A stretch of 64,000 bases of DNA from assembly GCF_000195575.1 (NCBI RefSeq), contig NC_015391.1, positions 2,220,363 to 2,284,362 of the forward strand, written 5' to 3'. The translations under genes were made by a program, and so were the position numbers. This document shows positions 1-64,000 of the stretch, one piece after another. Below the pieces are notes generated by a model. The model made no database searches. It was given only the letters and a program-made list of their open reading frames with translations, and had not been told where the DNA came from. Numbering within the stretch: position 1 is the stretch's first letter; each line of letters opens with the position of its first letter. This DNA comes from Carnobacterium sp. 17-4. Its GTDB lineage: Bacteria > Bacillota > Bacilli > Lactobacillales > Carnobacteriaceae.

Positions 1-739
1 ATTGTTTTGCGGTAGTGAATCCATTACGAGATGCAATCTGAAAGAGCGAATCTGAAGAATGGATCAAATCTTCTTTACTGTGCTTAAGTCGAACACTAGT
101 CAAGTATTTCGAAAAATTAATGCCTACAAATTGTTTGAAATAACGAGAAAAATAAGAAGACGATAGAAATTCTTGATTTGCCATATCTGTCAGTGATAGA
201 GGTTCACCATAGTGGTGTTCTATATAGTTTAGAATGCGTGTGATTCGCTCATCCTCGAGTTCAATTTGTTCTTGATAAGGAATACTTTTTTTGAAAAAAC
301 GAATCATCATCAATAAAATTTGATAAAGATCACTTTGAACACTTACGGAACTATCTTCACTTTTCTGTAAATGAGAGATAACTATTTTAGCTAATAATCG
401 ACGCAATTGTGCTAAAACTTCCTCACGACCGGTATCAATATTTTTAGAGAAGCATTCAAATATATAATGATAATAAGCCTCATACTGCATTTTAAAAAAG
501 TGATTCGTAATTGAAAGAGAAACAAGAACATTGTTTGAATCTCCAGAAATATTATAGATGGTATTTCGATTGATAATTAGAATATCGCTCTCTTGCAAGT
601 GGTAATCTTTTCCATCCATAGAAACCATAAAATTTCCTTCGACTACGAATAAAAGTATTGTACCTGCAAATTGTTGAGACGAGACAGATTGAATACTTTG
701 AATCATAATCTCAAAATCAGTTATAAATTTCTGCTTCAT
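1..739 (-). CDS. AraC-family transcriptional regulator (3' end cut by window edge)
   Basis: An open frame runs from ATG at 739 to the left edge, giving about 246 residues without a stop. The N-terminal ~130 residues look like a cupin-type sensor (beta-rich, with GTILLFVVEGNF and ESDILIINRNTIYNISG). The C-terminal part carries the AraC helix-turn-helix pair: a first helix region ending SSSYFSRYFKQFVGINFSKY and the second-helix start LFQIASRNGFTT, which normally precedes the family's last ~25 residues. It is therefore nearly complete. AraC proteins of this layout usually control a nearby carbohydrate or stress operon; the target probably lies left of the window or is the divergent yibE/F pair. 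The ligand cannot be told from sequence. Confidence 0.85.
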   Translation of the reverse strand, partial: MKQKFITDFEIMIQSIQSVSSQQFAGTILLFVVEGNFMVSMDGKDYHLQESDILIINRNTIYNISGDSNNVLVSLSITNHFFKMQYEAYYHYIFECFSKNIDTGREEVLAQLRRLLAKIVISHLQKSEDSSVSVQSDLYQILLMMIRFFKKSIPYQEQIELEDERITRILNYIEHHYGEPLSLTDMANQEFLSSSYFSRYFKQFVGINFSKYLTSVRLKHSKEDLIHSSDSLFQIASRNGFTTAKQ

Positions 740-948
740 ATTACACTCCTTTTGGGCAAATCATTCTACTGGATAATCCACTCATTTATTTGTTGTTCCC
801 ACTATTCTTATCACACTGCTATTATATGGGTCATGCTACGCGAAATCAAATTCACTTAATTTTTTAGCTGGAATAGTCATTAAAACAATATATGTTACAA
901 TAAACATGCTTATTTTGCTTGAAACATCTTTATACTGGAGGTATCTAT

Positions 949-2049
949 TTGAATAAAAAAGCTTTTTATTTATACGGCAGTATTTTGCTGTGTATCATCT
1001 TGTCTATGTTATTTGTACAAAATAATTTTTATTTATATGATGATCCCATAGCAGAAGTCGTAACAGTAACCCTTAACGAACAAAAAAGCTCTAACAATTC
1101 AACTACTAATGATCGTTTGTTTGATCAAACTCTAGTTGGGAAACTAGTAAATAGCGAACAAAAGGGTGAATTAATCACATTAGAAAACACTTATTCTCTA
1201 TCTGGAGCATATGATTACGAGTATGAAATAGGAGACGAACTCTTTGTCTCAATCCAAAAGAACTCAGGTAGTGATTTAAGAGGAAGCATTGATGGTCCAA
1301 AACGAGATACCTATGTTTTAGCAGCCGCTTGGTTATTTATATTAACGGTACTACTGGTTGGAAAGAAAAGCGGTTGGTTTTCAATAGTCAGTTTAATCAT
1401 TAATGTCTTAGTATTGTCACTCGCATTAACTGTCTACGCAAATTCAGAAAATGCTAACTTACTACTTATATGCAGTGGTTTAGTCGTTTTTTTCACGATT
1501 ACTTCTCTATTCTTAGTTAGTGGAAATACCGAGAAAACATATGCTGCTATCTTAGCCACATTGACGGGAACATTTTCCGCTCTTCTTATTGCTTATATTG
1601 TCATGCAGTTAACCGCTGAAAAGGGACTTAGATATGAGGAGATGGCTTTTATAACTAGATCTCCACAAAAGATATTTTTAGCTAGTATTCTAGTTGGTTC
1701 TTTGGGTGCTGTAATGGATATAGCGATTACGATTACCTCTTCTCTTTATGAGTTGTACGATAAAAACAATTCCATTCCAATAAAGAACTTAAAAGCTTCT
1801 GGAAAGGAAATCGGTGCAGATATTATGGGCACTATGACAAATGTTTTGTTTTTTGCATACGTCAGTGGAAGCATACCGATGATTCTTCTATACTTAAAAA
1901 ACGGTTCTACGCTGGGCTACACACTAGCGATGAATTTATCCTTGGAATTGACCCGCGCGCTTGTTGGAAGTATTGGAATTGTACTGACCATCCCAATAAG
2001 TATCTATACTGCGATTTATTTCATTCAAAAAAGGAGGCCACATAAATGA
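949..2049 (+). CDS. YibE/F family membrane protein, first of pair
   Basis: The best start is TTG at 949, seven bases after GGAGGT at 937-942; an upstream in-frame ATG at 919 lacks a ribosome site. The product is about 366 residues: one N-terminal membrane anchor, an extracytoplasmic segment of about 100 residues, then about seven membrane helices. The YibE/F signatures are GSLGAVMDIAITITSSLYEL and a following GADIMGTMTNVLFFAYVSG. The family is found in Firmicutes as tandem pairs; its substrate is not established. It overlaps the next gene by ATGA, so the two are probably co-translated and may form one complex. Divergent from the AraC gene, which could regulate it (inference). Confidence 0.85.
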   Translation: MNKKAFYLYGSILLCIILSMLFVQNNFYLYDDPIAEVVTVTLNEQKSSNNSTTNDRLFDQTLVGKLVNSEQKGELITLENTYSLSGAYDYEYEIGDELFVSIQKNSGSDLRGSIDGPKRDTYVLAAAWLFILTVLLVGKKSGWFSIVSLIINVLVLSLALTVYANSENANLLLICSGLVVFFTITSLFLVSGNTEKTYAAILATLTGTFSALLIAYIVMQLTAEKGLRYEEMAFITRSPQKIFLASILVGSLGAVMDIAITITSSLYELYDKNNSIPIKNLKASGKEIGADIMGTMTNVLFFAYVSGSIPMILLYLKNGSTLGYTLAMNLSLELTRALVGSIGIVLTIPISIYTAIYFIQKRRPHK

Positions 2050-2828
2050 ATGTCTTAGTATGCCTATCGATTATTTTATTTGTACTAATGAAATTGATCA
2101 GTGGCGAAAAAGGGACAAGATCGTTTATTGCTCTTTTTTTAAACTTTGGTATCACTCTTTTGACGATACTCTTAATGACGAGAGAAGCATTTAATCCAAT
2201 TTTTCTAACCATGATTGCTTGTATCCTTATTAGTTGCATCAACCTCTTTTATATAAATACTATAAATCTTAAATCCGTTATTTCATTTATTGCAACACTG
2301 ATGACATTGTTCTTTTTAGTCGGGCTTATTTTTATATTTGTTGAAAAATCTATGATACAGGGATTTGGTATAGAAGAGATAGAAGAACTTTCTTTCTTCA
2401 ATCTCTATGTTGGGGTAAACTTTCTTGAAATTGCTAGTTGTACTATCATAATGGGTTCTATAGGAGCTATTACAGATACTTCTATTTCTATTTCTTCCGC
2501 AATGAACGAGATTTTTATCCATAATCCATTCATGGACCGCTACAATCTTTTTAAATCCGGTATGAATGTTGGAAAAGATATTCTGGGCACCACCACAAAC
2601 ACTTTATATTTCGCATTTATTGGTGGTTATTTAGCTTTAATCGTTTGGTTTAAAGACTTATCTTACTCGCTTGGTGAAGTGATCAATTCTAAAGTGTTTA
2701 GCTCAGAAGTCATTTCCATATTCTGTATTGGAACAGGCGCAATTCTGATCATACCGATTACTGCTTGCCTTACAGCCTTTATGTTAACGCAGCGTAAAAA
2801 GGAAGTTTCTGTAAGTGAGAAAGTTTGA
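2046..2828 (+). CDS. YibE/F family membrane protein, second of pair
   Basis: A 260-residue protein with about seven membrane helices and no large extracytoplasmic domain. It carries the same family signature as its neighbour: GSIGAITDTSISISSAMNEI followed by GKDILGTTTNTLYFAFIGGY. The start ATG at 2046 overlaps the stop of the previous gene (ATGA), so translational coupling is very likely. In lactic acid bacteria the pair occurs together, the longer protein bringing the extra soluble domain. Function unknown; transport is a guess from topology. Transcription ends at the perfect hairpin at 2942-2980. Confidence 0.85.
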   Translation: MNVLVCLSIILFVLMKLISGEKGTRSFIALFLNFGITLLTILLMTREAFNPIFLTMIACILISCINLFYINTINLKSVISFIATLMTLFFLVGLIFIFVEKSMIQGFGIEEIEELSFFNLYVGVNFLEIASCTIIMGSIGAITDTSISISSAMNEIFIHNPFMDRYNLFKSGMNVGKDILGTTTNTLYFAFIGGYLALIVWFKDLSYSLGEVINSKVFSSEVISIFCIGTGAILIIPITACLTAFMLTQRKKEVSVSEKV

Positions 2829-2941
2829 TAAAATTAGAAAAACTTGCTTTAGTATCAAATTGGAGCCATTTTCAAAGGAAAATAACGTTTTTTTGGTCTC
2901 ACTCTACTATTTGAGCCCGTCCTAAATAATAATCTCTATGC

Positions 2942-2980
2942 AAAGAACGGGCTGAGATAAAAAATCTCAGCCCGTTCTTT
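2942..2980. terminator. Bidirectional terminator, 17-bp perfect stem
   Basis: Two perfectly complementary 17-base arms (2942-2958 and 2964-2980) enclose a five-A loop. It sits between the converging yibE/F operon and the ABC exporter operon. The arms begin with AAAG and end with CTTT, giving short U-rich tails in both directions. Confidence 0.85.
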
Positions 2981-2998
2981 TAATTATTCAATCTAATG

Positions 2999-4789
2999 TT
3001 ACATTTCACCAGTTTTTTCTTGATACGTTTGCAGTTCATACATATCAAAGTAAGTTCCTTTTTTGTCGATCAATTCATCATGAGTCCCTTTTTCCACAAT
3101 TTCTCCGTTGCTCAAAACTAAAATTTGGTCTGCATCTTTTACAGTGGATAATCGGTGAGCAATGATTAAAGATGTTCGGTCTTTGCGCATATTGGCCAAA
3201 CCTTTTTGAATTTTCTCTTCTGTTTCAGTATCAATATTAGCTGTTGCTTCGTCAAGAATTAGAATACGCGGCGAACGTAGGATGGTTCTAGCAAAACTAA
3301 TTAATTGCTTTTCTCCGGCAGATAAACTTGCACCACGTTCGATGACCTTTGATGCGTAACCATGTTCCATTTCAGATATAAACTCATCTGCATAAACAAA
3401 CTCAGCTGCTTTTTTAACTTCAGCTTCTGTGTAGTCATTATTGTACATTCGAATATTGTCAGCGATATTCCCATAAAATAGGAAACTATCCTGCAGAACC
3501 AATCCCATTTTAGTTCGAAGACCTTCTATTGGCATGTCCTTCAGTGAGTGACCATCAATAGTGATCTCTCCTTCGTGATACTCGTAGAACCGCATCAGTA
3601 CATTAATAATAGAGCTTTTCCCTGATCCCGTTTGACCGACTAAGGCAACTGTCTCTCCTGGTTTCACTTCAAAGCTGATATTACGCAATACTTGCTTACT
3701 GCCATCGTATGAGAAGTTCAAGTTATCTACGCGAATATGGCCTTCTGTGATCATATCCGTGGTACCTGGCTTGGATTGTGGAGCAAGTTCTTCACTTTTC
3801 AGCAACTCTTGAACCCTGTGTCCTGATACAATTCCATCTTGTAACGAACTTAAACTGTTCATCATTTGGCTGATTGGTTGGAAAAATGATCGTGAATAAG
3901 CTGTAAACGCATATACCAAACCTATATTGATGTTCCCTTGAGTCCAATCTTGATACCCAAAAATAAGCAGCACCGCTACTAGAGCGACCGATTCAATCAC
4001 ATTGATTGCGGGTGCCAATAATAATGCGTTCATACTATACATAGAACGACGAGAAACGACATATTCTTCATTGATCGTATTGAAATCATCTACTAATCGC
4101 TCTTCTTGGTTGTATTTTTGAATAATACTCATCCCACTAATAGATTCACTTAAATTGGCATTCAACTGACTTAGTACTTTTCGCATACGACTGTAAACAA
4201 GTGTGCTCTTCTTTCGATAAATCCCTGCGATCCAAACAATAACCGGTGTAAATAGTAGAAAAACTAAAGCCATTCTCCAGTTCAGTGCAAACATAGCAAT
4301 TGTAATCGACAACACATTGAATACCCCAGTAGCAATGGTCAAAAAGACAGTCCAAAATTCTTTGATTGTCTCTGTATCATTTGTCACTCTGGAAACAACT
4401 GTCCCCGCTGGGGTCTGATCGAAATAGCGCATGCCAAGTAAAACAACCTTTTCATACAATTGATTTCGAATATTGCCCACGGTTCTTTCTGAAGCCGTGT
4501 TAAAGAGAAAGTCTTTTACATAAGCAAATACGGCTTTAAGAATGGTTAATATCCCGTAAAAAATTACTATACGTACCGTAATTTCGATTGTTGCTGTACC
4601 ATTTGCTAAATACGTATCAATGTAGCGCTGAATAATAATGGGTAAATATGCAGCGATAGCTGAACCCAAGGCTAGGAATACAAATGAAATGAGGAATAAG
4701 AACTGATAGGGCTTTGCAAAGCGAAATAGACTAAGTAAAATACGCCAAGATTCTTTAGTAGAAAAAGCCGTTTGTTTTTGTTTGTCCAT
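2999..4789 (-). CDS. Multidrug ABC exporter half, consensus ATPase subunit
   Basis: A 596-residue half-transporter: six membrane helices in about residues 1-330 and a nucleotide-binding domain from about 350. The Walker A is GQTGSGKSS, the signature LSAGEKQ, and the Walker B ILILDEAT keeps the catalytic glutamate. With the next gene it forms a heterodimer of the BmrCD/EfrCD/LmrCD kind, in which this subunit supplies the consensus hydrolysis residue. Its start ATG (4789-4787) overlaps the partner's stop by one base, so the genes are coupled. Such pairs export drugs, dyes or lipids; the substrate is not predictable here. No dedicated regulator is adjacent. Confidence 0.9.
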   Translation of the reverse strand: MDKQKQTAFSTKESWRILLSLFRFAKPYQFLFLISFVFLALGSAIAAYLPIIIQRYIDTYLANGTATIEITVRIVIFYGILTILKAVFAYVKDFLFNTASERTVGNIRNQLYEKVVLLGMRYFDQTPAGTVVSRVTNDTETIKEFWTVFLTIATGVFNVLSITIAMFALNWRMALVFLLFTPVIVWIAGIYRKKSTLVYSRMRKVLSQLNANLSESISGMSIIQKYNQEERLVDDFNTINEEYVVSRRSMYSMNALLLAPAINVIESVALVAVLLIFGYQDWTQGNINIGLVYAFTAYSRSFFQPISQMMNSLSSLQDGIVSGHRVQELLKSEELAPQSKPGTTDMITEGHIRVDNLNFSYDGSKQVLRNISFEVKPGETVALVGQTGSGKSSIINVLMRFYEYHEGEITIDGHSLKDMPIEGLRTKMGLVLQDSFLFYGNIADNIRMYNNDYTEAEVKKAAEFVYADEFISEMEHGYASKVIERGASLSAGEKQLISFARTILRSPRILILDEATANIDTETEEKIQKGLANMRKDRTSLIIAHRLSTVKDADQILVLSNGEIVEKGTHDELIDKKGTYFDMYELQTYQEKTGEM

Positions 4790-6543
4790 TATAACCCCTC
4801 CCCATCTAATTTTTTCTCTAGCTGTTGTTTTTGATACATATCACGGTACCAACCTTTTGTTTCGATTAATTGCTCGTGAGAACCACGTTCACTAATGCTT
4901 CCTTTTTCCATCACGATGATTTCATCTGCGTTCATGATTGAACTGATGCGGTGCGCAGAAATAATCGTTGTTTTGTTGCTTCGCTCTTTTTTCAATGAAT
5001 TTAAAATAGCTTCTTCTGTATGAGCATCTACAGCTGATAAAGAATCATCTAGAATCAGACAATCTGGCTCTACTGCTAAAGCGCGAGCAATAGCAATACG
5101 TTGTTTTTGTCCACCAGATAAAGAAACGCCTCTTTCACCCACTTCTGTATCGTACCCCTGTGGAAACTGCAAAATATCTTCATGAACATTCGCTAATTTT
5201 GCATATTTTTCAACTTCTTCTTGCGTTAAATTTGAATTCCCAAATCGGATATTTTCTCTAATGGTTGTTGAAAACAGAAAATTTTCTTGCGGGACGATGG
5301 CGATACCTTTTTTTAGCGATTCTAAAGCATAGTCCTTTATATTAATATCGTTATATGAAATCATACCTTCATATTGATCGTAATCACGTAACAACAATTT
5401 ATAGAGTGCGCTCTTTCCAGCACCCGTTCTGCCGACAACTCCCAGCATATTTCCTTTTGCTAAGTGAAAAGAAATATTGGTTAAAACAGGCTTCTCATCA
5501 TCTGGATAAGTAAACGATTTGATATCAAAAATAATATCTCCCTCTAATGCTTGACGATAAGGATTTTCCATTTCTACAATAGAAGGGGTATAAGCTAATA
5601 AAACATCTACTCTATCATAAGCTGCACTTCCTCTTTCAAGGGTATTGATTAGTCCACCTACTGCGAGCAACGGCCACTGCATCATACCGATGTAACTGAT
5701 AAAAGCTACTAAATCTCCAATCGATATCCGTCCACTTTGAACATAATTTCCACCAACTAATAAAGCAATCACATAAGTTAGCCCCATGACGATTTCTATA
5801 CTTGGATTTAAAGCTGCTTTTAATTTGTAGACACGTTGATTTTCATCGACAACATGTTGCGTTTCTTTTTTAAAAGCAGACAAATCTTCTTTTTCTTCAC
5901 CCAACGTTTTTAAGACCTTCATTCCTGTTACACTTTCTTGAACATGGTCATTCATTGATGAAAAAGCTTGTAGTGCACCACGGTAACGTGCATGGATCAT
6001 TTTTCCTAAATACGTTGAAACAATGATCAAAATAGGTAAAGGTAAAACTGACACTAGTGTTAGTTTCCAATCGATGAAAAAGAACATTGAAAAGAGTGTT
6101 ACACCACCTAATGATAAGGCATCAGTCAATGTCAATACACCATCCGCTGCAACAAATCGAATAGCTGCCAAGTCATTTGTGGCATGTGCCATCAAATCAC
6201 CCGTCCGGTATTTGTGGAAAAATTCTGAATCCATACGTGTGAAAAATGAAAACAACCGATTGCGCAATATAGATTCAATTAATGTTGAATTCCCAAATAA
6301 AGCCATTCTCCATCCATAACGTAAGGCATACATAATTAAGGCAAAAATAAGGATCAAACTCACCCAAAAAAGTAATATCTTCCAACTTAACGTTCCTGCT
6401 ATAAAATGGTCAATGATAGTCCCAATAATTTTAGGATTCATCACTTGTAAAATGGCACAAATAATTAGCGCAGAAACACCAAAAGAATAGCTTTTCCAAC
6501 GCAATTTAAAAAACCAGCCATATTTTTTTAACGTATTAAACAT
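4789..6543 (-). CDS. Multidrug ABC exporter half, degenerate-site subunit
   Basis: A 584-residue half-transporter with an N-terminal six-helix domain and a C-terminal ATPase domain: Walker A GRTGAGKSA, signature LSGGQKQR, Walker B CLILDDSLSAVD. Aspartate replaces the catalytic glutamate after Walker B. This marks the degenerate-site partner of heterodimeric exporters (BmrC-like, by family knowledge). The start ATG follows GAAAGGAAC, a good ribosome site. First gene of the two-gene operon, with the partner overlapping by one base. Confidence 0.9.
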   Translation of the reverse strand: MFNTLKKYGWFFKLRWKSYSFGVSALIICAILQVMNPKIIGTIIDHFIAGTLSWKILLFWVSLILIFALIMYALRYGWRMALFGNSTLIESILRNRLFSFFTRMDSEFFHKYRTGDLMAHATNDLAAIRFVAADGVLTLTDALSLGGVTLFSMFFFIDWKLTLVSVLPLPILIIVSTYLGKMIHARYRGALQAFSSMNDHVQESVTGMKVLKTLGEEKEDLSAFKKETQHVVDENQRVYKLKAALNPSIEIVMGLTYVIALLVGGNYVQSGRISIGDLVAFISYIGMMQWPLLAVGGLINTLERGSAAYDRVDVLLAYTPSIVEMENPYRQALEGDIIFDIKSFTYPDDEKPVLTNISFHLAKGNMLGVVGRTGAGKSALYKLLLRDYDQYEGMISYNDINIKDYALESLKKGIAIVPQENFLFSTTIRENIRFGNSNLTQEEVEKYAKLANVHEDILQFPQGYDTEVGERGVSLSGGQKQRIAIARALAVEPDCLILDDSLSAVDAHTEEAILNSLKKERSNKTTIISAHRISSIMNADEIIVMEKGSISERGSHEQLIETKGWYRDMYQKQQLEKKLDGEGL

Positions 6544-6608
6544 TATTTAGTTCCTTTCTTTTGCTTACTATTTTTTTAACATCATTACTTTTCACACCAC
6601 AAAAAAAA

Positions 6609-6634
6609 CAAATAGAAAGGAAACTTCCTATTTG
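6609..6634 (-). terminator. Rho-independent terminator of the CoADR operon
   Basis: Read on the minus strand, arms at 6634-6625 and 6620-6609 pair with one bulge around a short loop and run straight into a tract of eight or nine U (genomic A-run 6600-6608). It lies just after the stop of the CoA-disulfide reductase gene. Confidence 0.85.
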
Positions 6635-6661
6635 TCCCGAATAGTAGTTATGATTGTGGTA

Positions 6662-8326
6662 TTATTTTTTTAGTCTCATCATCTTGAGGTAATTTTGATA
6701 ATTTTTATTTCCACCTGATAAGTTGTACACTTTTGTAAAGCCATGATGAATCAATACATTTTGAGCAGCATTACCTGTAACTCCTTTATTGCAGTAGGTG
6801 ATTGTTACTAAAGCTTGATCTAACTCTGTACTTCTCTCTCTTAATTCAGCAAGAGGAATATGAATCGCTCCTTTAACATGAGCTTTTTCAAAATCCTTTT
6901 TTGAACGTGTATCGACGATTTGCAGAGTCTCACCTGTATCTTGAAGCTGCACTAAATCAGCTGGTGTCATCAATGGATTACGTTTTAAGGCATTATCCAA
7001 TGCCATGCCCGTATAAAGAATAGGGTCTTTCGTTGTCGCAAATGGGGGAGCGTAAGCCAAATCTAAATGGAATAAATCTTCAGCTTTTGCTTTAAAGGTG
7101 ATAGCTGTTGCGATTACGTCGATTCGTTTGTCGACGCCACCTTGACCAATAGCTTGCGCACCTAGAATGCGACCGGTTTTTTTATCTGCTAATGCTTTGA
7201 TCGTTAATTCTTTCCCACCTAAATACTCAGCATGGTCTGGCTTGATATTATATAAAATTTCAACATCATAACCTTCTTTTTTTGCTTCTTTTTCGGTTAA
7301 TCCTGTTTGACCAACGTGTAGATCAAAGATTCTAAAAATCCCTGTCCCTAATACTCCTCGATGCTCTAAATCGCCACCAGTAATCACATCTCCAGCGATT
7401 CGACCCATTTTATTAGCTGTTGAGCCTAGTGGACGATAGATGGGTTTGCCTGTAATAACGGAGAAGCTTTCTGCCACATCCCCAACCGCATAGACATCTG
7501 GAAGATTGGTTTGCATTTTTTTGTTTACCGCAATGGCTCTGGAAGTTCCAATTTCTACGCCCATTTCTTTAGCTAATTCTGTATTAGGGCGTACACCTGC
7601 AGATAGGATAACGATATCTGGTTCAATCGTAACGCCATTTGTCGTAATAACTTTCTCGATTGATGTTTCTCCTTCAATCGTTTTCACAGTGTCGCTAAGG
7701 ATCAAATTCACGCCTTTCTCGCGCATATGCTCCTCGACACGGAAAGTCATGTCCGCGTCCATTGGGGGCATCACTTGATCTTCTAATTGAACAACGGTTA
7801 CTTCCAATCCTTTATGAATCAATTGTTCCGTCATTTCTAAACCAATAAATCCAGCTCCAATAATCAATGCTTTTTTGGGTTGTTTAACTGAATAGGCTCC
7901 AATATCTCGGGCGTCTTGAATGTTTCGAACTTGGAACACATTGTCATATTTCTTTTGGTTAAATGGAGGTGGAGTGAATGGAGAAGCACCTGTTGCAAAA
8001 ACCAATACATCATAGTGATCACTTTTCTTTTCTCCAGAAACAAGATCTGTCACTTCTACTTGTTTGTTGGTCTGATCAATCTTTGTCACTTTATGCTCGG
8101 TGAAAACTGAGACATTGTATCTCTTTTTGAACCATGCTGCATCTCTAGGAGTTAAGGCACTTAATTCTTCTACTTCTCCACCAATTTGATAAGGAATCCC
8201 ACAGACAGAATAAGAAATGTCTTTTCCTTGATCATAAACGACAATTTCAGCTTCCTCAGTGTTTCTTCTAGCTTTAGCTGCTACAGATGTACCTGAAGCA
8301 ACGGATCCAATCACAATAATTTTCAT
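6662..8326 (-). CDS. CoA-disulfide reductase with C-terminal rhodanese domain
   Basis: A 554-residue flavoprotein. The N-terminus is an FAD-binding Rossmann fold (IVIGSVASGTSVAAKARR). The single active cysteine lies in SYSVCGIPY, as in CoA-disulfide/persulfide reductases. A second NADH-binding motif (ALIIGAGFIGLEM) follows, then the dimerisation domain. From about residue 450 there is a rhodanese domain with active loop CNKGVTG. The fusion (CoADR-RHD) reduces CoA disulfide or persulfide and handles sulfane sulfur, by family knowledge. It overlaps the upstream arsR gene by four bases (ATGA), so expression is probably controlled by that thiol-bearing repressor. Confidence 0.9.
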   Translation of the reverse strand: MKIIVIGSVASGTSVAAKARRNTEEAEIVVYDQGKDISYSVCGIPYQIGGEVEELSALTPRDAAWFKKRYNVSVFTEHKVTKIDQTNKQVEVTDLVSGEKKSDHYDVLVFATGASPFTPPPFNQKKYDNVFQVRNIQDARDIGAYSVKQPKKALIIGAGFIGLEMTEQLIHKGLEVTVVQLEDQVMPPMDADMTFRVEEHMREKGVNLILSDTVKTIEGETSIEKVITTNGVTIEPDIVILSAGVRPNTELAKEMGVEIGTSRAIAVNKKMQTNLPDVYAVGDVAESFSVITGKPIYRPLGSTANKMGRIAGDVITGGDLEHRGVLGTGIFRIFDLHVGQTGLTEKEAKKEGYDVEILYNIKPDHAEYLGGKELTIKALADKKTGRILGAQAIGQGGVDKRIDVIATAITFKAKAEDLFHLDLAYAPPFATTKDPILYTGMALDNALKRNPLMTPADLVQLQDTGETLQIVDTRSKKDFEKAHVKGAIHIPLAELRERSTELDQALVTITYCNKGVTGNAAQNVLIHHGFTKVYNLSGGNKNYQNYLKMMRLKK

Positions 8327-8625
8327 GAATTTTCTCCTCCTATTTGCTGTGTAGTTGCAGAAGTAAGTTGACTAGTATCAGATACTAGTTGATTAATACA
8401 CTTTTCATTTAATGAATAATGATGCCATGTTCCAATTTTTTCTACTGTAACTAAACCTGCATTTAAAAGAACTTTTATATGATGAGATAACGTAGGCTGT
8501 GTAAAATCAAATTGCTCCAGAATATCGCAAGCACATAACTCACCATTAGAAAGCATATCTATTATTTGTACACGTTTAGGATCGGACAAAGCTTTCATCA
8601 CTTTTGCATAAGATTCATAGTCCAT
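8323..8625 (-). CDS. ArsR/SmtB-family repressor with CxC sensor motif
   Basis: A 100-residue winged-helix protein. Its recognition region (TQPTLSHHIKVLLNAGLV) is typical of ArsR/SmtB. The preceding helix contains GELCACDIL, which matches the cysteine pair that binds As(III) in ArsR. Because the downstream gene is a persulfide/CoA-disulfide reductase rather than an arsenic pump, the cysteines may sense sulfane sulfur or thiol stress instead (inference). The start ATG follows GAAAGAGG. Promoter and likely operator lie at 8658-8686. Confidence 0.9.
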   Translation of the reverse strand: MDYESYAKVMKALSDPKRVQIIDMLSNGELCACDILEQFDFTQPTLSHHIKVLLNAGLVTVEKIGTWHHYSLNEKCINQLVSDTSQLTSATTQQIGGENS

Positions 8626-8657
8626 AGTTAAACCTCTTTCTTTTTTCTACTCTTTTT

Positions 8658-8686
8658 AATATAGATGACTTTCTATCTATACGCAA
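8658..8686 (-). promoter_or_regulatory. arsR promoter with overlapping dyad operator
   Basis: On the minus strand TTGCGT (8686-8681) and TATATT (8663-8658) are separated by 17 bases. The spacer is an imperfect dyad, TATAGAT...ATCTATA (8660-8681), well placed for repression by the ArsR product. Confidence 0.65.
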
Positions 8687-8703
8687 CTATTTTTTTTTGA
8701 AAG

Positions 8704-8745
8704 AAAGAACTTCGTGTAACATTCCTTATGCACATGAAGTTCTTT
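8704..8745. terminator. Terminator-like hairpin upstream of arsR
   Basis: Arms AAAGAACTTC-GTG (8704-8716) and CACATGAAGTTCTTT (8731-8745) pair with a two-base bulge, followed on the plus strand by a short T-run. It lies just upstream of the arsR promoter. No plus-strand gene precedes it, so its role is unclear; it may insulate arsR from topB readthrough. Confidence 0.5.
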
Positions 8746-8891
8746 TTTGTATTGATGAATGAACACCATAAAATTTTTGAGCAGTTTAGGATGAGATAAG
8801 AGAGGCTACCACACAATTTTAGATAGAGAAAAGAATCTAGTATGATTTATACAGATTCTACTTCACAAAACTGTGCGAAAATAAGATGAGT

Positions 8892-9060
8892 TTATGAGCT
8901 AAAGCAGTTGTAGCTCATAATTGAACCTAAAAATCGACTAGATTATGAGATAAAAGAAGTTTATCTCATAATCTCATACAAAAAATCATCCGTTTTATCC
9001 ACTAGACGAGGCCTAGCTCATAATCGGAACTTAAAAATAGAGTGGATTATAGGGTAAAAG
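8892..9060. repeat. Degenerate ~103-bp direct repeat with strong hairpins
   Basis: The 578-base gap 8626-9203 has no gene. A segment of about 46 bases at 8911-8956 recurs at 9014-9060 with substitutions; both start TAGCTCATAA. Hairpins are embedded: 8892-8901 with 8911-8920 (10 bp), and 8941-8954 with 8960-8973 (14 bp perfect, five-base loop). All arms share the core TTATGAG. No coding potential was seen. It may be a decayed intergenic repeat family or a structured RNA. Confidence 0.55.
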
Positions 9061-9203
9061 AGTTCGGGCGCATTAAGGAAGAAATTTTATCTACTAAAAG
9101 AGTCATCTATATCATTTAACGAAGAACCAACTTTAGTGATATTTTTACGATCCAATTTGTTTAATCATTAGTTGCAACAAAACGAACTGCTTTTTCCTTA
9201 CTA

Positions 9204-11342
9204 TCATTTCTTTTCTGTTTTTTCATAAGGTTTAAACAATAACTTGTTGTCTTCTGTCAATATAAGGGCAGCTGAAAACGTTTGTCCAGTTTTTTTCTTA
9301 AATCCTTTTAATAACTGCGTTTCTCTCGTATCTAGTAACTTTTTAAGTGTTGCTTCAGAAAGTGTTTTCCCTACGTACCTTTTGGGCAAAGTGAAGGTGC
9401 AACCATTGCTATAGCCACTACATCCATAAAACTTTCCTTTGTCGATCATCATCTGACCACAAACTGGACACTTTCCAATTGTCTTCTGCGACAAATGGTT
9501 GATACTATTGGTATGAGTAGACCAATCTCTCTTTTCAATAACTTGTGCACTTGAATCTAAGGTATGAGCAATAAATTTTTGAATGCTGTCTAAGAAAGCT
9601 TGTTGGGTGCCGTCTTCATTTTTAATTTTCTTTAGATAGGTTTCCCACTTAGCCGTCATTTCAGGACTGCTTAGGAGGGTATTTTCGACAGCTTGGCACA
9701 AGATTTCCCCTTTTTGAGTAACCGTCACATTGTTTTTTTGAATCTCTATATAGTTCTGCTTTTTAAGGGTTTCTAAAACATTCGCTCTTGTTGCTTCTGT
9801 CCCAATACCTTCTGTTGCCTTTAAGATCTCTTTTTCTTCTTCATTTTCCAATTCTTTGCCGCAAGTTTTCATTGCGGTAATCAACGTACCTTCTGTGTAC
9901 GTTTTCGGTGGCGAAGTAAATCCTTCTGAAGTATTTAGATCTGCTTCTACTAACTCCCCTTTTTTTACTAAAGGTAATTCACTAGTTGTTTCTTTATTCG
10001 ACTTTTTGCTTGCACCATATTCTAATCGCTGCCAACCTTTATCCAATATCACCTTTCCTTTGCTTATAAACGGAACAGTTTTAATGTCTACAGTGACAGT
10101 TGTTTCATCATATTTATAGTCTGTCTCAAACATAGCCATTGATCGCCTTAAAATAGTAAAGTAAATCTCTCTTTGAATAGATGGCAGCTTCTCTAATGCT
10201 TTTTGTGTAGGTACTTTTTTAGTTGGAATAATAGCATAATGCTCTTGAACCTTTGAACCGTCTACATAGCGTTTTCGTTTGCTTGTATTTGGCTCTTTAA
10301 TGGTGTGGTTTAATATACCTTGATACCCTTCTATTCTTTCTAACAAATATCGAAACTCTGAATCAGTGATATATCTGCAATCACTTCTGGGGTAACTTAC
10401 TAATTTAGCCTCATAAAGCGACTGTACATGTTTCAACGTATCAGAAGGGCTCACTTTATATTTTTTGTTTACTAAACTTTGCAAATCACTTAACGAAAAC
10501 AGAAATGGCGAAGGCTGTGATATCCGTTTAGTTTCAACAGAAGAAATCATACCAGGATTGCTAGCCAGTAAACCGTGTTTTTGGATTAATTCTTGCAGTT
10601 CTTTTTTTGTTGAGAATTTCTTACTGTACTTAGCTTTAAATAGCCCATTTTCAGCTTTTACTGTTGCATGTAATTCGAAAAAGGGTTCTGGAATAAAGTT
10701 TTCAATCTGTTTCTGGCGCGTGTAAATCATATAAAGTGTCGGTGTTTGAACGCGTCCGACACTGAATACTCCTTCATTAATGCCTTTTTTTTGCAAAGAG
10801 AGAGTATACATACGAGATAAATTAATGCCCACCAACCAATCACTTATTTGCCGTGTTTGGGCTTCAATGTATGAAGAATAAAATTCTCTTCCATCTCTTA
10901 AATCAGAAAAACCTTTTTGGATTTCATCAGATTCAAGTGAATTGATCCATAATCGCTTAATTTCTTTATTCCCCGCTTTAGCTTGATTGATAATCGAACG
11001 CGCAATATTTTCTCCTTCGCGATCGCTATCGGTAGCGATGATGATTTGATCAGCTTCTTGTAACAATTTTTTTACGACATTAAATTGCTTGGCTTTTCCC
11101 TGTCCTACTTTAAATTTAAATATTTCAGGAATAATAGGCAGCTCTTTCATGTTCCATTTCTTCCATTCATCCTTGTATTCCTCTGGAGAAGCCAACTCGA
11201 CTAAGTGTCCAAATCCCCAAGTAATCACATCATTAGATGAATTTAAAACAATATACCCGTCTTTTTTTGAAAACTTTCCAAAAGACTCAGCATAAGCCTG
11301 CGCTTGGGAAGGTTTCTCTGCAAGTATTACTGTATGTCCCAT
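9204..11342 (-). CDS. topB: DNA topoisomerase III
   Basis: A type IA topoisomerase of about 712 residues. TOPRIM motifs VILAEKPSQA and DSDREGE are at the N-terminus. The active-site tyrosine lies in a region beginning VGRVQTPTL followed by LVSYPRSDCRYI. The C-terminus holds a zinc-ribbon-like CPVCG...CSGYSNGC and a terminal accessory domain. It decatenates and relaxes negatively supercoiled DNA during replication and recombination. I place the start at ATG 11342, because GGAGATGG gives correct spacing to it; an ATG four codons earlier abuts the ribosome site. TopB can mark conjugative elements, but no other transfer gene is nearby. Confidence 0.92.
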   Translation of the reverse strand: MGHTVILAEKPSQAQAYAESFGKFSKKDGYIVLNSSNDVITWGFGHLVELASPEEYKDEWKKWNMKELPIIPEIFKFKVGQGKAKQFNVVKKLLQEADQIIIATDSDREGENIARSIINQAKAGNKEIKRLWINSLESDEIQKGFSDLRDGREFYSSYIEAQTRQISDWLVGINLSRMYTLSLQKKGINEGVFSVGRVQTPTLYMIYTRQKQIENFIPEPFFELHATVKAENGLFKAKYSKKFSTKKELQELIQKHGLLASNPGMISSVETKRISQPSPFLFSLSDLQSLVNKKYKVSPSDTLKHVQSLYEAKLVSYPRSDCRYITDSEFRYLLERIEGYQGILNHTIKEPNTSKRKRYVDGSKVQEHYAIIPTKKVPTQKALEKLPSIQREIYFTILRRSMAMFETDYKYDETTVTVDIKTVPFISKGKVILDKGWQRLEYGASKKSNKETTSELPLVKKGELVEADLNTSEGFTSPPKTYTEGTLITAMKTCGKELENEEEKEILKATEGIGTEATRANVLETLKKQNYIEIQKNNVTVTQKGEILCQAVENTLLSSPEMTAKWETYLKKIKNEDGTQQAFLDSIQKFIAHTLDSSAQVIEKRDWSTHTNSINHLSQKTIGKCPVCGQMMIDKGKFYGCSGYSNGCTFTLPKRYVGKTLSEATLKKLLDTRETQLLKGFKKKTGQTFSAALILTEDNKLLFKPYEKTEKK

Positions 11343-11523
11343 TGACTGATCCATCTCCCTTACTGCTGTATTTTAACGGTACCAAACGTCTATTTCTTTC
11401 CTTATTTTGGAAGATTCTTCCTTAAAAGTCAATCTATTAAACAATTCAGAATACGTATCTAAATAAAAAATAGAGCTACTAAAATAAAATAATTTTCACT
11501 TTAAATATAATTTTTCATACCTC

Positions 11524-11570
11524 AAAAAGCTTAATTTCTCAAACTGGTCTGTTGAGAAATCAAGCTTTTT
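11524..11570. terminator. Terminator after the 261-residue hypothetical gene
   Basis: Arms at 11524-11542 and 11552-11570 form an 18-bp stem with one mismatch and A/U-rich ends on both strands. It is the only feature I see in the ~300-base gap between topB and the hypothetical gene. On the minus strand it terminates the hypothetical gene. Confidence 0.8.
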
Positions 11571-11652
11571 TATTAAGTAAAGAATTATATAGGTACTTTA
11601 AATTTAGAATATTTCTGTATACCCTTCTGTTCCATTCACCCGAATTCTTTGT

Positions 11653-12438
11653 CTATTTTGGATAGCGAATATATGCTTTTTGTTTTTCAATCCCAATGCG
11701 AAGATCACTTTTTGCTTTCTCTAAATTTAATGCAATCATTTTTTCTGGATCGTTCGATTCAATAAGATTTAAAGAGCGAAGATTTTCTTGCATTTTAGCA
11801 ACATTTTTAGTAATCCCGGTAACAAATGTACGTTGGTCACGTGATAAATTTCTCCATTCTTTTGTGGTCTCTAAATAATCAAAATATGCTCGTAGTCTAT
11901 CATTTTGATCTACCAAGATAGACAATGTTTCGTATTGATAAAGATTGACCCAATTGACTATATCGATATTATGATCAATATCTTTTTGTCTTAACTGTTC
12001 TCTTTGCAACAATCCATCATGATAACGGTGATAGTCATTCGTCAGCTGGTTGAATTTCTGTTGCACCTCCCATAGATGCTTGAATGATTCGTGTCCTTCA
12101 ATTACAGCAATCTCTGATGAATTTACTGGGATTTCCAGCGGTTTCGTATAATAAGCGGTATCTATTTTTAAATGTTCACCGCCAACACGGAAAATATTAT
12201 TACTCGTATCTGAAAAAAGCGATAAATAAGAATGGGCAATTTCTGCCTCTTCTCTCTTTTCATCCCCAACTGTTGTAAAATAAGCGGTAGCTTTTGGTGT
12301 ATTTCCTACAGTGAATCCAGCCATATAATACCGTTTTCCATTTACTTCCCAAAAGATAGGATTTACAAATACACCTTCATAAAACTTACTCTTCTTTTTT
12401 GCCATTTTAATCAATAATTTCCCTGTTTTTTTATCCAT
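11653..12438 (-). CDS. Hypothetical protein, 261 residues
   Basis: I do not recognise this protein. It starts at ATG 12438 after AAGGAG. Residues 1-100 look mixed alpha/beta with aromatic strands (FWEVNGKRYYMAGF). The remainder is strongly helical and charged (residues ~125-260, rich in Q, E, K and L), suggesting a coiled or helical bundle. No signal peptide, membrane helix or cysteine motif is visible. It appears monocistronic with its own terminator. Codon use resembles its neighbours. It is very likely a real gene of unknown function. Confidence 0.75.
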   Translation of the reverse strand: MDKKTGKLLIKMAKKKSKFYEGVFVNPIFWEVNGKRYYMAGFTVGNTPKATAYFTTVGDEKREEAEIAHSYLSLFSDTSNNIFRVGGEHLKIDTAYYTKPLEIPVNSSEIAVIEGHESFKHLWEVQQKFNQLTNDYHRYHDGLLQREQLRQKDIDHNIDIVNWVNLYQYETLSILVDQNDRLRAYFDYLETTKEWRNLSRDQRTFVTGITKNVAKMQENLRSLNLIESNDPEKMIALNLEKAKSDLRIGIEKQKAYIRYPK

Positions 12439-12543
12439 TTTTTCTCCTTATCAAGCCATGATATAAATTATGTAACACATAAACTACGCTTTTATTTTAT
12501 GCTTCCAATCTAAAGTATAATGATTTCTGTCTTTATCTGCAAT

Positions 12544-12567
12544 TAAAGACTATTAAGCTAGTCTTTA
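12544..12567. other. Short hairpin upstream of the hypothetical gene
   Basis: TAAAGACTA (12544-12552) and TAGTCTTTA (12559-12567) form a 9-bp perfect stem with a six-base loop between the hypothetical gene and the epimerase relic. It could be an operator or weak terminator; it lacks a clear U tail. Confidence 0.3.
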
Positions 12568-12620
12568 TTATTAGATTTATATAGTAGAATCAACCTGTCC
12601 GCAACTTTTCATTCGTTATC

Positions 12621-12901
12621 TATAGTATACTTAAATTAGAATATGATGTTGAAACTGTAATTGAGACTGTCACTTTAGCTTCACCCAATAATAAGCATGG
12701 GGTAACGTTAGATATTTCAGAATTCCCTTACTTGTGTTTATGGACTAAAGAACAAATAGATGCACCTTTTATCTGTATTGAACCGTTTTACGGACTTCCA
12801 GATATTATAGGAGAAGTAGGAACGCTTGAAGAAAAGAAGGTATTATTTTACTAAACGCAGGCGAAGAAAAAGAAGTAGCATTTACGATCACAACCTTTTA
12901 A
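12621..12901 (+). pseudogene. Relic of aldose 1-epimerase (GalM/LacX type) C-terminus
   Basis: The plus strand encodes a recognisable epimerase C-terminus: HGVTLDISEFPYLCLWT, then DAPFICIEPFYGLPD, the usual LacX/GalM ending. After codons for LEEKK (about 12840) the frame hits a stop, but in another frame it continues as GIILLNAGEEKEVAFTITTF to TAA at 12899-12901. A single-base frameshift is therefore present. The catalytic N-terminal two-thirds of the gene (about 200 residues) is missing. The intact galM at 28083 is a different sequence, so this is not a copy of it. Confidence 0.8.
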
Positions 12902-12944
12902 TCAACTCACTAACGCTTTACTTTGAATGAAATAGAATACAATT

Positions 12945-12994
12945 CAAAAGCTGCATCAAAATTCCTTCATTAAGGTTTTTTGAAGCAGCTTTTG
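12945..12994. terminator. Terminator between epimerase relic and dehydrogenase operon
   Basis: CAAAAGCTGC (12945-12954) pairs with GCAGCTTTTG (12985-12994), and an inner TCAAAA/TTTTGA extends the stem. It follows the stop of the minus-strand oxidoreductase operon and the end of the plus-strand relic. The tail is only moderately U-rich. Confidence 0.6.
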
Positions 12995-13018
12995 GTTTGG
13001 TATAAAAATGGAGCTAAA

Positions 13019-14101
13019 TTAGTTTTTTGTTGGGATAATCATTGCTTTTTCTTGCGTGATTAAACACAACTCTTGCGCTTTAAAAATATGTTCTTGTGTC
13101 ATAGCTACCTCAGTCCGATTTATACAGTCTTTGATCATTTCACCAAAGAACGGGAAGCCTACTTCTCCCGTTAAGGAATAATGTTTTTCCCCATCTGCTG
13201 TAACTAGGTACAAATGATCTCCTGATTCTTCACGAGCTACATCGATATATTTACGAACTTCGATTGTTCCTTTTGTTCCAGTAATAAATACACGGCCATC
13301 TCCCCAAGTGTTCAAGCCATCTGGAGTAAACCAATCGACTTTAAACGTAAAGGTAGCCCCATTTGCTCCAAGTAAAGTAGCATCACCGTAATCTTCTAAT
13401 TCAGGTGTGTCTTGATTCGCATAATTAGCTACTTTACTATGCAACACTTCCGCATCTTCATTTCCTGTATAATACAAGAATTGTTCAATTTGATGGCTGC
13501 CAATGTCGCATAAGATTCCACCATATTGTTCTTTTTTGAAAAACCAATCTGGACGTACTTCTTTATCTAATCGATGTGGACCAAAACCAGTTACTTGAAT
13601 GACATCGCCAATCGTTCCGTCTTTAATCAATTGACCTGCAAATACAGCCCCTTCAACATGAAGCCGTTCACTGAAGTACACCCAAAATTTTTGTCCGGTT
13701 TCTTTTACAACGCGCTTTGTTTCTTCTAGTTGCTCCATTGTGGTAAAAGCTGTCTTGTCTGTAAAGTAATCTTTTCCAGCTCTCATGACATGGTTGCCTA
13801 GTGCGCTTCGTTTATTTGGAATGGCTGCTGCCGTAACTAAATGAATCTCTGGGTCTTCTAAAATTTGTTCTAGTGAGTCTGCAACTTGAACTTGTGGGAA
13901 TTGTTCTTTATAGGCAGCTACTTTTTCTGCGTCTGGATCGTATACCCACTTTAATGTCGCGCCTGCTTCTAATAGTCCATTGGTCATTCCATTAATGTGC
14001 CCGTGATCTAAAGCTGCTGTAGCAAAGTTGAATTCGCCTTCTTTTACTACACGATTGATTTTTCCTTTTGGAGCATAGTTCATGCCGTCTTTACTAGCCA
14101 T
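13019..14101 (-). CDS. Gfo/Idh/MocA family oxidoreductase (distal gene)
   Basis: A 360-residue NAD(P)-dependent dehydrogenase-like protein. The Rossmann region follows a short extension; the usual EKP motif is replaced by TDKTAFTT around residue 115, retaining the lysine. The C-terminal substrate domain includes GGILCDIGSHQIEQFLYYTG, whose DxGxHxxE pattern places the catalytic histidine. The start follows AAAGGAAGAG. It is the last gene of the operon with two more family members and a TIM-barrel isomerase. Substrate unknown; inositols, sugar acids or 3-keto-glycosides are all possible. The altered EKP motif suggests a distinct specificity. Confidence 0.85.
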   Translation of the reverse strand: MASKDGMNYAPKGKINRVVKEGEFNFATAALDHGHINGMTNGLLEAGATLKWVYDPDAEKVAAYKEQFPQVQVADSLEQILEDPEIHLVTAAAIPNKRSALGNHVMRAGKDYFTDKTAFTTMEQLEETKRVVKETGQKFWVYFSERLHVEGAVFAGQLIKDGTIGDVIQVTGFGPHRLDKEVRPDWFFKKEQYGGILCDIGSHQIEQFLYYTGNEDAEVLHSKVANYANQDTPELEDYGDATLLGANGATFTFKVDWFTPDGLNTWGDGRVFITGTKGTIEVRKYIDVAREESGDHLYLVTADGEKHYSLTGEVGFPFFGEMIKDCINRTEVAMTQEHIFKAQELCLITQEKAMIIPTKN

Positions 14102-14178
14102 TTAGTTCTCTTCCTTTCATTCATCACTCAATAGAAAAGAGAGCTAGGAATCAATCCCTAGTCTCCTTAGTTAGTTTG

Positions 14179-15045
14179 TTAAAACAATTCTGCATATCCT
14201 ATTTCTTTCAAGTAGTCACGAGATTCTGCCAAGCATTCAAACGGATTGCGTCCATATTGGTCATCTTGCTCTACCAATAAGTAATGTGCACCACTTACAA
14301 TGCTTTGTTCGATAATCGCTGGTAAGTCTAATGTCCCTTGCCCCAATTCAGCAAATTCGATATTGTTCGTGAAGGCATGCATGAAGTCTCCGGCGTTTCC
14401 TTTTAGTATCTCATCTACCGCTTCTTGTGGAATTGGAACCACACGGTAATCTTTCAAGTGAACTAAATCCACTTTTCCAGCGTATTCTTTTAAGACTTCT
14501 ACCGGATTACGTCCACCACGTTGTACCCAATGAACATCCAATTCAAAGCCTAATAATGGTGCTTCATCACGGATAATATCTAACAAGTAACGCCCATCGT
14601 ATTTTACAAATTCAATATGGTGGTTGTGGTAATACAATTTGATTCCTTGTTCTTTCATTTTTTCGGCTACCGCGTTCGCTTCATGACAAAATTCCAATAC
14701 TTTGTCTAAAGACGCCATTGCTTCAAATGGCAGCATACCAATACGGACGATATCTGCGTTCAATGCTTTACAATCTGCAATAATTTTATCCAAATGAGTA
14801 GACAAAGATTCTTGTCCTTCCATCATTGGTTTCAATCCTGCTGATAAAGAAGCAATTTCCATTCCGAATTCCTCAGAAGCACGTTTGATTTCTGCAACAT
14901 TTTCTGGGGTCATATCCACTTGAGAAATTTCCACCGCATTGTACCCTAGTTCGCTTACTCTTTTTAATGTTTCATAAGGTCCTAATTCACTGAACTGCTT
15001 CTTCAGTGTGTACCCTTGTGCCCCGATTTTCACTTGTTGTGTCAT
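14179..15045 (-). CDS. Sugar phosphate isomerase/epimerase (xylose-isomerase-like TIM barrel)
   Basis: A 288-residue single-domain TIM barrel of the AP-endonuclease-2/IolE-like family. Metal-binding positions are visible in order: HNHHIEF, FELDVHWV, VHLKDYR, AELGQGTLD and VEQDD. Homologues epimerise, isomerise or dehydrate keto-sugars and inosose intermediates. The ATG at 15045 is preceded by GGGAGGAA. The reading frame overlaps the end of the upstream dehydrogenase by 59 bases, more than usual. With three Gfo/Idh/MocA enzymes it forms an oxidise-isomerise-reduce type pathway (inference). Confidence 0.85.
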   Translation of the reverse strand: MTQQVKIGAQGYTLKKQFSELGPYETLKRVSELGYNAVEISQVDMTPENVAEIKRASEEFGMEIASLSAGLKPMMEGQESLSTHLDKIIADCKALNADIVRIGMLPFEAMASLDKVLEFCHEANAVAEKMKEQGIKLYYHNHHIEFVKYDGRYLLDIIRDEAPLLGFELDVHWVQRGGRNPVEVLKEYAGKVDLVHLKDYRVVPIPQEAVDEILKGNAGDFMHAFTNNIEFAELGQGTLDLPAIIEQSIVSGAHYLLVEQDDQYGRNPFECLAESRDYLKEIGYAELF

Positions 15046-16060
15046 GTAATAGTTCCTCCCTTTTCACTCGTTGTGCATTTCCAGTGTTTTTTGATGAGCG
15101 ATCCATCATTTCAATCATTTCCATTGCAGGAATTGCTTCCCTCACATGGACATAGTCTTCTGTATTTTCACTAATGCTCTTGTAGAAACGTTCAACCAAA
15201 ATCCGATGACCCATTCCATAGTAAAATTTTGAACCTGGAATACGATCATCTTCTACTATTACTTCTTTTCGTCCGTCCTCATTCGTAAAATACAAGCGAC
15301 TGTCTTTGATTGTGAATTTTTCTTTTTCAGTAATGACTTGTAGTTCCACTGAAGAATTTTCTGTGTAGGCATTGGTCCCATGAAAGAATGCCTTCACTCC
15401 TGATTTGAAAGTGAATGTAGCACTAGCTGTGTCTTCTACCTCAATAGCATAATCTGTCAAATTAGATAGTGAAGCCTTACAGCTTTTTAGCTCACCACCA
15501 ATTAGCTGAATCAAATCTAATGTATGAATCGATTGATTAATAATTGAACCATAGCCTGCTTCTAATTTACGTCCACGCCATGGCTTAGATGTATAATAAC
15601 TTTCTGGTCGGAACCATGTGACCAAACCTTTTATCGAAGTAATTTCTCCAACATCCTCATTTTTAAGAATATCCAATAGCTTCATAAAACTTCTATTAAA
15701 ACGATTTTGAAAACTTACGCAGATTTTCCGATCTGTGCTTTCAGCTAGCTCTAACTGTTTTAGGGACTCTTCATAATTGATAGCTAATGGTTTCTCCAAG
15801 TACACGTGAGCCCCATACTCTACACATAAAGCTGTAGCCGGCTGATGTAAATAATGAGGTAGACAAATGTGTACCACATCCAATTCCATCTTTTGCAACA
15901 TTGATTCCATATCACTAAAGAAAGGAAATTCCATCCATTCACTTTTTTTATCTGGATCAACATCACATACCGCTACTAATTCACCATATTCACTAGCATT
16001 AATAGCATTTACGTGTATCGCTGAAACTTCTCCTAATCCAATTAAACCAACCCTCAACAT
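14987..16060 (-). CDS. Gfo/Idh/MocA family oxidoreductase (middle gene)
   Basis: About 357 residues from ATG 16060, which follows AAGGAG with nine-base spacing; an in-frame codon at 16096 lacks such a site and overlaps the upstream gene. N-terminal Rossmann motif VGLIGLGEVSAIH, conserved EKP in VYLEKPLAI, and substrate-domain GYGSIINQSIHTLDLIQLIG with the catalytic histidine. The last ~20 codons overlap the isomerase gene by 59 bases in another frame and look low-complexity and charged. Either the overlap is genuine or a small frameshift has extended the C-terminus. Confidence 0.85.
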   Translation of the reverse strand: MLRVGLIGLGEVSAIHVNAINASEYGELVAVCDVDPDKKSEWMEFPFFSDMESMLQKMELDVVHICLPHYLHQPATALCVEYGAHVYLEKPLAINYEESLKQLELAESTDRKICVSFQNRFNRSFMKLLDILKNEDVGEITSIKGLVTWFRPESYYTSKPWRGRKLEAGYGSIINQSIHTLDLIQLIGGELKSCKASLSNLTDYAIEVEDTASATFTFKSGVKAFFHGTNAYTENSSVELQVITEKEKFTIKDSRLYFTNEDGRKEVIVEDDRIPGSKFYYGMGHRILVERFYKSISENTEDYVHVREAIPAMEMIEMMDRSSKNTGNAQRVKREELLHDTTSENRGTRVHTEEAVQ

Positions 16061-16088
16061 AGATATTCTCTCCTTGTCATTGATTCTT

Positions 16089-17282
16089 TTAGACAATAGA
16101 ATTGCTTACATTCGATTTTATTTCAGCAAACTTGCCCTCTTCTTTGATGCGTTTATTTAACTCTTCAAGATACAAGTCTTCATCCATATCAGCCAATGAA
16201 ACTTCTTCACCTGTCCAACTTGATAAATGGATAGCATTCGCTAACCGAACTCCCTTGATTCCGTCAGAACCAGGCGCTAGTAATGGTGTGCCATCCAAAA
16301 TATTCGCTGCAAAGTTTTCCAAGACTCCTGAATGTTGCTCGCCCCAAGGACTGTCAAATTTAATCGTTTCTGTTGTGTATAACTCTTCAACATTCATTTG
16401 ACCCATAAATAATTTAGCCACGTCTTCCATATCCATATTTTCACTTAATTCTGTTTCTTCTTTTTTTAGACGAGTTACTGTCGCTGTCAAACTATCTTCA
16501 ACAACAATTTTTCCTTTATCGCCTAAAATTTCAAAACGATCTGTTCCAATAATATCGTGAGTTGCAGTGACAAATACACCTGTTGCTCCATTTCCATAGT
16601 CTACAACTGCTGTCACTTCATCTTCAACTGCAATATTGCGTTTAAATCCATAAGCCACTTTTGAATAAACAGACTCAGGAACTCCGCAAATCCATTGCCA
16701 TAAGTCTAGCTGATGAGGTGCTTGATTGACTAAAACTCCGCCACCTTCTCCGCCCCAAGTTGCTCTCCATTCACTTTGATCATAGTAAGGTTGTGGTCTC
16801 CACCATGTAGTGATGATCCAGCTTGTGTGTCGCACTTTACCTATTTCACCATTATCCATAATTTCCTTTAACTTTTTATATAAAGGATTATTGCGCTGAT
16901 TAAACATAATGCCAAAAGTTAACTCAGGTTTTGTTACTGCGTAGTCATTTAATTCTTTAACTTGTGCTGTATAAACCCCTGCAGGTTTTTCAACTAACGC
17001 ATGGATGTCATGCTTTAAAGCTGCAATTCCCATTTCTGGGTGAAGGTAATGGGGAACGGCAGTGATAACTGCATCAATTTTTCCACTTTCCATCATTTCA
17101 ATGTAATCTTCATAGAAAGGAACCTCTGGATAAGCTACTTTTGCAACGTCTTTTTTACTCATATCAATGTCACAAATCGCACCAATTTCCATATTTGGAA
17201 CCATACCGTCTTTAATAAATTTTGCATACATCGATCCTTGTGTTCCGAAACCAATTATTCCTAATTTAACTTTGTGAGCCAT
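16089..17282 (-). CDS. Gfo/Idh/MocA family oxidoreductase (proximal gene)
   Basis: A 397-residue dehydrogenase. Rossmann motif LGIIGFGTQGSMYA, EKP in ALVEKPAGVY, then substrate-domain GGGVLVNQAPHQLDLWQWI with the catalytic histidine, and a tryptophan-rich active-site stretch before it. It begins three bases after the AraC stop, with AGGAG inside the end of that gene, so the regulator and enzymes are co-transcribed. The three dehydrogenases in this operon are clearly diverged from one another, so they probably act on different intermediates rather than being recent duplicates. Confidence 0.87.
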   Translation of the reverse strand: MAHKVKLGIIGFGTQGSMYAKFIKDGMVPNMEIGAICDIDMSKKDVAKVAYPEVPFYEDYIEMMESGKIDAVITAVPHYLHPEMGIAALKHDIHALVEKPAGVYTAQVKELNDYAVTKPELTFGIMFNQRNNPLYKKLKEIMDNGEIGKVRHTSWIITTWWRPQPYYDQSEWRATWGGEGGGVLVNQAPHQLDLWQWICGVPESVYSKVAYGFKRNIAVEDEVTAVVDYGNGATGVFVTATHDIIGTDRFEILGDKGKIVVEDSLTATVTRLKKEETELSENMDMEDVAKLFMGQMNVEELYTTETIKFDSPWGEQHSGVLENFAANILDGTPLLAPGSDGIKGVRLANAIHLSSWTGEEVSLADMDEDLYLEELNKRIKEEGKFAEIKSNVSNSIV

Positions 17283-17285
17283 TTG

Positions 17286-18194
17286 TCATTCTCCTATCTT
17301 TTTTCTATATTTATCTAATTGTTTTTTTCTGTATTCGTTAGGTGTCGCTCCTATTTTCTTTTTGAAGAAACGATTAAAGTGTGCATCACTTTCGAAACCA
17401 CATTCCCTTGAGATATCTTTGATCGTTTTATTCTCCCCTACAACTTCAATCAGGTATTTCGCTTGTATCAAACGATACTCCATCAAATACTGCATGACTG
17501 TATAACCAGTAGAATATTTAAACGTATGTGAAATGTAGGAAGAACTTAAATTTAACTCTTTTGAGATATCTTCTATCGAAATGATTTCTTTAAAATGCTT
17601 TTGCAGGTAAGACGCAATTTTTTCTGCATACAAATATTTGCCATTCTTAACTTCATTCAATTCCACCAATGTGGTTTTATCTAATTGATGCACCTTAAAA
17701 AGTAACTGGATCAACAATATCTTCGCTTCTGCCTCTGCTGCTATTTCCATGTTTACTTCAGTTGTTTGAGACAACCGCGATAATTTAGTGATCAGTTCTT
17801 CAATTTCACAGCTTTCTTCTGTAACCTGAGTATGAAATAGCCCATGACGCAATTGTTTAAATGCATCAAACAAAAAAAGCGCATCCAATTCTTTTAATAC
17901 AGGTAAAATCCATTCTGGTGAAAAATGAATCATGCTTCTTTCGTACAACTCTTTATTACCTGTTACGTGTGCTTTATGCAAATCTAAACCATCTAAAAAC
18001 AGCATATCTCCAGGGTTCAAATCGTATATCTGATTGTTAATCAAATATTTGCATTCTCCTCCATGAAAAAAATATAATTCATATTGTTGGTGAGAATGGA
18101 ACTCTAATTCTGCCACTTGTCCCTTTACATGGGAAAAAGCTACTAAAGATAACTGATAATCCATTTTACGCGACTTTTTTGAATACCCTTTCAT
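17286..18194 (-). CDS. AraC-family transcriptional regulator of the dehydrogenase operon
   Basis: A 302-residue regulator with an N-terminal cupin sensor (EFHSHQQYELYFF, LNPGDMLFLDG) and a C-terminal double helix-turn-helix (ISIEDISKELNLSSSYISHT; CGFESDAHFNRFFKKKIGA). The cupin histidines suggest direct sugar binding. The gene follows GGGAGGAAA and leads the operon, so it is likely autoregulated. Copies of ACTAGTTA near 18225 and 18292 in the upstream gap could be its sites (weak). Confidence 0.88.
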   Translation of the reverse strand: MKGYSKKSRKMDYQLSLVAFSHVKGQVAELEFHSHQQYELYFFHGGECKYLINNQIYDLNPGDMLFLDGLDLHKAHVTGNKELYERSMIHFSPEWILPVLKELDALFLFDAFKQLRHGLFHTQVTEESCEIEELITKLSRLSQTTEVNMEIAAEAEAKILLIQLLFKVHQLDKTTLVELNEVKNGKYLYAEKIASYLQKHFKEIISIEDISKELNLSSSYISHTFKYSTGYTVMQYLMEYRLIQAKYLIEVVGENKTIKDISRECGFESDAHFNRFFKKKIGATPNEYRKKQLDKYRKKIGE

Positions 18195-18420
18195 TATACG
18201 TTTCCTCCCTAACTATTTCATTAACTAGTCATGTCCACTTATTATCGAATCATTGACTGAAACTGCTTTATATTCTAGTGTAGCATATTTCCAACTAGTT
18301 AAGCAAAATCCCTTCAAAAAAAAACACTCTTCTAAGAGTTCACTTTTTATCGTGTCTCTTTTAAAGAGCGTTTAAATTTATTTTAGAGTTAAGTTTACCA
18401 AGATATTTTCCAGCTTATTT

Positions 18421-18834
18421 CTAAACTGTTTCAGTATAGTTTTTAAAATTATTTAAGATGCTTTGCCAACCTTCTTTTTGATATTCTGGTGGATATTCGT
18501 TTTCAGCTTCAAAAGATTGATTTATTTTAGTAGCATTTCCTGTTTCAGTAAATTCGATAGATACTCTTCTTCCATCTCCTAAAACATAGGCAATTCGTTT
18601 ATTTGGCACTATTTCTGTATAAACTCCACTAAAATCAAAACCTTCACTACCATCTTTAGCTTCCATACGATAATTAAAGGTGCCGTTTACGCTTAAATCA
18701 TTTTGTGCAGCTGGTACATGCCAGTCATCTGATGCAAAACCCCAATGAACAATGTGCCTTGGTTCATTCCACGTTTCCCAGACCGTTTCTATGGGACGAT
18801 TGATTGTTGTTTCAATAGTAATAACTTTACTCAT
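18421..18834 (-). CDS. SRPBCC / AHSA1-type domain protein
   Basis: A 137-residue single-domain protein with the START/AHA1-like pattern: I-T-I-E-T-T-I-N-R-P at the first strand, VWETWNEPRHIVHWGF at the first helices, and a C-terminal helix with QSILNNFKNY. These small proteins bind hydrophobic ligands; no enzymatic residue can be assigned. It sits with a cupin and an aldo/keto reductase on the same strand, each with its own ribosome site. Confidence 0.85.
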   Translation of the reverse strand: MSKVITIETTINRPIETVWETWNEPRHIVHWGFASDDWHVPAAQNDLSVNGTFNYRMEAKDGSEGFDFSGVYTEIVPNKRIAYVLGDGRRVSIEFTETGNATKINQSFEAENEYPPEYQKEGWQSILNNFKNYTETV

Positions 18835-18899
18835 CTATTACAGCTCCTTTTCTTATAAGCATCTATTCCACTCAATAAGTTAAGATTCAAATTATTCTA

Positions 18900-19403
18900 T
18901 TATACCCAATGGTTCGCTACTGCTCCATTTGCTCCTTCAACTGGATCTTTCTTAGGAAGTTGAACAGACGTAATCGCTTGTTTGATGCTTTCGTAATTTG
19001 CTGCTTTACCTTTTTGCATATCGGGTTCCAGACCTTCAGGATACGCACCAACAATTTTAAAGTCCTGACTTGCAGCTACTTTTTTGTGTGCTACACCTGC
19101 TGGGAGAAGTAGAACATCCCCTTCAGAAAAGGAATAGGGCTGTGTATCAGGACCGCCAAGTTGCACAGTTGCTTTACCAGCAATACAAGCCAATACTTCA
19201 TGAGTATTGGAATGAAAATGATGATAAGAAAAAATACCATTTACCCATCCATTTGTATAATCATTTTTTTCAAATAGATCCAGCACACTCTGTGCTGGAT
19301 CAGGTTCATTTAATAAATTAGCTACTACTTTAGGATAGTATAGAACAGGTAATGGATTGTTAGGAAATGGTTGATTTTCTTTGGGATAAAAAGTCTTTAC
19401 CAT
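18900..19403 (-). CDS. Cupin-domain protein
   Basis: A 167-residue protein containing one cupin barrel: HHFHSNTHEVLACIAGKATV (motif 1 with metal-binding His and Glu) and GDVLLLPAGVAHKK (motif 2 with His). This is the metal-site layout of RmlC-like cupins. The specific reaction is unknown. The start ATG follows GAAAGGAAGA. It lies between the SRPBCC and AKR genes; a shared detoxification or sugar-modification role is only a guess. Confidence 0.85.
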   Translation of the reverse strand: MVKTFYPKENQPFPNNPLPVLYYPKVVANLLNEPDPAQSVLDLFEKNDYTNGWVNGIFSYHHFHSNTHEVLACIAGKATVQLGGPDTQPYSFSEGDVLLLPAGVAHKKVAASQDFKIVGAYPEGLEPDMQKGKAANYESIKQAITSVQLPKKDPVEGANGAVANHWV

Positions 19404-19442
19404 AAGTTTTTCTTCCTTTCACTTCTCCAATCCAAAGCTTAT

Positions 19443-20291
19443 TTAATCAAACTCTTCGTATTCATTTGGATGTTGGCCTTCTACTCTACCCTCTTCACCT
19501 TTATCTAAGCTATCAATTTTCTGAATATCTTCTTTTGACAATTCAAAATCAAACACATCTAAATTAGCTTTTTGGTGATTAAAAAAAGAAGCTTTTACAA
19601 TTGGCATAACGCCATTTTGTAAATTCCAACGTAGAATAATTTGTGCTGGTTCTTTATCATATTTTTTAGCAATCGCAACAATTGTTTCATTTTCCAGTAC
19701 ATCATTAATTTCACGACCAAATGGACTCCATGCTTCTGTTAAAATACCTAGTTCTTTGTTTGCTTTAACTAAATCATTGTTATTAAAGTATGGATGGCGT
19801 TCAATTTGATTGGTAGCAGGCGTTACCCCTGTCTTTTCGATGATTCGCTCTAGATGTTCTGGTAGAAAGTTTGATACACCTATTGTTTTAATCAGACCAA
19901 ATTTTTGTGCATCTACTAATGCTTGCCACGCTTCCTCATATTTATCTTGTTTAGGCAATGGCCAGTGAATCAAATATTTATCAAAGGAATCAATACCGAT
20001 ACGATATAAAGATTCTTGAATCATCTTGATTGCCTTATCGTATTCATGTGCTTTTCCTGGTAGTTTTGAATTGATCATTAACTCTTCACGTGGAACAGAT
20101 GAACGTCGAATTGCTTCTCCTACCATTCCTTCATTCATATAGTTGGTTGAAGTATCGATAAGTCGATAGCCCGCATCAATTGCTGTGAGAACACTATTTA
20201 CACCTGTAGCTCCTTGGATATTTACCGTTCCAAATCCAATAACCGGTAAACTTGTTCCATCATTTAATTCGAATTTCTCAATTTTTGTCAT
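19443..20291 (-). CDS. Aldo/keto reductase
   Basis: About 282 residues from ATG 20291 (MTKIEKFELNDGTS). Longer in-frame starts to 20357 would add an unlikely hydrophobic tail and lack a ribosome site, whereas AAAGGA precedes 20291. AKR signatures are present: GYRLIDTSTNYMNEGMVGEA (catalytic Asp and Tyr), the catalytic Lys in NSKLPGK, and the catalytic His in YLIHWPLP. The TIM-barrel enzyme uses NADPH to reduce aldehydes or ketones; the substrate is not predictable. Confidence 0.9.
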   Translation of the reverse strand: MTKIEKFELNDGTSLPVIGFGTVNIQGATGVNSVLTAIDAGYRLIDTSTNYMNEGMVGEAIRRSSVPREELMINSKLPGKAHEYDKAIKMIQESLYRIGIDSFDKYLIHWPLPKQDKYEEAWQALVDAQKFGLIKTIGVSNFLPEHLERIIEKTGVTPATNQIERHPYFNNNDLVKANKELGILTEAWSPFGREINDVLENETIVAIAKKYDKEPAQIILRWNLQNGVMPIVKASFFNHQKANLDVFDFELSKEDIQKIDSLDKGEEGRVEGQHPNEYEEFD

Positions 20292-20434
20292 CTTACTTTC
20301 ATCCTTTCTATGAATCATTGCACCACTTAGTATAAAGGAATAAAGAAAAAGTATCATGTAATACGTCCTCGATAATTAGAGTACCAGCACAATTAAAGTG
20401 TGCCTTTCTCTTTTAATTTGATGGTTTAGTTCTA

Positions 20435-21847
20435 TTAATTGTTACCAACATGTCCATTACTTATATCACTTCTGATTTTCGGCATTATTTTTTCATAATT
20501 CAGAAATAAAACAACAATAATAAGACTAATAACGATAACTAATGGGAAGTAAATCGTTACCGCTTTTATTGCAAATATAGAACTATCCGGCTGAACCGCA
20601 GTATTCGCGAGATACCCACCAAATTGTAAAGACCAACCTACTAAAGCAGCTGTTATACCTTGTCCTATTTTCATTCCTGCACTAGTGATACTAAAAACAG
20701 AACCCTGAACTGGAATGCCTGATTTCCAATAGACTATATCTCCAATATCCGCAACAAATGTTGTTAAGCCAGCTTGTAAAGGTGCTAGACCAAATCCGTT
20801 AATCACTGCTCCTACTAAAAATCCTAGAAGGTTTTCAGAAAAAATAGCCATAATAATATAACCAATTAATGAAATTACCAAACCAGAAATAACGCTTCTT
20901 TGTAGTCCTAGTTTCCCTATAATATATGGAGCAAATAATAATCCAATAATCACTGGAACCAAAGCTGCTGCACTTAAAATACCCATTAAATCTGCATCTT
21001 TAAAAACATAAGAGGCATAATAAATTCTTGATGCATTCTCTGTTTGTCTTAAATACCATAAAAAGTACAATAGTAAAGTGATATTGAAATATTTATTATA
21101 TAATAACGCTTTCATAGTTGTCATAAAAGGAATTTTTTGTTTATCAGTTTGCTTCTCAACAACATTTCTTTCCTTCACAAAAAATCCAGTAATCATTAAT
21201 GGAATTGCACAAAGCAATCCATAAAGTATAGCTATAAATGACCAACCTTGTTGTCCACCACCAAAAGAAGTTACTAAAACAGTTGTGAATGCACTAATAA
21301 ATAACATTGCTGCATTTGCAAAAATAAAGCGAATGCTTCCTAATGATGTTCGATCATTTTCATCATTTGTCATAAATGAAATTAATGATGCGTAAGCAAC
21401 GTTATTTGCGGTATAAAAAATTGCTGAAATTAATATATAGATAATAAATATATAGATAACTTTACCTGTTTGACCAATATCTGGAACATTAAATAACAAA
21501 ACTGATAATATACCTAGTATAGGTGCAGTCCAAAAAATCCATGGTTTAGCTTTACCCATTTTTGTATTAGTATTATCAATAATCGTCCCCATAAAAACAT
21601 CTGAAACTCCATCAAAAATACGGGCAAACAAGAGGATTGAACCAATAATTCCAGCGCTAACGCCAACTGTATCTGTCATATAAATTGTTATAAAGGAAGC
21701 AATAAATGTCCAGCTAAAGTTGGAACCAAAATCTCCAAATCCAAAAATAAGTTTCTCAGATAGTTTTAATTTCGGTGTTAAACCTCTTGCTCTTTCTGCT
21801 CCAGTATATTCTATGCGATCAATATTTTTTTGAATATTTTCCATCAT
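20435..21847 (-). CDS. GPH-family glycoside/pentoside:cation symporter
   Basis: A 470-residue membrane protein with about twelve helices. The N-terminus LSEKLIFGFGDFGSNFSW and the loop DGVSDVFMGTIIDNT are hallmarks of the glycoside-pentoside-hexuronide:cation symporter family (XynP/XylT/MelB group). Placed next to phosphoketolase and xylA genes, it is best read as a xyloside or xylose importer coupled to H+ or Na+. Two consecutive ATG codons start the frame after AAGGGGAC. It is preceded by a structured leader at 21887-22011. Confidence 0.88.
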   Translation of the reverse strand: MMENIQKNIDRIEYTGAERARGLTPKLKLSEKLIFGFGDFGSNFSWTFIASFITIYMTDTVGVSAGIIGSILLFARIFDGVSDVFMGTIIDNTNTKMGKAKPWIFWTAPILGILSVLLFNVPDIGQTGKVIYIFIIYILISAIFYTANNVAYASLISFMTNDENDRTSLGSIRFIFANAAMLFISAFTTVLVTSFGGGQQGWSFIAILYGLLCAIPLMITGFFVKERNVVEKQTDKQKIPFMTTMKALLYNKYFNITLLLYFLWYLRQTENASRIYYASYVFKDADLMGILSAAALVPVIIGLLFAPYIIGKLGLQRSVISGLVISLIGYIIMAIFSENLLGFLVGAVINGFGLAPLQAGLTTFVADIGDIVYWKSGIPVQGSVFSITSAGMKIGQGITAALVGWSLQFGGYLANTAVQPDSSIFAIKAVTIYFPLVIVISLIIVVLFLNYEKIMPKIRSDISNGHVGNN

Positions 21848-21886
21848 AATTGTCCCCTTTTTGTTTTGCTCTATTGTTAACTTAGT

Positions 21887-22011
21887 AACTACGTTTATCT
21901 TAAATACATATAAACATCTCTCCTGTTTAATTTAACTGCTCTACTCATTCAGCACTATTACCTATAGTGCGAAAGGGAGCGGTACCATTACAACAGGAGA
22001 GATACGTAGTT
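21887..22011 (-). promoter_or_regulatory. Structured leader upstream of the GPH symporter
   Basis: Nested complementary arms are visible: 21887-21894 with 22004-22011 (AACTACGT/ACGTAGTT), 21916-21927 with 21992-22003 (12 bp), and 21952-21958 with 21964-21970 (7 bp). On the minus strand, TGGTACCGC (about 21987-21979) resembles the core of the T-box antiterminator element, followed by CCCTTTCGC. No stem I or specifier region is recognisable upstream. It may be a regulatory RNA for the symporter or a relic of one. Confidence 0.4.
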
Positions 22012-22077
22012 GCTTTTTAATTTTTAAACCTTATATAGCTTAAGCTAATAATAGTATTATTTTAGAACTATAATTCT

Positions 22078-22338
22078 TCAGATGACATTTAATGGAAAAA
22101 ACATTTGGTAGCCAGATAAATTTCCTGATACTTTTATAATAAGCTTTGTACTTTCCAAAGTTTTCCGGTATAGAGTGAATCGCTTCTTTATAAGATAAGA
22201 GACAACTTCTGATGCACATTTTTCTAAGTCAGTAAACCAACATACTTCTACATCAGCTATCATTACTAGTTCTTGTTCAGTTGTCATAGTTACGATAGTT
22301 TCATTAAAAACATTAGCCTATATCTGCATCCATTCTTT
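22078..22338 (-). pseudogene. Relic of xylulokinase C-terminus
   Basis: The minus strand encodes ANVFNETIVTMTTEQ then VCWFTDLEKCASEVVSY, matching the end of the intact xylulokinase gene at 29156 (ADIFDATIVTMSTEQ; VGWFSDLEKCAEKVVSY). A stop interrupts the reading near 22318, the internal GPAMGASMIAA segment is altered, and a frameshift after SY changes the tail. Only about 85 codons survive. It belongs with the xynB relic at 25276 and the first xylA as the remains of a duplicated xyl operon. Confidence 0.85.
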
Positions 22339-22773
22339 ATTTTTTTTCTTCATATCACACAAAAATAATTTTTTCAGCCTTTTCTTTCATTAAAAACCAA
22401 GAATCCTTTTGAAAAAGCAATCCCTTCCAATTATTTTAGCAACGTTTACCTCTCTTTTAAATCGAAGAACGAACCATTTATTATTGGTTGACTCTTCTTA
22501 GGTTTTAATAAATAGAAAGCGAATAGCCGAAATCCATGAATAAAGTTAATAAACCCTCGAATATTTTCTGATAATGATGAGAACAACTAACATAACAATA
22601 AATGGACAATTCTATGCCATTAAGGGAAGACTTGTCCATTTACTATTCTATTTTACGCTCTTTAAATATTGGCATGACCTTTTTCTTCATTTGTATATCT
22701 TTGATAGGCAGCGCTTAAAGATTAACCTTTATTACAGTACGTCGTTATAGTTACAACACATTCAAATCACTTT
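22339..22773. other. Gene-free spacer after xfp with one inverted repeat
   Basis: No coding sequence recognised. AAATGGACAA (22600-22609) and TTGTCCATTT (22632-22641) form a 10-bp inverted repeat with a 22-base loop, about 130 bases past the xfp stop. It may be the xfp terminator, though the U tail is poor. Confidence 0.4.
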
Positions 22774-25131
22774 TTAGATTTTTTCCCATTTCCAATTTAT
22801 AACTTCAGGTATATCTATACCATTTTCGCGAATATATTGGTGGTGGAAATTCACCGTATTCTCCATTTCTTGCATAAATTTATTAGCTTTCAATCCATAA
22901 ACTGCCTTAGCTGCATCTTTTGCTAAGTGGAAGCGATCCATTTCATTTAAAACACGCATATCAAATGGTGTTGTGATATCGCCATTTTCACGATACCCAT
23001 GAATACGTAGATTGTGATTGTGACGATTGAAAAAAATATCACGAATCAGACCTTCAAAACCATGGAAGGCAAAAATTATAGGTTGTTCTTTTGTAAAGTA
23101 ACTATCAAATTTTTCATCAGTCAACCCACGAGAATCAATATCAGGATGACGTAATTTTAGAATATCTACAATATTGATAAAACGAATCTTTAACTCAGGA
23201 AAAGCTTTGTGCAAGATAGACATCGCTGCTAAGGCTTCTAAATTAGGTTCTGTTCCAGCTGCTGCTATTACTAAATCTGGTTCACTATCATTATCTGTTG
23301 ATGCCCAATCAATAATTTTAAGACCATCTTTAACTAATATTTCTGCTTCTTCAACTGAATAGAATTGTGGTCTTGGATGTTTACTTGAAATAATCAAATT
23401 GATTAATTGTTCTTCCTGTAAGGTTTTGTCCATAACTGCCATTAAACTGTTAGCATCAGCTGGTAAATATTCACGAATAAATTCAGGTTTTTTCTCAGCT
23501 AAATGTGTTAATATACCTGGATCTTGGTGAGTATAACCATTGTGGTCTTGTTGAAACACAGTTGATGTAGCAATTACATTCAACGATGGATAGTTATTTC
23601 TCCATTTCTGGTCTGTTGCTTTACGTAACCATTTAAAGTGTTGAGTCAACATTGAATCAACTACACGTAAGAATGACTCATAGCTTGCAAAGAAGCCATG
23701 ACGTCCTGTTAATACATAGCCTTCCAGAAATCCCTCAGCTTGATGTTCAGAAAGTTGTCCATCGATAACCCGGCCAGCTGAAGATTGCCATTCATCAGTT
23801 AGCTCTTTAGATTCTAACCACTGACGATTAGTTACTTCAAAGATTTTATCCAAACGGTTTGATTTAGTTTCATCAGGACCAAAAATACGGAAATTATTAG
23901 GATTCTTTACGATTAAATCGCGAGCTTGTTCACCAAAGACATCCATATCTTGCGCTATTACTGCACCAGGTATAGTTGTATCGATTGCATGCTGTTTCCA
24001 ATTAGGAATAATCAAGGCTTTAGCATTTATTCCTCCGTTTGTGATTGGATTTGTTGCCATCCGTTTATTTCCTTTTGGTGTAAGTTCTTTTAAATCATCA
24101 ATTAATTTACCATTTTCAGTAAATAACTCTTCTGGACGATACGATTTCAACCAATCAACCAGTTTATTGACATATTCCATATGCTCAGCATCCACAGGAA
24201 TCGGCACTTGATGGGCACGAAATGTTCCTTCAATTTTTTTATTGTCCCATTCTTTTGGACCAGTCCATCCCTTTGGTGTACGAATAATCATGACTGGCCA
24301 ATGAGGCATCTCCACATCTTCGGCCTTACCTTTACGGGCTTCATTTTGGATTGACCTGATTTCTTCAATTACAACATCTAAAGTATTAGCCATGACAGGA
24401 TGAACTTTTTCAGGATCAGTACCTTCAACAAAATAAGGTTTCCATCCCATACCTTCAAAATATTTTTTTAAATCTTCATTACTCTTACGTGCTAAAATCG
24501 TTGGATTTGAAATTTTACCACCATTTAAGTAAAGAATCGGTAGTACAGCACCATCATTGACTGGATTAATAAAATTATTAGAGAACCAACCAGCTGCTAA
24601 TGGACCAGTTTCAGCTTCTCCGTCACCAATAACTGTCGCAGCAATTACATCAGGGTTATCTAAAATAGCACCCGTTGCATGTGATAGAGAGTAACCAAGT
24701 TCGCCTCCTTCATGGATAGAACCCGGTGTTTCTGGAGCAGCATGAGAAGCAACTCCCCCAGGAGATGAAAATTGTTTGAATAGTTTTTTCATTCCTTCTT
24801 TATTTTCAGTAATATCAGGATAAATCTCAGTATAACTACCGTCTAGGTAAGCATTAGATATCATTACTTGACCGCCATGACCAGGACCTTCGATATAGAA
24901 CATGTTCAAGTCATATTTATTAATAACGCGATTTAAGTGAGCATAAATAAAGTTTTGGCCAGAAATCGTTCCCCAATGTCCAATCGGATGCGCTTTCACA
25001 TCAGTTGATTTGAGGGGCCTTTGCAGCAAAGGATTATCTCTTAGATATAATTGGCCAACAGAGAGATAATTGGCTGCACGCCAGAAAGCATCAACTTTTT
25101 TCAAATAATCTTTAGAATCATAATTTTTCAT
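22774..25131 (-). CDS. xfp: Xylulose-5-phosphate/fructose-6-phosphate phosphoketolase
   Basis: A 785-residue thiamine-diphosphate enzyme, the normal family length. Phosphoketolase motifs are present: [47 protein letters not shown], the TPP-binding [13 protein letters not shown], and [12 protein letters not shown]. It cleaves xylulose-5-P (and possibly fructose-6-P) with phosphate to acetyl-P and glyceraldehyde-3-P, the defining step of heterofermentative pentose use. The start follows AGGAG. It lies downstream of the first xylA copy, separated only by a xynB relic, so readthrough from the xylA promoter is plausible. I see no separate strong promoter. Confidence 0.95.
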
Positions 25132-25275
25132 TTTAATTTCTCCTATCTTTTGTCATATAAATAAAAGTGATGAACTTATTTCACAAGCATTATCAAAACT
25201 ATTCAACGTCTATCATTTTTAGGACTTTATTATTAAAATTTCTTAATTCGTGTAAAAAGTCCCCCATTCTACAGC

Positions 25276-25444
25276 GAAAATATAATAGTATCCAAACGTT
25301 TTATAAATATCTTGCCCTTAAACTAATTTAAAATCTCTACTTCAGCAAACAAATGTTAAGTTTGCAATAAAATACGTATCGTCTACCCTAGCAATTGAAG
25401 GGTCTGCATTAAAACCTTTTAATACCGGATTAGTAATACTAATA
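25276..25444 (-). pseudogene. Relic of GH43 beta-xylosidase with internal deletion
   Basis: Minus-strand codons read [20 protein letters not shown], matching the intact xylosidase N-terminus ([20 protein letters not shown]). After about 35 codons the sequence jumps: 25276-25335 matches the intact gene around 31843-31902, meaning roughly 430 bases were deleted. Stops interrupt the frame. It follows the first xylA exactly as the intact gene follows the second xylA, proving an ancestral operon duplication. Otherwise the 338-base gap 25132-25469 holds no gene. Confidence 0.88.
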
Positions 25445-25469
25445 CCTTACCCCTCTCTATTATCATTTA

Positions 25470-26780
25470 CTAAACCAAGTAGTCATTTAATTTCGATTTA
25501 ATATACTCAATATGAGATGATTCATTTTTAACGTCATTATGTTCTAATGCATAACTTGTCAATGTTTCTAAATCTGCTTTCCCAGATAGAATATCTGAAC
25601 CAATACCTGTTTCATAACTTGCATAACGTTTTTCTTTTAGTTCATCTAAGAAGCGCGTTTCTTTTATTTTAGCAGCTGCTTTTAATCCTCTAGCAAAAGT
25701 ATCCATTCCTGCAATATGTGCTAAGAATAAATCTTCCATTTCAAATGATGTTCGGCGTACTTTTGCGTCAAAGTTGATTCCTCCAGGTTCAATTCCGCCG
25801 TTTTCTAAAAATTCAACCATAGCTAAGGTTACTGAATAAACATCTGTTGGGAATTCATCTGTATCCCATCCTAAAAGCATATCTCCTTGGTTCGCATCAA
25901 GTGATCCTAAAGCGTTGTAGTTACGAGCTACATTCATTTCGTGTTCAAATGTATGACCAGCCAAAGTTGCATGGTTTGCTTCTAAATTCAATTTGAAACG
26001 ATCAGTTAAATCGTATTTTTGTAAGAATGCCATACTTGTTGCTGCATCAAAATCGTATTGGTGTTTCATTGGTTCTTTTGGTTTAGGTTCTAGTAAGAAC
26101 ACTAGCTCTTCATGACCAATTTTATTTGAATAATCAATTGCCATATGGTAAAGACGAGCAATATTTTCTTCTTCTAATTTCATATTTGTATTGATTAGAT
26201 TTTCGTAACCTTCACGTCCACCCCAGAAAACGAAATTTTTTCCGCCTAACTTTTTACTGATATCAATCCCTTTTTTCACTTGTGCAGCTGACACAGCGTA
26301 AACATCTGCATTAGAGCTTGAAGCAGCACCATGTACATAAATTGGATTAGAATGTCTGTCAGCTGTATTCCATAACAATTTGATTCCTGTTTGATCCATT
26401 TTTTCTTGAATAAGATTAGTAATTGTATCCAAGTTAGCAAAAAAATCTTCTAGTGATTCTCCAAAAGGTGCAACATCCATATCATGAAAACAGAAATACT
26501 CAACTCCTAATTTTCCAAAAAATTCAAACGATGCTTCTACTCTGTTTTTTGCCGTTTCCATTGGGTCATCCGTTAACCAATCTCTTTGATTGACGCCTTT
26601 ACCAAAAGGATCTGACCCATCATCTGTAAATGTATGCCAATAAGCTACTGAGAAACGCAATTGTTCTTTCATAGTTTTTCCTAGTACTACTTCTTCCGGA
26701 TTGTAATAACGGAATGCGAAAGGATTTGTTGATTCTGGTCCTTCGTATTGAATTTTATTAATCGCTGGAAAATATGTCAT
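25470..26780 (-). CDS. xylA: Xylose isomerase, copy 1
   Basis: A 436-residue xylose isomerase of the long class II type. Signature segments: [10 protein letters not shown] (catalytic His/Asp), [19 protein letters not shown] and [17 protein letters not shown] with metal-binding residues. It converts D-xylose to D-xylulose. ATG 26780 is chosen because it aligns with copy 2 and follows AGGAGG; a TTG two codons upstream is also in frame. It differs from copy 2 at fewer than 20 residues, clustered in the first ~120 and last ~25 residues, with almost none between. The promoter has a XylR-type operator but a mismatched cre. Confidence 0.95.
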
Positions 26781-26829
26781 AATCAATTGACCTCCTAATT
26801 TTTGTTCAGCTAATTCTAACCTCGCTAAC

Positions 26830-26906
26830 CAGTTCGTTTGTTTTGTTAACTAACTAACTAATTGGTTCAACTATAATCTTATATATATAAGTTGTCAACC
26901 CTTTCA
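26830..26906 (-). promoter_or_regulatory. xylA copy-1 promoter, XylR operator, degenerate cre
   Basis: Minus strand: TTGACA (26898-26893), 17-base spacer, TATAGT (26875-26870). Downstream lies an AGTTAGTTAGTTAAC/AACAAAC-rich dyad (26832-26866) like XylR operators. TGAAAGGGTTGACA overlapping the -35 matches the cre consensus except that the central CG is GG, so CcpA repression may be weaker than at copy 2. Confidence 0.7.
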
Positions 26907-27234
26907 TTTCCAATATATGACGATATTCTGTAAAAAAGAATATCAGAAGCTTATCTACACATAATAATTTATAACTTACTTCTATTCCAAAAAGATGAAC
27001 AGCTCTTTCAGAAAGTACTTTTTCAAGAAAAGATGGCTTTGTTAGTGTAAATACTAATATCAGTATTTATTCTGGTATTAGTATGAATAGATTTTTATAC
27101 TATGGCCTATATGAAAGAAGCGTAAAAATCGATGGTTACTCAATTTTGGCTAATTAAAAGTAATTTTTCTCTATCATTTGATGATTTAATTCATTTATTT
27201 ATTTATTTGATAGTAACGGTAATAAGGGTTGCGA

Positions 27235-27530
27235 CAAAGCCTACCTGTCCCTTTCATATATCCAAATGACTATTCTAAAACGTGCTCCCAAAAGCATACC
27301 CAACTTCCACTTTGTCATGCCTGTAGTTACTTCAGCTATGTACAGACATGATATGCTTAGGTTTTTTAGCCTACAGTGCTTCTAGCTCGATGGTCTGTGG
27401 CCATGCTGTGCTTATTAGTTGCTCTAGCTCTTGTGGCTTTAGCCAAATTAGAGATAAGGTGCGTTAAAACACTTGGTCCTAAACACTCCTTTCCCACCCC
27501 TTTCTTAATAAATTCACTAAAAATCTAAGT
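27235..27530 (-). other. GC-richer island: possible transposase 3'-end relic or structured RNA
   Basis: Inside the 1.3-kb gene-free gap 26907-28082 this stretch is visibly richer in G and C. On the minus strand an open frame of about 54 codons ends at TAG-free TAA near 27362 (ending TDHRARSTVG) with no close upstream start. Just past its stop, TCATGTCTGTA and TACAGGCATGA form an 11-bp stem. A C-terminal coding fragment followed by a hairpin recalls IS605/TnpB element ends, but I cannot recognise the protein. A small RNA is the alternative. No other gene is seen in the gap. Confidence 0.35.
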
Positions 27531-27820
27531 ATGAGTATTGCTGATTTTATTGCTACATATTGCCCCCAAAGTAATTTATATAAAAAGTTCTTTAACATAA
27601 AAATTCCGGAAATTTTGTTATTGTTAAAGAATAGAACCGTAAGTTCATTCAATTAAAAGTACTCTACTTTACGGATTACAACTTGTAACTAAAGCTCTAG
27701 TTACCTATTGAATCTAGTTAATTAGGAAATATCATTTTACAAGAAGCTTTTTCGGCAAACTTTAGGATTGCAAAAAAATGCTCTCCTTCGACTGCTGCAA
27801 ATGAATTACTGTATAATTTT

Positions 27821-28001
27821 TGGTGTGGATGAAGAAATTCATTCACACCTATTTTTGCATAGAAAAATAAAAACAACTGTATTTCCAGAACTTTAAATGC
27901 CCTATTTTAATTAATTTTAAAGCGAAAAAACAGCGTGAGTTATTTATCTCACGCTGACTAAATCAGCTTTTATTTTAACCAAAATTAACTCATCCACACC
28001 A
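27821..28001. repeat. MITE-like element, copy A (181 bp)
   Basis: Perfect 12-bp terminal inverted repeats TGGTGTGGATGA (27821-27832) and TCATCCACACCA (27990-28001) bound an AT-rich core without coding capacity. A second element with the same ends and similar internal hairpin is at 45295-45415. The core contains a minus-strand terminator (27931-27956). The element sits directly after the galM stop, so it ends the xylose operon transcript. Confidence 0.7.
27931..27956 (-). terminator. Terminator inside MITE-like copy A
   Basis: CAGCGTGAG (27931-27939) pairs with CTCACGCTG (27948-27956) around an eight-base loop. On the minus strand the stem is followed by six U (genomic A-run 27925-27930). It lies about 125 bases past the galM stop. 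Confidence 0.85.
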
Positions 28002-28082
28002 TTTGACGTAAAGCCAAAATTCATATATCGCTCACTAATTGTTTTTAAGCTTGATTCAACTTGAAGGATATATACCTGTTTA

Positions 28083-29117
28083 TTATTCTATATCAAATGA
28101 AAATAATGTTTGTTTTTCATATGTTTCGCCAGCCTCTAATATGATTGATGGTAACTCTCGATGATGTAACAATGCTGCCGATGATTGTGTCTCAAAACAC
28201 ACTCCTGAATATTTTTTTGATGTACCTCCCGATAATTCAAGACCCTCTATTAAATTCTGGCCTGTATATAAAACCATACCAGGTTGATTAGTTTTAATCT
28301 TAAGAATTCTACCGCTCATTTCTTCTTTAACAACAACATTCTCTTTTTTATCATTATCGAATATAAAGTAATGATCATAACCGTTACCCACAATTTTATT
28401 TTGCGCTGTTTGAGAGGTTATTCCCTCACTAATTCGTCTTCCATTTCTAAGATCAAAGTTTGTATTTATTGCATCCTTTATTTTACCGGTAGGGATTAGT
28501 TCCTTATCAAGCTCAAGAAATTTGCAACTATCTATGAATAATCGATGATTATGGATAGTACTATCTAGATTTCCTGATAAATTAAAATAGGAATGGTTCG
28601 TTAACGTTACTGGAGTTTTTTTATCTGTAGTTGCCCAATAATCAATTATAAATTGGTTATTATTCGTCAGTGTATACGTAACCGATACATCCAAATTTCC
28701 TGGATAACCATTTTCTCCATCTTTTCTTAAATAGCTTAGAGTCACACCTACACTATGATCTGTTTTAAAACTTTCAGACTTCCATACAATACGATGGAAT
28801 GAATCTGTTCCACCATGTAAATGATGGTTGCCATCATTCTTTTCCAAATTAAATTTTTCTTCATCAAGCGGAAATTCAGCTCCTTCAATCCTGCCTGCAA
28901 CGGGACCAATTATTGCACCAAAGAAATTTTGATCTGACTCATAATCTTTGTAGTCTGGATAGCCTAAAACAATATTTGCTATGTTGCTATTCTTATCTGG
29001 AACTAAAATTTTTGTGATTATTCCACCATAGTTTAAAAATTGTACTTCCATTCCTTTATCATTGATAAGGCTGAATAGTTTCCATTTACTATTCACTGTC
29101 TGAATTTTTATATCCAT
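28083..29117 (-). CDS. galM: Aldose 1-epimerase (mutarotase)
   Basis: A 344-residue GalM-type enzyme. Active-site elements: NDGNHHLHGGTDSFH (catalytic His region), TLTNHSYFNLSG (second His) and GVCFETQSSA (catalytic Glu). It interconverts alpha and beta anomers of aldoses, here most likely xylose freed by the xylosidase. It is the last gene of the xylA2-xynB-xylB-galM operon, 38 bases after xylB. The start ATG has a modest ribosome site (GGTGG). Confidence 0.9.
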   Translation of the reverse strand: MDIKIQTVNSKWKLFSLINDKGMEVQFLNYGGIITKILVPDKNSNIANIVLGYPDYKDYESDQNFFGAIIGPVAGRIEGAEFPLDEEKFNLEKNDGNHHLHGGTDSFHRIVWKSESFKTDHSVGVTLSYLRKDGENGYPGNLDVSVTYTLTNNNQFIIDYWATTDKKTPVTLTNHSYFNLSGNLDSTIHNHRLFIDSCKFLELDKELIPTGKIKDAINTNFDLRNGRRISEGITSQTAQNKIVGNGYDHYFIFDNDKKENVVVKEEMSGRILKIKTNQPGMVLYTGQNLIEGLELSGGTSKKYSGVCFETQSSAALLHHRELPSIILEAGETYEKQTLFSFDIE

Positions 29118-29155
29118 CTCGCACCACCATTTACTTGTTTAATTACAATTTATAT

Positions 29156-30634
29156 TTAACGGAAAAAATCTTTAGTACTTGGATAAATCTCATTATATTT
29201 TTTATAAAAAATTTTATATTTCTCTACATTTTCTGGTATTGGATAAATCTCTTTCTTATAAGAAACAACTTTTTCTGCACATTTTTCCAAATCAGAGAAC
29301 CAGCCTACTCCTACGGCTGCTATCATAGAGGCTCCCATAGCTGGTCCTTGCTCTGTCGACATCGTTACAATCGTTGCATCAAAAATATCTGCTTGCATCT
29401 GTAACCAATCACTATTCTTTGCTCCTCCACCTACAGATACAACTTTATTAAATGATTTACCTGACTTTTTCTCCATTAAAACTTGTGAATCTTTTAATGA
29501 ATAAGTAATTCCTTCTAATACAGCTCGAGTAAAGTGATTCCTTGTGTGGTTAGCATCAATTCCGATAAAAGTTCCTCGAACTTTACTATCCACATATGGA
29601 GTACGTTCTCCAACAATATAAGGAGTAAAGTACAATCCGTCCGAACCCACTGGAATAGCATCTACTTTTTTTAGCAATTCATCGTACGTTTCATTTTCTG
29701 CAAAAGTATTTTTGTACCAGGTCAGACTATGTCCCGCTGCTAATGTAACACCCATTGAATAATAGGCATCCTTTGCAGCGTGGTTAAAGTAATGTAAATC
29801 ACCTTCGTAGTTCTTATCACCTGTCTCTTCATATGATAAAAATACACCTGACGTTCCAATACTTGCTAAGGCAACACCTTCTTTAACGATACCCGCTCCT
29901 ACAGCAGCACATGCATTATCGGCTCCTCCTGCAAATACTTCAATTCGCCCTTGAAGACCCAATATTTCAAGTAATTCTTCCCGAACTGTTCCAATATAGT
30001 CAGTAGAATAAACTAGGGGTGGACAGATGCGTGCTTCAATATCGAAAGCATCCATTATTTTTCTGCTCCAACACTTCTGTTCAACATCCAACAATAACGT
30101 ACCTGCAGCATCTGAATACTCCATCTGTTGATTTCCTGTCAACCAATATCCTAAGTAATCTTTAGGCAGTAAAAAACGTTCTACTTGTTGCCAGATTTCG
30201 GGTTCCTTCTCTTTCACCCACAATAATTTGGGTAATGTAAATCCTTCTAACGCACGATTTTTTGTGATACTGATCAAGTCTTCTTTTAGTGTTTCAGTAA
30301 TTTCCTGACACTGTTCAGTTGTTCGTACATCGTTCCATAAAATAGCATTTCTCAACACGTCATTTTTTTTATTTAGTAAAACTAAACTGTGCATTTGACC
30401 TGAAAAACTGATTCCTTGAATACCAGAAGCCGCATCCGGAATTTCTTTAACGATAGTTTGAATCACTTTTTCAGCAGCTTTCACCCATTCTACTGGATCT
30501 TGTTCGCTATATCCCGATTGTGGTGTAATCAAGGGATATTCAGCAGATTGAGTAGTGATGATGGTTCCTTCTTTTGTCATCAGTAGTCCTTTTAACGAAC
30601 CTGTTCCTAAATCTAATCCTAATACGTATGACAT
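29156..30634 (-). CDS. xylB: Xylulokinase
   Basis: A 492-residue FGGY-family kinase. The N-terminal ATPase motif LGLDLGTGSLKGLLM, substrate-domain SFSGQMHSLVLL, and C-terminal VSVGGGAKNSDWLQMQADIF and EQGPAMGASMIAA are typical of XylB. It phosphorylates D-xylulose to xylulose-5-P for phosphoketolase. It follows xynB after a 180-base spacer with a strong hairpin that may reduce downstream expression. A decayed partial copy lies at 22078. Confidence 0.94.
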   Translation of the reverse strand: MSYVLGLDLGTGSLKGLLMTKEGTIITTQSAEYPLITPQSGYSEQDPVEWVKAAEKVIQTIVKEIPDAASGIQGISFSGQMHSLVLLNKKNDVLRNAILWNDVRTTEQCQEITETLKEDLISITKNRALEGFTLPKLLWVKEKEPEIWQQVERFLLPKDYLGYWLTGNQQMEYSDAAGTLLLDVEQKCWSRKIMDAFDIEARICPPLVYSTDYIGTVREELLEILGLQGRIEVFAGGADNACAAVGAGIVKEGVALASIGTSGVFLSYEETGDKNYEGDLHYFNHAAKDAYYSMGVTLAAGHSLTWYKNTFAENETYDELLKKVDAIPVGSDGLYFTPYIVGERTPYVDSKVRGTFIGIDANHTRNHFTRAVLEGITYSLKDSQVLMEKKSGKSFNKVVSVGGGAKNSDWLQMQADIFDATIVTMSTEQGPAMGASMIAAVGVGWFSDLEKCAEKVVSYKKEIYPIPENVEKYKIFYKKYNEIYPSTKDFFR

Positions 30635-30703
30635 ATTTTTTTCTCCTCACTTTGCTGTTAGCAGTTTTTTTAATAACAATAACGAGCTTTAGAATAAACA
30701 AAA

Positions 30704-30753
30704 GTCTTTTACAGTAGGAGTAAGATACTTAATCTTAAGCTACTGTAAAAGAC
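30704..30753 (-). terminator. Intercistronic hairpin between xynB and xylB
   Basis: GTCTTTTACAGTAG (30704-30717) pairs perfectly with CTACTGTAAAAGAC (30740-30753), and an inner TAAGAT/ATCTTA pair extends the structure. On the minus strand only a weak U-rich tail follows. It probably acts as a partial terminator or RNA-processing/stability element setting the xynB:xylB ratio. Confidence 0.65.
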
Positions 30754-30814
30754 CAATTATATAACCTAATGTTATTACTTACTTATAAGTCGTTATTACT
30801 CTAAACTTCTTTGA

Positions 30815-32434
30815 TTACTTTTCTTTATATGAAAAGTAATCAAAGTCAGCTTCTAATTCATAACCAGAATAATCAATATTCGCCATTCCTACAAAAGCTC
30901 CTGTGAAGAAACCTCCATAAGTTTGATTTACATAATCATCTGATAAAATCTTAGCATCTAGTTTCACTGGAATATCAATCCAATTTGTCCCATTGAAGGA
31001 ATAGGCATACGTATAATAATCCGTGCGCACTTTCACTTTAAAATAAACATATTCGACATTTTCAGGTACTTTGATTGCTTCTTCTTTAAGAAAACTTGTA
31101 AAGATTCTACGATTATTTTGCGTGACCTCAATCACTCGTCCATTAATTTCATTCCATGTAACTTGAATCATAGACCAATGTTGAGTATTGTAGTAATTTA
31201 CTAATCCAGCCATTTGTTGGTGGGTCTTCGGTTGGTAGTTAACTGCAGTTTCTGCATCAAACTCAAAAGCTTGCCAACGACGAGCTACTAAGGCTTGTTC
31301 GTGCTCATTTGTGAGAGAACCACGGCCTATCAAACGAAGATGTCCTGGATTAGCTGTTAAGGATCCTAAATAGTCATTAAAAGGGACCCTTAAGGTATTA
31401 AAATGAATGTTCAATTCTTTCTCATCAAAATTATCTTTTTCAAGATAGTTTAGTTCAAAAAGCGTTTCAATGGCATCTTTTGGTGCTTCAACTTCTTTTG
31501 CACCTTGTTTGCCACCAACAATCATTGGCCACTTTTCTTCGTCCCATTCTACTTTTTGAATGGCTGTTTCTCTACCTAATGTACACCATCCTCTAGGATC
31601 GGTTGCTGATTCTAGAGCATGATGCCAAGGTCGTCCGGTTAGATGGGCAAAATACCATTCTCCACTAGGTGTTTCAACTAAAGCCCCATGTCCACACTTT
31701 TGAAGATAGTTTCTTGGAGAGTCATAAGCCGTTAAGAATGCTTCACCAGGTTGAGTTTCGTACTCTCCATAAAGTTCTTTTGAACGAGCAACAACTTCTT
31801 GGTGGGTATAAACAGTTCCACCCTCTGCAGCAAACAGATAATAATATCCAAATATTTTATAAATATGTGGCCCTTCAACTAATTTAACATCTGTGCCTCG
31901 ATAAATGATTTTTGCCGTTTTAGGAAGAAGTTTTTGTTGTTCAACTGAATACTCCGTCAATTTGATTCCATTAAAAGCGTGATGATATTCACGGTGATCC
32001 CACTCCATTTGAAGAAGGTACTTTTTCCCGTTATCGTCATGAAATAATGAAGCATCAAAACCCACACCATTTAATTTAATTGGATCGCTCCATGGTCCAT
32101 AGATATTTTCAGCAGTTGTTAAGTAATTCGTTCCATCTTTAAATGGCCCTTCTGTTATTTTCACATCCGTATACACTAACCAAAACTTGCCATCCGCATA
32201 TGAAAGGTCAGGAGCCCAGATACCACCAGAATCTTTATTGCCTTTCATATCTAGTAATGTTGTTGTTGACAAGGGGTGTGTAATCAATTGCCAATTCACT
32301 AAATCCTTTGATTCATGAATTTGAACTCCAGGAAACCATTCAAATGTCGAGTTTGCAATATAATACGTATCATCTACTCTAATAATTGACGGGTCTGCAT
32401 TAAAACCTCTTAATACAGGGTTTTTTATAATCAT
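30815..32434 (-). CDS. xynB: Beta-xylosidase, glycoside hydrolase family 43
   Basis: A 539-residue cytoplasmic enzyme (no signal peptide). A five-bladed propeller occupies about residues 1-310: catalytic-base Asp in [10 protein letters not shown], a second Asp in IWAPDLSY, and the acid Glu in KLVEGPHIYK. A C-terminal beta-sandwich of about 200 residues follows, as in GH43 xylosidases (XynB type). It hydrolyses xylo-oligosaccharides to xylose. The gene starts 27 bases after the xylA2 stop with AGGAGG. Some relatives also have arabinofuranosidase activity. Confidence 0.92.
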   Translation of the reverse strand: MIIKNPVLRGFNADPSIIRVDDTYYIANSTFEWFPGVQIHESKDLVNWQLITHPLSTTTLLDMKGNKDSGGIWAPDLSYADGKFWLVYTDVKITEGPFKDGTNYLTTAENIYGPWSDPIKLNGVGFDASLFHDDNGKKYLLQMEWDHREYHHAFNGIKLTEYSVEQQKLLPKTAKIIYRGTDVKLVEGPHIYKIFGYYYLFAAEGGTVYTHQEVVARSKELYGEYETQPGEAFLTAYDSPRNYLQKCGHGALVETPSGEWYFAHLTGRPWHHALESATDPRGWCTLGRETAIQKVEWDEEKWPMIVGGKQGAKEVEAPKDAIETLFELNYLEKDNFDEKELNIHFNTLRVPFNDYLGSLTANPGHLRLIGRGSLTNEHEQALVARRWQAFEFDAETAVNYQPKTHQQMAGLVNYYNTQHWSMIQVTWNEINGRVIEVTQNNRRIFTSFLKEEAIKVPENVEYVYFKVKVRTDYYTYAYSFNGTNWIDIPVKLDAKILSDDYVNQTYGGFFTGAFVGMANIDYSGYELEADFDYFSYKEK

Positions 32435-32461
32435 TTCCTACCTCCTCTTTGATAGTGTCTC

Positions 32462-33772
32462 TTAAATTAAGTAATCATTTAATTTTGATTTGATGTATTC
32501 AATATGAGATGATTCATTTTTGATTTCGTTATGTTCTAAAGCATACGTTGTCAATGTTTCTAAATCTGCTTTCCCAGATAGAATATCTGAACCAATACCT
32601 GTTTCATAACTTGCATAACGTTTTTCTTTTAATTCATCTAAGAAGCGCGTTTCTTTTATTTTAGCAGCTGCTTTTAATCCTCTAGCAAAGGTATCCATTC
32701 CTGCAATATGTGCTAAGAACAAATCTTCCATTTCAAATGATGTTCGGCGTACTTTTGCGTCAAAGTTGATTCCTCCAGGTTCAATTCCGCCGTTTTCTAA
32801 AAATTCAACCATAGCTAAGGTTACTGAATAAACATCTGTTGGGAATTCATCTGTATCCCATCCTAAAAGCATATCTCCTTGGTTCGCATCAAGTGATCCT
32901 AAAGCGTTGTAGTTACGAGCTACATTCATTTCGTGTTCAAATGTATGACCAGCCAAGGTTGCATGGTTTGCTTCTAAATTCAATTTGAAACGATCAGTTA
33001 AATCGTATTTTTGTAAGAATGCCATACTTGTTGCTGCATCAAAATCGTATTGGTGTTTCATTGGTTCTTTTGGTTTAGGTTCTAGTAAGAACATCAGCTC
33101 TTCATGACCAATTTTGTTCGAATAATCAATCGCCATATGGTAAAGACGAGCAATATTTTCTTCTTCTAATTTCATATTTGTATTGATTAGATTTTCGTAA
33201 CCTTCACGTCCGCCCCAGAAAACGAAATTTTTTCCGCCTAACTTTTTACTGATATCAATCCCTTTTTTCACTTGTGCAGCTGATACAGCATAAACATCTG
33301 CATTAGAACTTGAAGCAGCTCCATGAACATATATAGGGTTAGAATGTCTGTCAGCTGTATTCCATAATAATTTAATTCCTGTTTGGTCCATTTTTTCTTG
33401 AATAAGATCTGTGATTATATCTAAATTTGTGAAAAATTCTTCTAGCGTTTCTCCGTAAGGAGCCACATCCATATCATGGAAACAGAAATACTCAACTCCT
33501 AATTTTTCAAAAAATTCAAACGATGCTTCTACTCTGTTTTTTGCCGTTTCCATTGGATCATCCGTTAACCAGTCTCTTTGATTGACGCCTTTACCAAATG
33601 GATCCGACCCATCATTTGTAAATGTATGCCAATAAGCTACTGAGAAACGCAATTGTTCTTTCATAGTTTTTCCTAGTACTATTTCTTCCGGATTGTAATG
33701 ACGGAATGCGAAAGGATTTGTTGATTCTGGTCCCTCATATTTAATTTTATCGATTGATGGAAAGTATGTCAT
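32462..33772 (-). CDS. xylA: Xylose isomerase, copy 2
   Basis: A 436-residue xylose isomerase with the same catalytic motifs as copy 1 ([38 protein letters not shown]). It heads the intact operon xylA-xynB-xylB-galM. The start ATG follows AGGAGG. The promoter at 33818-33889 has a XylR operator and a perfect cre, so this copy should be inducible by xylose and glucose-repressed. The central ~290 residues are almost identical to copy 1 at protein level and very close at DNA level, suggesting recent duplication or gene conversion. Confidence 0.96.
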
Positions 33773-33817
33773 AATGGTTAGTCCTCCTAATTTTTGTTTA
33801 AGTAATAAATCCTTTTA

Positions 33818-33889
33818 GCTAGTTTGTTTGTTCGTCATACTAACTAAACTAATCATAATGTTTTAGTTTTGTTTTGTCAACGTTTTCAT
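33818..33889 (-). promoter_or_regulatory. xylA copy-2 promoter with XylR operator and perfect cre
   Basis: Minus strand: TTGACA (33880-33875), 17-base spacer, TATGAT (33857-33852). Over the start region lies a dyad, TTAGTTTAGTTAG...AACAAACAAACTAG (33818-33851), like XylR operators. TGAAAACGTTGACA (33888-33875) fits the CcpA cre consensus at every position and overlaps the -35. Confidence 0.8.
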
Positions 33890-34002
33890 TAATTTGTTTC
33901 ACTGTTTTTAAAATGAACTCAATTCTTATTCTTGGTCAAAAATCATTCACTAAGAAAATCTCGCAAGCAAAGCGATTTAGTATAAAACAACTCTTATCTC
34001 CT

Positions 34003-34845
34003 TTATCCTTTTACTCCTCCCGCTGAAACACCGCCTATAATGTATCTTGATAGGAGTAGATAAATCAGCAGTAACGGAACGATAGACAATGATATGCCCA
34101 AATACATGCTTCCGTACTCTGTTCTATAGGTATCTGTTTTAAGTAATTGCATCAACATAGGCAAGGTATATTTATCTTGTTCATTAATCAATACTAGTGG
34201 CATTAAAAAGTTATTCCAAGAAGATACAAAACTAAAGATTCCCATAGTGGCTAGACCTGGTTTAAGTAATGGTAATATAATCGTATGGAAAATTTTAAAT
34301 TCTCCCGCCCCGTCCATTCTTGCTGAATCTGCTATTTCTTTTTGATAAACGGTTTCTAAATATTGTTTCATAAAAAATACAGTTGATGGAGCAGCAATAG
34401 CAGGAAGAATCAATGGAATATAACTATTCAATAATCCTAACTTACTCATAAATTGATAAAATCCTACCATACTTACTTGAGGTGGAATGAGTATCAAAAA
34501 CATAATCATTGAAAACATAAAGGTTTTCCCTTTAAATTTATAAGCAGTTAACCCATATGCTGTTAAAGAAGAAAAATACAACGTCAATATTGTAGAAAGG
34601 CTTGCAATAATAAAACTATTCGTATATCCGCTAAAAATATCGAAACCTTTATTCATTAGTACATCCCAGTTATATTTTAAATTACTTCCTGCAAATAAAG
34701 ATATTCCTTGTTGAATCTGTTCCGAAGACCTAGTTCCATTTGCAAGTACGATCCAAAAAGGAATAATACTAAGAAAGGTTAATATTCCAAAGAAAATGTA
34801 TATCAACATTCTTTGTCTTTTAGCAATTAACTTATCATTTTTCAT
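34003..34845 (-). CDS. Carbohydrate ABC transporter permease (MalG type)
   Basis: A 280-residue membrane protein with six helices. The cytoplasmic EAA loop reads EIADSARMDGAGEFKIFHTI, contacting the ATPase subunit. The family is the CUT1 oligosaccharide importers. It begins directly after the stop of the partner permease. No ATPase is encoded in this operon, so a shared MsmK/MsiK-type ATPase elsewhere must energise it. From context the substrate is probably xylo-oligosaccharides. Confidence 0.9.
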   Translation of the reverse strand: MKNDKLIAKRQRMLIYIFFGILTFLSIIPFWIVLANGTRSSEQIQQGISLFAGSNLKYNWDVLMNKGFDIFSGYTNSFIIASLSTILTLYFSSLTAYGLTAYKFKGKTFMFSMIMFLILIPPQVSMVGFYQFMSKLGLLNSYIPLILPAIAAPSTVFFMKQYLETVYQKEIADSARMDGAGEFKIFHTIILPLLKPGLATMGIFSFVSSWNNFLMPLVLINEQDKYTLPMLMQLLKTDTYRTEYGSMYLGISLSIVPLLLIYLLLSRYIIGGVSAGGVKG

Positions 34846-35787
34846 TTAATTCACCTTTTTTTCTTTAAAAGATCTAAAAATACATAGACTAAAAACAATT
34901 GAAATAACTAATAGAACAACTGAACCAGCTGAAGCAATGTTTAGACTTCTGCTTCCTTGAAAAGCTTGTTTATAAATAAAAGTCATCAACGTTTCTACAC
35001 TGTTATTAGGAGCCCCATTCGTTAATAGAAGAGGAATATCGAATATTTGTAATCCTCCTATTAATGATGTTATTAATACATAAAGTGTAATAGGTTTTAG
35101 TAATGGCATAGTAATATTTTTAAAAACGGCCATATCACTAGCTCCATCTATACGAGCTGCTTCAAATAGCGACTCGTCAATGCTTAATATACCTGCTAGT
35201 AGAACAATAGTCGTTTGTCCATACCACATCCAAAATTGAATGAATGAAACAATCAATCTGGTCCCCATCACGCTTCTAAAGAAATCAAATGGGGCATCTA
35301 ATACTCCAAATTTAAGTAGCAACATATTAAGTGGTCCAGCCGGGTAACTGAACAAAGAATAGAAGATGAGCGCTACAGAAGCGGCTGTAATAATATTCGG
35401 TAAATAGAATATTGTTTTGAAAAACCCAGTTCCCTTCAAATTCAATCTTCTATTTGAAAACCAAAAAGCTAAAATCATTGCCAAAACGATCTGTGGAATA
35501 AAGTTCATCGTCCACAAAACAAGCGTGTTCGTTAGAGACTTGAGAAACAATGCATTACTAAATAGATTAATGAAATTTTGAATACCTACTAGTTTAAATT
35601 CTGTATCCCACCCACCTAAATCCGTAAAAGAAAGTAAAATGGTATAAAGTGTAGGATACAAATTGAAAAATAAGAAAACTAAAAAAAATGGTAATAGAAA
35701 GATATAAGCATAATTGTTATAACTTTCTAAACTCTTTCTTTTTCTTTTAGTTTTCTCCTTACTCAAAATAGTTTCTTCTTTTAACAC
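34846..35787 (-). CDS. Carbohydrate ABC transporter permease (MalF type)
   Basis: A 313-residue protein with six membrane helices and a basic N-terminus. The EAA loop is SLFEAARIDGASDMAVFKNI. The start is GTG at 35787 after AGGAGG. Partner of the downstream permease and of the upstream binding lipoprotein. Pairing with a GH43 xylosidase and XylR operators supports import of short xylan fragments. Confidence 0.9.
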   Translation of the reverse strand: MLKEETILSKEKTKRKRKSLESYNNYAYIFLLPFFLVFLFFNLYPTLYTILLSFTDLGGWDTEFKLVGIQNFINLFSNALFLKSLTNTLVLWTMNFIPQIVLAMILAFWFSNRRLNLKGTGFFKTIFYLPNIITAASVALIFYSLFSYPAGPLNMLLLKFGVLDAPFDFFRSVMGTRLIVSFIQFWMWYGQTTIVLLAGILSIDESLFEAARIDGASDMAVFKNITMPLLKPITLYVLITSLIGGLQIFDIPLLLTNGAPNNSVETLMTFIYKQAFQGSRSLNIASAGSVVLLVISIVFSLCIFRSFKEKKVN

Positions 35788-35865
35788 GATAGAATCCTCC
35801 TAACTCTTTTAAAAAAGGGATAGCAATTTCAAAACAATGCTATCCCTCATTTTAGGTCTTAAAGC

Positions 35866-37179
35866 TTAATCAATCTCTAAATCTGGATAAGCATTTTTTG
35901 CTGCATTTTTAAAGTCATCTATTGCTTGGTCAAGTTTTATTTCACCTTTTGAGTAAGGAATCAAAGCTGAATCATTGAAAAGAGTATTTAACGTTTGATC
36001 ATATTCTGTAACGATAGAAGCATCGATTGAATCAATTTGATCAGCAAATTGTTCATAGTGATTTTGGCCACCTAAGAATTCCTCAGAAAAACCTCCTTTT
36101 ATTTCATCAACTACGGTTCTATTTGATACGACATCTCCTGTATCTTCGGCCCACTGTTTCAAAAATTCAGGATCAGTAGTTAAATATTCTACTATATCTG
36201 CTGCTGCTTCCTTAGTGTCAGATGTTTCTGTAACTCCCATCCATGTACCGCCTCTAAAGTAAGTAGCAGGTCCTTTTGCCATTTTCCAATCACCTTCAGT
36301 AGAGTTAGAAGCATCAGATGACTCTGCATTAGGTTTTAACCAAAAATGTAGTCCCCATGTAGGTAAGCTGTAACCAAAAACTTTGTTATTAGACATTCCT
36401 GAAAAATAGGCTTCACTTTGAGGAGGAGCATCTAACATTAAACCTTCTTCATTCATTTTCTTTGCTAGTTCCAATAGTTCTGTAATATTATTATCAATTT
36501 CAAGCTGGTTATCTACTACCCAACCTTTTTCTCTAGTACTGTAGAAAGGAAAAGATAAATCTTCTATACCAGATATCATATCTAACTCACCATTTGAAGC
36601 TTCATCTATTTTTTTAGCGGTTTCATAAAAACCATCCCAAGTAGAGATTGTTTCTTGCATTTCTTCAGGAGTTTCTATACCAAGATATTCCTTAGCAAAA
36701 CTATCACGATAAAAAAATGCTCCTGGTGCTGCCTGCCAAGCATTTGCAACTTGAACACCATCTTTGTTCGTACCTACTTCTTTTACATAATCATAAGTAT
36801 TTTCTAAATTTTCAGATAAACTAGAAAATTGATTTAAGTCAGTCAACATACCAGACTCAACATATTTTTTCGCAAAGTTTCCTTCCATCAAAACAACATC
36901 TGGAGCGTCTTTAGATCCTAATATAGGGTCCAGTTTTGCTTCAAATTGCTCTGTTGGTGTAGTAACTACATTAATTTTGTAATCTAAATCTGGATGGCTA
37001 GGTAAATAATAATCATTTATCATTGTTGAAATTTCATCTGTAAATGACCAAATCTCAACTGTCTTTTCTTTATCATTTCCATTTTCTTTTCCATTTGCTG
37101 ATTCTTCACTTGAATTTCCACATGCTGCTAAAAGAGTTACCATACTTGCTGTTAACAGAATACCCCATCTTCTTTTCAT
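35866..37179 (-). CDS. Extracellular sugar-binding lipoprotein of ABC importer
   Basis: A 437-residue family-1 solute-binding protein. The signal peptide ends in lipobox LLAACG; a linker rich in N, E and S follows, then a periplasmic-binding fold with GNFAKKYVESGMLTDLNQF, a typical family segment. It captures oligosaccharide outside the cell for the two permeases. ATG 37179 follows GGAGG. It is the first gene of the ABC operon, whose best promoter is about 400 bases upstream, leaving an unusually long leader. Confidence 0.9.
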   Translation of the reverse strand: MKRRWGILLTASMVTLLAACGNSSEESANGKENGNDKEKTVEIWSFTDEISTMINDYYLPSHPDLDYKINVVTTPTEQFEAKLDPILGSKDAPDVVLMEGNFAKKYVESGMLTDLNQFSSLSENLENTYDYVKEVGTNKDGVQVANAWQAAPGAFFYRDSFAKEYLGIETPEEMQETISTWDGFYETAKKIDEASNGELDMISGIEDLSFPFYSTREKGWVVDNQLEIDNNITELLELAKKMNEEGLMLDAPPQSEAYFSGMSNNKVFGYSLPTWGLHFWLKPNAESSDASNSTEGDWKMAKGPATYFRGGTWMGVTETSDTKEAAADIVEYLTTDPEFLKQWAEDTGDVVSNRTVVDEIKGGFSEEFLGGQNHYEQFADQIDSIDASIVTEYDQTLNTLFNDSALIPYSKGEIKLDQAIDDFKNAAKNAYPDLEID

Positions 37180-37552
37180 CTTCTTACCTCCATTAGTGTA
37201 TAAAAATCGGATTCCTTTTAATTAAAAGATTACTAGATAAAATTTAACTGTATATAAAGAGTTTACCTTTCACCATAAACAAAAATTAAAGATCCTCCTT
37301 TTCGTTTCACTATTTATTTCATACTCTAATTCAGTATTTTTCTTGTTAAATTAGAATATTTTTTATAGGTATATCATTTTTGTCTATGTAAAGAATTTTA
37401 TGCATGGATAAATACTTATGAAATCAATAAAACTAAAAATCTTAACGTTTTACTGAAAATACTTTGTAGATAGGATTTTAAATCGTTAAAAACGAAGCAT
37501 TAGGTGTTATAAGTATCTCCTCATCTTTTCCCCCTCTATAATATAATATTTC

Positions 37553-37618
37553 GTTAGTTGGTTTGTTGACCAAACTAACTCATAGCTAAATAATAAGTCC
37601 TTTTCCATTTTTTGTCAA
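37553..37618 (-). promoter_or_regulatory. ABC-importer promoter with XylR operator and cre-like site
   Basis: Minus strand: TTGACA (37618-37613), 17-base spacer, TATTAT (37595-37590). Downstream GTTAGTT...AACTAAC (37553-37579) is a clear dyad of XylR type. TGAAAGCGCTTGACA over the -35 resembles cre with one extra base. A second weak promoter (TTTACA...TATAAA) may exist nearer the gene, around 37365-37395. The rest of 37180-37552 shows no gene beyond a five-codon ORF. Confidence 0.75.
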
Positions 37619-37873
37619 GCGCTTTCATTATTATTTTTGATAAATAACCTCAAACTAATTAAGCATACTGATTTAGTCTTTCTCTTCTTTATCTTAATGA
37701 TATAAAAAACCATAATTTGTTTTATAACTAAAATATCCTTCTAATATTTAGTATGCTGAACAAAATTTTCTAATTATCAGTAAGGTGTTACTTTAATTTC
37801 ACTTTTCTTATTTTTCAAATACAATAAGCTATATAAAAATTCTTTTTTCCTTATTATGAAATTTGTGCTATCA

Positions 37874-37900
37874 TTTGGTTTGTTAGTCAAACATACTATT
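37874..37900 (+). promoter_or_regulatory. XylR operator at the xylR promoter
   Basis: TTTGGTTTGTTAGTCAAACA followed by TACTATT resembles the XylR operators of the xyl promoters. It directly follows a plausible -10 (TATCAT, 37869-37874), so xylR is probably autoregulated. The start codon is about 85 bases further on. Confidence 0.6.
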
Positions 37901-37984
37901 AGAAATAAATTTCAAAAAATTAAAACGTAGACTCTTTAATCATCTCACTAACAAAAAAAATACAAAGACAAAGGATTGATTTAA

Positions 37985-39145
37985 ATGATTGCGGATAAAT
38001 ATACAATCAGAGAACAAAATGAAGCAATTGTTTTAACAAATATTATAAATAATTCAGAAATTTCACGTTCTGCAGTTTCCAAAAGTACTGGGTTAAATAA
38101 AGCTTCTATATCAGAAATTGTAAAAAAACTCATTAATGATCAATTAATCAATGAAACTGGCATCGGAAACGCCTCTTCAGCAGGTGGACGAAAACCTATC
38201 ATGCTACAATTAAATAAGCATGCTGGAGTTTCCTTAGGAATCGACTTAGGGTATGATTATATTGCGTCTATGTTGACCTACTTAAATGGGGAGCTTGTAA
38301 AGGAAAAAAGAACTACAGGTACTTTAATTACAAAAGAAAATGTAGTAGAAATCATTGAAGATATTATTGAATCATACACAAACCTAGCAACTGAGCTTCC
38401 TTATAAAATTATTGGCGTTACTATAGCCATACACGGAATTGTTTTTGAGAACAATATTTTATTTACTCCTTATTACAACTTGGATAAAATCGATTTATTT
38501 AAAGAATTATCTAATATTATAGATATTCCTATTCACCTGGAAAATGAAGCTAACCTAACTGCTCTTGCAGAGAGTACTTTTTCATCAAAAAAAAATAATC
38601 TTGTGAGCGTGAGTATCCATAGTGGTATTGGTGCTGGTATTGTTATGAACGGTTCTTTGTATTGTGGGTTAAATGGAAGAAGCGGAGAAATTGGACATAT
38701 GACTCTTTATCCCCATGGCTTAGATTGCCCTTGTGGAAATCATGGTTGTTTTGAACAATATTGTTCAGAAAAATCGATAGTGAATCAATTCCGATTTTTA
38801 AAAAATGATCCCTCTTTATCTATTGATGATCTAGTCTGTTCATTTGAGAAGAATGATGAGCAAAGTTTAACACTTATCAATAAATTTACTGAAAACTTAA
38901 GTATTGGTATTAATAACCTTATTGCTACCTATGGCCCTGAAATCATTTATATAAACAGCTCTTTAACCAGAAAAATACCTGGAATTTTACCAACCGTTAA
39001 TAATAGGCTAGTAACCTCATTCAATAAGAACACTCCACTTTATGAGTCTCGACTTGGAATTAAAGCTTCACTTTTTGGTGCAACAGCCTTAGCTATTAAA
39101 AATTTTTTAAAAGTAGAATACTTAGATTTCCGAGTTGAATCATGA
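37985..39145 (+). CDS. xylR: ROK-family xylose repressor
   Basis: A 386-residue ROK regulator. The N-terminal winged helix includes ISRSAVSKSTGLNKASIS and the wing ASSAGGRKPI. The sugar-binding ROK domain has LGIDLGYDYI and the zinc motif CPCGNHGCFEQYCSE. XylR represses xyl genes and is released by xylose. Dyads like its operator sit at xylA1, xylA2, the ABC operon and its own promoter. Start ATG follows AAAGGA. It is divergent from the ABC importer. Confidence 0.92.
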   Translation: MIADKYTIREQNEAIVLTNIINNSEISRSAVSKSTGLNKASISEIVKKLINDQLINETGIGNASSAGGRKPIMLQLNKHAGVSLGIDLGYDYIASMLTYLNGELVKEKRTTGTLITKENVVEIIEDIIESYTNLATELPYKIIGVTIAIHGIVFENNILFTPYYNLDKIDLFKELSNIIDIPIHLENEANLTALAESTFSSKKNNLVSVSIHSGIGAGIVMNGSLYCGLNGRSGEIGHMTLYPHGLDCPCGNHGCFEQYCSEKSIVNQFRFLKNDPSLSIDDLVCSFEKNDEQSLTLINKFTENLSIGINNLIATYGPEIIYINSSLTRKIPGILPTVNNRLVTSFNKNTPLYESRLGIKASLFGATALAIKNFLKVEYLDFRVES

Positions 39146-39247
39146 TTCTTATTAAACTTGGTTAAAGAAAAGTACTTTTGTGTAAGAATTTTTTTTAATA
39201 TGCTTTAGATAAAAAAATGCACTTTTTCATTTTGTAGAATAAGTTCT

Positions 39248-39685
39248 ATGCGAAATGTGTTAGATATTCATGACGAAAATAGGTTATTTAAAGATCAATA
39301 CGTGGAATATGGTCAATACAAGGGGGAGATATAAATTTATCAAGGAGCTATTGACTTACACCCTAAGAAATATCTATCGCGTAATCAACGAAGAAGTAAA
39401 GAACTATAAACCTTTCTATTATTCACTTCCTTCTCACTTATCTTTTTAAGAGTTTAAGTATTTAAATGGATAAAATGTCCAAACTATCACAATAGATATA
39501 AATGCAAGTTATGCGGGCTTTATTCCTGTGATATTTTGCATTAAAAATAAGGTTACCTACCCCTATAATAAAAAAGAATCGAAGGCTTAATAATAAAATC
39601 AAAGCCCTTAGTCGTGTTGCTTCTAGCTACAGAAACTTTAGTAACTACAAAAACCGATTCATTTTATATTTTAATATAAAACTAA
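39248..39685 (+). pseudogene. Relic of an ISL3-family transposase
   Basis: Fragments on the plus strand match an ISL3 transposase. The N-terminus reads MRNVLDIHDENRLFKDQYVE (39248 on), broken by a stop near 39332. Further on come TIDINASYAGFIPV (DDE region) and the C-terminal segment LNNKIKALSRVASSYRNFSN. Several hundred bases, including the zinc-finger region and most of the catalytic core, are missing. No terminal repeats were identified. It occupies most of the 800-base gap after xylR and marks past insertion beside the xyl island. Confidence 0.75.
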
Positions 39686-39720
39686 AAATACAAACGGAAG
39701 AAAAATTTTTAAAAAAAGAA

Positions 39721-39760
39721 ATAGGTTTCATGATTGCTTAACGCAATTCATGAAACCTAT
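39721..39760 (-). terminator. Terminator downstream of dsdA
   Basis: ATAGGTTTCATGA (39721-39733) pairs with TCATGAAACCTAT (39748-39760), extended by TTGC/GCAA with one bulge. On the minus strand it is followed by a long U-rich run (genomic A-rich 39705-39720). About 190 bases past the dsdA stop. Confidence 0.8.
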
Positions 39761-39952
39761 ATAAAGAATTGAAATTACAAGTTTTTTATTATTCACAAAC
39801 GTGATTTAACGTAGAACCCATTTCACACTCTTTTTTTGATTAGTAATCTATTAAATTCACCATAATTATTTATTTTAATACTTTATAATGCAATAATTTT
39901 TCAGCTACTGCTATATGCAGTTTACTTGCTTCTAATGCTTTCTCAATTCAGC

Positions 39953-41320
39953 TTAAACTTTACTTTTTTCTAAGCCTTGTCGATAAAATTCTACCATATC
40001 TTCTTTAGGAACCATACTTCCTCCAGTAGCCCATGCAATATGTGTTGCTTGATTCATCTTTTCAGTCAATCCTTTTTCTGCTAAATAACGTTTTCCTTCT
40101 AGTGTACCGAATAAACGAGCTACTCCTGGTACACCAGCTAAAGCTGCTGGTTCTAAGTAAATTTTCTCTTTATCAATCATGGCTGTCAATAAATGTTGCG
40201 CTTCTTTTTCTTGCAGTGTAAACCCGCCGTCAAAGAAGTTTTTCATTAATTTCGAAACAAAACCTGATGTTCTCGGAACTGCTAAACCATCCATTCCCGT
40301 TTTACCATCAATATCAAAATCATCTATCGATACTTCGTCATACTCATTGGTAATCAATCCTAGCATCATTGAAGGCATGTGTGCTGGCTCTGAAAAGAAA
40401 CAATGAACATTGTCCCCATAAACTTGTTTTAATCCGAATGTGATGCCGCCTGGGCTGCCACCAATACCACATGGCAAGTAAACAAATAATGGATGGTCTT
40501 TATCAACTTGTATTTTTTGTTGATCTAATTGCTTTTTAAGTCGACTTCCGGCTACTGTATAGCCTAAAAATAAATCCACGGAATGTTCATCATCTACAAA
40601 ATAACAGGATGGATCTTGATCTGATAGCATTCTTCCATTCTCCACTGCTTTTGTAAAGTTTGTATTGTGTTCAACAACTGTTACACCATGGGATCTAAGC
40701 AAATCTTTTTTCCATTGCTTTGCTTCTACAGACATGTGAACAGTAACTTCAAATCCTAGTTTTGCTCCCATTATCCCTACACTAATTCCTAGATTCCCAG
40801 TTGTTCCTACCATAATTTTATGTTTAGCAAAGAAATCGCGAAAATCACTACTTGCGAAAATAACATAGTCTTCATCGATACTCTTCAACAATCCATTTTC
40901 TAACGCCAATGTCTCCGCATGTTTTAATACCTCATAGATTGCTCCTCTTGCCTTGATCGTTCCTGCAATTGGTAACGTGTCATCACGTTTTAGTAATAGT
41001 TTTCCTTCAATAATTGTATCATAATAACTCTCCAATTCGTCCTTAATTGCTGGAATTGCCGATATTTTTGATTCAATGATTCCTTTTGTTTTTTCAGTCT
41101 CTGGAAATGCGGTTTCAATATATGAAGCAAAACGGGCTAAACGTGCTTCAGCATCATCTACATTGGTTTTAGAAAGTTCCACTTTTTTTGAGGCCGTTGC
41201 AAAATCACTCTTGAAACGATTAATCCAAAAAACATTTTTCGTGTTCATTATATCTTTTAAGACTGGAATTTCTTCTTTCCAATTTCCCAATGTTTTCCCT
41301 GCAATCACTTGTTCATTCAT
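39953..41320 (-). CDS. dsdA: D-serine ammonia-lyase
   Basis: A PLP enzyme of about 455 residues. The start is ATG 41320 after TAGGAGG; an in-frame GTG at 41341 precedes the ribosome site. The PLP lysine lies in LPIAGTIKARGAIYEV, and the phosphate-binding loop in MVGTTGNLGISVG. The glycine loop LPCGIGGSPGGITFG is typical of DsdA. It converts D-serine to pyruvate and ammonia through 2-aminoacrylate. Last gene of a four-gene operon with serS, a PTS_EIIC_2 protein and ridA. Confidence 0.92.
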   Translation of the reverse strand: MNEQVIAGKTLGNWKEEIPVLKDIMNTKNVFWINRFKSDFATASKKVELSKTNVDDAEARLARFASYIETAFPETEKTKGIIESKISAIPAIKDELESYYDTIIEGKLLLKRDDTLPIAGTIKARGAIYEVLKHAETLALENGLLKSIDEDYVIFASSDFRDFFAKHKIMVGTTGNLGISVGIMGAKLGFEVTVHMSVEAKQWKKDLLRSHGVTVVEHNTNFTKAVENGRMLSDQDPSCYFVDDEHSVDLFLGYTVAGSRLKKQLDQQKIQVDKDHPLFVYLPCGIGGSPGGITFGLKQVYGDNVHCFFSEPAHMPSMMLGLITNEYDEVSIDDFDIDGKTGMDGLAVPRTSGFVSKLMKNFFDGGFTLQEKEAQHLLTAMIDKEKIYLEPAALAGVPGVARLFGTLEGKRYLAEKGLTEKMNQATHIAWATGGSMVPKEDMVEFYRQGLEKSKV

Positions 41321-41439
41321 ATTATTTCCTCCTAAGATCACTCTAGTGGTGTTTTTATTATTTTCAAATTTTAGACCGATTATTATTTCTTATAAATCTT
41401 TTTGACTTATCTGTTTTATTAAAATATAAAATCAGATGA

Positions 41440-42711
41440 TCAATGAATGACCTCAATACCATCCATATAAGGAATGAGTATAGTTGGAACAAGAATACTA
41501 CCGTCTAACTGTTGATAGTTTTCTAAAATAGCAGCTACCGTTCTTCCTACTGCTAATCCAGATCCGTTTAGAGTATGCACAAATTCAATTTTTCCTTTTG
41601 AATCACGATACCGGATCTTAGCTCTTCGTGCCTGGAAATCTAAACAATTTGAACACGAAGATATTTCTCGATAAGTATCTTGTGAGGGAAACCACACTTC
41701 TATATCATACGTTTTTGTAGCAGAAAACCCCATATCTCCTGTACTTAATACAATAGTCTTATATGGAATCTCTAATAGTTGCAATACTTCTTCAGCATCA
41801 TGCGTCATCTTTTCTAATTCATCAAAAGAAGATTCTTTGTCGGTAAATTTGACCATTTCAACTTTATGGAATTGGTGCATCCGGATCAATCCGCGTGTAT
41901 CTCTTCCAGCACTTCCAGCTTCTGAACGGAATGAAGGACTTAATGCGGTAAAATAAATAGGCAGTTTTTCGTATTCAATAATTTCATTAGCGTAATAATT
42001 CGTCAACGGAACCTCAGCAGTTGGAATCAACACTAAATTTTCATTTTCTATACTAAAAACGTCTTCCTTAAATTTAGGAAACTGTCCTGTACCAAACATC
42101 GCCGATTCCTTCACTAGGTAAGGTGGGATTACTTCTGTATACCCATGCTTTCTAGTGTGTAAATCTAGCATGAAGTTATAAACAGCTCTTTCCAATCTAG
42201 CTCCTAGTCCTTTGTAATATACAAAACGTTTACCTGCAACTTTTGACCCTCTTACAAAATCGAGTATACCTAGATTCTCTCCCAGTTCGTAATGAGGTAA
42301 TACCTCAAATTCAAATTTTTTTTTCTCACCATTAACGCGTATTTCTTCGTTTTCTTGTTCATCGTTTCCTATAGGAACACTTCCATCTGCTATATTCGGA
42401 AGTGTAAAGAGAATATCATTTAATTCTTCCTCGATACTCGTCAGTTGTTCTTGTAACTTTTTAATTTCTTTATTCTTTTCTTTTGTATCGTAGTCCACTT
42501 CATCAGTATAGACTCCATTTTTTTTCAACTGCTGAACTTTTTTGTAAGCCATATTTTTTTCATTTCTCAAATATTCAACTTCTTTTAGTTTAGTTCTTCG
42601 ATCCTCATCTAAATTTATAATTTCCTTGATTACCCTTTTTTCTATCCCTCTATCTATCATACGTTGGTGATAATGATCTTCGTTTGTTCTGATTCTACTA
42701 ATATCAAGCAT
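41440..42711 (-). CDS. serS: Seryl-tRNA synthetase (D-serine-operon copy)
   Basis: A 423-residue class II synthetase. N-terminal coiled-coil arm (about residues 30-105, rich in K and E), then motif 2 [20 protein letters not shown] and motif 3 [18 protein letters not shown]. It charges tRNA-Ser with L-serine. Unlike a typical housekeeping serS it has no T-box leader and sits inside the dsdA/ridA operon, so it is probably a second, condition-specific copy. That could offset misuse of serine or D-serine, or resist a SerRS inhibitor. Whether another serS exists cannot be seen here. Confidence 0.9.
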
Positions 42712-42768
42712 TAATTGCCCCCCTCACGGTTATCAATTTGTTATCGTTAGCACATACCTTTTACTTCT

Positions 42769-43836
42769 TTAAAATTTAATGTCAGATACAACTTCAACCG
42801 TTTTCTTTTTCGCCAACCCACCGTCTGATCTAACTTCATCAGCCGTTACGATTTTGGTGTTTCTAAAGATGTACGATCCAAGATAGCCGCTGGCCACGCT
42901 GACAATGATACATCCTAAGGCCGTGATCAGTACTTTCCCTGCTGGATTGTACGCGAACATAACTGCAAAACCAGCAATCGGAGTTGCTGTCCCAGGAGTG
43001 TTGTTTACCAATCCCATAAGCGCCACAATAATTCCGCTTGCTGCCCCTCCAATAAAGTTCGTTCCATAAACGGGAAGAGGGTTCGCAGAAATAATGTCAG
43101 CTTGAGTCAATGGTTCTATAGCTACAGCTATGGTATCTTTTTTACTTCCAAATTTCATTTTGCTAAACAAAACATAATTCATAAAAGATGATCCAAAGAC
43201 AGCTAATGCTCCGATAGCCATTGGAACTCCAGTTAAGCCTAACATCGCTGTTAACGCCATCGAACTTAAAGGCGCTGTTGCGACTACTGTGATAATCCCC
43301 CCTAAGATAATCCCCATCATTATCGGACTAGCGTTAGCAGTGGACGTCAATATTTCACCAATTTGAAGCAGGGTAGCGTCTACGAGAGGAGAGCTTATTG
43401 TCCCAATCAATCGAGCTAAAGGAGCACCTACAACAATAATAACGATTAAATCTAAACCGCCCGGTATCTTTTCTTCCATCTTCTTTATAACAAAAGAAAT
43501 TAGATATCCAGCGATAAACCCAGGCAATATTCCCATACCTGATAAAGAAAGCCCTACCAAAACAGCGTATACTGGAGAAACGCCTAAAGCTAAAGGAACT
43601 AATATCGCTGCTGCTACACCTCCTAGGCTTCCATTAGCAGCACCTACTTCTCCTAAAAATTTTAAATTCAGTACATTTCCAAAAAAGGCGTAGTGAAAAG
43701 CTTCCACTAAAAAACTTGCACAAGCTGCATTAGCCAGCGCTCCCATTGCTTTCGAGCCGTGTGGCGCTTTGTAATTGAATATCGTGAAAAAAGACAGTAC
43801 CGCTAATAGTAAAACCGTTCCAATTAAAATATCCAT
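42769..43836 (-). CDS. PTS_EIIC_2-family membrane protein
   Basis: A 355-residue membrane protein with about nine or ten helices and glycine-rich loops (GAANGSLGGVAAAILVPLAL, ATAPLSSMALTAMLG). It matches the family annotated as PTS EIIC type 2, usually encoded without its own IIA or IIB. In this operon a role in serine or D-serine uptake is more likely than sugar uptake (inference). The start ATG follows GAGGGGA. The C-terminal ~45 residues are charged and cytoplasmic. Confidence 0.75.
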   Translation of the reverse strand: MDILIGTVLLLAVLSFFTIFNYKAPHGSKAMGALANAACASFLVEAFHYAFFGNVLNLKFLGEVGAANGSLGGVAAAILVPLALGVSPVYAVLVGLSLSGMGILPGFIAGYLISFVIKKMEEKIPGGLDLIVIIVVGAPLARLIGTISSPLVDATLLQIGEILTSTANASPIMMGIILGGIITVVATAPLSSMALTAMLGLTGVPMAIGALAVFGSSFMNYVLFSKMKFGSKKDTIAVAIEPLTQADIISANPLPVYGTNFIGGAASGIIVALMGLVNNTPGTATPIAGFAVMFAYNPAGKVLITALGCIIVSVASGYLGSYIFRNTKIVTADEVRSDGGLAKKKTVEVVSDIKF

Positions 43837-43907
43837 TAAATCCCCTCATCTTTCGTTTTTGGTAAAACTACTTTTCTGTAACCATTTTATTTAAGTATTA
43901 TTATGAA

Positions 43908-44267
43908 TTATTTTAAAAAGGCAATAGCTTCAATTTCAATCATAGCATTCTTTGGAAGCTTCGAAACTTCAAAAGCAGTACGTGCTGGATAAGGTTCTTC
44001 AAAAAAATCTTCAAATAATCTATTTACTTCATCAAAATCAGATAAATCCTTCAATAGAACCGTTGTTTTAATAACATCTTCCATCTTTAAATTTTCTTTT
44101 TCTAAAATAGACTGGATATTCATTAGTGATCTCTTACATTGATCTGTAAAGGTATCTTCTAGTTCATTTGTTTCAGGATCTATAGGCAATTGCCCCGATG
44201 TAAAAAGAAGGGTGCCTGCTTTTCGGTATGGAGAATAAGGACCAATAGCTTGTGGTACATTGTACAT
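43908..44267 (-). CDS. ridA: RidA family enamine/imine deaminase
   Basis: About 119 residues, a full-length RidA/YjgF/UK114 trimer subunit. Conserved segments: AIGPYSPYRKAGTLLFTSGQ, the catalytic Arg in PYPARTAFEVSKLP, and the terminal IEIEAIAFL. It hydrolyses 2-aminoacrylate released by PLP serine dehydratases, protecting other PLP enzymes. That fits the downstream dsdA. The start is placed at ATG 44267, eight bases after GGAGG; in-frame GTG and ATG codons upstream overlap the ribosome site. First gene of the operon. Confidence 0.92.
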   Translation of the reverse strand: MYNVPQAIGPYSPYRKAGTLLFTSGQLPIDPETNELEDTFTDQCKRSLMNIQSILEKENLKMEDVIKTTVLLKDLSDFDEVNRLFEDFFEEPYPARTAFEVSKLPKNAMIEIEAIAFLK

Positions 44268-44296
44268 ATACATCACCTCCCCGTATTTATATTCTT

Positions 44297-44325
44297 ACTA
44301 TAACTCTAAAAGAAAACGCTGTCAA
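44297..44325 (-). promoter_or_regulatory. ridA-dsdA operon promoter with cre-like site
   Basis: Minus strand: TTGACA (44325-44320), 17-base spacer, TATAGT (44302-44297). TGACAGCGTTTTCT (44324-44311) matches the cre consensus at 13 of 14 positions and overlaps the promoter, suggesting CcpA control. Confidence 0.75.
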
Positions 44326-44463
44326 TAATTTTTTATTATCATTCAAATAAATTATAATCATTATTAAAATATAAAGTTAAGATGTTTATTTTTTATCATT
44401 GTGTTATAATCTTTGTAACTTACTTACATAATTATATGTGGGGAAAAAAGGGGGACTTGTAAA

Positions 44464-45168
44464 ATGAAAAAAGAGATATTTAATCAATACGAGAATTTAG
44501 TTTATTTTTTAGGTAAGACATTAGGTACTAATTACGAAATCGTGTTTCATCTAATTGAAGAAGATTATTCTTATATTGCTGCAATTGCAAATAACTCTAT
44601 CAGTGGAAGAACAAAAAATTCTCCGCTTACTGGTTTTGCCTTAGAACTTATGAAGAAAAAAGAATACTTGAAAAGTGATTACGTAACGAATTATAAAGCA
44701 AAATCAAATGGTGTAAATCACATTCAAGGTTCTACTTTTTTTATTAAGGATGATCAGGGCAATTTGGATGGTATGCTTTGCATCAATACAGATTATACAA
44801 AATACAAAGATATTGCTAACGATATTCTCCAGCTCATAAATATAAAAAATGATGCCTCAGATAGTCGGAACAATACAGTTAAACCAAATCAGCTATCCTC
44901 TAGTACCGCTCAAGAAAATGGTGATGAATTCGTAGAGGTCCTTTCTAGCAATATAAAAGATATCATTTTTGAGGAGATTGGTCCTGGTGTTTTTAATGAG
45001 AACTTTTTATTGAATCAAGATGCAAAAATCCATATCGTAGAACAGTTAGAGAAGAAAGGTATCTTCCAACTAAAAGGGGCTGTTTCGCAGGTAGCAGAAG
45101 TTTTAAATGTATCAGAACCAAGTGTTTATCGTTATCTAAAAATTGTTACAAAAACAAATCAAGTTTAA
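44464..45168 (+). CDS. YheO/DauR-like transcriptional regulator
   Basis: A 234-residue protein with an N-terminal YheO-type PAS-like domain (LGKTLGTNYEIVFHLIE, GSTFFIKDDQGNLDGMLCIN) and a C-terminal helix-turn-helix (LKGAVSQVAEVLNVSEPSVY RYLK). This architecture is shared with DauR, regulator of D-arginine catabolism, and with YheO. Divergent from ridA-dsdA, it is the obvious regulator of the D-serine operon. Effector unknown. The ATG at 44464 follows GGGGGA. Confidence 0.85.
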   Translation: MKKEIFNQYENLVYFLGKTLGTNYEIVFHLIEEDYSYIAAIANNSISGRTKNSPLTGFALELMKKKEYLKSDYVTNYKAKSNGVNHIQGSTFFIKDDQGNLDGMLCINTDYTKYKDIANDILQLINIKNDASDSRNNTVKPNQLSSSTAQENGDEFVEVLSSNIKDIIFEEIGPGVFNENFLLNQDAKIHIVEQLEKKGIFQLKGAVSQVAEVLNVSEPSVYRYLKIVTKTNQV

Positions 45169-45241
45169 AATGCTCTCAACAGATCTTCACTTATTAAGTA
45201 GCTTAGAGCCATTGGTTTAGTATTAAAAATAGTATCTACTC

Positions 45242-45295
45242 AAAAAAATCAAACGGGCTAAGTTCTTTAAAGAACTTAGCCCGTTTGATTTTTTT
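45242..45295. terminator. Bidirectional terminator, 54-bp perfect palindrome
   Basis: The sequence is a perfect palindrome of 54 bases centred between 45268 and 45269, beginning with seven A and ending with seven T. As RNA it makes a very long stem with U tails on both strands. It separates the converging regulator gene and PTS operon. Confidence 0.9.
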
Positions 45296-45415
45296 GGTGT
45301 GGATGAAGAAATTTTCATGACTTATTTTAAATAAAAAAAAGCAACGTGAGAAAGATCCTTCACGCTGCTTAATCTAGATTCTAATTTTTTAACTTAGTTT
45401 AGCTCATCCACAACA
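45295..45415. repeat. MITE-like element, copy B (121 bp)
   Basis: Left end TGGTGTGGATGA (45295-45306) and right end TCATCCACAACA (45404-45415, one mismatch) match copy A, as does GAAGAAATT just inside the left end and the internal hairpin. It starts on the last base of the palindromic terminator. Non-coding. It lies just past the stop of the PTS IIC gene in the same orientation as copy A. Confidence 0.65.
45341..45368 (-). terminator. Terminator inside MITE-like copy B
   Basis: GCAACGTGA (45341-45349) pairs with TCACGCTGC (45360-45368), with one G-U in RNA. On the minus strand eight U follow (genomic A-run 45333-45340). It would stop transcripts of the galactitol-type PTS operon. Confidence 0.8.
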
Positions 45416-45465
45416 TTTTAGGTAGAGCTTTTGTTTATCAATTTGCATTTTAATTTCTATACTCC

Positions 45466-46800
45466 TTAGACTTTGTCTTCTTTTATGATTAGAACTCTGT
45501 TCCAATACATTAATGCTATTGCAACAACAGAAGATACAGCTACACCGATCCATTTATATTCGGAAATCTTTACGATAACAAATGGTAACCAAGAGCTACC
45601 ATAATCAAGGCTCGAAATTAAACTTGATCCTTCTGGAACAGAAAAGTTTGCTGCAGAAGCAGCTTCTGTAAAAATAGGAGCAATATTTGTTCCTATTAAA
45701 AGTCCTCCAGAAACGATAATAATACCAACAACCAACGTTCTAAAGAAATCTCCTCTACATAATGGAGCAATTAAGACAAACATAAAAGGCAATCCAGCTA
45801 AACTTGCAAATGGAAGAAATTCATTTCCTGGAATAAGGAAAGCTAGCAATATGGTTATCGGAACCATCACAAGCGAAATAGTTAGAGTAACGGGATTTCC
45901 TACACCAACAGCTGAATCTAAGCCAATATACAGTTTACTATTTCCTTTAAATTTTTCTTGGATTTTTTGTTGTACGGTTTCACTAATTGGCATTAACCCT
46001 TCCATTAATACAGCTGCCATTTTTGGAGTTAAAACCAATACAGCTGCCATAACAATGGCAAGATTTAGTGAACTTTTAACATCATATCCAGCCACTAACC
46101 CTAATAAGATTCCTACTAATGTTCCTAGAATTGCTGGATCTCCAAATATTCCAAATCTTTTTTGAAATTCTTTTTCATCCAATTTTATTTTGTTTATTCC
46201 TGGTATTTTATCCATAATGGCATTCAATACAAACGCGATTGGAGCAAATGAACCTGTGAAAGCATGTGGAATTGATATTCCTGGTAATCCTAATTCTCTC
46301 TCCACCATTGGTGCTGTCCTATCTGCTATAACCATAATGATAATCATATTAATCGCTGCCATAATTAGACTGACGATGATGTCATCTGTAATCAGATATA
46401 CCATTGACCCTGTAAAAGCAAAATGCCAATAGTTCCAAATATCCACGTTTATCGTTTTCGTAGTTTTAGTGAAAAGCATAAGTAAATTTACAACAATACA
46501 AACCGGAATTATTAGTACTCCTATTGCTGAACCAAACGCAATTGCACTTGCTGCAGGCCAACCTACATCAAGTACTCGTAAGTTTAACCCAAAGTTTTGA
46601 ACCATTTGTTCCGCTGCTGGTCCTAAATTGTCAGTCAATAAAGAAATGATAACATTTAATCCTGTAAAACCTATACCGACCATTAAACCTGATTTTAATG
46701 CTTTCCCAAATTTAACACCTAGAACTAATGCAAAAACTGTAAAAATGATTGGCATCATTACTGCTGCACCTAGGTTAACTAAATAATTCAAAATTCCCAT
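45466..46800 (-). CDS. PTS system, galactitol-type EIIC
   Basis: A 444-residue membrane permease of the EIIC-GAT family, about eleven or twelve helices. Features include GFTGLNVIISLLTDNLGP near the N-terminus and AVLMEGLMPISETVQQKI. It moves and helps phosphorylate a hexitol or pentitol; galactitol is the archetype but no dehydrogenase is adjacent to confirm it. Last gene of the operon regulator-IIB-IIA-IIC, three bases after IIA. Confidence 0.85.
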   Translation of the reverse strand: MGILNYLVNLGAAVMMPIIFTVFALVLGVKFGKALKSGLMVGIGFTGLNVIISLLTDNLGPAAEQMVQNFGLNLRVLDVGWPAASAIAFGSAIGVLIIPVCIVVNLLMLFTKTTKTINVDIWNYWHFAFTGSMVYLITDDIIVSLIMAAINMIIIMVIADRTAPMVERELGLPGISIPHAFTGSFAPIAFVLNAIMDKIPGINKIKLDEKEFQKRFGIFGDPAILGTLVGILLGLVAGYDVKSSLNLAIVMAAVLVLTPKMAAVLMEGLMPISETVQQKIQEKFKGNSKLYIGLDSAVGVGNPVTLTISLVMVPITILLAFLIPGNEFLPFASLAGLPFMFVLIAPLCRGDFFRTLVVGIIIVSGGLLIGTNIAPIFTEAASAANFSVPEGSSLISSLDYGSSWLPFVIVKISEYKWIGVAVSSVVAIALMYWNRVLIIKEDKV

Positions 46801-46803
46801 AAT

Positions 46804-47253
46804 TTACTCCTTTATTTCATTATTTATAGTTTCTAATATTTGTATTTTACTTTCAGACTGCAATAAATCATTTATAAATTGATTGTTTGAAAATAAACTC
46901 ATTAAATTACTTAACACTTGAACTTGGCTTTCTTTTTCCTTCACTAATAGGAAAAAAAGTAATTTAATCGAAACATCGGCATCGCCGACCATTTCTTTAA
47001 ACAGAATGGTCTCATCTAATTTAACCACTGCAATAGCTTGTTTTTTGATGTGCATCGCTTCTGTATGTGGTATTGCGATACCACATACTTCTGTTTGTAA
47101 TCCCGTTGGGTATTTTATTTCTCTTTGCTTCAGTGCTTCTTGATAACTATCATGAACATAGCCCTTTTCAAAAAGATCTTTTGAAATTCGATTAAACAGA
47201 TCATTTTGTGAATGATAACTCTCATTTAGATATATCAATTCTTCTGAAAACAT
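46804..47253 (-). CDS. PTS system EIIA component (fructose/mannitol/galactitol class)
   Basis: A 149-residue soluble EIIA. The phosphorylated histidine is in CGIAIPHTEA, with a second conserved region FKEMVGDADVSIKLLFFLLV. It accepts phosphate from HPr and passes it to the IIB cysteine. Start ATG follows AGGAG and is ten bases after IIB. Confidence 0.88.
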   Translation of the reverse strand: MFSEELIYLNESYHSQNDLFNRISKDLFEKGYVHDSYQEALKQREIKYPTGLQTEVCGIAIPHTEAMHIKKQAIAVVKLDETILFKEMVGDADVSIKLLFFLLVKEKESQVQVLSNLMSLFSNNQFINDLLQSESKIQILETINNEIKE

Positions 47254-47263
47254 ACAATTCCTC

Positions 47264-47548
47264 CTACAAATCTAACGTTTTTATTACGTCATCAATTATT
47301 TTATCTATACCTATTCCTGTAATTAAGCCCAAGCCAGAAATAACGGGCACACCATATCCATTTCCGCCTTGGGCTGTCGTTACGATTAAATCATGTCCGC
47401 TTACAGTTGAAGGTAATTCAGCTAATGAAGTTTGTGTAAATTTTACAGAATCTGCTTTCCCTCTAGCTTCTAAACCATCTTTTAATTTTCTCAAAGCTAC
47501 CGTACTAGTGGCAATACCTGCTCCACACGCTACAATTATTTTTTTCAT
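47264..47548 (-). CDS. PTS system EIIB component (galactitol type)
   Basis: A 94-residue EIIB. The phosphorylated cysteine is in the P-loop-like KIIVACGAGIATSTV, as in GatB/lactose-type IIB domains. It phosphorylates the incoming polyol at EIIC. It follows the regulator by 12 bases after AGGAGG. Confidence 0.88.
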   Translation of the reverse strand: MKKIIVACGAGIATSTVALRKLKDGLEARGKADSVKFTQTSLAELPSTVSGHDLIVTTAQGGNGYGVPVISGLGLITGIGIDKIIDDVIKTLDL

Positions 47549-47560
47549 TATTTTTTCCTC

Positions 47561-49486
47561 CTAATTAAATAATTTTTTCAAGTAAATGAAATTTTTTTGT
47601 TTTATAAATTCATCAACTTTATATTGATAATCAACTTTTTCATATATTTCTAAAAATAATTCCTTGTATTCTCTTATCGCCTTTTTATCCACGATAATCA
47701 TAACAATCAATTGAACTTTCCCGAACTCCCATAATATTGGATCTTTTATAATTCCAAAACAGATAGAAGAACGAAAAACTTTTCCATCCATATTATGCGG
47801 CACACATACTCCATTGCCAATTTCAGTAGTCGCCATATTTTCTCTAGCAAAAATTGATTCTTTGCATTTTTCATCTATAAAACCAAGGTCATAAATTTTC
47901 TCAGCCATTACAGATAAACACTCATTTTTTGTCGCATAATTTAATTCCGAAAAAAATAGTTCTTCATAAAATAAGCTAGAGATAGAAAACTCAGTAGAAC
48001 CATAAGTTATAAATTCCTGAATTTTTTTAATATCATCATCACTAACAATTGGTGTAATAACTACGTCTGGAATTAGATATTTTTTTGGCAAAGGCACAGT
48101 AGATATAATAATATCAACATTTGTAAACTCTATATCATCTAATTGATACATTGCATACACACCGACAACTTTTATATTTGAATTAAGCTTTGACTGAAGT
48201 TTAGCTTTTAACAAAACAGAAGTGCCTAATCCGGTTGTACAAACAACTACAGCCCGTATTTCTTTATTTGTTTGAATTGAATTTGCCCTTTCTAGAGCAC
48301 CGCAGAAATGTAAAGTTAAAAAACCGACTTCATTAACATCAATTTTTATATTAAATGTTTTTTCTAGTGAGCTGGATAAAAGTTTTGCTAATTGCATCGG
48401 AAATGGATAATTATTTTTTATTTCTTCAATTAATTCATTATTGATTGGCATATTTAGTCGAATTCTATGCAATGCACTTTCTAAATGCAAAAGTAATCCA
48501 TTTTTCAAGATGTCATCCTGTCTAAAATCTAATTGATACATTTCATTGATTTCAACCAGGACCCTTTCTAATAGTTCACTTTCAGGAGTCTTTATCCTCT
48601 TGCTTAGTGTATCCTCACGTATCAACATTCTTTTTTGACCCAAAAGATGCAAATAAATATTAACTATTTCATTTTCAGGGATATGCAAATTAATTTTGGT
48701 TTCTATTTCTTTAGAAATTGACTTTGCACAACGGTATTCGTCAGATTCTTCCTCAATCATATTTGGCTTTTGATCAATACTTCCATTATCTAATCTGAGC
48801 CTAGAAATGGCGATTTCGACATGTATAATTAGATTCCTAAAGCCTATATCCGTTATCGGAATACGATGTTTCCTAATGTTCCGGATTACAACTTCTTCGA
48901 CAGAAACTTTATCTGTAGATGATATGCTGAATATCTTGTCTAAATGCAATTCACTTTGTTCAAGAACTAAATAATCTACAATCAATTGGCGAATGTTCTT
49001 TTCTTCCCCTTTTAATTTCAATCCTTTATTTGAAATTTTGGATAGCTGGATGTTATATCTTTGGAGAACATCCTTTACACTATTCATATCCTTTTTCAAA
49101 GTTGTTAAACTTACAAATAATTCATCCGCAAAATTTTCTAGAGTATACCCTTTTTCTTCCATACTCAAAACAGCAAATTTTCTGATTATCCATTCAATTC
49201 GAGACTGTTGCATATTTGGAATCAAAGCGTCTTTATCTTCATAGTCTTTAAAAACAAACTGGATAGCTTTTTTTGACTCATGAGGAATGGCATAGCCTCT
49301 TCCTCTTAAAGACTCGATCTTATTTGCCTTCAATTTTGTTAACAGCATATTGATGGTGTTGATTTCTCTTTGCACTGTTTTTTTTGAAATTGCCAGCTCT
49401 CCTGCAATGTAATCGCTTTTAATATACTCATCACTCTTTAATAATAGGGACAATATTTTTTTTTGACGATCCGAAAAATTCACCAT
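47561..49486 (-). CDS. BglG/MtlR-type PRD transcriptional regulator with PTS domains
   Basis: A 641-residue multidomain activator or antiterminator. Two N-terminal helix-turn-helix regions (IAGELAISKKTVQREINT; FADELFVSLTTLKKDMNS), two PRDs (about residues 180-400), an EIIB-like domain with VVCTTGLGTSVLLKAKL, and a C-terminal EIIA-like domain with GVCVPHNMD. The PTS phosphorylates these to signal substrate and carbon status. It leads the operon and so likely controls the PTS behind it. Promoter at 49532-49559. Confidence 0.88.
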   Translation of the reverse strand: MVNFSDRQKKILSLLLKSDEYIKSDYIAGELAISKKTVQREINTINMLLTKLKANKIESLRGRGYAIPHESKKAIQFVFKDYEDKDALIPNMQQSRIEWIIRKFAVLSMEEKGYTLENFADELFVSLTTLKKDMNSVKDVLQRYNIQLSKISNKGLKLKGEEKNIRQLIVDYLVLEQSELHLDKIFSISSTDKVSVEEVVIRNIRKHRIPITDIGFRNLIIHVEIAISRLRLDNGSIDQKPNMIEEESDEYRCAKSISKEIETKINLHIPENEIVNIYLHLLGQKRMLIREDTLSKRIKTPESELLERVLVEINEMYQLDFRQDDILKNGLLLHLESALHRIRLNMPINNELIEEIKNNYPFPMQLAKLLSSSLEKTFNIKIDVNEVGFLTLHFCGALERANSIQTNKEIRAVVVCTTGLGTSVLLKAKLQSKLNSNIKVVGVYAMYQLDDIEFTNVDIIISTVPLPKKYLIPDVVITPIVSDDDIKKIQEFITYGSTEFSISSLFYEELFFSELNYATKNECLSVMAEKIYDLGFIDEKCKESIFARENMATTEIGNGVCVPHNMDGKVFRSSICFGIIKDPILWEFGKVQLIVMIIVDKKAIREYKELFLEIYEKVDYQYKVDEFIKQKNFIYLKKLFN

Positions 49487-49531
49487 GGGTTCCGCTCCTC
49501 ATAAGTACACTCTAATTGTTTTTCAGTATTT

Positions 49532-49559
49532 ATCATAGACTCTTAATGTCTCTTGTCAA
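49532..49559 (-). promoter_or_regulatory. Promoter of the galactitol-type PTS operon
   Basis: Minus strand TTGACA (49559-49554), 16-base spacer, TATGAT (49537-49532), about 45 bases before the regulator ATG. Confidence 0.65.
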
Positions 49560-49701
49560 CGGACATTGCTACATTAAGACCTTTTTTCATCATATTTATA
49601 GCTCTAATGATATTATTATTAATAGAATTTTTTAATTTTCTATAATTTCTTCTAGAATGAACGGATTTGCTTATATAGAGCTATGACAAAGCCTCAATTT
49701 T

Positions 49702-49734
49702 GCTGTCTTCAGGCTGTCTTCAGGCTGTCTTCAG
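49702..49734. repeat. Three tandem copies of an 11-bp unit
   Basis: GCTGTCTTCAG is repeated exactly three times head to tail. It lies in the gene-free gap between the helicase operon terminator and the PTS promoter. No function assigned; it could have arisen by slippage. Confidence 0.9.
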
Positions 49735-49782
49735 GCTTTCAATCCTCACCTTCTGTTCAGTAATTAAAAATAAATAAAAACC

Positions 49783-49821
49783 CCGCCTCATACAAAAGAA
49801 TTTTCTTTTGCACACGGACGG
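49783..49821 (-). terminator. Terminator of the helicase/ATPase/TerB operon
   Basis: Inner arms CAAAAGAA (49793-49800) and TTCTTTTG (49803-49810) plus outer CCGCC/GGACGG (49783-49787, 49816-49821) form a long hairpin. On the minus strand it is followed by GGTTTTTATTTATTTTT. About 130 bases past the helicase stop. Confidence 0.8.
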
Positions 49822-49953
49822 AATCATTGATTTCATCTTGCTACCTTATTTTATGAATCCTTTACAGTTTTCATTTTTTCCAGTACTAAAGTAAAACACT
49901 GATTATCATACTATAAGCACTATAATAAAACGACTTTTATATTTCAGGACCTT

Positions 49954-52035
49954 TCACAACTCACGTAGAAAAAAGTTTTTCAAAATCCACTTTATTTTCA
50001 ATGATTTAGGTACTAATTGCATAAATTTTTGGTGGACAATTAATTCTTCAATAGTCTTCTCGTTCTTCTCTAGGTATGCCACGACCGTATCCAGAGAACC
50101 TTCATTCTTGTTCAGTCGTTCCATCATCTTTTTCATATTCGGACCTGTGATCAAAGAATACTTGTCTTGCAATTGGTATTCCCCTTCCTCCTCAGCAACA
50201 CTTTTAATAAGAAGTAATAATGCGATATTAAAACGAGTTCCTTTAAAGGTTACGACACCAATATTAGCTTGATTATCCTCGTACCAATAATTCCCGTCAT
50301 CATAGACCATTTTACTTTTCATAAACTCAAAATCCTGGTTGATTTTCTCATTGTTTAAGCTTGCGTATGTTCTATTTTTTAACAGCATTTCCATATTTTC
50401 CCGCACTTCATTGGAAACAAATCCTGCGTCACTGATAAATTTTGGGGCCTTTCCTTCTGTTGTCTTTTCGACCATAATACGTTTTGCTTTAATGTCTATA
50501 TCTTTTACATTCCATACCCTACCTGCCAACAAAATTTTACTTTCGAGTTGAATGTCAGGTGTAAACGGTAGACTACCGATACGCTCATGTTGGTAATGAA
50601 CGGAAAAATCACTGGTTGTCAGAAACATGGCATAGAAATCTCTGAAGCGTAGCAATCGTTCCCCTTCTAAGCCCACAATTGCTTCTTCACCCATGATTTC
50701 GATGAACTCTTTTTCTACCATATAGTCAATTAAGGTAACTAAATCGGCATCTGAAATCTCTGTCCATACTGGAAAAAATTTGTTCATTTGCCTTAATTGC
50801 TCTAGTCGCACACTTGTTTTTTGGAAAAGTATGGCCATAATCTGATGTGCCAATGCATTGTATGGCACATCAATCATTTCCGTAGCGTCCATTTTTTTTC
50901 TTTCCAGTAAATCCAAAGCCGAATAAGTTTGAAGCATGTCCCAAGGGTCATCTTCCACGATATGTAAGATGCTCTGATGCGTTCTACGGCCACTTCGCCC
51001 TAAACGTTGGCTGAGAGAGGATGTGGATGGAGGTGAGTTATACTGTACCACGCTATCCACTGTTCCAATGTCTATTCCCAATTCTAACGTCGAAGTACAA
51101 GTAATCGTAAACAGATTCTGCTCGTTGTTTTTCGCAAAAAATTCAACTTCTTCTCGTAAGACTTTATCCACTGATGAGTGATGTGCAAAGTATCGAATAG
51201 GAAAATTCTCTTTCGTAGCCATTTTTTCCAATTTATGGGTGATTTCTTCTACTTTATTCCGCGAATTTGGAAAAACCAACATCGTTTCTTTTTGGGAATA
51301 CTGATAGATAGCGGCTAAAGATTTTCTTGAAATAAATGGGCCTGCTTCGCCACTTGTATAGTCTATTGTAACGAGTAGATCATTTTTATCAGAGTCTACG
51401 AGAATATCTGTGTTGCGATTGCTTCCAAAGAAATCTTTTGCATAACTAAAATCTATCTTGCTTAGGGTCGCACTCATTGCAATGAATCGTGGATTCTGCA
51501 TGAATAGACTAATCCGCTGTATCAGGGATTGAAGGTGGATCCCACGTTCCGTTCCCAGAAAACTATGCAGTTCATCAATGATAATCCATTCTACCCCTTG
51601 AAATAACTGTTGTGCTTCACCAGGACGGTTCACTAGCATACCTTCAATAGACTCGGGTGTAATCAGTAGAATACCTTTTGGATCTTTTACAACCTTTCTT
51701 TTTTGTGCTTGGGATGCCTCACCATGCCATCTGGTAATTGGAACATCTAAATATAGACATAGTTCACTAATGCGTTGAAATTGGTCATTTATTAAGGCTT
51801 TTAATGGTGAAATGTACAATATCTTAAGTCCAGCATCCCAATCTTCCACACCATTTACTGCCGGAATAAAAGCTGCTTCTGTTTTTCCTGAAGCGGTCGG
51901 CGCAGACAAAATGAGATTATGATCTGTATCAGCGATTTGTTTGATAGATGCACTTTGTATTCTAGTTAATTTTGACCAGCCTTTATCGTATATATAGTGT
52001 TGAATATCTCTTTTTAAACTATCAAAAGCTTGCAT
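49954..52035 (-). CDS. Lhr-like superfamily II DEAD/DEAH helicase
   Basis: A 693-residue helicase. Motif I LSAPTASGKTEAAF (~residue 40), Ib TPESIEGML, DEAD-like motif II IIDELHSF (~150), motif III SATLSK, motif V STLELGIDIG and motif VI QRLGRSGRR (~350). A C-terminal ~300-residue accessory region follows, resembling Lhr-type winged-helix domains. It should translocate on DNA or RNA with ATP. It is the last gene of a three-gene operon and overlaps the ATPase gene by one base. The resemblance is to helicases of BREX (BrxHI) and Ter-linked DNA-processing clusters, by family knowledge. Confidence 0.85.
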   Translation of the reverse strand: MQAFDSLKRDIQHYIYDKGWSKLTRIQSASIKQIADTDHNLILSAPTASGKTEAAFIPAVNGVEDWDAGLKILYISPLKALINDQFQRISELCLYLDVPITRWHGEASQAQKRKVVKDPKGILLITPESIEGMLVNRPGEAQQLFQGVEWIIIDELHSFLGTERGIHLQSLIQRISLFMQNPRFIAMSATLSKIDFSYAKDFFGSNRNTDILVDSDKNDLLVTIDYTSGEAGPFISRKSLAAIYQYSQKETMLVFPNSRNKVEEITHKLEKMATKENFPIRYFAHHSSVDKVLREEVEFFAKNNEQNLFTITCTSTLELGIDIGTVDSVVQYNSPPSTSSLSQRLGRSGRRTHQSILHIVEDDPWDMLQTYSALDLLERKKMDATEMIDVPYNALAHQIMAILFQKTSVRLEQLRQMNKFFPVWTEISDADLVTLIDYMVEKEFIEIMGEEAIVGLEGERLLRFRDFYAMFLTTSDFSVHYQHERIGSLPFTPDIQLESKILLAGRVWNVKDIDIKAKRIMVEKTTEGKAPKFISDAGFVSNEVRENMEMLLKNRTYASLNNEKINQDFEFMKSKMVYDDGNYWYEDNQANIGVVTFKGTRFNIALLLLIKSVAEEEGEYQLQDKYSLITGPNMKKMMERLNKNEGSLDTVVAYLEKNEKTIEELIVHQKFMQLVPKSLKIKWILKNFFLREL

Positions 52036-53363
52036 CAGTAAACCTCTATTTCATCATGGTCATCAGTGTCTTTCTCCACCATGGAAGTCTTTATTCCAAA
52101 GCGTTCAGTAAGAATTTGAGTAAAGGAGTACTCCTGGTTTTGGCGTAGTAGAGATAAAATTTCAATGTAATCTTTAATTACCGCACGCGGTGTCAAGAAG
52201 GCCTCTGCACCTGGGCGGTTCAACTGTGCTTCCATGTATTCTTCAATATCGCCATCCTTTACAATTAAAGCAGTTTGATTAGCGACATTGTATATTTCCA
52301 ACAGCTTTTTCAAAAGAATAAAAATTTCTTCAGGAGTCAGTGGCTTCAAATCGATAACGGTACTATTTACATTAATATAAGCTTTATTTTTCATCAGCTC
52401 ATTGCCAAATCGTGTTTTCAAAGCGCCATAGCTTGCTAAGCCTCTTCGCTCATCATACACCGTATTTTTCGTTGCTCCAAAATTTATAAATAATCCTTTT
52501 GCTTCATTCGTTTTTGTTTCGTTATACAAATTGAGGATCATTTCATAATTTTTTTCCCTTGTCAGCGATCGAGGTAATTTGTACAAATTGACTGATTCAT
52601 CAAAATTGATGACAAATCCTTTATAACCAATTTTCAAAAATAATTCTGCTAGATTTTTTAATGCAATAAGATAATTTGAATCGTTGATGATATTTTTGAT
52701 CCCTAATTCTTTAGAAGCTTCTGTTTTGGTCGTGATATCCCCACGAATCCATCGAATAGCTTCAATTTGAAGAGAAACATTGTCTTCTGCAACTCCTTCA
52801 AAATATTTCATCAGCGCTTGCCCAAACTCATAGGATAATCCCGATGAGTAAAAAGAGTTCGTTGTCTTTAAAATGATGTTTTCCACTAATTTCCAATTAG
52901 ATTTTTCTAGCAATGTAGCAACGGCAAGCTCACTTTCTGCAGCAATCTGCTCGAGTAGTCCTTGAATCCATTGTTGTACGATTGTTTCAATTGCATTCCC
53001 ATTACGGTTATTCTTGATCGTTATTTTATTGACGACTTCATTATAAAGCGCTAGAGCTTTTCCAGACGAATCGTAAAAACGTCGTGTTGGAGTTAAATCA
53101 ATTGTGGATACCACGAAATTCTTTTGAAGTGCTAACGATTCGATCGTCCGCAAAACGAAACTTTTCCCAGATCCAAAATCCCCCACCCAAAAACGCAAAT
53201 CACTATTGCCGTCTTCTAATTTTTGTAAGGTGGCGATAATTTCCTCGACTTCATTGCTTCTCCCTACTAGTACGTGCTGTACTCCTCTAATGGGAACAAC
53301 ACCAGCTTCTAAAGAGTCAATAATTGCTTGGGCATCCTTCTTTCTCAGTTTCTTTTCAACCAT
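52035..53363 (-). CDS. BrxD/DUF2791-type ATP-binding protein
   Basis: A 442-residue P-loop ATPase. The start AIIDSLEAGVVPIRGVQHVL VG is the DUF2791/BrxD opening; Walker A is VGDFGSGKSFVLRTI (~residue 70) and Walker B is GFVINFDESVNL (~240). Such proteins are ORC/AAA-like ATPases found in BREX loci and with TerB-type proteins. It is tightly coupled: eight-base overlap with the TerB-like gene and one-base overlap with the helicase. It probably loads or powers a DNA-bound complex with those partners (inference). No PglZ, BrxC or methylase is present. Confidence 0.85.
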   Translation of the reverse strand: MVEKKLRKKDAQAIIDSLEAGVVPIRGVQHVLVGRSNEVEEIIATLQKLEDGNSDLRFWVGDFGSGKSFVLRTIESLALQKNFVVSTIDLTPTRRFYDSSGKALALYNEVVNKITIKNNRNGNAIETIVQQWIQGLLEQIAAESELAVATLLEKSNWKLVENIILKTTNSFYSSGLSYEFGQALMKYFEGVAEDNVSLQIEAIRWIRGDITTKTEASKELGIKNIINDSNYLIALKNLAELFLKIGYKGFVINFDESVNLYKLPRSLTREKNYEMILNLYNETKTNEAKGLFINFGATKNTVYDERRGLASYGALKTRFGNELMKNKAYINVNSTVIDLKPLTPEEIFILLKKLLEIYNVANQTALIVKDGDIEEYMEAQLNRPGAEAFLTPRAVIKDYIEILSLLRQNQEYSFTQILTERFGIKTSMVEKDTDDHDEIEVY

Positions 53364-55179
53364 CGATCCATTCCCTCATTTCTTCCATAAAATCATCCTC
53401 AATAAGTATTTGCTGTTGATAAATAGTTAATACTTGATCATCAAATACTTCGTATAAAATTTCATTTAATTCATTAAGATATGCTTGATAGAGCTTGCCT
53501 TTGTTAGCAGCTTGTTGTTTAAACTTTTCTAAAGATATTCCATTGTTTCGCACTAAGTAGCTCAAGAATTCCATTTGCTCCGTTGGTTGGCTTACTTCTT
53601 GTTCATTCGCATTCGCCTCTTCTAAAATAGAGACAGACACAGCATTGTTAGATTCCAACTGCTCTGTTGCCACCGATATCTCCTTGTAAACAAGAGTGTT
53701 TGGAACTCTATCTGGATTTATTTCTTCCTCACCCAAATAATCATCCACCATATCAATGATATTATACAGCGCTGAATTGGATGCGGTGATCAATTCATTG
53801 TCCAACTTGATTTTTCTTCGTGCCGGCTGCGCTAGTTTATCCAACAATGCTGGTAGATTTTCGTAAACTAACTCTTGGGCAATCAACAACTCTTGATACT
53901 CTTCTTGTCGGGTTGAATGAATGAAGTCATCACGTTGCTTTTGTTGTGCTTTTATTAATGGCAATTCCCTCTTTTCCATTAAGAAAATAACTACCCTGTG
54001 TTTATTCGAATCGGTGCTATTTTTGATTACCTTAGTGGCTATTTTTTTCAAATCTGGATCTTTGGCTATATCTTCAAGAAACATACTAACTTTTCCAACT
54101 GGTTGATCAATAATAAAATTAGCCGCTTCATTCCATGCAGTCTTGTACACCGTTCTCAAACTTATTATGGTTGGGTAATCAAAGTCTAAATCAGTCTTTT
54201 GGTTCAGATTCTCTTGGATTTTCTGAACGGTTTCTTTTGGCAAATACTTTTGCAGACTTTGTTGGCTCTCTTCAGCAGCTAACAAACGAAACCCTTCGAT
54301 TTCTTTGCGAATACTGTTTTCAGTAAAGAGATAGATATCAGCTGATAGACGATTGGTTTCATTCCAAAGACGAGAATCATCCATTGGCAACTGGAAATAT
54401 TGCCTGAAATAATTATTAGGCTTTATTTTCCAGCTAATTGTTTCATCTTCTAAGTCATCTAATACAATTTGTAACAGTTCTGTGTATTTCTGCAAACAAA
54501 GGGTCATAAGGGCTGGTAGTTCAGTAAACTTGGTGGGTCTTTTCATTAATTTATTGAAATAATTCATTTCAGTACTATTAAATATCTGTTCATTTCGTAA
54601 CTCTCCTGATGGATCCCACCAGATAATTTTTGTACCAAAGGAGGTTAATCTAAATTGTTCTCTCGTTTCTTCATCCGGAAAGGGAAGGCTTTGACGGTGT
54701 TCATCGATTTCTTTCATAAGAAAGTGACAGATATCCTTAGATAGCATAGTCTTTATTAGATAAGATATAAAATCAGCCGATGCTTTACTCTCTTGTCTGT
54801 AATATGAACAGACTACATCTTTGGATAGCCGATAAATTTCGTCAAAAACAGATTCCCGATAATAGTAATGCTCAGACTTCACATGTTTGATATTTTTACG
54901 TTTCTTTTTCAATTCCACATCAACAACATCACATATTCTATTAAATAATGCATCAATTTCTCGTTCTAATTGAGGGGTGAAATTATCATTCATTCTTATA
55001 TAGGGCGTAATATATCTTGCCCATGCTTTTTTTTCATCCTTTTTAAACTGTTTCTTTTTCACAATAACATCTCTTGGATTAATAAAGGATTCTTCATTAT
55101 CTACTAGTTCGATTATGGACATTTTTTGTTGTTCGGTTAGTTGCTTTTTTTGAAATAAATTGTTTAGAAATTCAAACAT
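53356..55179 (-). CDS. TerB-N/TerB-C-like protein
   Basis: A 607-residue soluble protein, highly charged and mostly helical. Residues ~50-110 (KAWARYITPYIRM...FNRICDVVDVELKKKRKN) and the tail (~535-600: EFLSYLVRNNGISLEKFKQQ ...LNELNEILYEVFDDQVLTI) resemble TerB-N and TerB-C halves of tellurite-resistance-type proteins found with DUF2791 ATPases and helicases. I base this on pattern and neighbourhood, not on a search. First gene of the operon, with GGGGGAG ahead of ATG 55179 and its own promoter. It may be a structural or sensing subunit of the complex. Confidence 0.6.
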   Translation of the reverse strand: MFEFLNNLFQKKQLTEQQKMSIIELVDNEESFINPRDVIVKKKQFKKDEKKAWARYITPYIRMNDNFTPQLEREIDALFNRICDVVDVELKKKRKNIKHVKSEHYYYRESVFDEIYRLSKDVVCSYYRQESKASADFISYLIKTMLSKDICHFLMKEIDEHRQSLPFPDEETREQFRLTSFGTKIIWWDPSGELRNEQIFNSTEMNYFNKLMKRPTKFTELPALMTLCLQKYTELLQIVLDDLEDETISWKIKPNNYFRQYFQLPMDDSRLWNETNRLSADIYLFTENSIRKEIEGFRLLAAEESQQSLQKYLPKETVQKIQENLNQKTDLDFDYPTIISLRTVYKTAWNEAANFIIDQPVGKVSMFLEDIAKDPDLKKIATKVIKNSTDSNKHRVVIFLMEKRELPLIKAQQKQRDDFIHSTRQEEYQELLIAQELVYENLPALLDKLAQPARRKIKLDNELITASNSALYNIIDMVDDYLGEEEINPDRVPNTLVYKEISVATEQLESNNAVSVSILEEANANEQEVSQPTEQMEFLSYLVRNNGISLEKFKQQAANKGKLYQAYLNELNEILYEVFDDQVLTIYQQQILIEDDFMEEMREWIDG

Positions 55180-55224
55180 TTTTAGAACTCCCCCTTTCCA
55201 ATTTACTAGGCAGAATATCCTCTA

Positions 55225-55253
55225 AGTATACGTCTACTGACATGTAGATTCAA
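55225..55253 (-). promoter_or_regulatory. Promoter of the TerB/ATPase/helicase operon with dyad spacer
   Basis: Minus strand TTGAAT (55253-55248), 17-base spacer, TATACT (55230-55225). The spacer is almost entirely a dyad, TCTAC-ATGTCA-GTAGA (55233-55248), a candidate operator for an unknown repressor. It lies 45-75 bases before the first ATG. Confidence 0.65.
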
Positions 55254-55448
55254 GAACTCAAATCCCATTGTTTAAGGAATATATATCTTTATATCAGTAT
55301 CCTAATAGAAAAATATGGATCAAAAATTTATGTGACCATTACAATTATCAAAAATCGAAAGAAACGCTTAATATCAGTATAACTTCCTCTTTGCTTATGA
55401 TATGATTACCATAACTACGTATACTAGAAATTAAAACAGGAGGCAACT

Positions 55449-56303
55449 ATGACAAAATTTATAATCACCACCGAAAGCGGTTCTGATATATCTCCAGAGC
55501 TTATCGAGCGTTACAATATTCATGTTATTCCCATGCATGTTACTATGGGTTCGGAGACCTTTGATGACGGAAGTTTTGACGTTGAAGATGTTTATCGTTT
55601 TTATGATCAAACAGGTACCTTACCAAAAACTGCGGGAACTACTCCACAAGATAACAGTCTTGCTTTCGAGCAAATCTTTGCAAATTTTCCAGAAGCTCAC
55701 ATTATCCATATTGCTTACTCAGCAGTCACAACAGTGTCTTATACTTCTTGCAATATTGCAGCTGAAGATTTTAAAAATATCCATATCGTTGATAGTAAAA
55801 ATGTTTCTGGCGGCTTAACTGCTGTGATTGTTGCAACTGCAAAATTCATTGAAAATAATCCAAATACCACTGCTGAAGAGATTGTTGCTTTTGTGGAAGA
55901 TGTCCGTGAACGTACACGTTTTGTTTTCTTGCCTCAGTCATTACTTTATCTGAAAGCTGGAGGACGAGTTTCAAATGTAGCCTATCTTGGTGCCTCTCTT
56001 TTGAACCTTCACCCTACTATTATTCTTAAGGACGGCTATTTAGTGGCTTCGAAAAAATATCGTGGATCATTTGATCGCTGTTTGAAAAATACCGTTAAAG
56101 ATTTCATTAAAAACTATGACATTGATCCAGAAACTTTGATTATTGGTGGGACAAAAAGATTGAGTGAAGACCATAAACAACTTGCTAAATCTTTGTTACA
56201 AGAAGCAGGTTACAATGACCCTTCTTGGTTCTCAGCTGGTGCTGTTATTTCAAGCCATGGTGGACCTGGAGCTTTTGGTATTATTGGAATCGAAAAGAAA
56301 TAG
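55449..56303 (+). CDS. DegV-family fatty-acid-binding protein (FakB-like)
   Basis: A 284-residue DegV protein. Motifs: ITTESGSDISPELI, LPKTAGTTPQD, HIAYSAVTTVSYTS and GGRVSNVAYLGASLL. FakB-type DegV proteins hold a fatty acid for phosphorylation by FakA before entry into phospholipid synthesis. ATG 55449 follows AGGAGG. Divergent from the TerB operon, with its own -10-like TATACT near 55421. Terminator at 56342-56396. Confidence 0.93.
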   Translation: MTKFIITTESGSDISPELIERYNIHVIPMHVTMGSETFDDGSFDVEDVYRFYDQTGTLPKTAGTTPQDNSLAFEQIFANFPEAHIIHIAYSAVTTVSYTSCNIAAEDFKNIHIVDSKNVSGGLTAVIVATAKFIENNPNTTAEEIVAFVEDVRERTRFVFLPQSLLYLKAGGRVSNVAYLGASLLNLHPTIILKDGYLVASKKYRGSFDRCLKNTVKDFIKNYDIDPETLIIGGTKRLSEDHKQLAKSLLQEAGYNDPSWFSAGAVISSHGGPGAFGIIGIEKK

Positions 56304-56341
56304 CTCATAAAGAAAATCTTTTTAAATTAAATTATTTAATC

Positions 56342-56396
56342 AAAAAAACCTGCTATGCTAAATCTGTTCACTTACAGATTTGGTATAGCAGGTTTT
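56342..56396. terminator. Terminator after degV-family gene
   Basis: Arms from 56342 (AAAAAAACCTGCTAT...) and to 56396 (...ATAGCAGGTTTTTT) pair, with inner AAATCTGT/ACAGATTT around a short loop. Strong U tail on the plus strand. Confidence 0.9.
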
Positions 56397-56582
56397 TTAG
56401 AAGCTTTTATTATTAAATGTTTTTGAAATAGTTCCCAACTTTTTTTTGAATTCTAATTTATCTAAATAAATCCTTGGATTTCATATAAGGATTAAAACTC
56501 GTTTCTTTCCCGTCCTGTCAGTAATTATAAGTAATAATCTTTCGATTTTTCTTAGACTAAAACAAAAGTTTATATAATTTTG

Positions 56583-56635
56583 TTGACAATATGTATAGAA
56601 AAATGTTAAGTTTTAAAACGTAATGATTACGATTT
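56583..56635 (+). promoter_or_regulatory. Promoter with Zur-type zinc operator
   Basis: TTGACA at 56583-56588 with a weak -10 (TTAAGT/TAAGTT) 17-18 bases on. At 56615-56635 lies a near-palindrome, AAAACGTAATGATTACG followed by ATTT, close to the Firmicute Zur box. The two downstream genes encode zinc-binding lipoproteins, so derepression under zinc starvation is expected. Confidence 0.8.
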
Positions 56636-56658
56636 AAAAACATTGGAGGACGAAATAA

Positions 56659-57627
56659 ATGAAAAAAAAGTTAAGTCAGTACATAGGATTGGTTGCTGTT
56701 AGTATTCTATTAGTAGCATGTGGAGACAATGTTGCTTCAGACCAAGAGTCACAAAGTAGTATGAGTGATCTAGCTACTGAAAGTTATGAAAATCAAATTA
56801 TTGAAATCAATGGTTTAGCAGATCATTACCATACAGGTGATTCTGTTGAACTAAGTGCTCTGCCAGAAAAAGAAACTGAAACAACTCAGTGGCAGTGGTA
56901 TACAAGAGAAAACGAAGAAAGCGAGTGGAAAGTTGTTTCTGGTCAAAGAACTAAAGACTTTATTGGAGAAGCTACTGCTGATGGGTTAGAAATCAAAGCT
57001 GCCTTAGTAGATGATAATGATGAGCCTTATGCTGAATCGGAACCTGCTAAAATTGTTATTGATGACCACCATGGTCATGATGAAGCGAGCAAACAAATCT
57101 ATGCAGGCTATTTTGAAGATGATCAAGTAGAAAATCGTGAACTATCCGATTTTGAAGGAGAATGGCAATCTGTCTTTCCTTACCTTCAGTCTGGTGATTT
57201 AGATGAGGTCTTTGAACATAAAGCGGAAGAAAGTGACGCTATGACTGCTGCAGAATACAAAGACTACTACACTATTGGATATGAAACGACTGTTGATCAA
57301 GTTGTTATTGAGGGAAATCAAGTTACTTTTTATGATGATGAGAAAGACTATTCGGGAACTTACGAAAATGATGGCTATGAAATACTTAATTACGAAAAAG
57401 GAAATAGAGGCGTACGTTTTGTCTTTAAATTAGTTGACGGTTCAGACGAAATGCCTGAATACATTCAATTTAGTGACCACAATATTTTCCCGGAAGAATC
57501 TCACCATTATCATTTATTCTGGGGAGATGACAGAGACACAGTTTTAGAAGAAATGGATAACTGGCCAACTTATTATCCTGCTGACTTAGATGCAACTGGA
57601 CTTGTTCAAGATATGTTAGCTCACTAA
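56659..57627 (+). CDS. ZinT-domain zinc-binding lipoprotein with extra N-terminal domain
   Basis: A 322-residue lipoprotein: signal peptide with lipobox LLVACG, then an added domain (~residues 47-140), then ZinT (~143-322). ZinT metal ligands are visible in FSDHNIFPEESHHYHLFWGD. It scavenges periplasmic-equivalent Zn and hands it to an AdcA-type receptor. The added domain begins INGLADHYHTGDSVEL and ends PYAESEPAKIVIDDHHGH. It recurs inside the next gene. ATG follows TTGGAGG. In streptococci ZinT is fused to AdcA; here it is separate. Zur box directly upstream. Confidence 0.88.
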   Translation: MKKKLSQYIGLVAVSILLVACGDNVASDQESQSSMSDLATESYENQIIEINGLADHYHTGDSVELSALPEKETETTQWQWYTRENEESEWKVVSGQRTKDFIGEATADGLEIKAALVDDNDEPYAESEPAKIVIDDHHGHDEASKQIYAGYFEDDQVENRELSDFEGEWQSVFPYLQSGDLDEVFEHKAEESDAMTAAEYKDYYTIGYETTVDQVVIEGNQVTFYDDEKDYSGTYENDGYEILNYEKGNRGVRFVFKLVDGSDEMPEYIQFSDHNIFPEESHHYHLFWGDDRDTVLEEMDNWPTYYPADLDATGLVQDMLAH

Positions 57628-57734
57628 ACTATTTTGAAATCAGTCTTTAAATGTACTATCCATAAACAAATTTTAAATAAATGATAGCAATCCATTTGTT
57701 AAATGCGTTTAGCAGATGGATTCAGGAGGAAAAT

Positions 57735-58991
57735 ATGAAAAGAAAATGGTTTGTTTCAAGTATGCTCAGTTTAGTTGCAGGTGTGATCCTTTTTGGATGT
57801 GGACTAGAGCGATCTAACAGCGAAGCAAAGAATAGCTCAGAATTATCAGTTGTTACCACTTTTTACCCAGTTTATGAATTTACAAAAGAAGTAGCTGGTG
57901 ATCGCGCTGATGTTTCTATGATCATAAAACCTGGAACTGATGCTCACGGTTTTGAACCAAGTGCTCGAGATGTTGCTGCTATAAATGATGCAGATGTGTT
58001 TGTTTACAGTAGTGGTGAAATGGAGCCTTGGGTTGGTAGCCTGATGAGTTCACTTGATAGTGAAGACCTTATTGCTGTTCGTACAGCTGATGCTGATAAT
58101 TTTATTAGTACTGAAACGCATGAACATGAGCATACAGATAGCAGTGATCACAGTGATGAGTCCCTTGAAGTGGATGTGGATGGAGATCTGCCTACTACCG
58201 TTGAAGTTAATGGACTAGTTGGTCACTACCATACTGGAGATATTGTTCAACTTGTTTCCGATTCAACTGAGATGAAAGATTCAACTAAACTACAGTGGTA
58301 TATTCGTGAAGCTAACGCAGACTGGAAGGCCATCTCAGATCAAACACAGGAAACATTTGAGTATGAAACAACTGGCGAAAGTTTTGACGTCAAAGTTGTC
58401 TTTTCTGACAAAGCTGGTACTCCATACGCTGAATCAGCTCCTGTTGAGATCGTTCTCGATGATCATGAAGGTTCAGATCCTCACATCTGGCTAGATCCAG
58501 TATTAGCTCAAGACCAAGTGACTGTAATCAAAGAGGCATTGATTCAAGCTGACCCTGAGGGAAAAGCTATATATGAAGAAAACGCTGAAAAATTTATTTT
58601 AGAACTTCAAAAATTAGATGAAGAGTATAAAACAGCTTTGTCTTCTGCAACTAATCGTGTGTTTGTCGTTCAACATCAAGCATTCGGATATATTGCTCAG
58701 CGATACAACTTAGAACAAATTGCTGTGGGAGGCATTTCTACTGAAGTAGAACCTAGCCCCTCACGTATTGCGGAAATCAGTGAATTAGTTAAGGAATATG
58801 ACGTTCCAGTTATTTATTACCAACAAGGTGCAGACTCTTCTATTGCACAAACAGTAGGACAAGAAACAGATACTGATATAGAAGTTTTATATGACCTTGA
58901 AAGTGTCTCTCAAGAAATGCAAGACGAAGGAATGGACTATCTAAGTTTAATGCGTAAGAATTTGGAGGCTTTACAATTAAGCATTCATTGA
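57735..58991 (+). CDS. AdcA/ZnuA-like zinc-binding lipoprotein with domain in metal loop
   Basis: About 418 residues from ATG 57735 after AGGAGGAAAAT; a longer in-frame start at 57681 has no ribosome site. Lipobox ILFGCG. The cluster A-I metal receptor has ligand histidines in GTDAHGFEPS, SDPHIWLDP and VVQHQAFGYIA, and an aspartate in QQGADSS. Between the first and second halves, where AdcA has a short His-rich loop, there is a loop HEHEHTDSSDHSD followed by an inserted ~90-residue domain (about 152-243: VNGLVGHYHTGDIVQL...YAESAPVEIVLDDHEG). It is homologous to the N-terminal domain of the ZinT neighbour. Permease and ATPase genes are not here. Confidence 0.88.
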   Translation: MKRKWFVSSMLSLVAGVILFGCGLERSNSEAKNSSELSVVTTFYPVYEFTKEVAGDRADVSMIIKPGTDAHGFEPSARDVAAINDADVFVYSSGEMEPWVGSLMSSLDSEDLIAVRTADADNFISTETHEHEHTDSSDHSDESLEVDVDGDLPTTVEVNGLVGHYHTGDIVQLVSDSTEMKDSTKLQWYIREANADWKAISDQTQETFEYETTGESFDVKVVFSDKAGTPYAESAPVEIVLDDHEGSDPHIWLDPVLAQDQVTVIKEALIQADPEGKAIYEENAEKFILELQKLDEEYKTALSSATNRVFVVQHQAFGYIAQRYNLEQIAVGGISTEVEPSPSRIAEISELVKEYDVPVIYYQQGADSSIAQTVGQETDTDIEVLYDLESVSQEMQDEGMDYLSLMRKNLEALQLSIH

Positions 58992-59026
58992 TTGGTGATT
59001 GAATAATTGTAATAGTTTATTATTTT

Positions 59027-59068
59027 AAGAGAGAGAACCCCTTTTTTCACAAAGGAGTTCTCTCTCTT
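59027..59068 (+). terminator. Terminator after zinc-binding lipoprotein genes
   Basis: AAGAGAGAGAAC (from 59027) pairs with GTTCTCTCTCTT (to 59068), extended by CCTTT/AAAGG with one mismatch, and is followed by a T-run on the plus strand. Confidence 0.85.
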
Positions 59069-59167
59069 TTTAATACTTAAATTCTAAGAAACATTTAACA
59101 TATGGTACACTAAAACTCTAAAAGACATTCTAGCCTTTTTTTAAGGAAATGGAGAATCGATAAAACT

Positions 59168-59974
59168 ATGCATACTTTTAATGATAAACCGTTCCCTATA
59201 ATTCGGATTGTTTTTACTGCCTTATTTTCCCTCTTATTCTTACACGCTCAACCAGCAGCTGCAGCTGAATTACCAGAAGTTTCGCCTGATTTTTATTATT
59301 ATGATGAAGCTGGGATTTTGACTCCAGAGACAAAAGAAATTATTCTAACGATAAATGAACAATACAACCAAACTATTGAGAAACCTCAAATAATCGTAGC
59401 AGTTATCAAATCATTAGATGGAGAAACAATTGAAAACTATAGTGTCGACCTTTTTGAAAAATGGAAAATTGGAAATAGTGACTATGAAAATGGTGTTTTG
59501 ATTTTATTAGCAGCAGAGGAACGAGAAATTCGGCTTGAAGTGGGATATGGTTTAGAAGGTACTTTAACAGATGGGAAAACTGGAATAATATTAGATGATA
59601 ATCTAGCTTATTTACGCAACAATTTATTCGATGCTGGTCTACAAGAAATCTTTAGAGATACTACAACCGAAATAAACAATGAATACCATTATGAAATTGA
59701 AACTTCTAGCATTCCAGTAGTCACGGAAACACCCATCACTCCTCCACGCGATAATGGTTTTATTCCCTCCACTATCCGTTTTTTTAAGAGTTTAAAACCA
59801 TTTAACGTGCTTATTATTATTGTATGTATCGGTTTTGTTATTTTCACACCTGGTAGTGGCGGGAGTTCAAAAGTTGGAAGAAATAGAACTCGTTCTGGAA
59901 GCAGTAAAAAGTCAAGTAGACGTTCCGGTGGCGGTGGTCGTTCTGGCGGCGGTGGTTCTAGCCGGAAATTTTAA
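59168..59974 (+). CDS. TPM-domain (YgcG-type) membrane protein
   Basis: A 268-residue protein. Signal peptide (to about AAAAE), an extracytoplasmic TPM domain (~40-170: YYYDEAGILTPETKEII, VLILLAAEEREIRLEVGYGL), a linker, one membrane helix (~218-235) and a basic glycine/serine tail ending RSGGGGRSGGGGSSRKF. TPM proteins are linked to membrane-protein repair or phosphatase activity in other organisms; the bacterial role is unsettled. The gene ends about 25 bases before the promoter of the next gene. Confidence 0.87.
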   Translation: MHTFNDKPFPIIRIVFTALFSLLFLHAQPAAAAELPEVSPDFYYYDEAGILTPETKEIILTINEQYNQTIEKPQIIVAVIKSLDGETIENYSVDLFEKWKIGNSDYENGVLILLAAEEREIRLEVGYGLEGTLTDGKTGIILDDNLAYLRNNLFDAGLQEIFRDTTTEINNEYHYEIETSSIPVVTETPITPPRDNGFIPSTIRFFKSLKPFNVLIIIVCIGFVIFTPGSGGSSKVGRNRTRSGSSKKSSRRSGGGGRSGGGGSSRKF

Positions 59975-59998
59975 AATTACTCAAATCTATTAGTACTA

Positions 59999-60028
59999 TT
60001 GACAGGTCATCTAAATTTTTGTTACTAT
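59999..60028 (+). promoter_or_regulatory. Promoter of the structured-leader membrane gene
   Basis: TTGACA (59999-60004), 18-base spacer and TACTAT (60023-60028) predict a transcript starting near 60035, giving a leader of about 115 bases. Confidence 0.75.
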
Positions 60029-60034
60029 AGCAAT

Positions 60035-60141
60035 TAAATTGATAACGTTTGGTTTGCTGCCGAGTAAACCTAGGATACACGTATTTTCTACTCCGATAGG
60101 CCCTGCAGGAGTAGAAGTTGCGTGTATCTTTTTTTATTTTT
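60035..60141 (+). promoter_or_regulatory. Putative cis-regulatory leader RNA with intrinsic terminator
   Basis: The leader has a first hairpin GGTTT/AAACC (60051-60055, 60066-60070) with loop GCTGCCGAGT. A terminator follows: GATACACG (60074-60081) with CGTGTATC (60121-60128), inner TTCTACTCC (60086-60094) with GGAGTAGAA (60108-60116), loop GATAGGCCCTGCA, then seven T and more T-rich sequence. The terminator lies before the ribosome site AGGAGG, so transcription should be attenuated. I match it to no riboswitch class I can recall. Confidence 0.65.
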
Positions 60142-60152
60142 AGGAGGAGATT

Positions 60153-60872
60153 ATTATTTTTTCACTTATTAGTCTGACCGTTGTTACTAGTTTTATAGAT
60201 TCTTTCAACCCTTTTGCTATTGCCCAACAATTTACTTTACAAGGTTTGTTAAAAAAAACACACCACATTTGGTATTACATTGTAACGTTGTTTTTAACAA
60301 ACTATTTAGCTAGTTTCGTTTTCTATACCGGTGTATCCATTTTAAATGAACAGTTTTTGACAACCTATTGGACGATGCTTAAATTTCCAACTGCAGTCTT
60401 AGCCTTTATTGCTGGTAGTATTCTTATTTGGTACAGTATTCGTTCTTTTTTAATCAATTGGAAAACTAGACAGTTTCTTATGGATAAGAGTGATAATGAG
60501 TCAAAAGAACTAGAATTGAAGTTTTCTGAAAAAAAAATCACTCCAGCTTCTTTGATAGGTATTGGTTTTACAACTACGGTCGTTGAATTTTCAACAGCTG
60601 CTCCTTTTATTGCCTATTTGACAGTTGTTCAGCAATTTCAACCGACACTTGGTCAATTATTATTGCTACTACTAATCTATAACCTTATTTTTTCTTGGCC
60701 TTTATTTGCCTTGTATTTTCTGTTTGTAGGTTTTCAAACAACCTTTGAAAAGATATACACACGTATGAACTTTGTGCTACAAATGGTTTCAGCTTTTCTA
60801 CTTCCCATTTTATTTTTCATTATTGCCTTTTTATTAATAACATATGCAATAAACGCCTTTTTCAGCTTATAA
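60153..60872 (+). CDS. Polytopic membrane protein, apparent ATT (AUU) start
   Basis: The frame from 60153 encodes FSLISLTVVTSFIDSFNPFA as a first membrane helix, strongly gene-like, but no ATG, GTG or TTG lies between AGGAGG (60142-60147) and this segment. The only start-type codons at proper spacing are ATT at 60153 or 60156. The first conventional codon (TTG 60246) would delete helix one and its DSFNPFA motif, seen in LysE- and CcdA-like families. The protein is about 239 residues with six helices. Function unknown; perhaps export of a small solute or electron transfer. It is preceded by a terminator-bearing leader, so expression is probably tightly limited. Confidence 0.7.
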   Translation: MIFSLISLTVVTSFIDSFNPFAIAQQFTLQGLLKKTHHIWYYIVTLFLTNYLASFVFYTGVSILNEQFLTTYWTMLKFPTAVLAFIAGSILIWYSIRSFLINWKTRQFLMDKSDNESKELELKFSEKKITPASLIGIGFTTTVVEFSTAAPFIAYLTVVQQFQPTLGQLLLLLLIYNLIFSWPLFALYFLFVGFQTTFEKIYTRMNFVLQMVSAFLLPILFFIIAFLLITYAINAFFSL

Positions 60873-60880
60873 TTGGATAC

Positions 60881-60923
60881 AAAAAAATCCGTTACCCTTC
60901 ATTAAGTGGCTACGGATTTTTTT
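60881..60923. terminator. Bidirectional terminator between membrane gene and lacC
   Basis: AAAAAAATCCGT (60881-60892) pairs with ACGGATTTTTTT (60912-60923). It serves converging transcripts of the membrane gene (+) and the nagA-lacD-lacC operon (-). Confidence 0.88.
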
Positions 60924-61009
60924 ATATTAAAGTTTTTTTGACATCTTTTGTCTTTAACTGTCTAGCACAACAACTTTCACCAAATTGATTTTAATTTTTT
61001 TCAATCTTT

Positions 61010-61948
61010 TTAAAATGGTTCAACAATTATTTGGCTATAGAGTGTTTGAAAATGTTTTGTATTAATGTGTCCAGTAACAGGTTCTAAAGCATTTAACATG
61101 CCCGTTGTCATTCCAGTCTTTATTGTTTTCTCATCAGAATCGTAACGACTTAAGGCGTAAGCTAATCCAGCAATCGTTGCATCACCAGACCCAACTGGAT
61201 TAATGACATCAATCTTTGGAATCGTTGCACGATAAAACAAATCATTGTGTTTCACGATGGCTCCATCGCCTCCTAGAGTCACAACAATCCATTCAACTCC
61301 TGCAAACAGTGAATGATTTAAAGCTTGCTTTAATACTTCTGGTTGTTTGCTATCCAGTTGCATCTGTAATAAATCGCTGAGTTCAGTCAAGTTTGGCTTA
61401 ATCAATTTAGGTTTTGTCTTTCCTTTTAGTACTTCTTTCAAAGCCTCTCCAGAAGTATCTAGCAAAGTATCAATACCTTTTTCTTCTGCCAACATAATAA
61501 GCCGAACATAGAAATCAGTTGGCAATCCTTTTGCCAAACTTCCAGAAATAGTTAACAAGTTGGTTTTACTCAATAACCGCTGAAAAACCTCTACGAATCC
61601 TTCAACCTCAGCTTCTTTCACCGTTGGACCAGACTCAAGTATTTCGGTTTGGTTGTGCTCATCATGCAATACAGCGATTGAATTTCTAGTTTCTTGTAAG
61701 ATAGGATAGAAATCATGCTCAATATCAGTTAAATCTAGCTGTTCTTTGAGTTGATTTCCAAGATGTCCTCCTACTATTCCAGTAGCTTTAACCGGTCCAC
61801 CAAGCTCATGAACAACACGGGTAACGTTCAAACCTTTCCCTCCTGCTGTTTTTGAAACTTGAGAGACTCGGTTAATGTCATCTAGTTTAAGTTCTTTAAT
61901 GGAATACGAAATGTCGATAGAAGGGTTCATTGTTACCGTCAGTATCAA
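61010..61948 (-). CDS. lacC: Tagatose-6-phosphate kinase
   Basis: A 312-residue PfkB-family kinase. N-terminal MILTVTMNPSIDISY and TAGGKGLNVTRVVHELGG are LacC-like; the C-terminal PfkB signature is INPVGSGDATIAGLAYAL with catalytic Asp. It phosphorylates tagatose-6-P to tagatose-1,6-bisphosphate. 1-Phosphofructokinase is the alternative, but adjacency to lacD favours LacC. It follows lacD by 13 bases. Confidence 0.92.
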   Translation of the reverse strand: MILTVTMNPSIDISYSIKELKLDDINRVSQVSKTAGGKGLNVTRVVHELGGPVKATGIVGGHLGNQLKEQLDLTDIEHDFYPILQETRNSIAVLHDEHNQTEILESGPTVKEAEVEGFVEVFQRLLSKTNLLTISGSLAKGLPTDFYVRLIMLAEEKGIDTLLDTSGEALKEVLKGKTKPKLIKPNLTELSDLLQMQLDSKQPEVLKQALNHSLFAGVEWIVVTLGGDGAIVKHNDLFYRATIPKIDVINPVGSGDATIAGLAYALSRYDSDEKTIKTGMTTGMLNALEPVTGHINTKHFQTLYSQIIVEPF

Positions 61949-61961
61949 ATTTGTCCCCCCT

Positions 61962-62951
61962 TTATTCGCTAACTTCTACTTTTTCATGCCATGAAGTAGC
62001 GGTACGCTCTACTACTTTATTCAAACTTTCAATATTTTCTTTACCTTCTGTTTGAAGCCATTTTCTAGCTGCCTCTTCTCCATTTGCTACAAAATGATGG
62101 ACACCATTTTTCCAAGTTGCCCTTCCACAAAGAACGCCATTAAAAGTAGACCCAGATTCTTTTGCAAAATAAAGAGTGTCTTGGAATAAATTAGCCGATA
62201 CACCTGCACTAAGGAAAATAAATGGTAAATGAGTAGACTCGCTTTGTTCTTTAAAATACACAGCAGCAGCAGCTTTGGTATAAACTATTTCTTCACCAAA
62301 ACCTTCAACAGCATTCATATTTACGGGTACTTCAACTTTTAACACATCAACTTTATATTGTGGTTTAGAGAATTCTTTCATCATATCATTTACCTTATGA
62401 GGTTTTACTTTAGCGTATTCATTCGAATTATTGTCTTGAATGTCCTTGTCATAAGATAGTAGCTCTAAATAGAAAGGAATATCTTCTCCATAACATTCAC
62501 TTCCCAAACGTTCTACAAAAGCATGTTTTTGATGATTTATTTTAGAATCTTCATCAACGTCATAATAAAGCAAGAATTTGATAGCGTCAGCGCCTTTATC
62601 TTTTAACCCTTTCACAGACCAATCTGCTAATAAGTCAGGCAACCGTCCTGATACTGTAACATCATAGCCCGTTTTTTCATACGCTAACAACAAACCTGCT
62701 TCAGAATGACGTGCAGCTGCTGCTTCCAATCCGAATTCAGGATCCAATAAAATAGAAGAAGCATACGGAGTCAACTCTTCAGATACTAATTTTTTAAATT
62801 CAATAATACTTTCATCCGTTGGCTCTTGGCCTTCTGATGTGATCATTTTTTTCAAAGCACCTCGTTGGTCAATAGCCAAGGCTTCAATATATCCCTCTTT
62901 TGTAGATAAACGATCCATTGCTTCTTTTTTTGATTTTGAAATTTTCAGCAT
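61962..62951 (-). CDS. lacD: Tagatose-1,6-bisphosphate aldolase
   Basis: A class I aldolase of about 329 residues. Conserved: [28 protein letters not shown], the Schiff-base region around [14 protein letters not shown], and GVLCGRATW near the end. It cleaves tagatose-1,6-bisphosphate to DHAP and glyceraldehyde-3-P. ATG 62951 has correct spacing to AAAGG; an ATG three codons upstream abuts it. Operon nagA-lacD-lacC. Confidence 0.92.
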
Positions 62952-62963
62952 TCTCTTCATCCT

Positions 62964-64000
62964 TTAATTATCATTTTTATATACTGATACCCCGTTTAAG
63001 TACGTTTCATGCAAATTCAATTGAGTATCCAATACTAAGAAATCTGCATCCTGCCCAGTCTGCAAACTGCCACAAAGATCATCGATATGACAGCTTTTTG
63101 CTGGAACAATAGAAGCCATTCGAATAGTCTCTTCAATTGTAGCAATATCCCAATCACAAATATTTTTAACAGCATCCATCAATCTTAGAACACTTCCAGC
63201 TAGACTTCCGTTTTCTTTTAAACGAGCTGCTCCATCTTTTACTTCAACTGGAAATTCCCCTAGAGTATAATCTCCTTCTGGCATCCCACCAGCTCTCATA
63301 CAATCGGTGACCAATGCAATGTGTTCTGGTGTTTTAGCTTTTATTAAAACTTCTGCCGCAGCTGGATGAACATGATGCCCATCACAAATCAACTCAGCTA
63401 TAGTATCTTTTGTCGTCATTGCTGCTCCAACCATTCCTGGTTCTCTATGGTTCATACCACTCATTCCATTGTATGTGTGAACAAAGATAGAAGCACCAGA
63501 AGAAACAGCCATTTCAGCTTGTTCATATGTTGCAGAACTATGCGCAAGAGCAACAGCCACACCTTCTTTGACTATTTTTTCTGTAAAGCCAACAGCTCCT
63601 TCTCTTTCTGGAGCAATAGCTATTTTTTTTATTAATCCATGTGATAACTCTTGCCAATGATGAAAGATCTCTATACTTGGATCTTGGAAGAACCGAGGAT
63701 TTTGTGCCCCTTTGTGTTCTTCTGTAAAGAACGGTCCCTCAAAGAAAATCCCCCGAATTTTAGCTCCTTTTACTTCTTGATAGCGATCTCCAATTGTCTG
63801 GCTCACTTGATTTAATGTTTCAACATCTGAAGTTAAAGTAGTAGGTAAAAAGGATGTCACTCCGCAACTTAACAAGCCTTCTGACATTGCTTTAATGCCT
63901 TCAAAGTCATTATCCATCACGTCATGACCCATGAATCCATGAATATGTGTATCCACAAGTCCAGGAGCAATCCATTTTCCTGAATAATCTAGGATTGTTT
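62964..64000 (-). CDS. nagA: N-acetylglucosamine/galactosamine-6-phosphate deacetylase (N-terminus beyond edge)
   Basis: The frame is open to the right edge, where it reads DYSGKWIAPGLVDTHIHG; the GTG near 63956 is an internal valine. Amidohydrolase metal ligands: DTHIHG, IFFEGPF (Glu), ALAHSSA (His), CDGHHVHP (His) and the catalytic Asp in LVTDCM. About 345 residues are present; roughly 40 N-terminal residues are outside. NagA deacetylates GlcNAc-6-P. Next to lacD and lacC the substrate may instead be GalNAc-6-P (AgaA role), feeding tagatose-6-P (inference). Confidence 0.9.
   Translation of the reverse strand, partial: TILDYSGKWIAPGLVDTHIHGFMGHDVMDNDFEGIKAMSEGLLSCGVTSFLPTTLTSDVETLNQVSQTIGDRYQEVKGAKIRGIFFEGPFFTEEHKGAQNPRFFQDPSIEIFHHWQELSHGLIKKIAIAPEREGAVGFTEKIVKEGVAVALAHSSATYEQAEMAVSSGASIFVHTYNGMSGMNHREPGMVGAAMTTKDTIAELICDGHHVHPAAAEVLIKAKTPEHIALVTDCMRAGGMPEGDYTLGEFPVEVKDGAARLKENGSLAGSVLRLMDAVKNICDWDIATIEETIRMASIVPAKSCHIDDLCGSLQTGQDADFLVLDTQLNLHETYLNGVSVYKNDN

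Follow-up and report, generated by a model that had tools for sequence, protein, structure and literature searches.

The question raised by this locus is whether three overlapping genes in a 64,000-nucleotide stretch of the Carnobacterium sp. 17-4 chromosome (hereafter, the window) encode a defence system and, if so, which one. The original prediction had read their products as a TerB-type protein, a BrxD-like (DUF2791) ATPase and a Lhr-like helicase with a candidate defence role, in a minimal stand-alone version of BREX. When the three proteins were compared with the PADLOC models, their best matches were SngA (E 1e-18), SngB (E 1e-140) and SngC (E 6e-183), in the gene order of the Shango system. 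Since the best match of each of the three is a Shango model, we consider it very probable that the window carries a complete Shango anti-phage operon, sngA-sngB-sngC. The three protein types had thus been recognized correctly and the PADLOC models support the predicted defence role, but the name Shango had been missed and the BREX framing was wrong. The parts of this reading that derive from sequence are what the three genes are and how they are ordered, their intact frames, the purifying selection on them, and the finding that a single chromosomal site either carries the whole unit or lacks it.

Shango has been described as a phage-inhibiting system in Pseudomonas aeruginosa, and in strain PA14 it is reported to consist of TerB-like, ATPase and helicase genes, to reduce plating 10- to 100-fold for many of the phages tested, not all, and also to protect liquid cultures (PMC10250203). 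The same publication cites a separate report of Shango in E. coli. The window shares with PA14 the order of the three adjacent genes A-B-C. Shango itself has already been described, so that the window copy is one more instance of a named system and mostly an ordinary find. Its mechanism is listed as unknown in a 2026 review (PMC12926258), and the titles and abstract openings among the matches listed contain no report either of a Shango mechanism or of Shango in Carnobacterium; among the matches listed, the only paper containing both words is a 2019 carp-gut study. The features of the operon are collected in Table 1.

Table 1. Features of the putative Shango operon, in positions of the window.
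Feature	Position	Strand	Description or basis
sngA	53356..55179	-	607 aa; TerB_C 448-601; WWD 187-189; predicted winged-helix-like C-terminus ~533-606
sngB	52035..53363	-	442 aa; BrxC/BrxD-type P-loop ATPase
sngC	49954..52035	-	693 aa; SF2 DEAD/DEAH helicase, BrxHI/Lhr-like
Promoter, sigma-70-like TTGAAT-17-TATACT, CTAC..GTAG dyad in spacer	55225..55253	-	scan + alignment
Probable terminator hairpin, then T-rich run	49783..49830	-	fold

The arrangement of three intact genes with 8-base and 1-base overlaps was confirmed, and it recurs in the close relatives (L026-L036), where the 8-base overlap is present in 11/11 loci and the 1-base overlap in the 10 that have an intact downstream gene. The promoter hexamers (55253-55225) were picked up by a promoter scan that returned 16 promoter-like sites in total, against a mean of 22.0 in shuffled sequences; because this count does not exceed the shuffles, the scan on its own is no evidence. 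Conservation is better evidence: inspecting the alignment by eye, we found both hexamers kept in all four operon-carrying genomes of the genus, window included, which upholds the predicted promoter, while the dyad noticed in its spacer is present in the window and kept in three of these four. Concerning the predicted terminator, the minus strand of 49760-49840 folds at -25.1 kcal/mol into a hairpin that a T-rich run follows, but a strict terminator scan found none on the minus strand (3 were found, all on the plus strand, with a mean of 3.7 in shuffles) and visual inspection of the other three carrier genomes revealed no matching hairpin. The terminator is only plausible.

The TerB assignment of the first protein held in part. 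Pfam detects TerB_C in the window SngA above its cut-off (E 5e-9, 36.9 bits versus 26.3), so that TerB homology is present, but it detects neither TerB nor TerB_N. The Pfam domain TerB (PF05099) is the one named for Shango in PMC10952713. The window protein differs in this respect from Shango as described, and also in that the PADLOC SngA model covers residues 218-605 only, a weaker match than those of SngB and SngC; this divergence counts against the Shango reading. It is also just 15-18% identical to the SngA of plasmid-borne Shango copies (three copies aligned). Nevertheless, the 28 SngA relatives scanned all match both the SngA model and TerB_C, together with TerB_N in 11, TM2 in 4 (the match in L067 being below the Pfam cut-off) and TerB in 2, both of them plasmid copies. 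The N-terminal domains of SngA differ between lineages, the window protein having TerB_C only, and the WWD motif is invariant in 16/16 rows of a further SngA alignment (A3). The relatives come from 33 SngB loci, 30 of them with an upstream ORF of more than 200 aa. Alignment A1 comprises 28 of these 30, leaving out L035, where SngA is in two pieces, and L030, with an over-extended start call; in the three loci lacking a usable upstream ORF, SngB lies near a contig end (L068), the upstream gene is in two pieces (L074) or none was found (L069).

We found no solved structures related by sequence to SngA or SngB. A first SngA model, built from 13 sequences, had a mean pLDDT of 56.5 and gave no useful fold match. 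A second one, from 16 sequences, reached 73.3 and is mostly helical, with a helix-helix-helix-strand-strand-helix succession at the C-terminus (pLDDT about 70 there) that may be winged-helix-like and possibly DNA-binding. The weak Foldseek matches of this model include DNA-binding domains of transcription regulators, over ~75 columns and with a best probability of 0.80, which we assume to fall on the C-terminus of SngA. The winged-helix reading leans on a model whose Foldseek matches all fall short of E 0.001, a point that counts against our interpretation.

The conservation of the trio that had been anticipated was borne out. Within the genus of the window, SngB is present in 4/6 genomes, SngA in the same four, and SngC, at 86-100% identity, also in these four; the remaining two show no SngA or SngB, and their helicase matches reach 21-25% identity only. 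The search of the 12 remaining family genomes gave no SngB, and across the order it was found in 24 of the 295 genomes searched, with SngC adjoining it in 24/24. In all four carrier genomes of the genus, the operon and a DegV gene are divergently oriented. An occupied site (L038) reads cupin, aldo/keto reductase, SngC-SngB-SngA, DegV, and an empty one (L040) reads cupin, aldo/keto reductase, DegV; a second locus without the trio (L041) has the aldo/keto reductase and a short ORF before DegV. In the window itself the cupin and aldo/keto reductase genes lie at 18900-20357, and a stretch of ~29 kb holding sugar and amino-acid genes separates them from sngC. The synonymous distance between the window and L038 is 0.48-0.50 in the trio, twice that of DegV (0.26), indicating a locus with a mixed history, which counts against the Shango reading.

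The data do not support a recent origin of the window copy from a phage or a plasmid: none of 50,697 phage records matched SngB, and a search of 72,556 plasmid records with SngA was likewise negative. SngB-like proteins of less than 60% identity do occur in 691 plasmid records, and the three of these that were inspected each carry a trio of TerB-type protein, ATPase and helicase.

Outside the genus, a scan of named genomes found the trio at 11 loci, 10 titled Trichococcus and one Sedimentibacter. The RpoB of the window is 98.2-99.7% identical to that of five congeners and 84.2-84.4% to that of four genomes of the Trichococcus genus, whereas its SngB is 93-95% identical within the genus and 87-89% to the Trichococcus genus. 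Within the genus, then, SngB has diverged further than RpoB, and between the genera less far, a pattern that is hard to obtain by vertical descent alone and that suggests horizontal transfer of Shango between the genus of the window and the Trichococcus lineage, with the one gene RpoB as a thin basis for the vertical yardstick. RpoB took the place of the SerRS of the window, which was unsuitable as a yardstick since it is only 60-61% identical to its best congener match and looks like a second copy. In the midpoint-rooted SngB tree, which carries a long-branch warning, the 11 Trichococcus-type copies cluster with those of the genus of the window in a single group of 15 (support 100/99), which excludes the copies of two other genera placed in the family of Trichococcus.

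The distribution in this second lineage gives support to a different explanation, in which a machine of Shango ancestry serves DNA repair or the stress response, having been co-opted for housekeeping in the lineage of the window and in Trichococcus. SngB was found in 13/13 genomes of a second genus, two of which are just 51% and 63% complete; this genus is inferred to be Trichococcus, as 11 of the 13 places coincide in contig coordinates with the 11 named loci; this search took SngB only, the whole trio having been seen at the 11 loci. Such presence throughout a genus is unlike what is expected for a defence system, and uniform presence, which had been proposed as evidence against a defence role, is therefore seen for SngB in this genus but not in the genus of the window. 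Housekeeping is also favoured by the flanking genes on one side, which recur in up to 8/11 Trichococcus-type loci, and by the surroundings of the trio, where the predicted enrichment in a defence island was not seen. A PADLOC scan of 18 proteins encoded near the trio in the window brought up no defence genes: 16 had no match, and the other two, a PTS-type regulator matching WYL and a topoisomerase-like protein matching DpdF, are what we take to be generic-domain matches. This missing island counts against the Shango reading as well.

The evolutionary rates bear on the same explanation. In six pairs of the genus, dN/dS is 0.169-0.263 for SngA, 0.031-0.049 for SngB and 0.050-0.086 for SngC; the last two are under strong purifying selection, as a housekeeping function would have it. 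Pair by pair, SngA is 3.4-6.8 times above SngB and 2.1-4.2 times above SngC. Comparable values occur in unrelated neighbours (ZinT-like 0.129-0.198, ZnuA-like 0.062-0.177, TPM-like 0.270, and 0.139-0.165 for a membrane protein at 60246-60872), so that SngA is fast for its operon and not for its region; that its dN/dS is not high beside all neighbours again counts against the Shango reading. However, a housekeeping machine does not fit the absence of the trio from 2/6 genomes of the genus, the absence of SngB from the 12 other family genomes, or the divergence relative to RpoB with the horizontal transfer that it suggests. In addition, one Trichococcus record (L035) has its SngA split over two frames, and one metagenome-assembled record (L033) its SngC, suggesting that the machine is dispensable unless these are sequence errors. 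Altogether, we regard the housekeeping explanation as quite improbable.

The two remaining proteins appear to be the motors of the system, and their predicted nature was supported. Pfam assigns BrxC_BrxD to SngB (E 3e-118), whose best model is SngB itself, and DEAD plus Helicase_C to SngC, which also shows similarity to BrxHI (E 4e-114). Most of their Walker A and DEAD-box residues fall in columns that are at least 95% conserved (33 SngB, 32 SngC). In the PDB, SngC finds its best matches by sequence in 5v9x and 7lhl, each titled ATP-dependent DNA helicase, which we take to be Lhr. SngC differs from Lhr-type helicases in being shorter (693 aa versus 877 and 1508) and lies far below the cut-offs of the NCBIfam models for long helicases. 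The SngC of Shango has been grouped with BrxHI, DruE and DpdJ in a potentially distinct clade (PMC12278908).

The kinship of this ATPase and helicase to BrxD and BrxHI is what would favour a reduced or decayed BREX locus, an explanation that we reject as almost certainly wrong because NCBIfam BrxD scores 154.5 bits against a curated cut-off of 350, the genome has a single BrxC/D protein, and PglZ, the defining feature of BREX, was not found anywhere in the genome in a search whose control gave matches in 2/14 control genomes. In PADLOC, likewise, SngB scores 467.7 bits versus 154.9 for BrxD, and to our knowledge a TerB_C protein is not a part of BREX.

Returning to Shango as the preferred reading, we tentatively propose that the three proteins might act together in DNA surveillance, as a complex that has SngA for its specificity subunit and stops phage DNA from being replicated, although we would give this scheme somewhat less than an even chance. 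SngC, which belongs to the same group of SF2 helicases as BrxHI, would engage replicating or aberrant phage DNA; SngB, as a BrxC/D-type ATPase, would assemble with SngC and, at the expense of ATP, license the complex or remodel it; and SngA, which evolves faster, varies at its N-terminus and may end in a DNA-binding winged helix, would sense or recruit the target and set the specificity. The complex would then block phage DNA replication with no DNA cutting. A replication block rather than cutting is proposed because Pfam detects no nuclease domain in SngA, SngB or SngC; a sub-threshold Cas3-like match in SngC falls on its helicase part.

A further and more doubtful extension, which we think rather unlikely as a whole, is that SngA is an exchangeable specificity subunit on a conserved SngB-SngC motor, its N-terminus being a module peculiar to each lineage (TerB_N, a TM2 membrane domain or, in the window, neither), and that one such Shango became fixed genus-wide as innate immunity in Trichococcus after horizontal exchange with the genus of the window. 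The exchangeable role of SngA is weakened by the several unrelated neighbours whose dN/dS is as high as its own. Close copies, a genus in which the site is occupied in some genomes and empty in others, and an SngA that evolves faster than the two conserved motors beside it make a natural set for finding the subunit that determines phage specificity.

The SngA proteins of three of the loci in the SngB survey (L065, L066, and L070) carry an N-terminal TM2 domain, and that of a further locus, L067, also has an N-terminal TM2 match, but below the Pfam cut-off. This domain suggests a membrane-bound variant of Shango. The Shango system of L036, a record entitled Sedimentibacter sp. SX930, groups among the Trichococcus copies, and G284, a genome with identical contig coordinates in a separate collection, is placed there in the genus inferred to be Trichococcus; the Sedimentibacter label is probably wrong. 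Shango genes in two pieces are listed below, together with a repeat of the window.

Split Shango genes and a repeat near the operon
Feature	Location	Remark
SngA in two pieces	L035 6122-8008	
SngC in two pieces	L033 4285-6350	metagenome-assembled record
SngA in two pieces	L074 7478-9358	assigned by position
Short direct repeat ggctgtcttca, at least 3 copies	window 49707-49735	past the operon's end, adjoining PTS genes

Elsewhere in the window, a topoisomerase-like protein (9204-11354) matches the PADLOC model DpdF (E 5.5e-87), probably through a generic domain. The two adjacent proteins encoded at 56659-58991, which share about 43% identity along one stretch, were taken for zinc-uptake proteins. 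An ammonia-lyase-like gene adjoins the genes of SerRS and a transporter (39953-43836). This SerRS shares only 60-61% identity with its best match in the congeners, and at the corresponding place in the congener genome L039, only fragments of SerRS were found.
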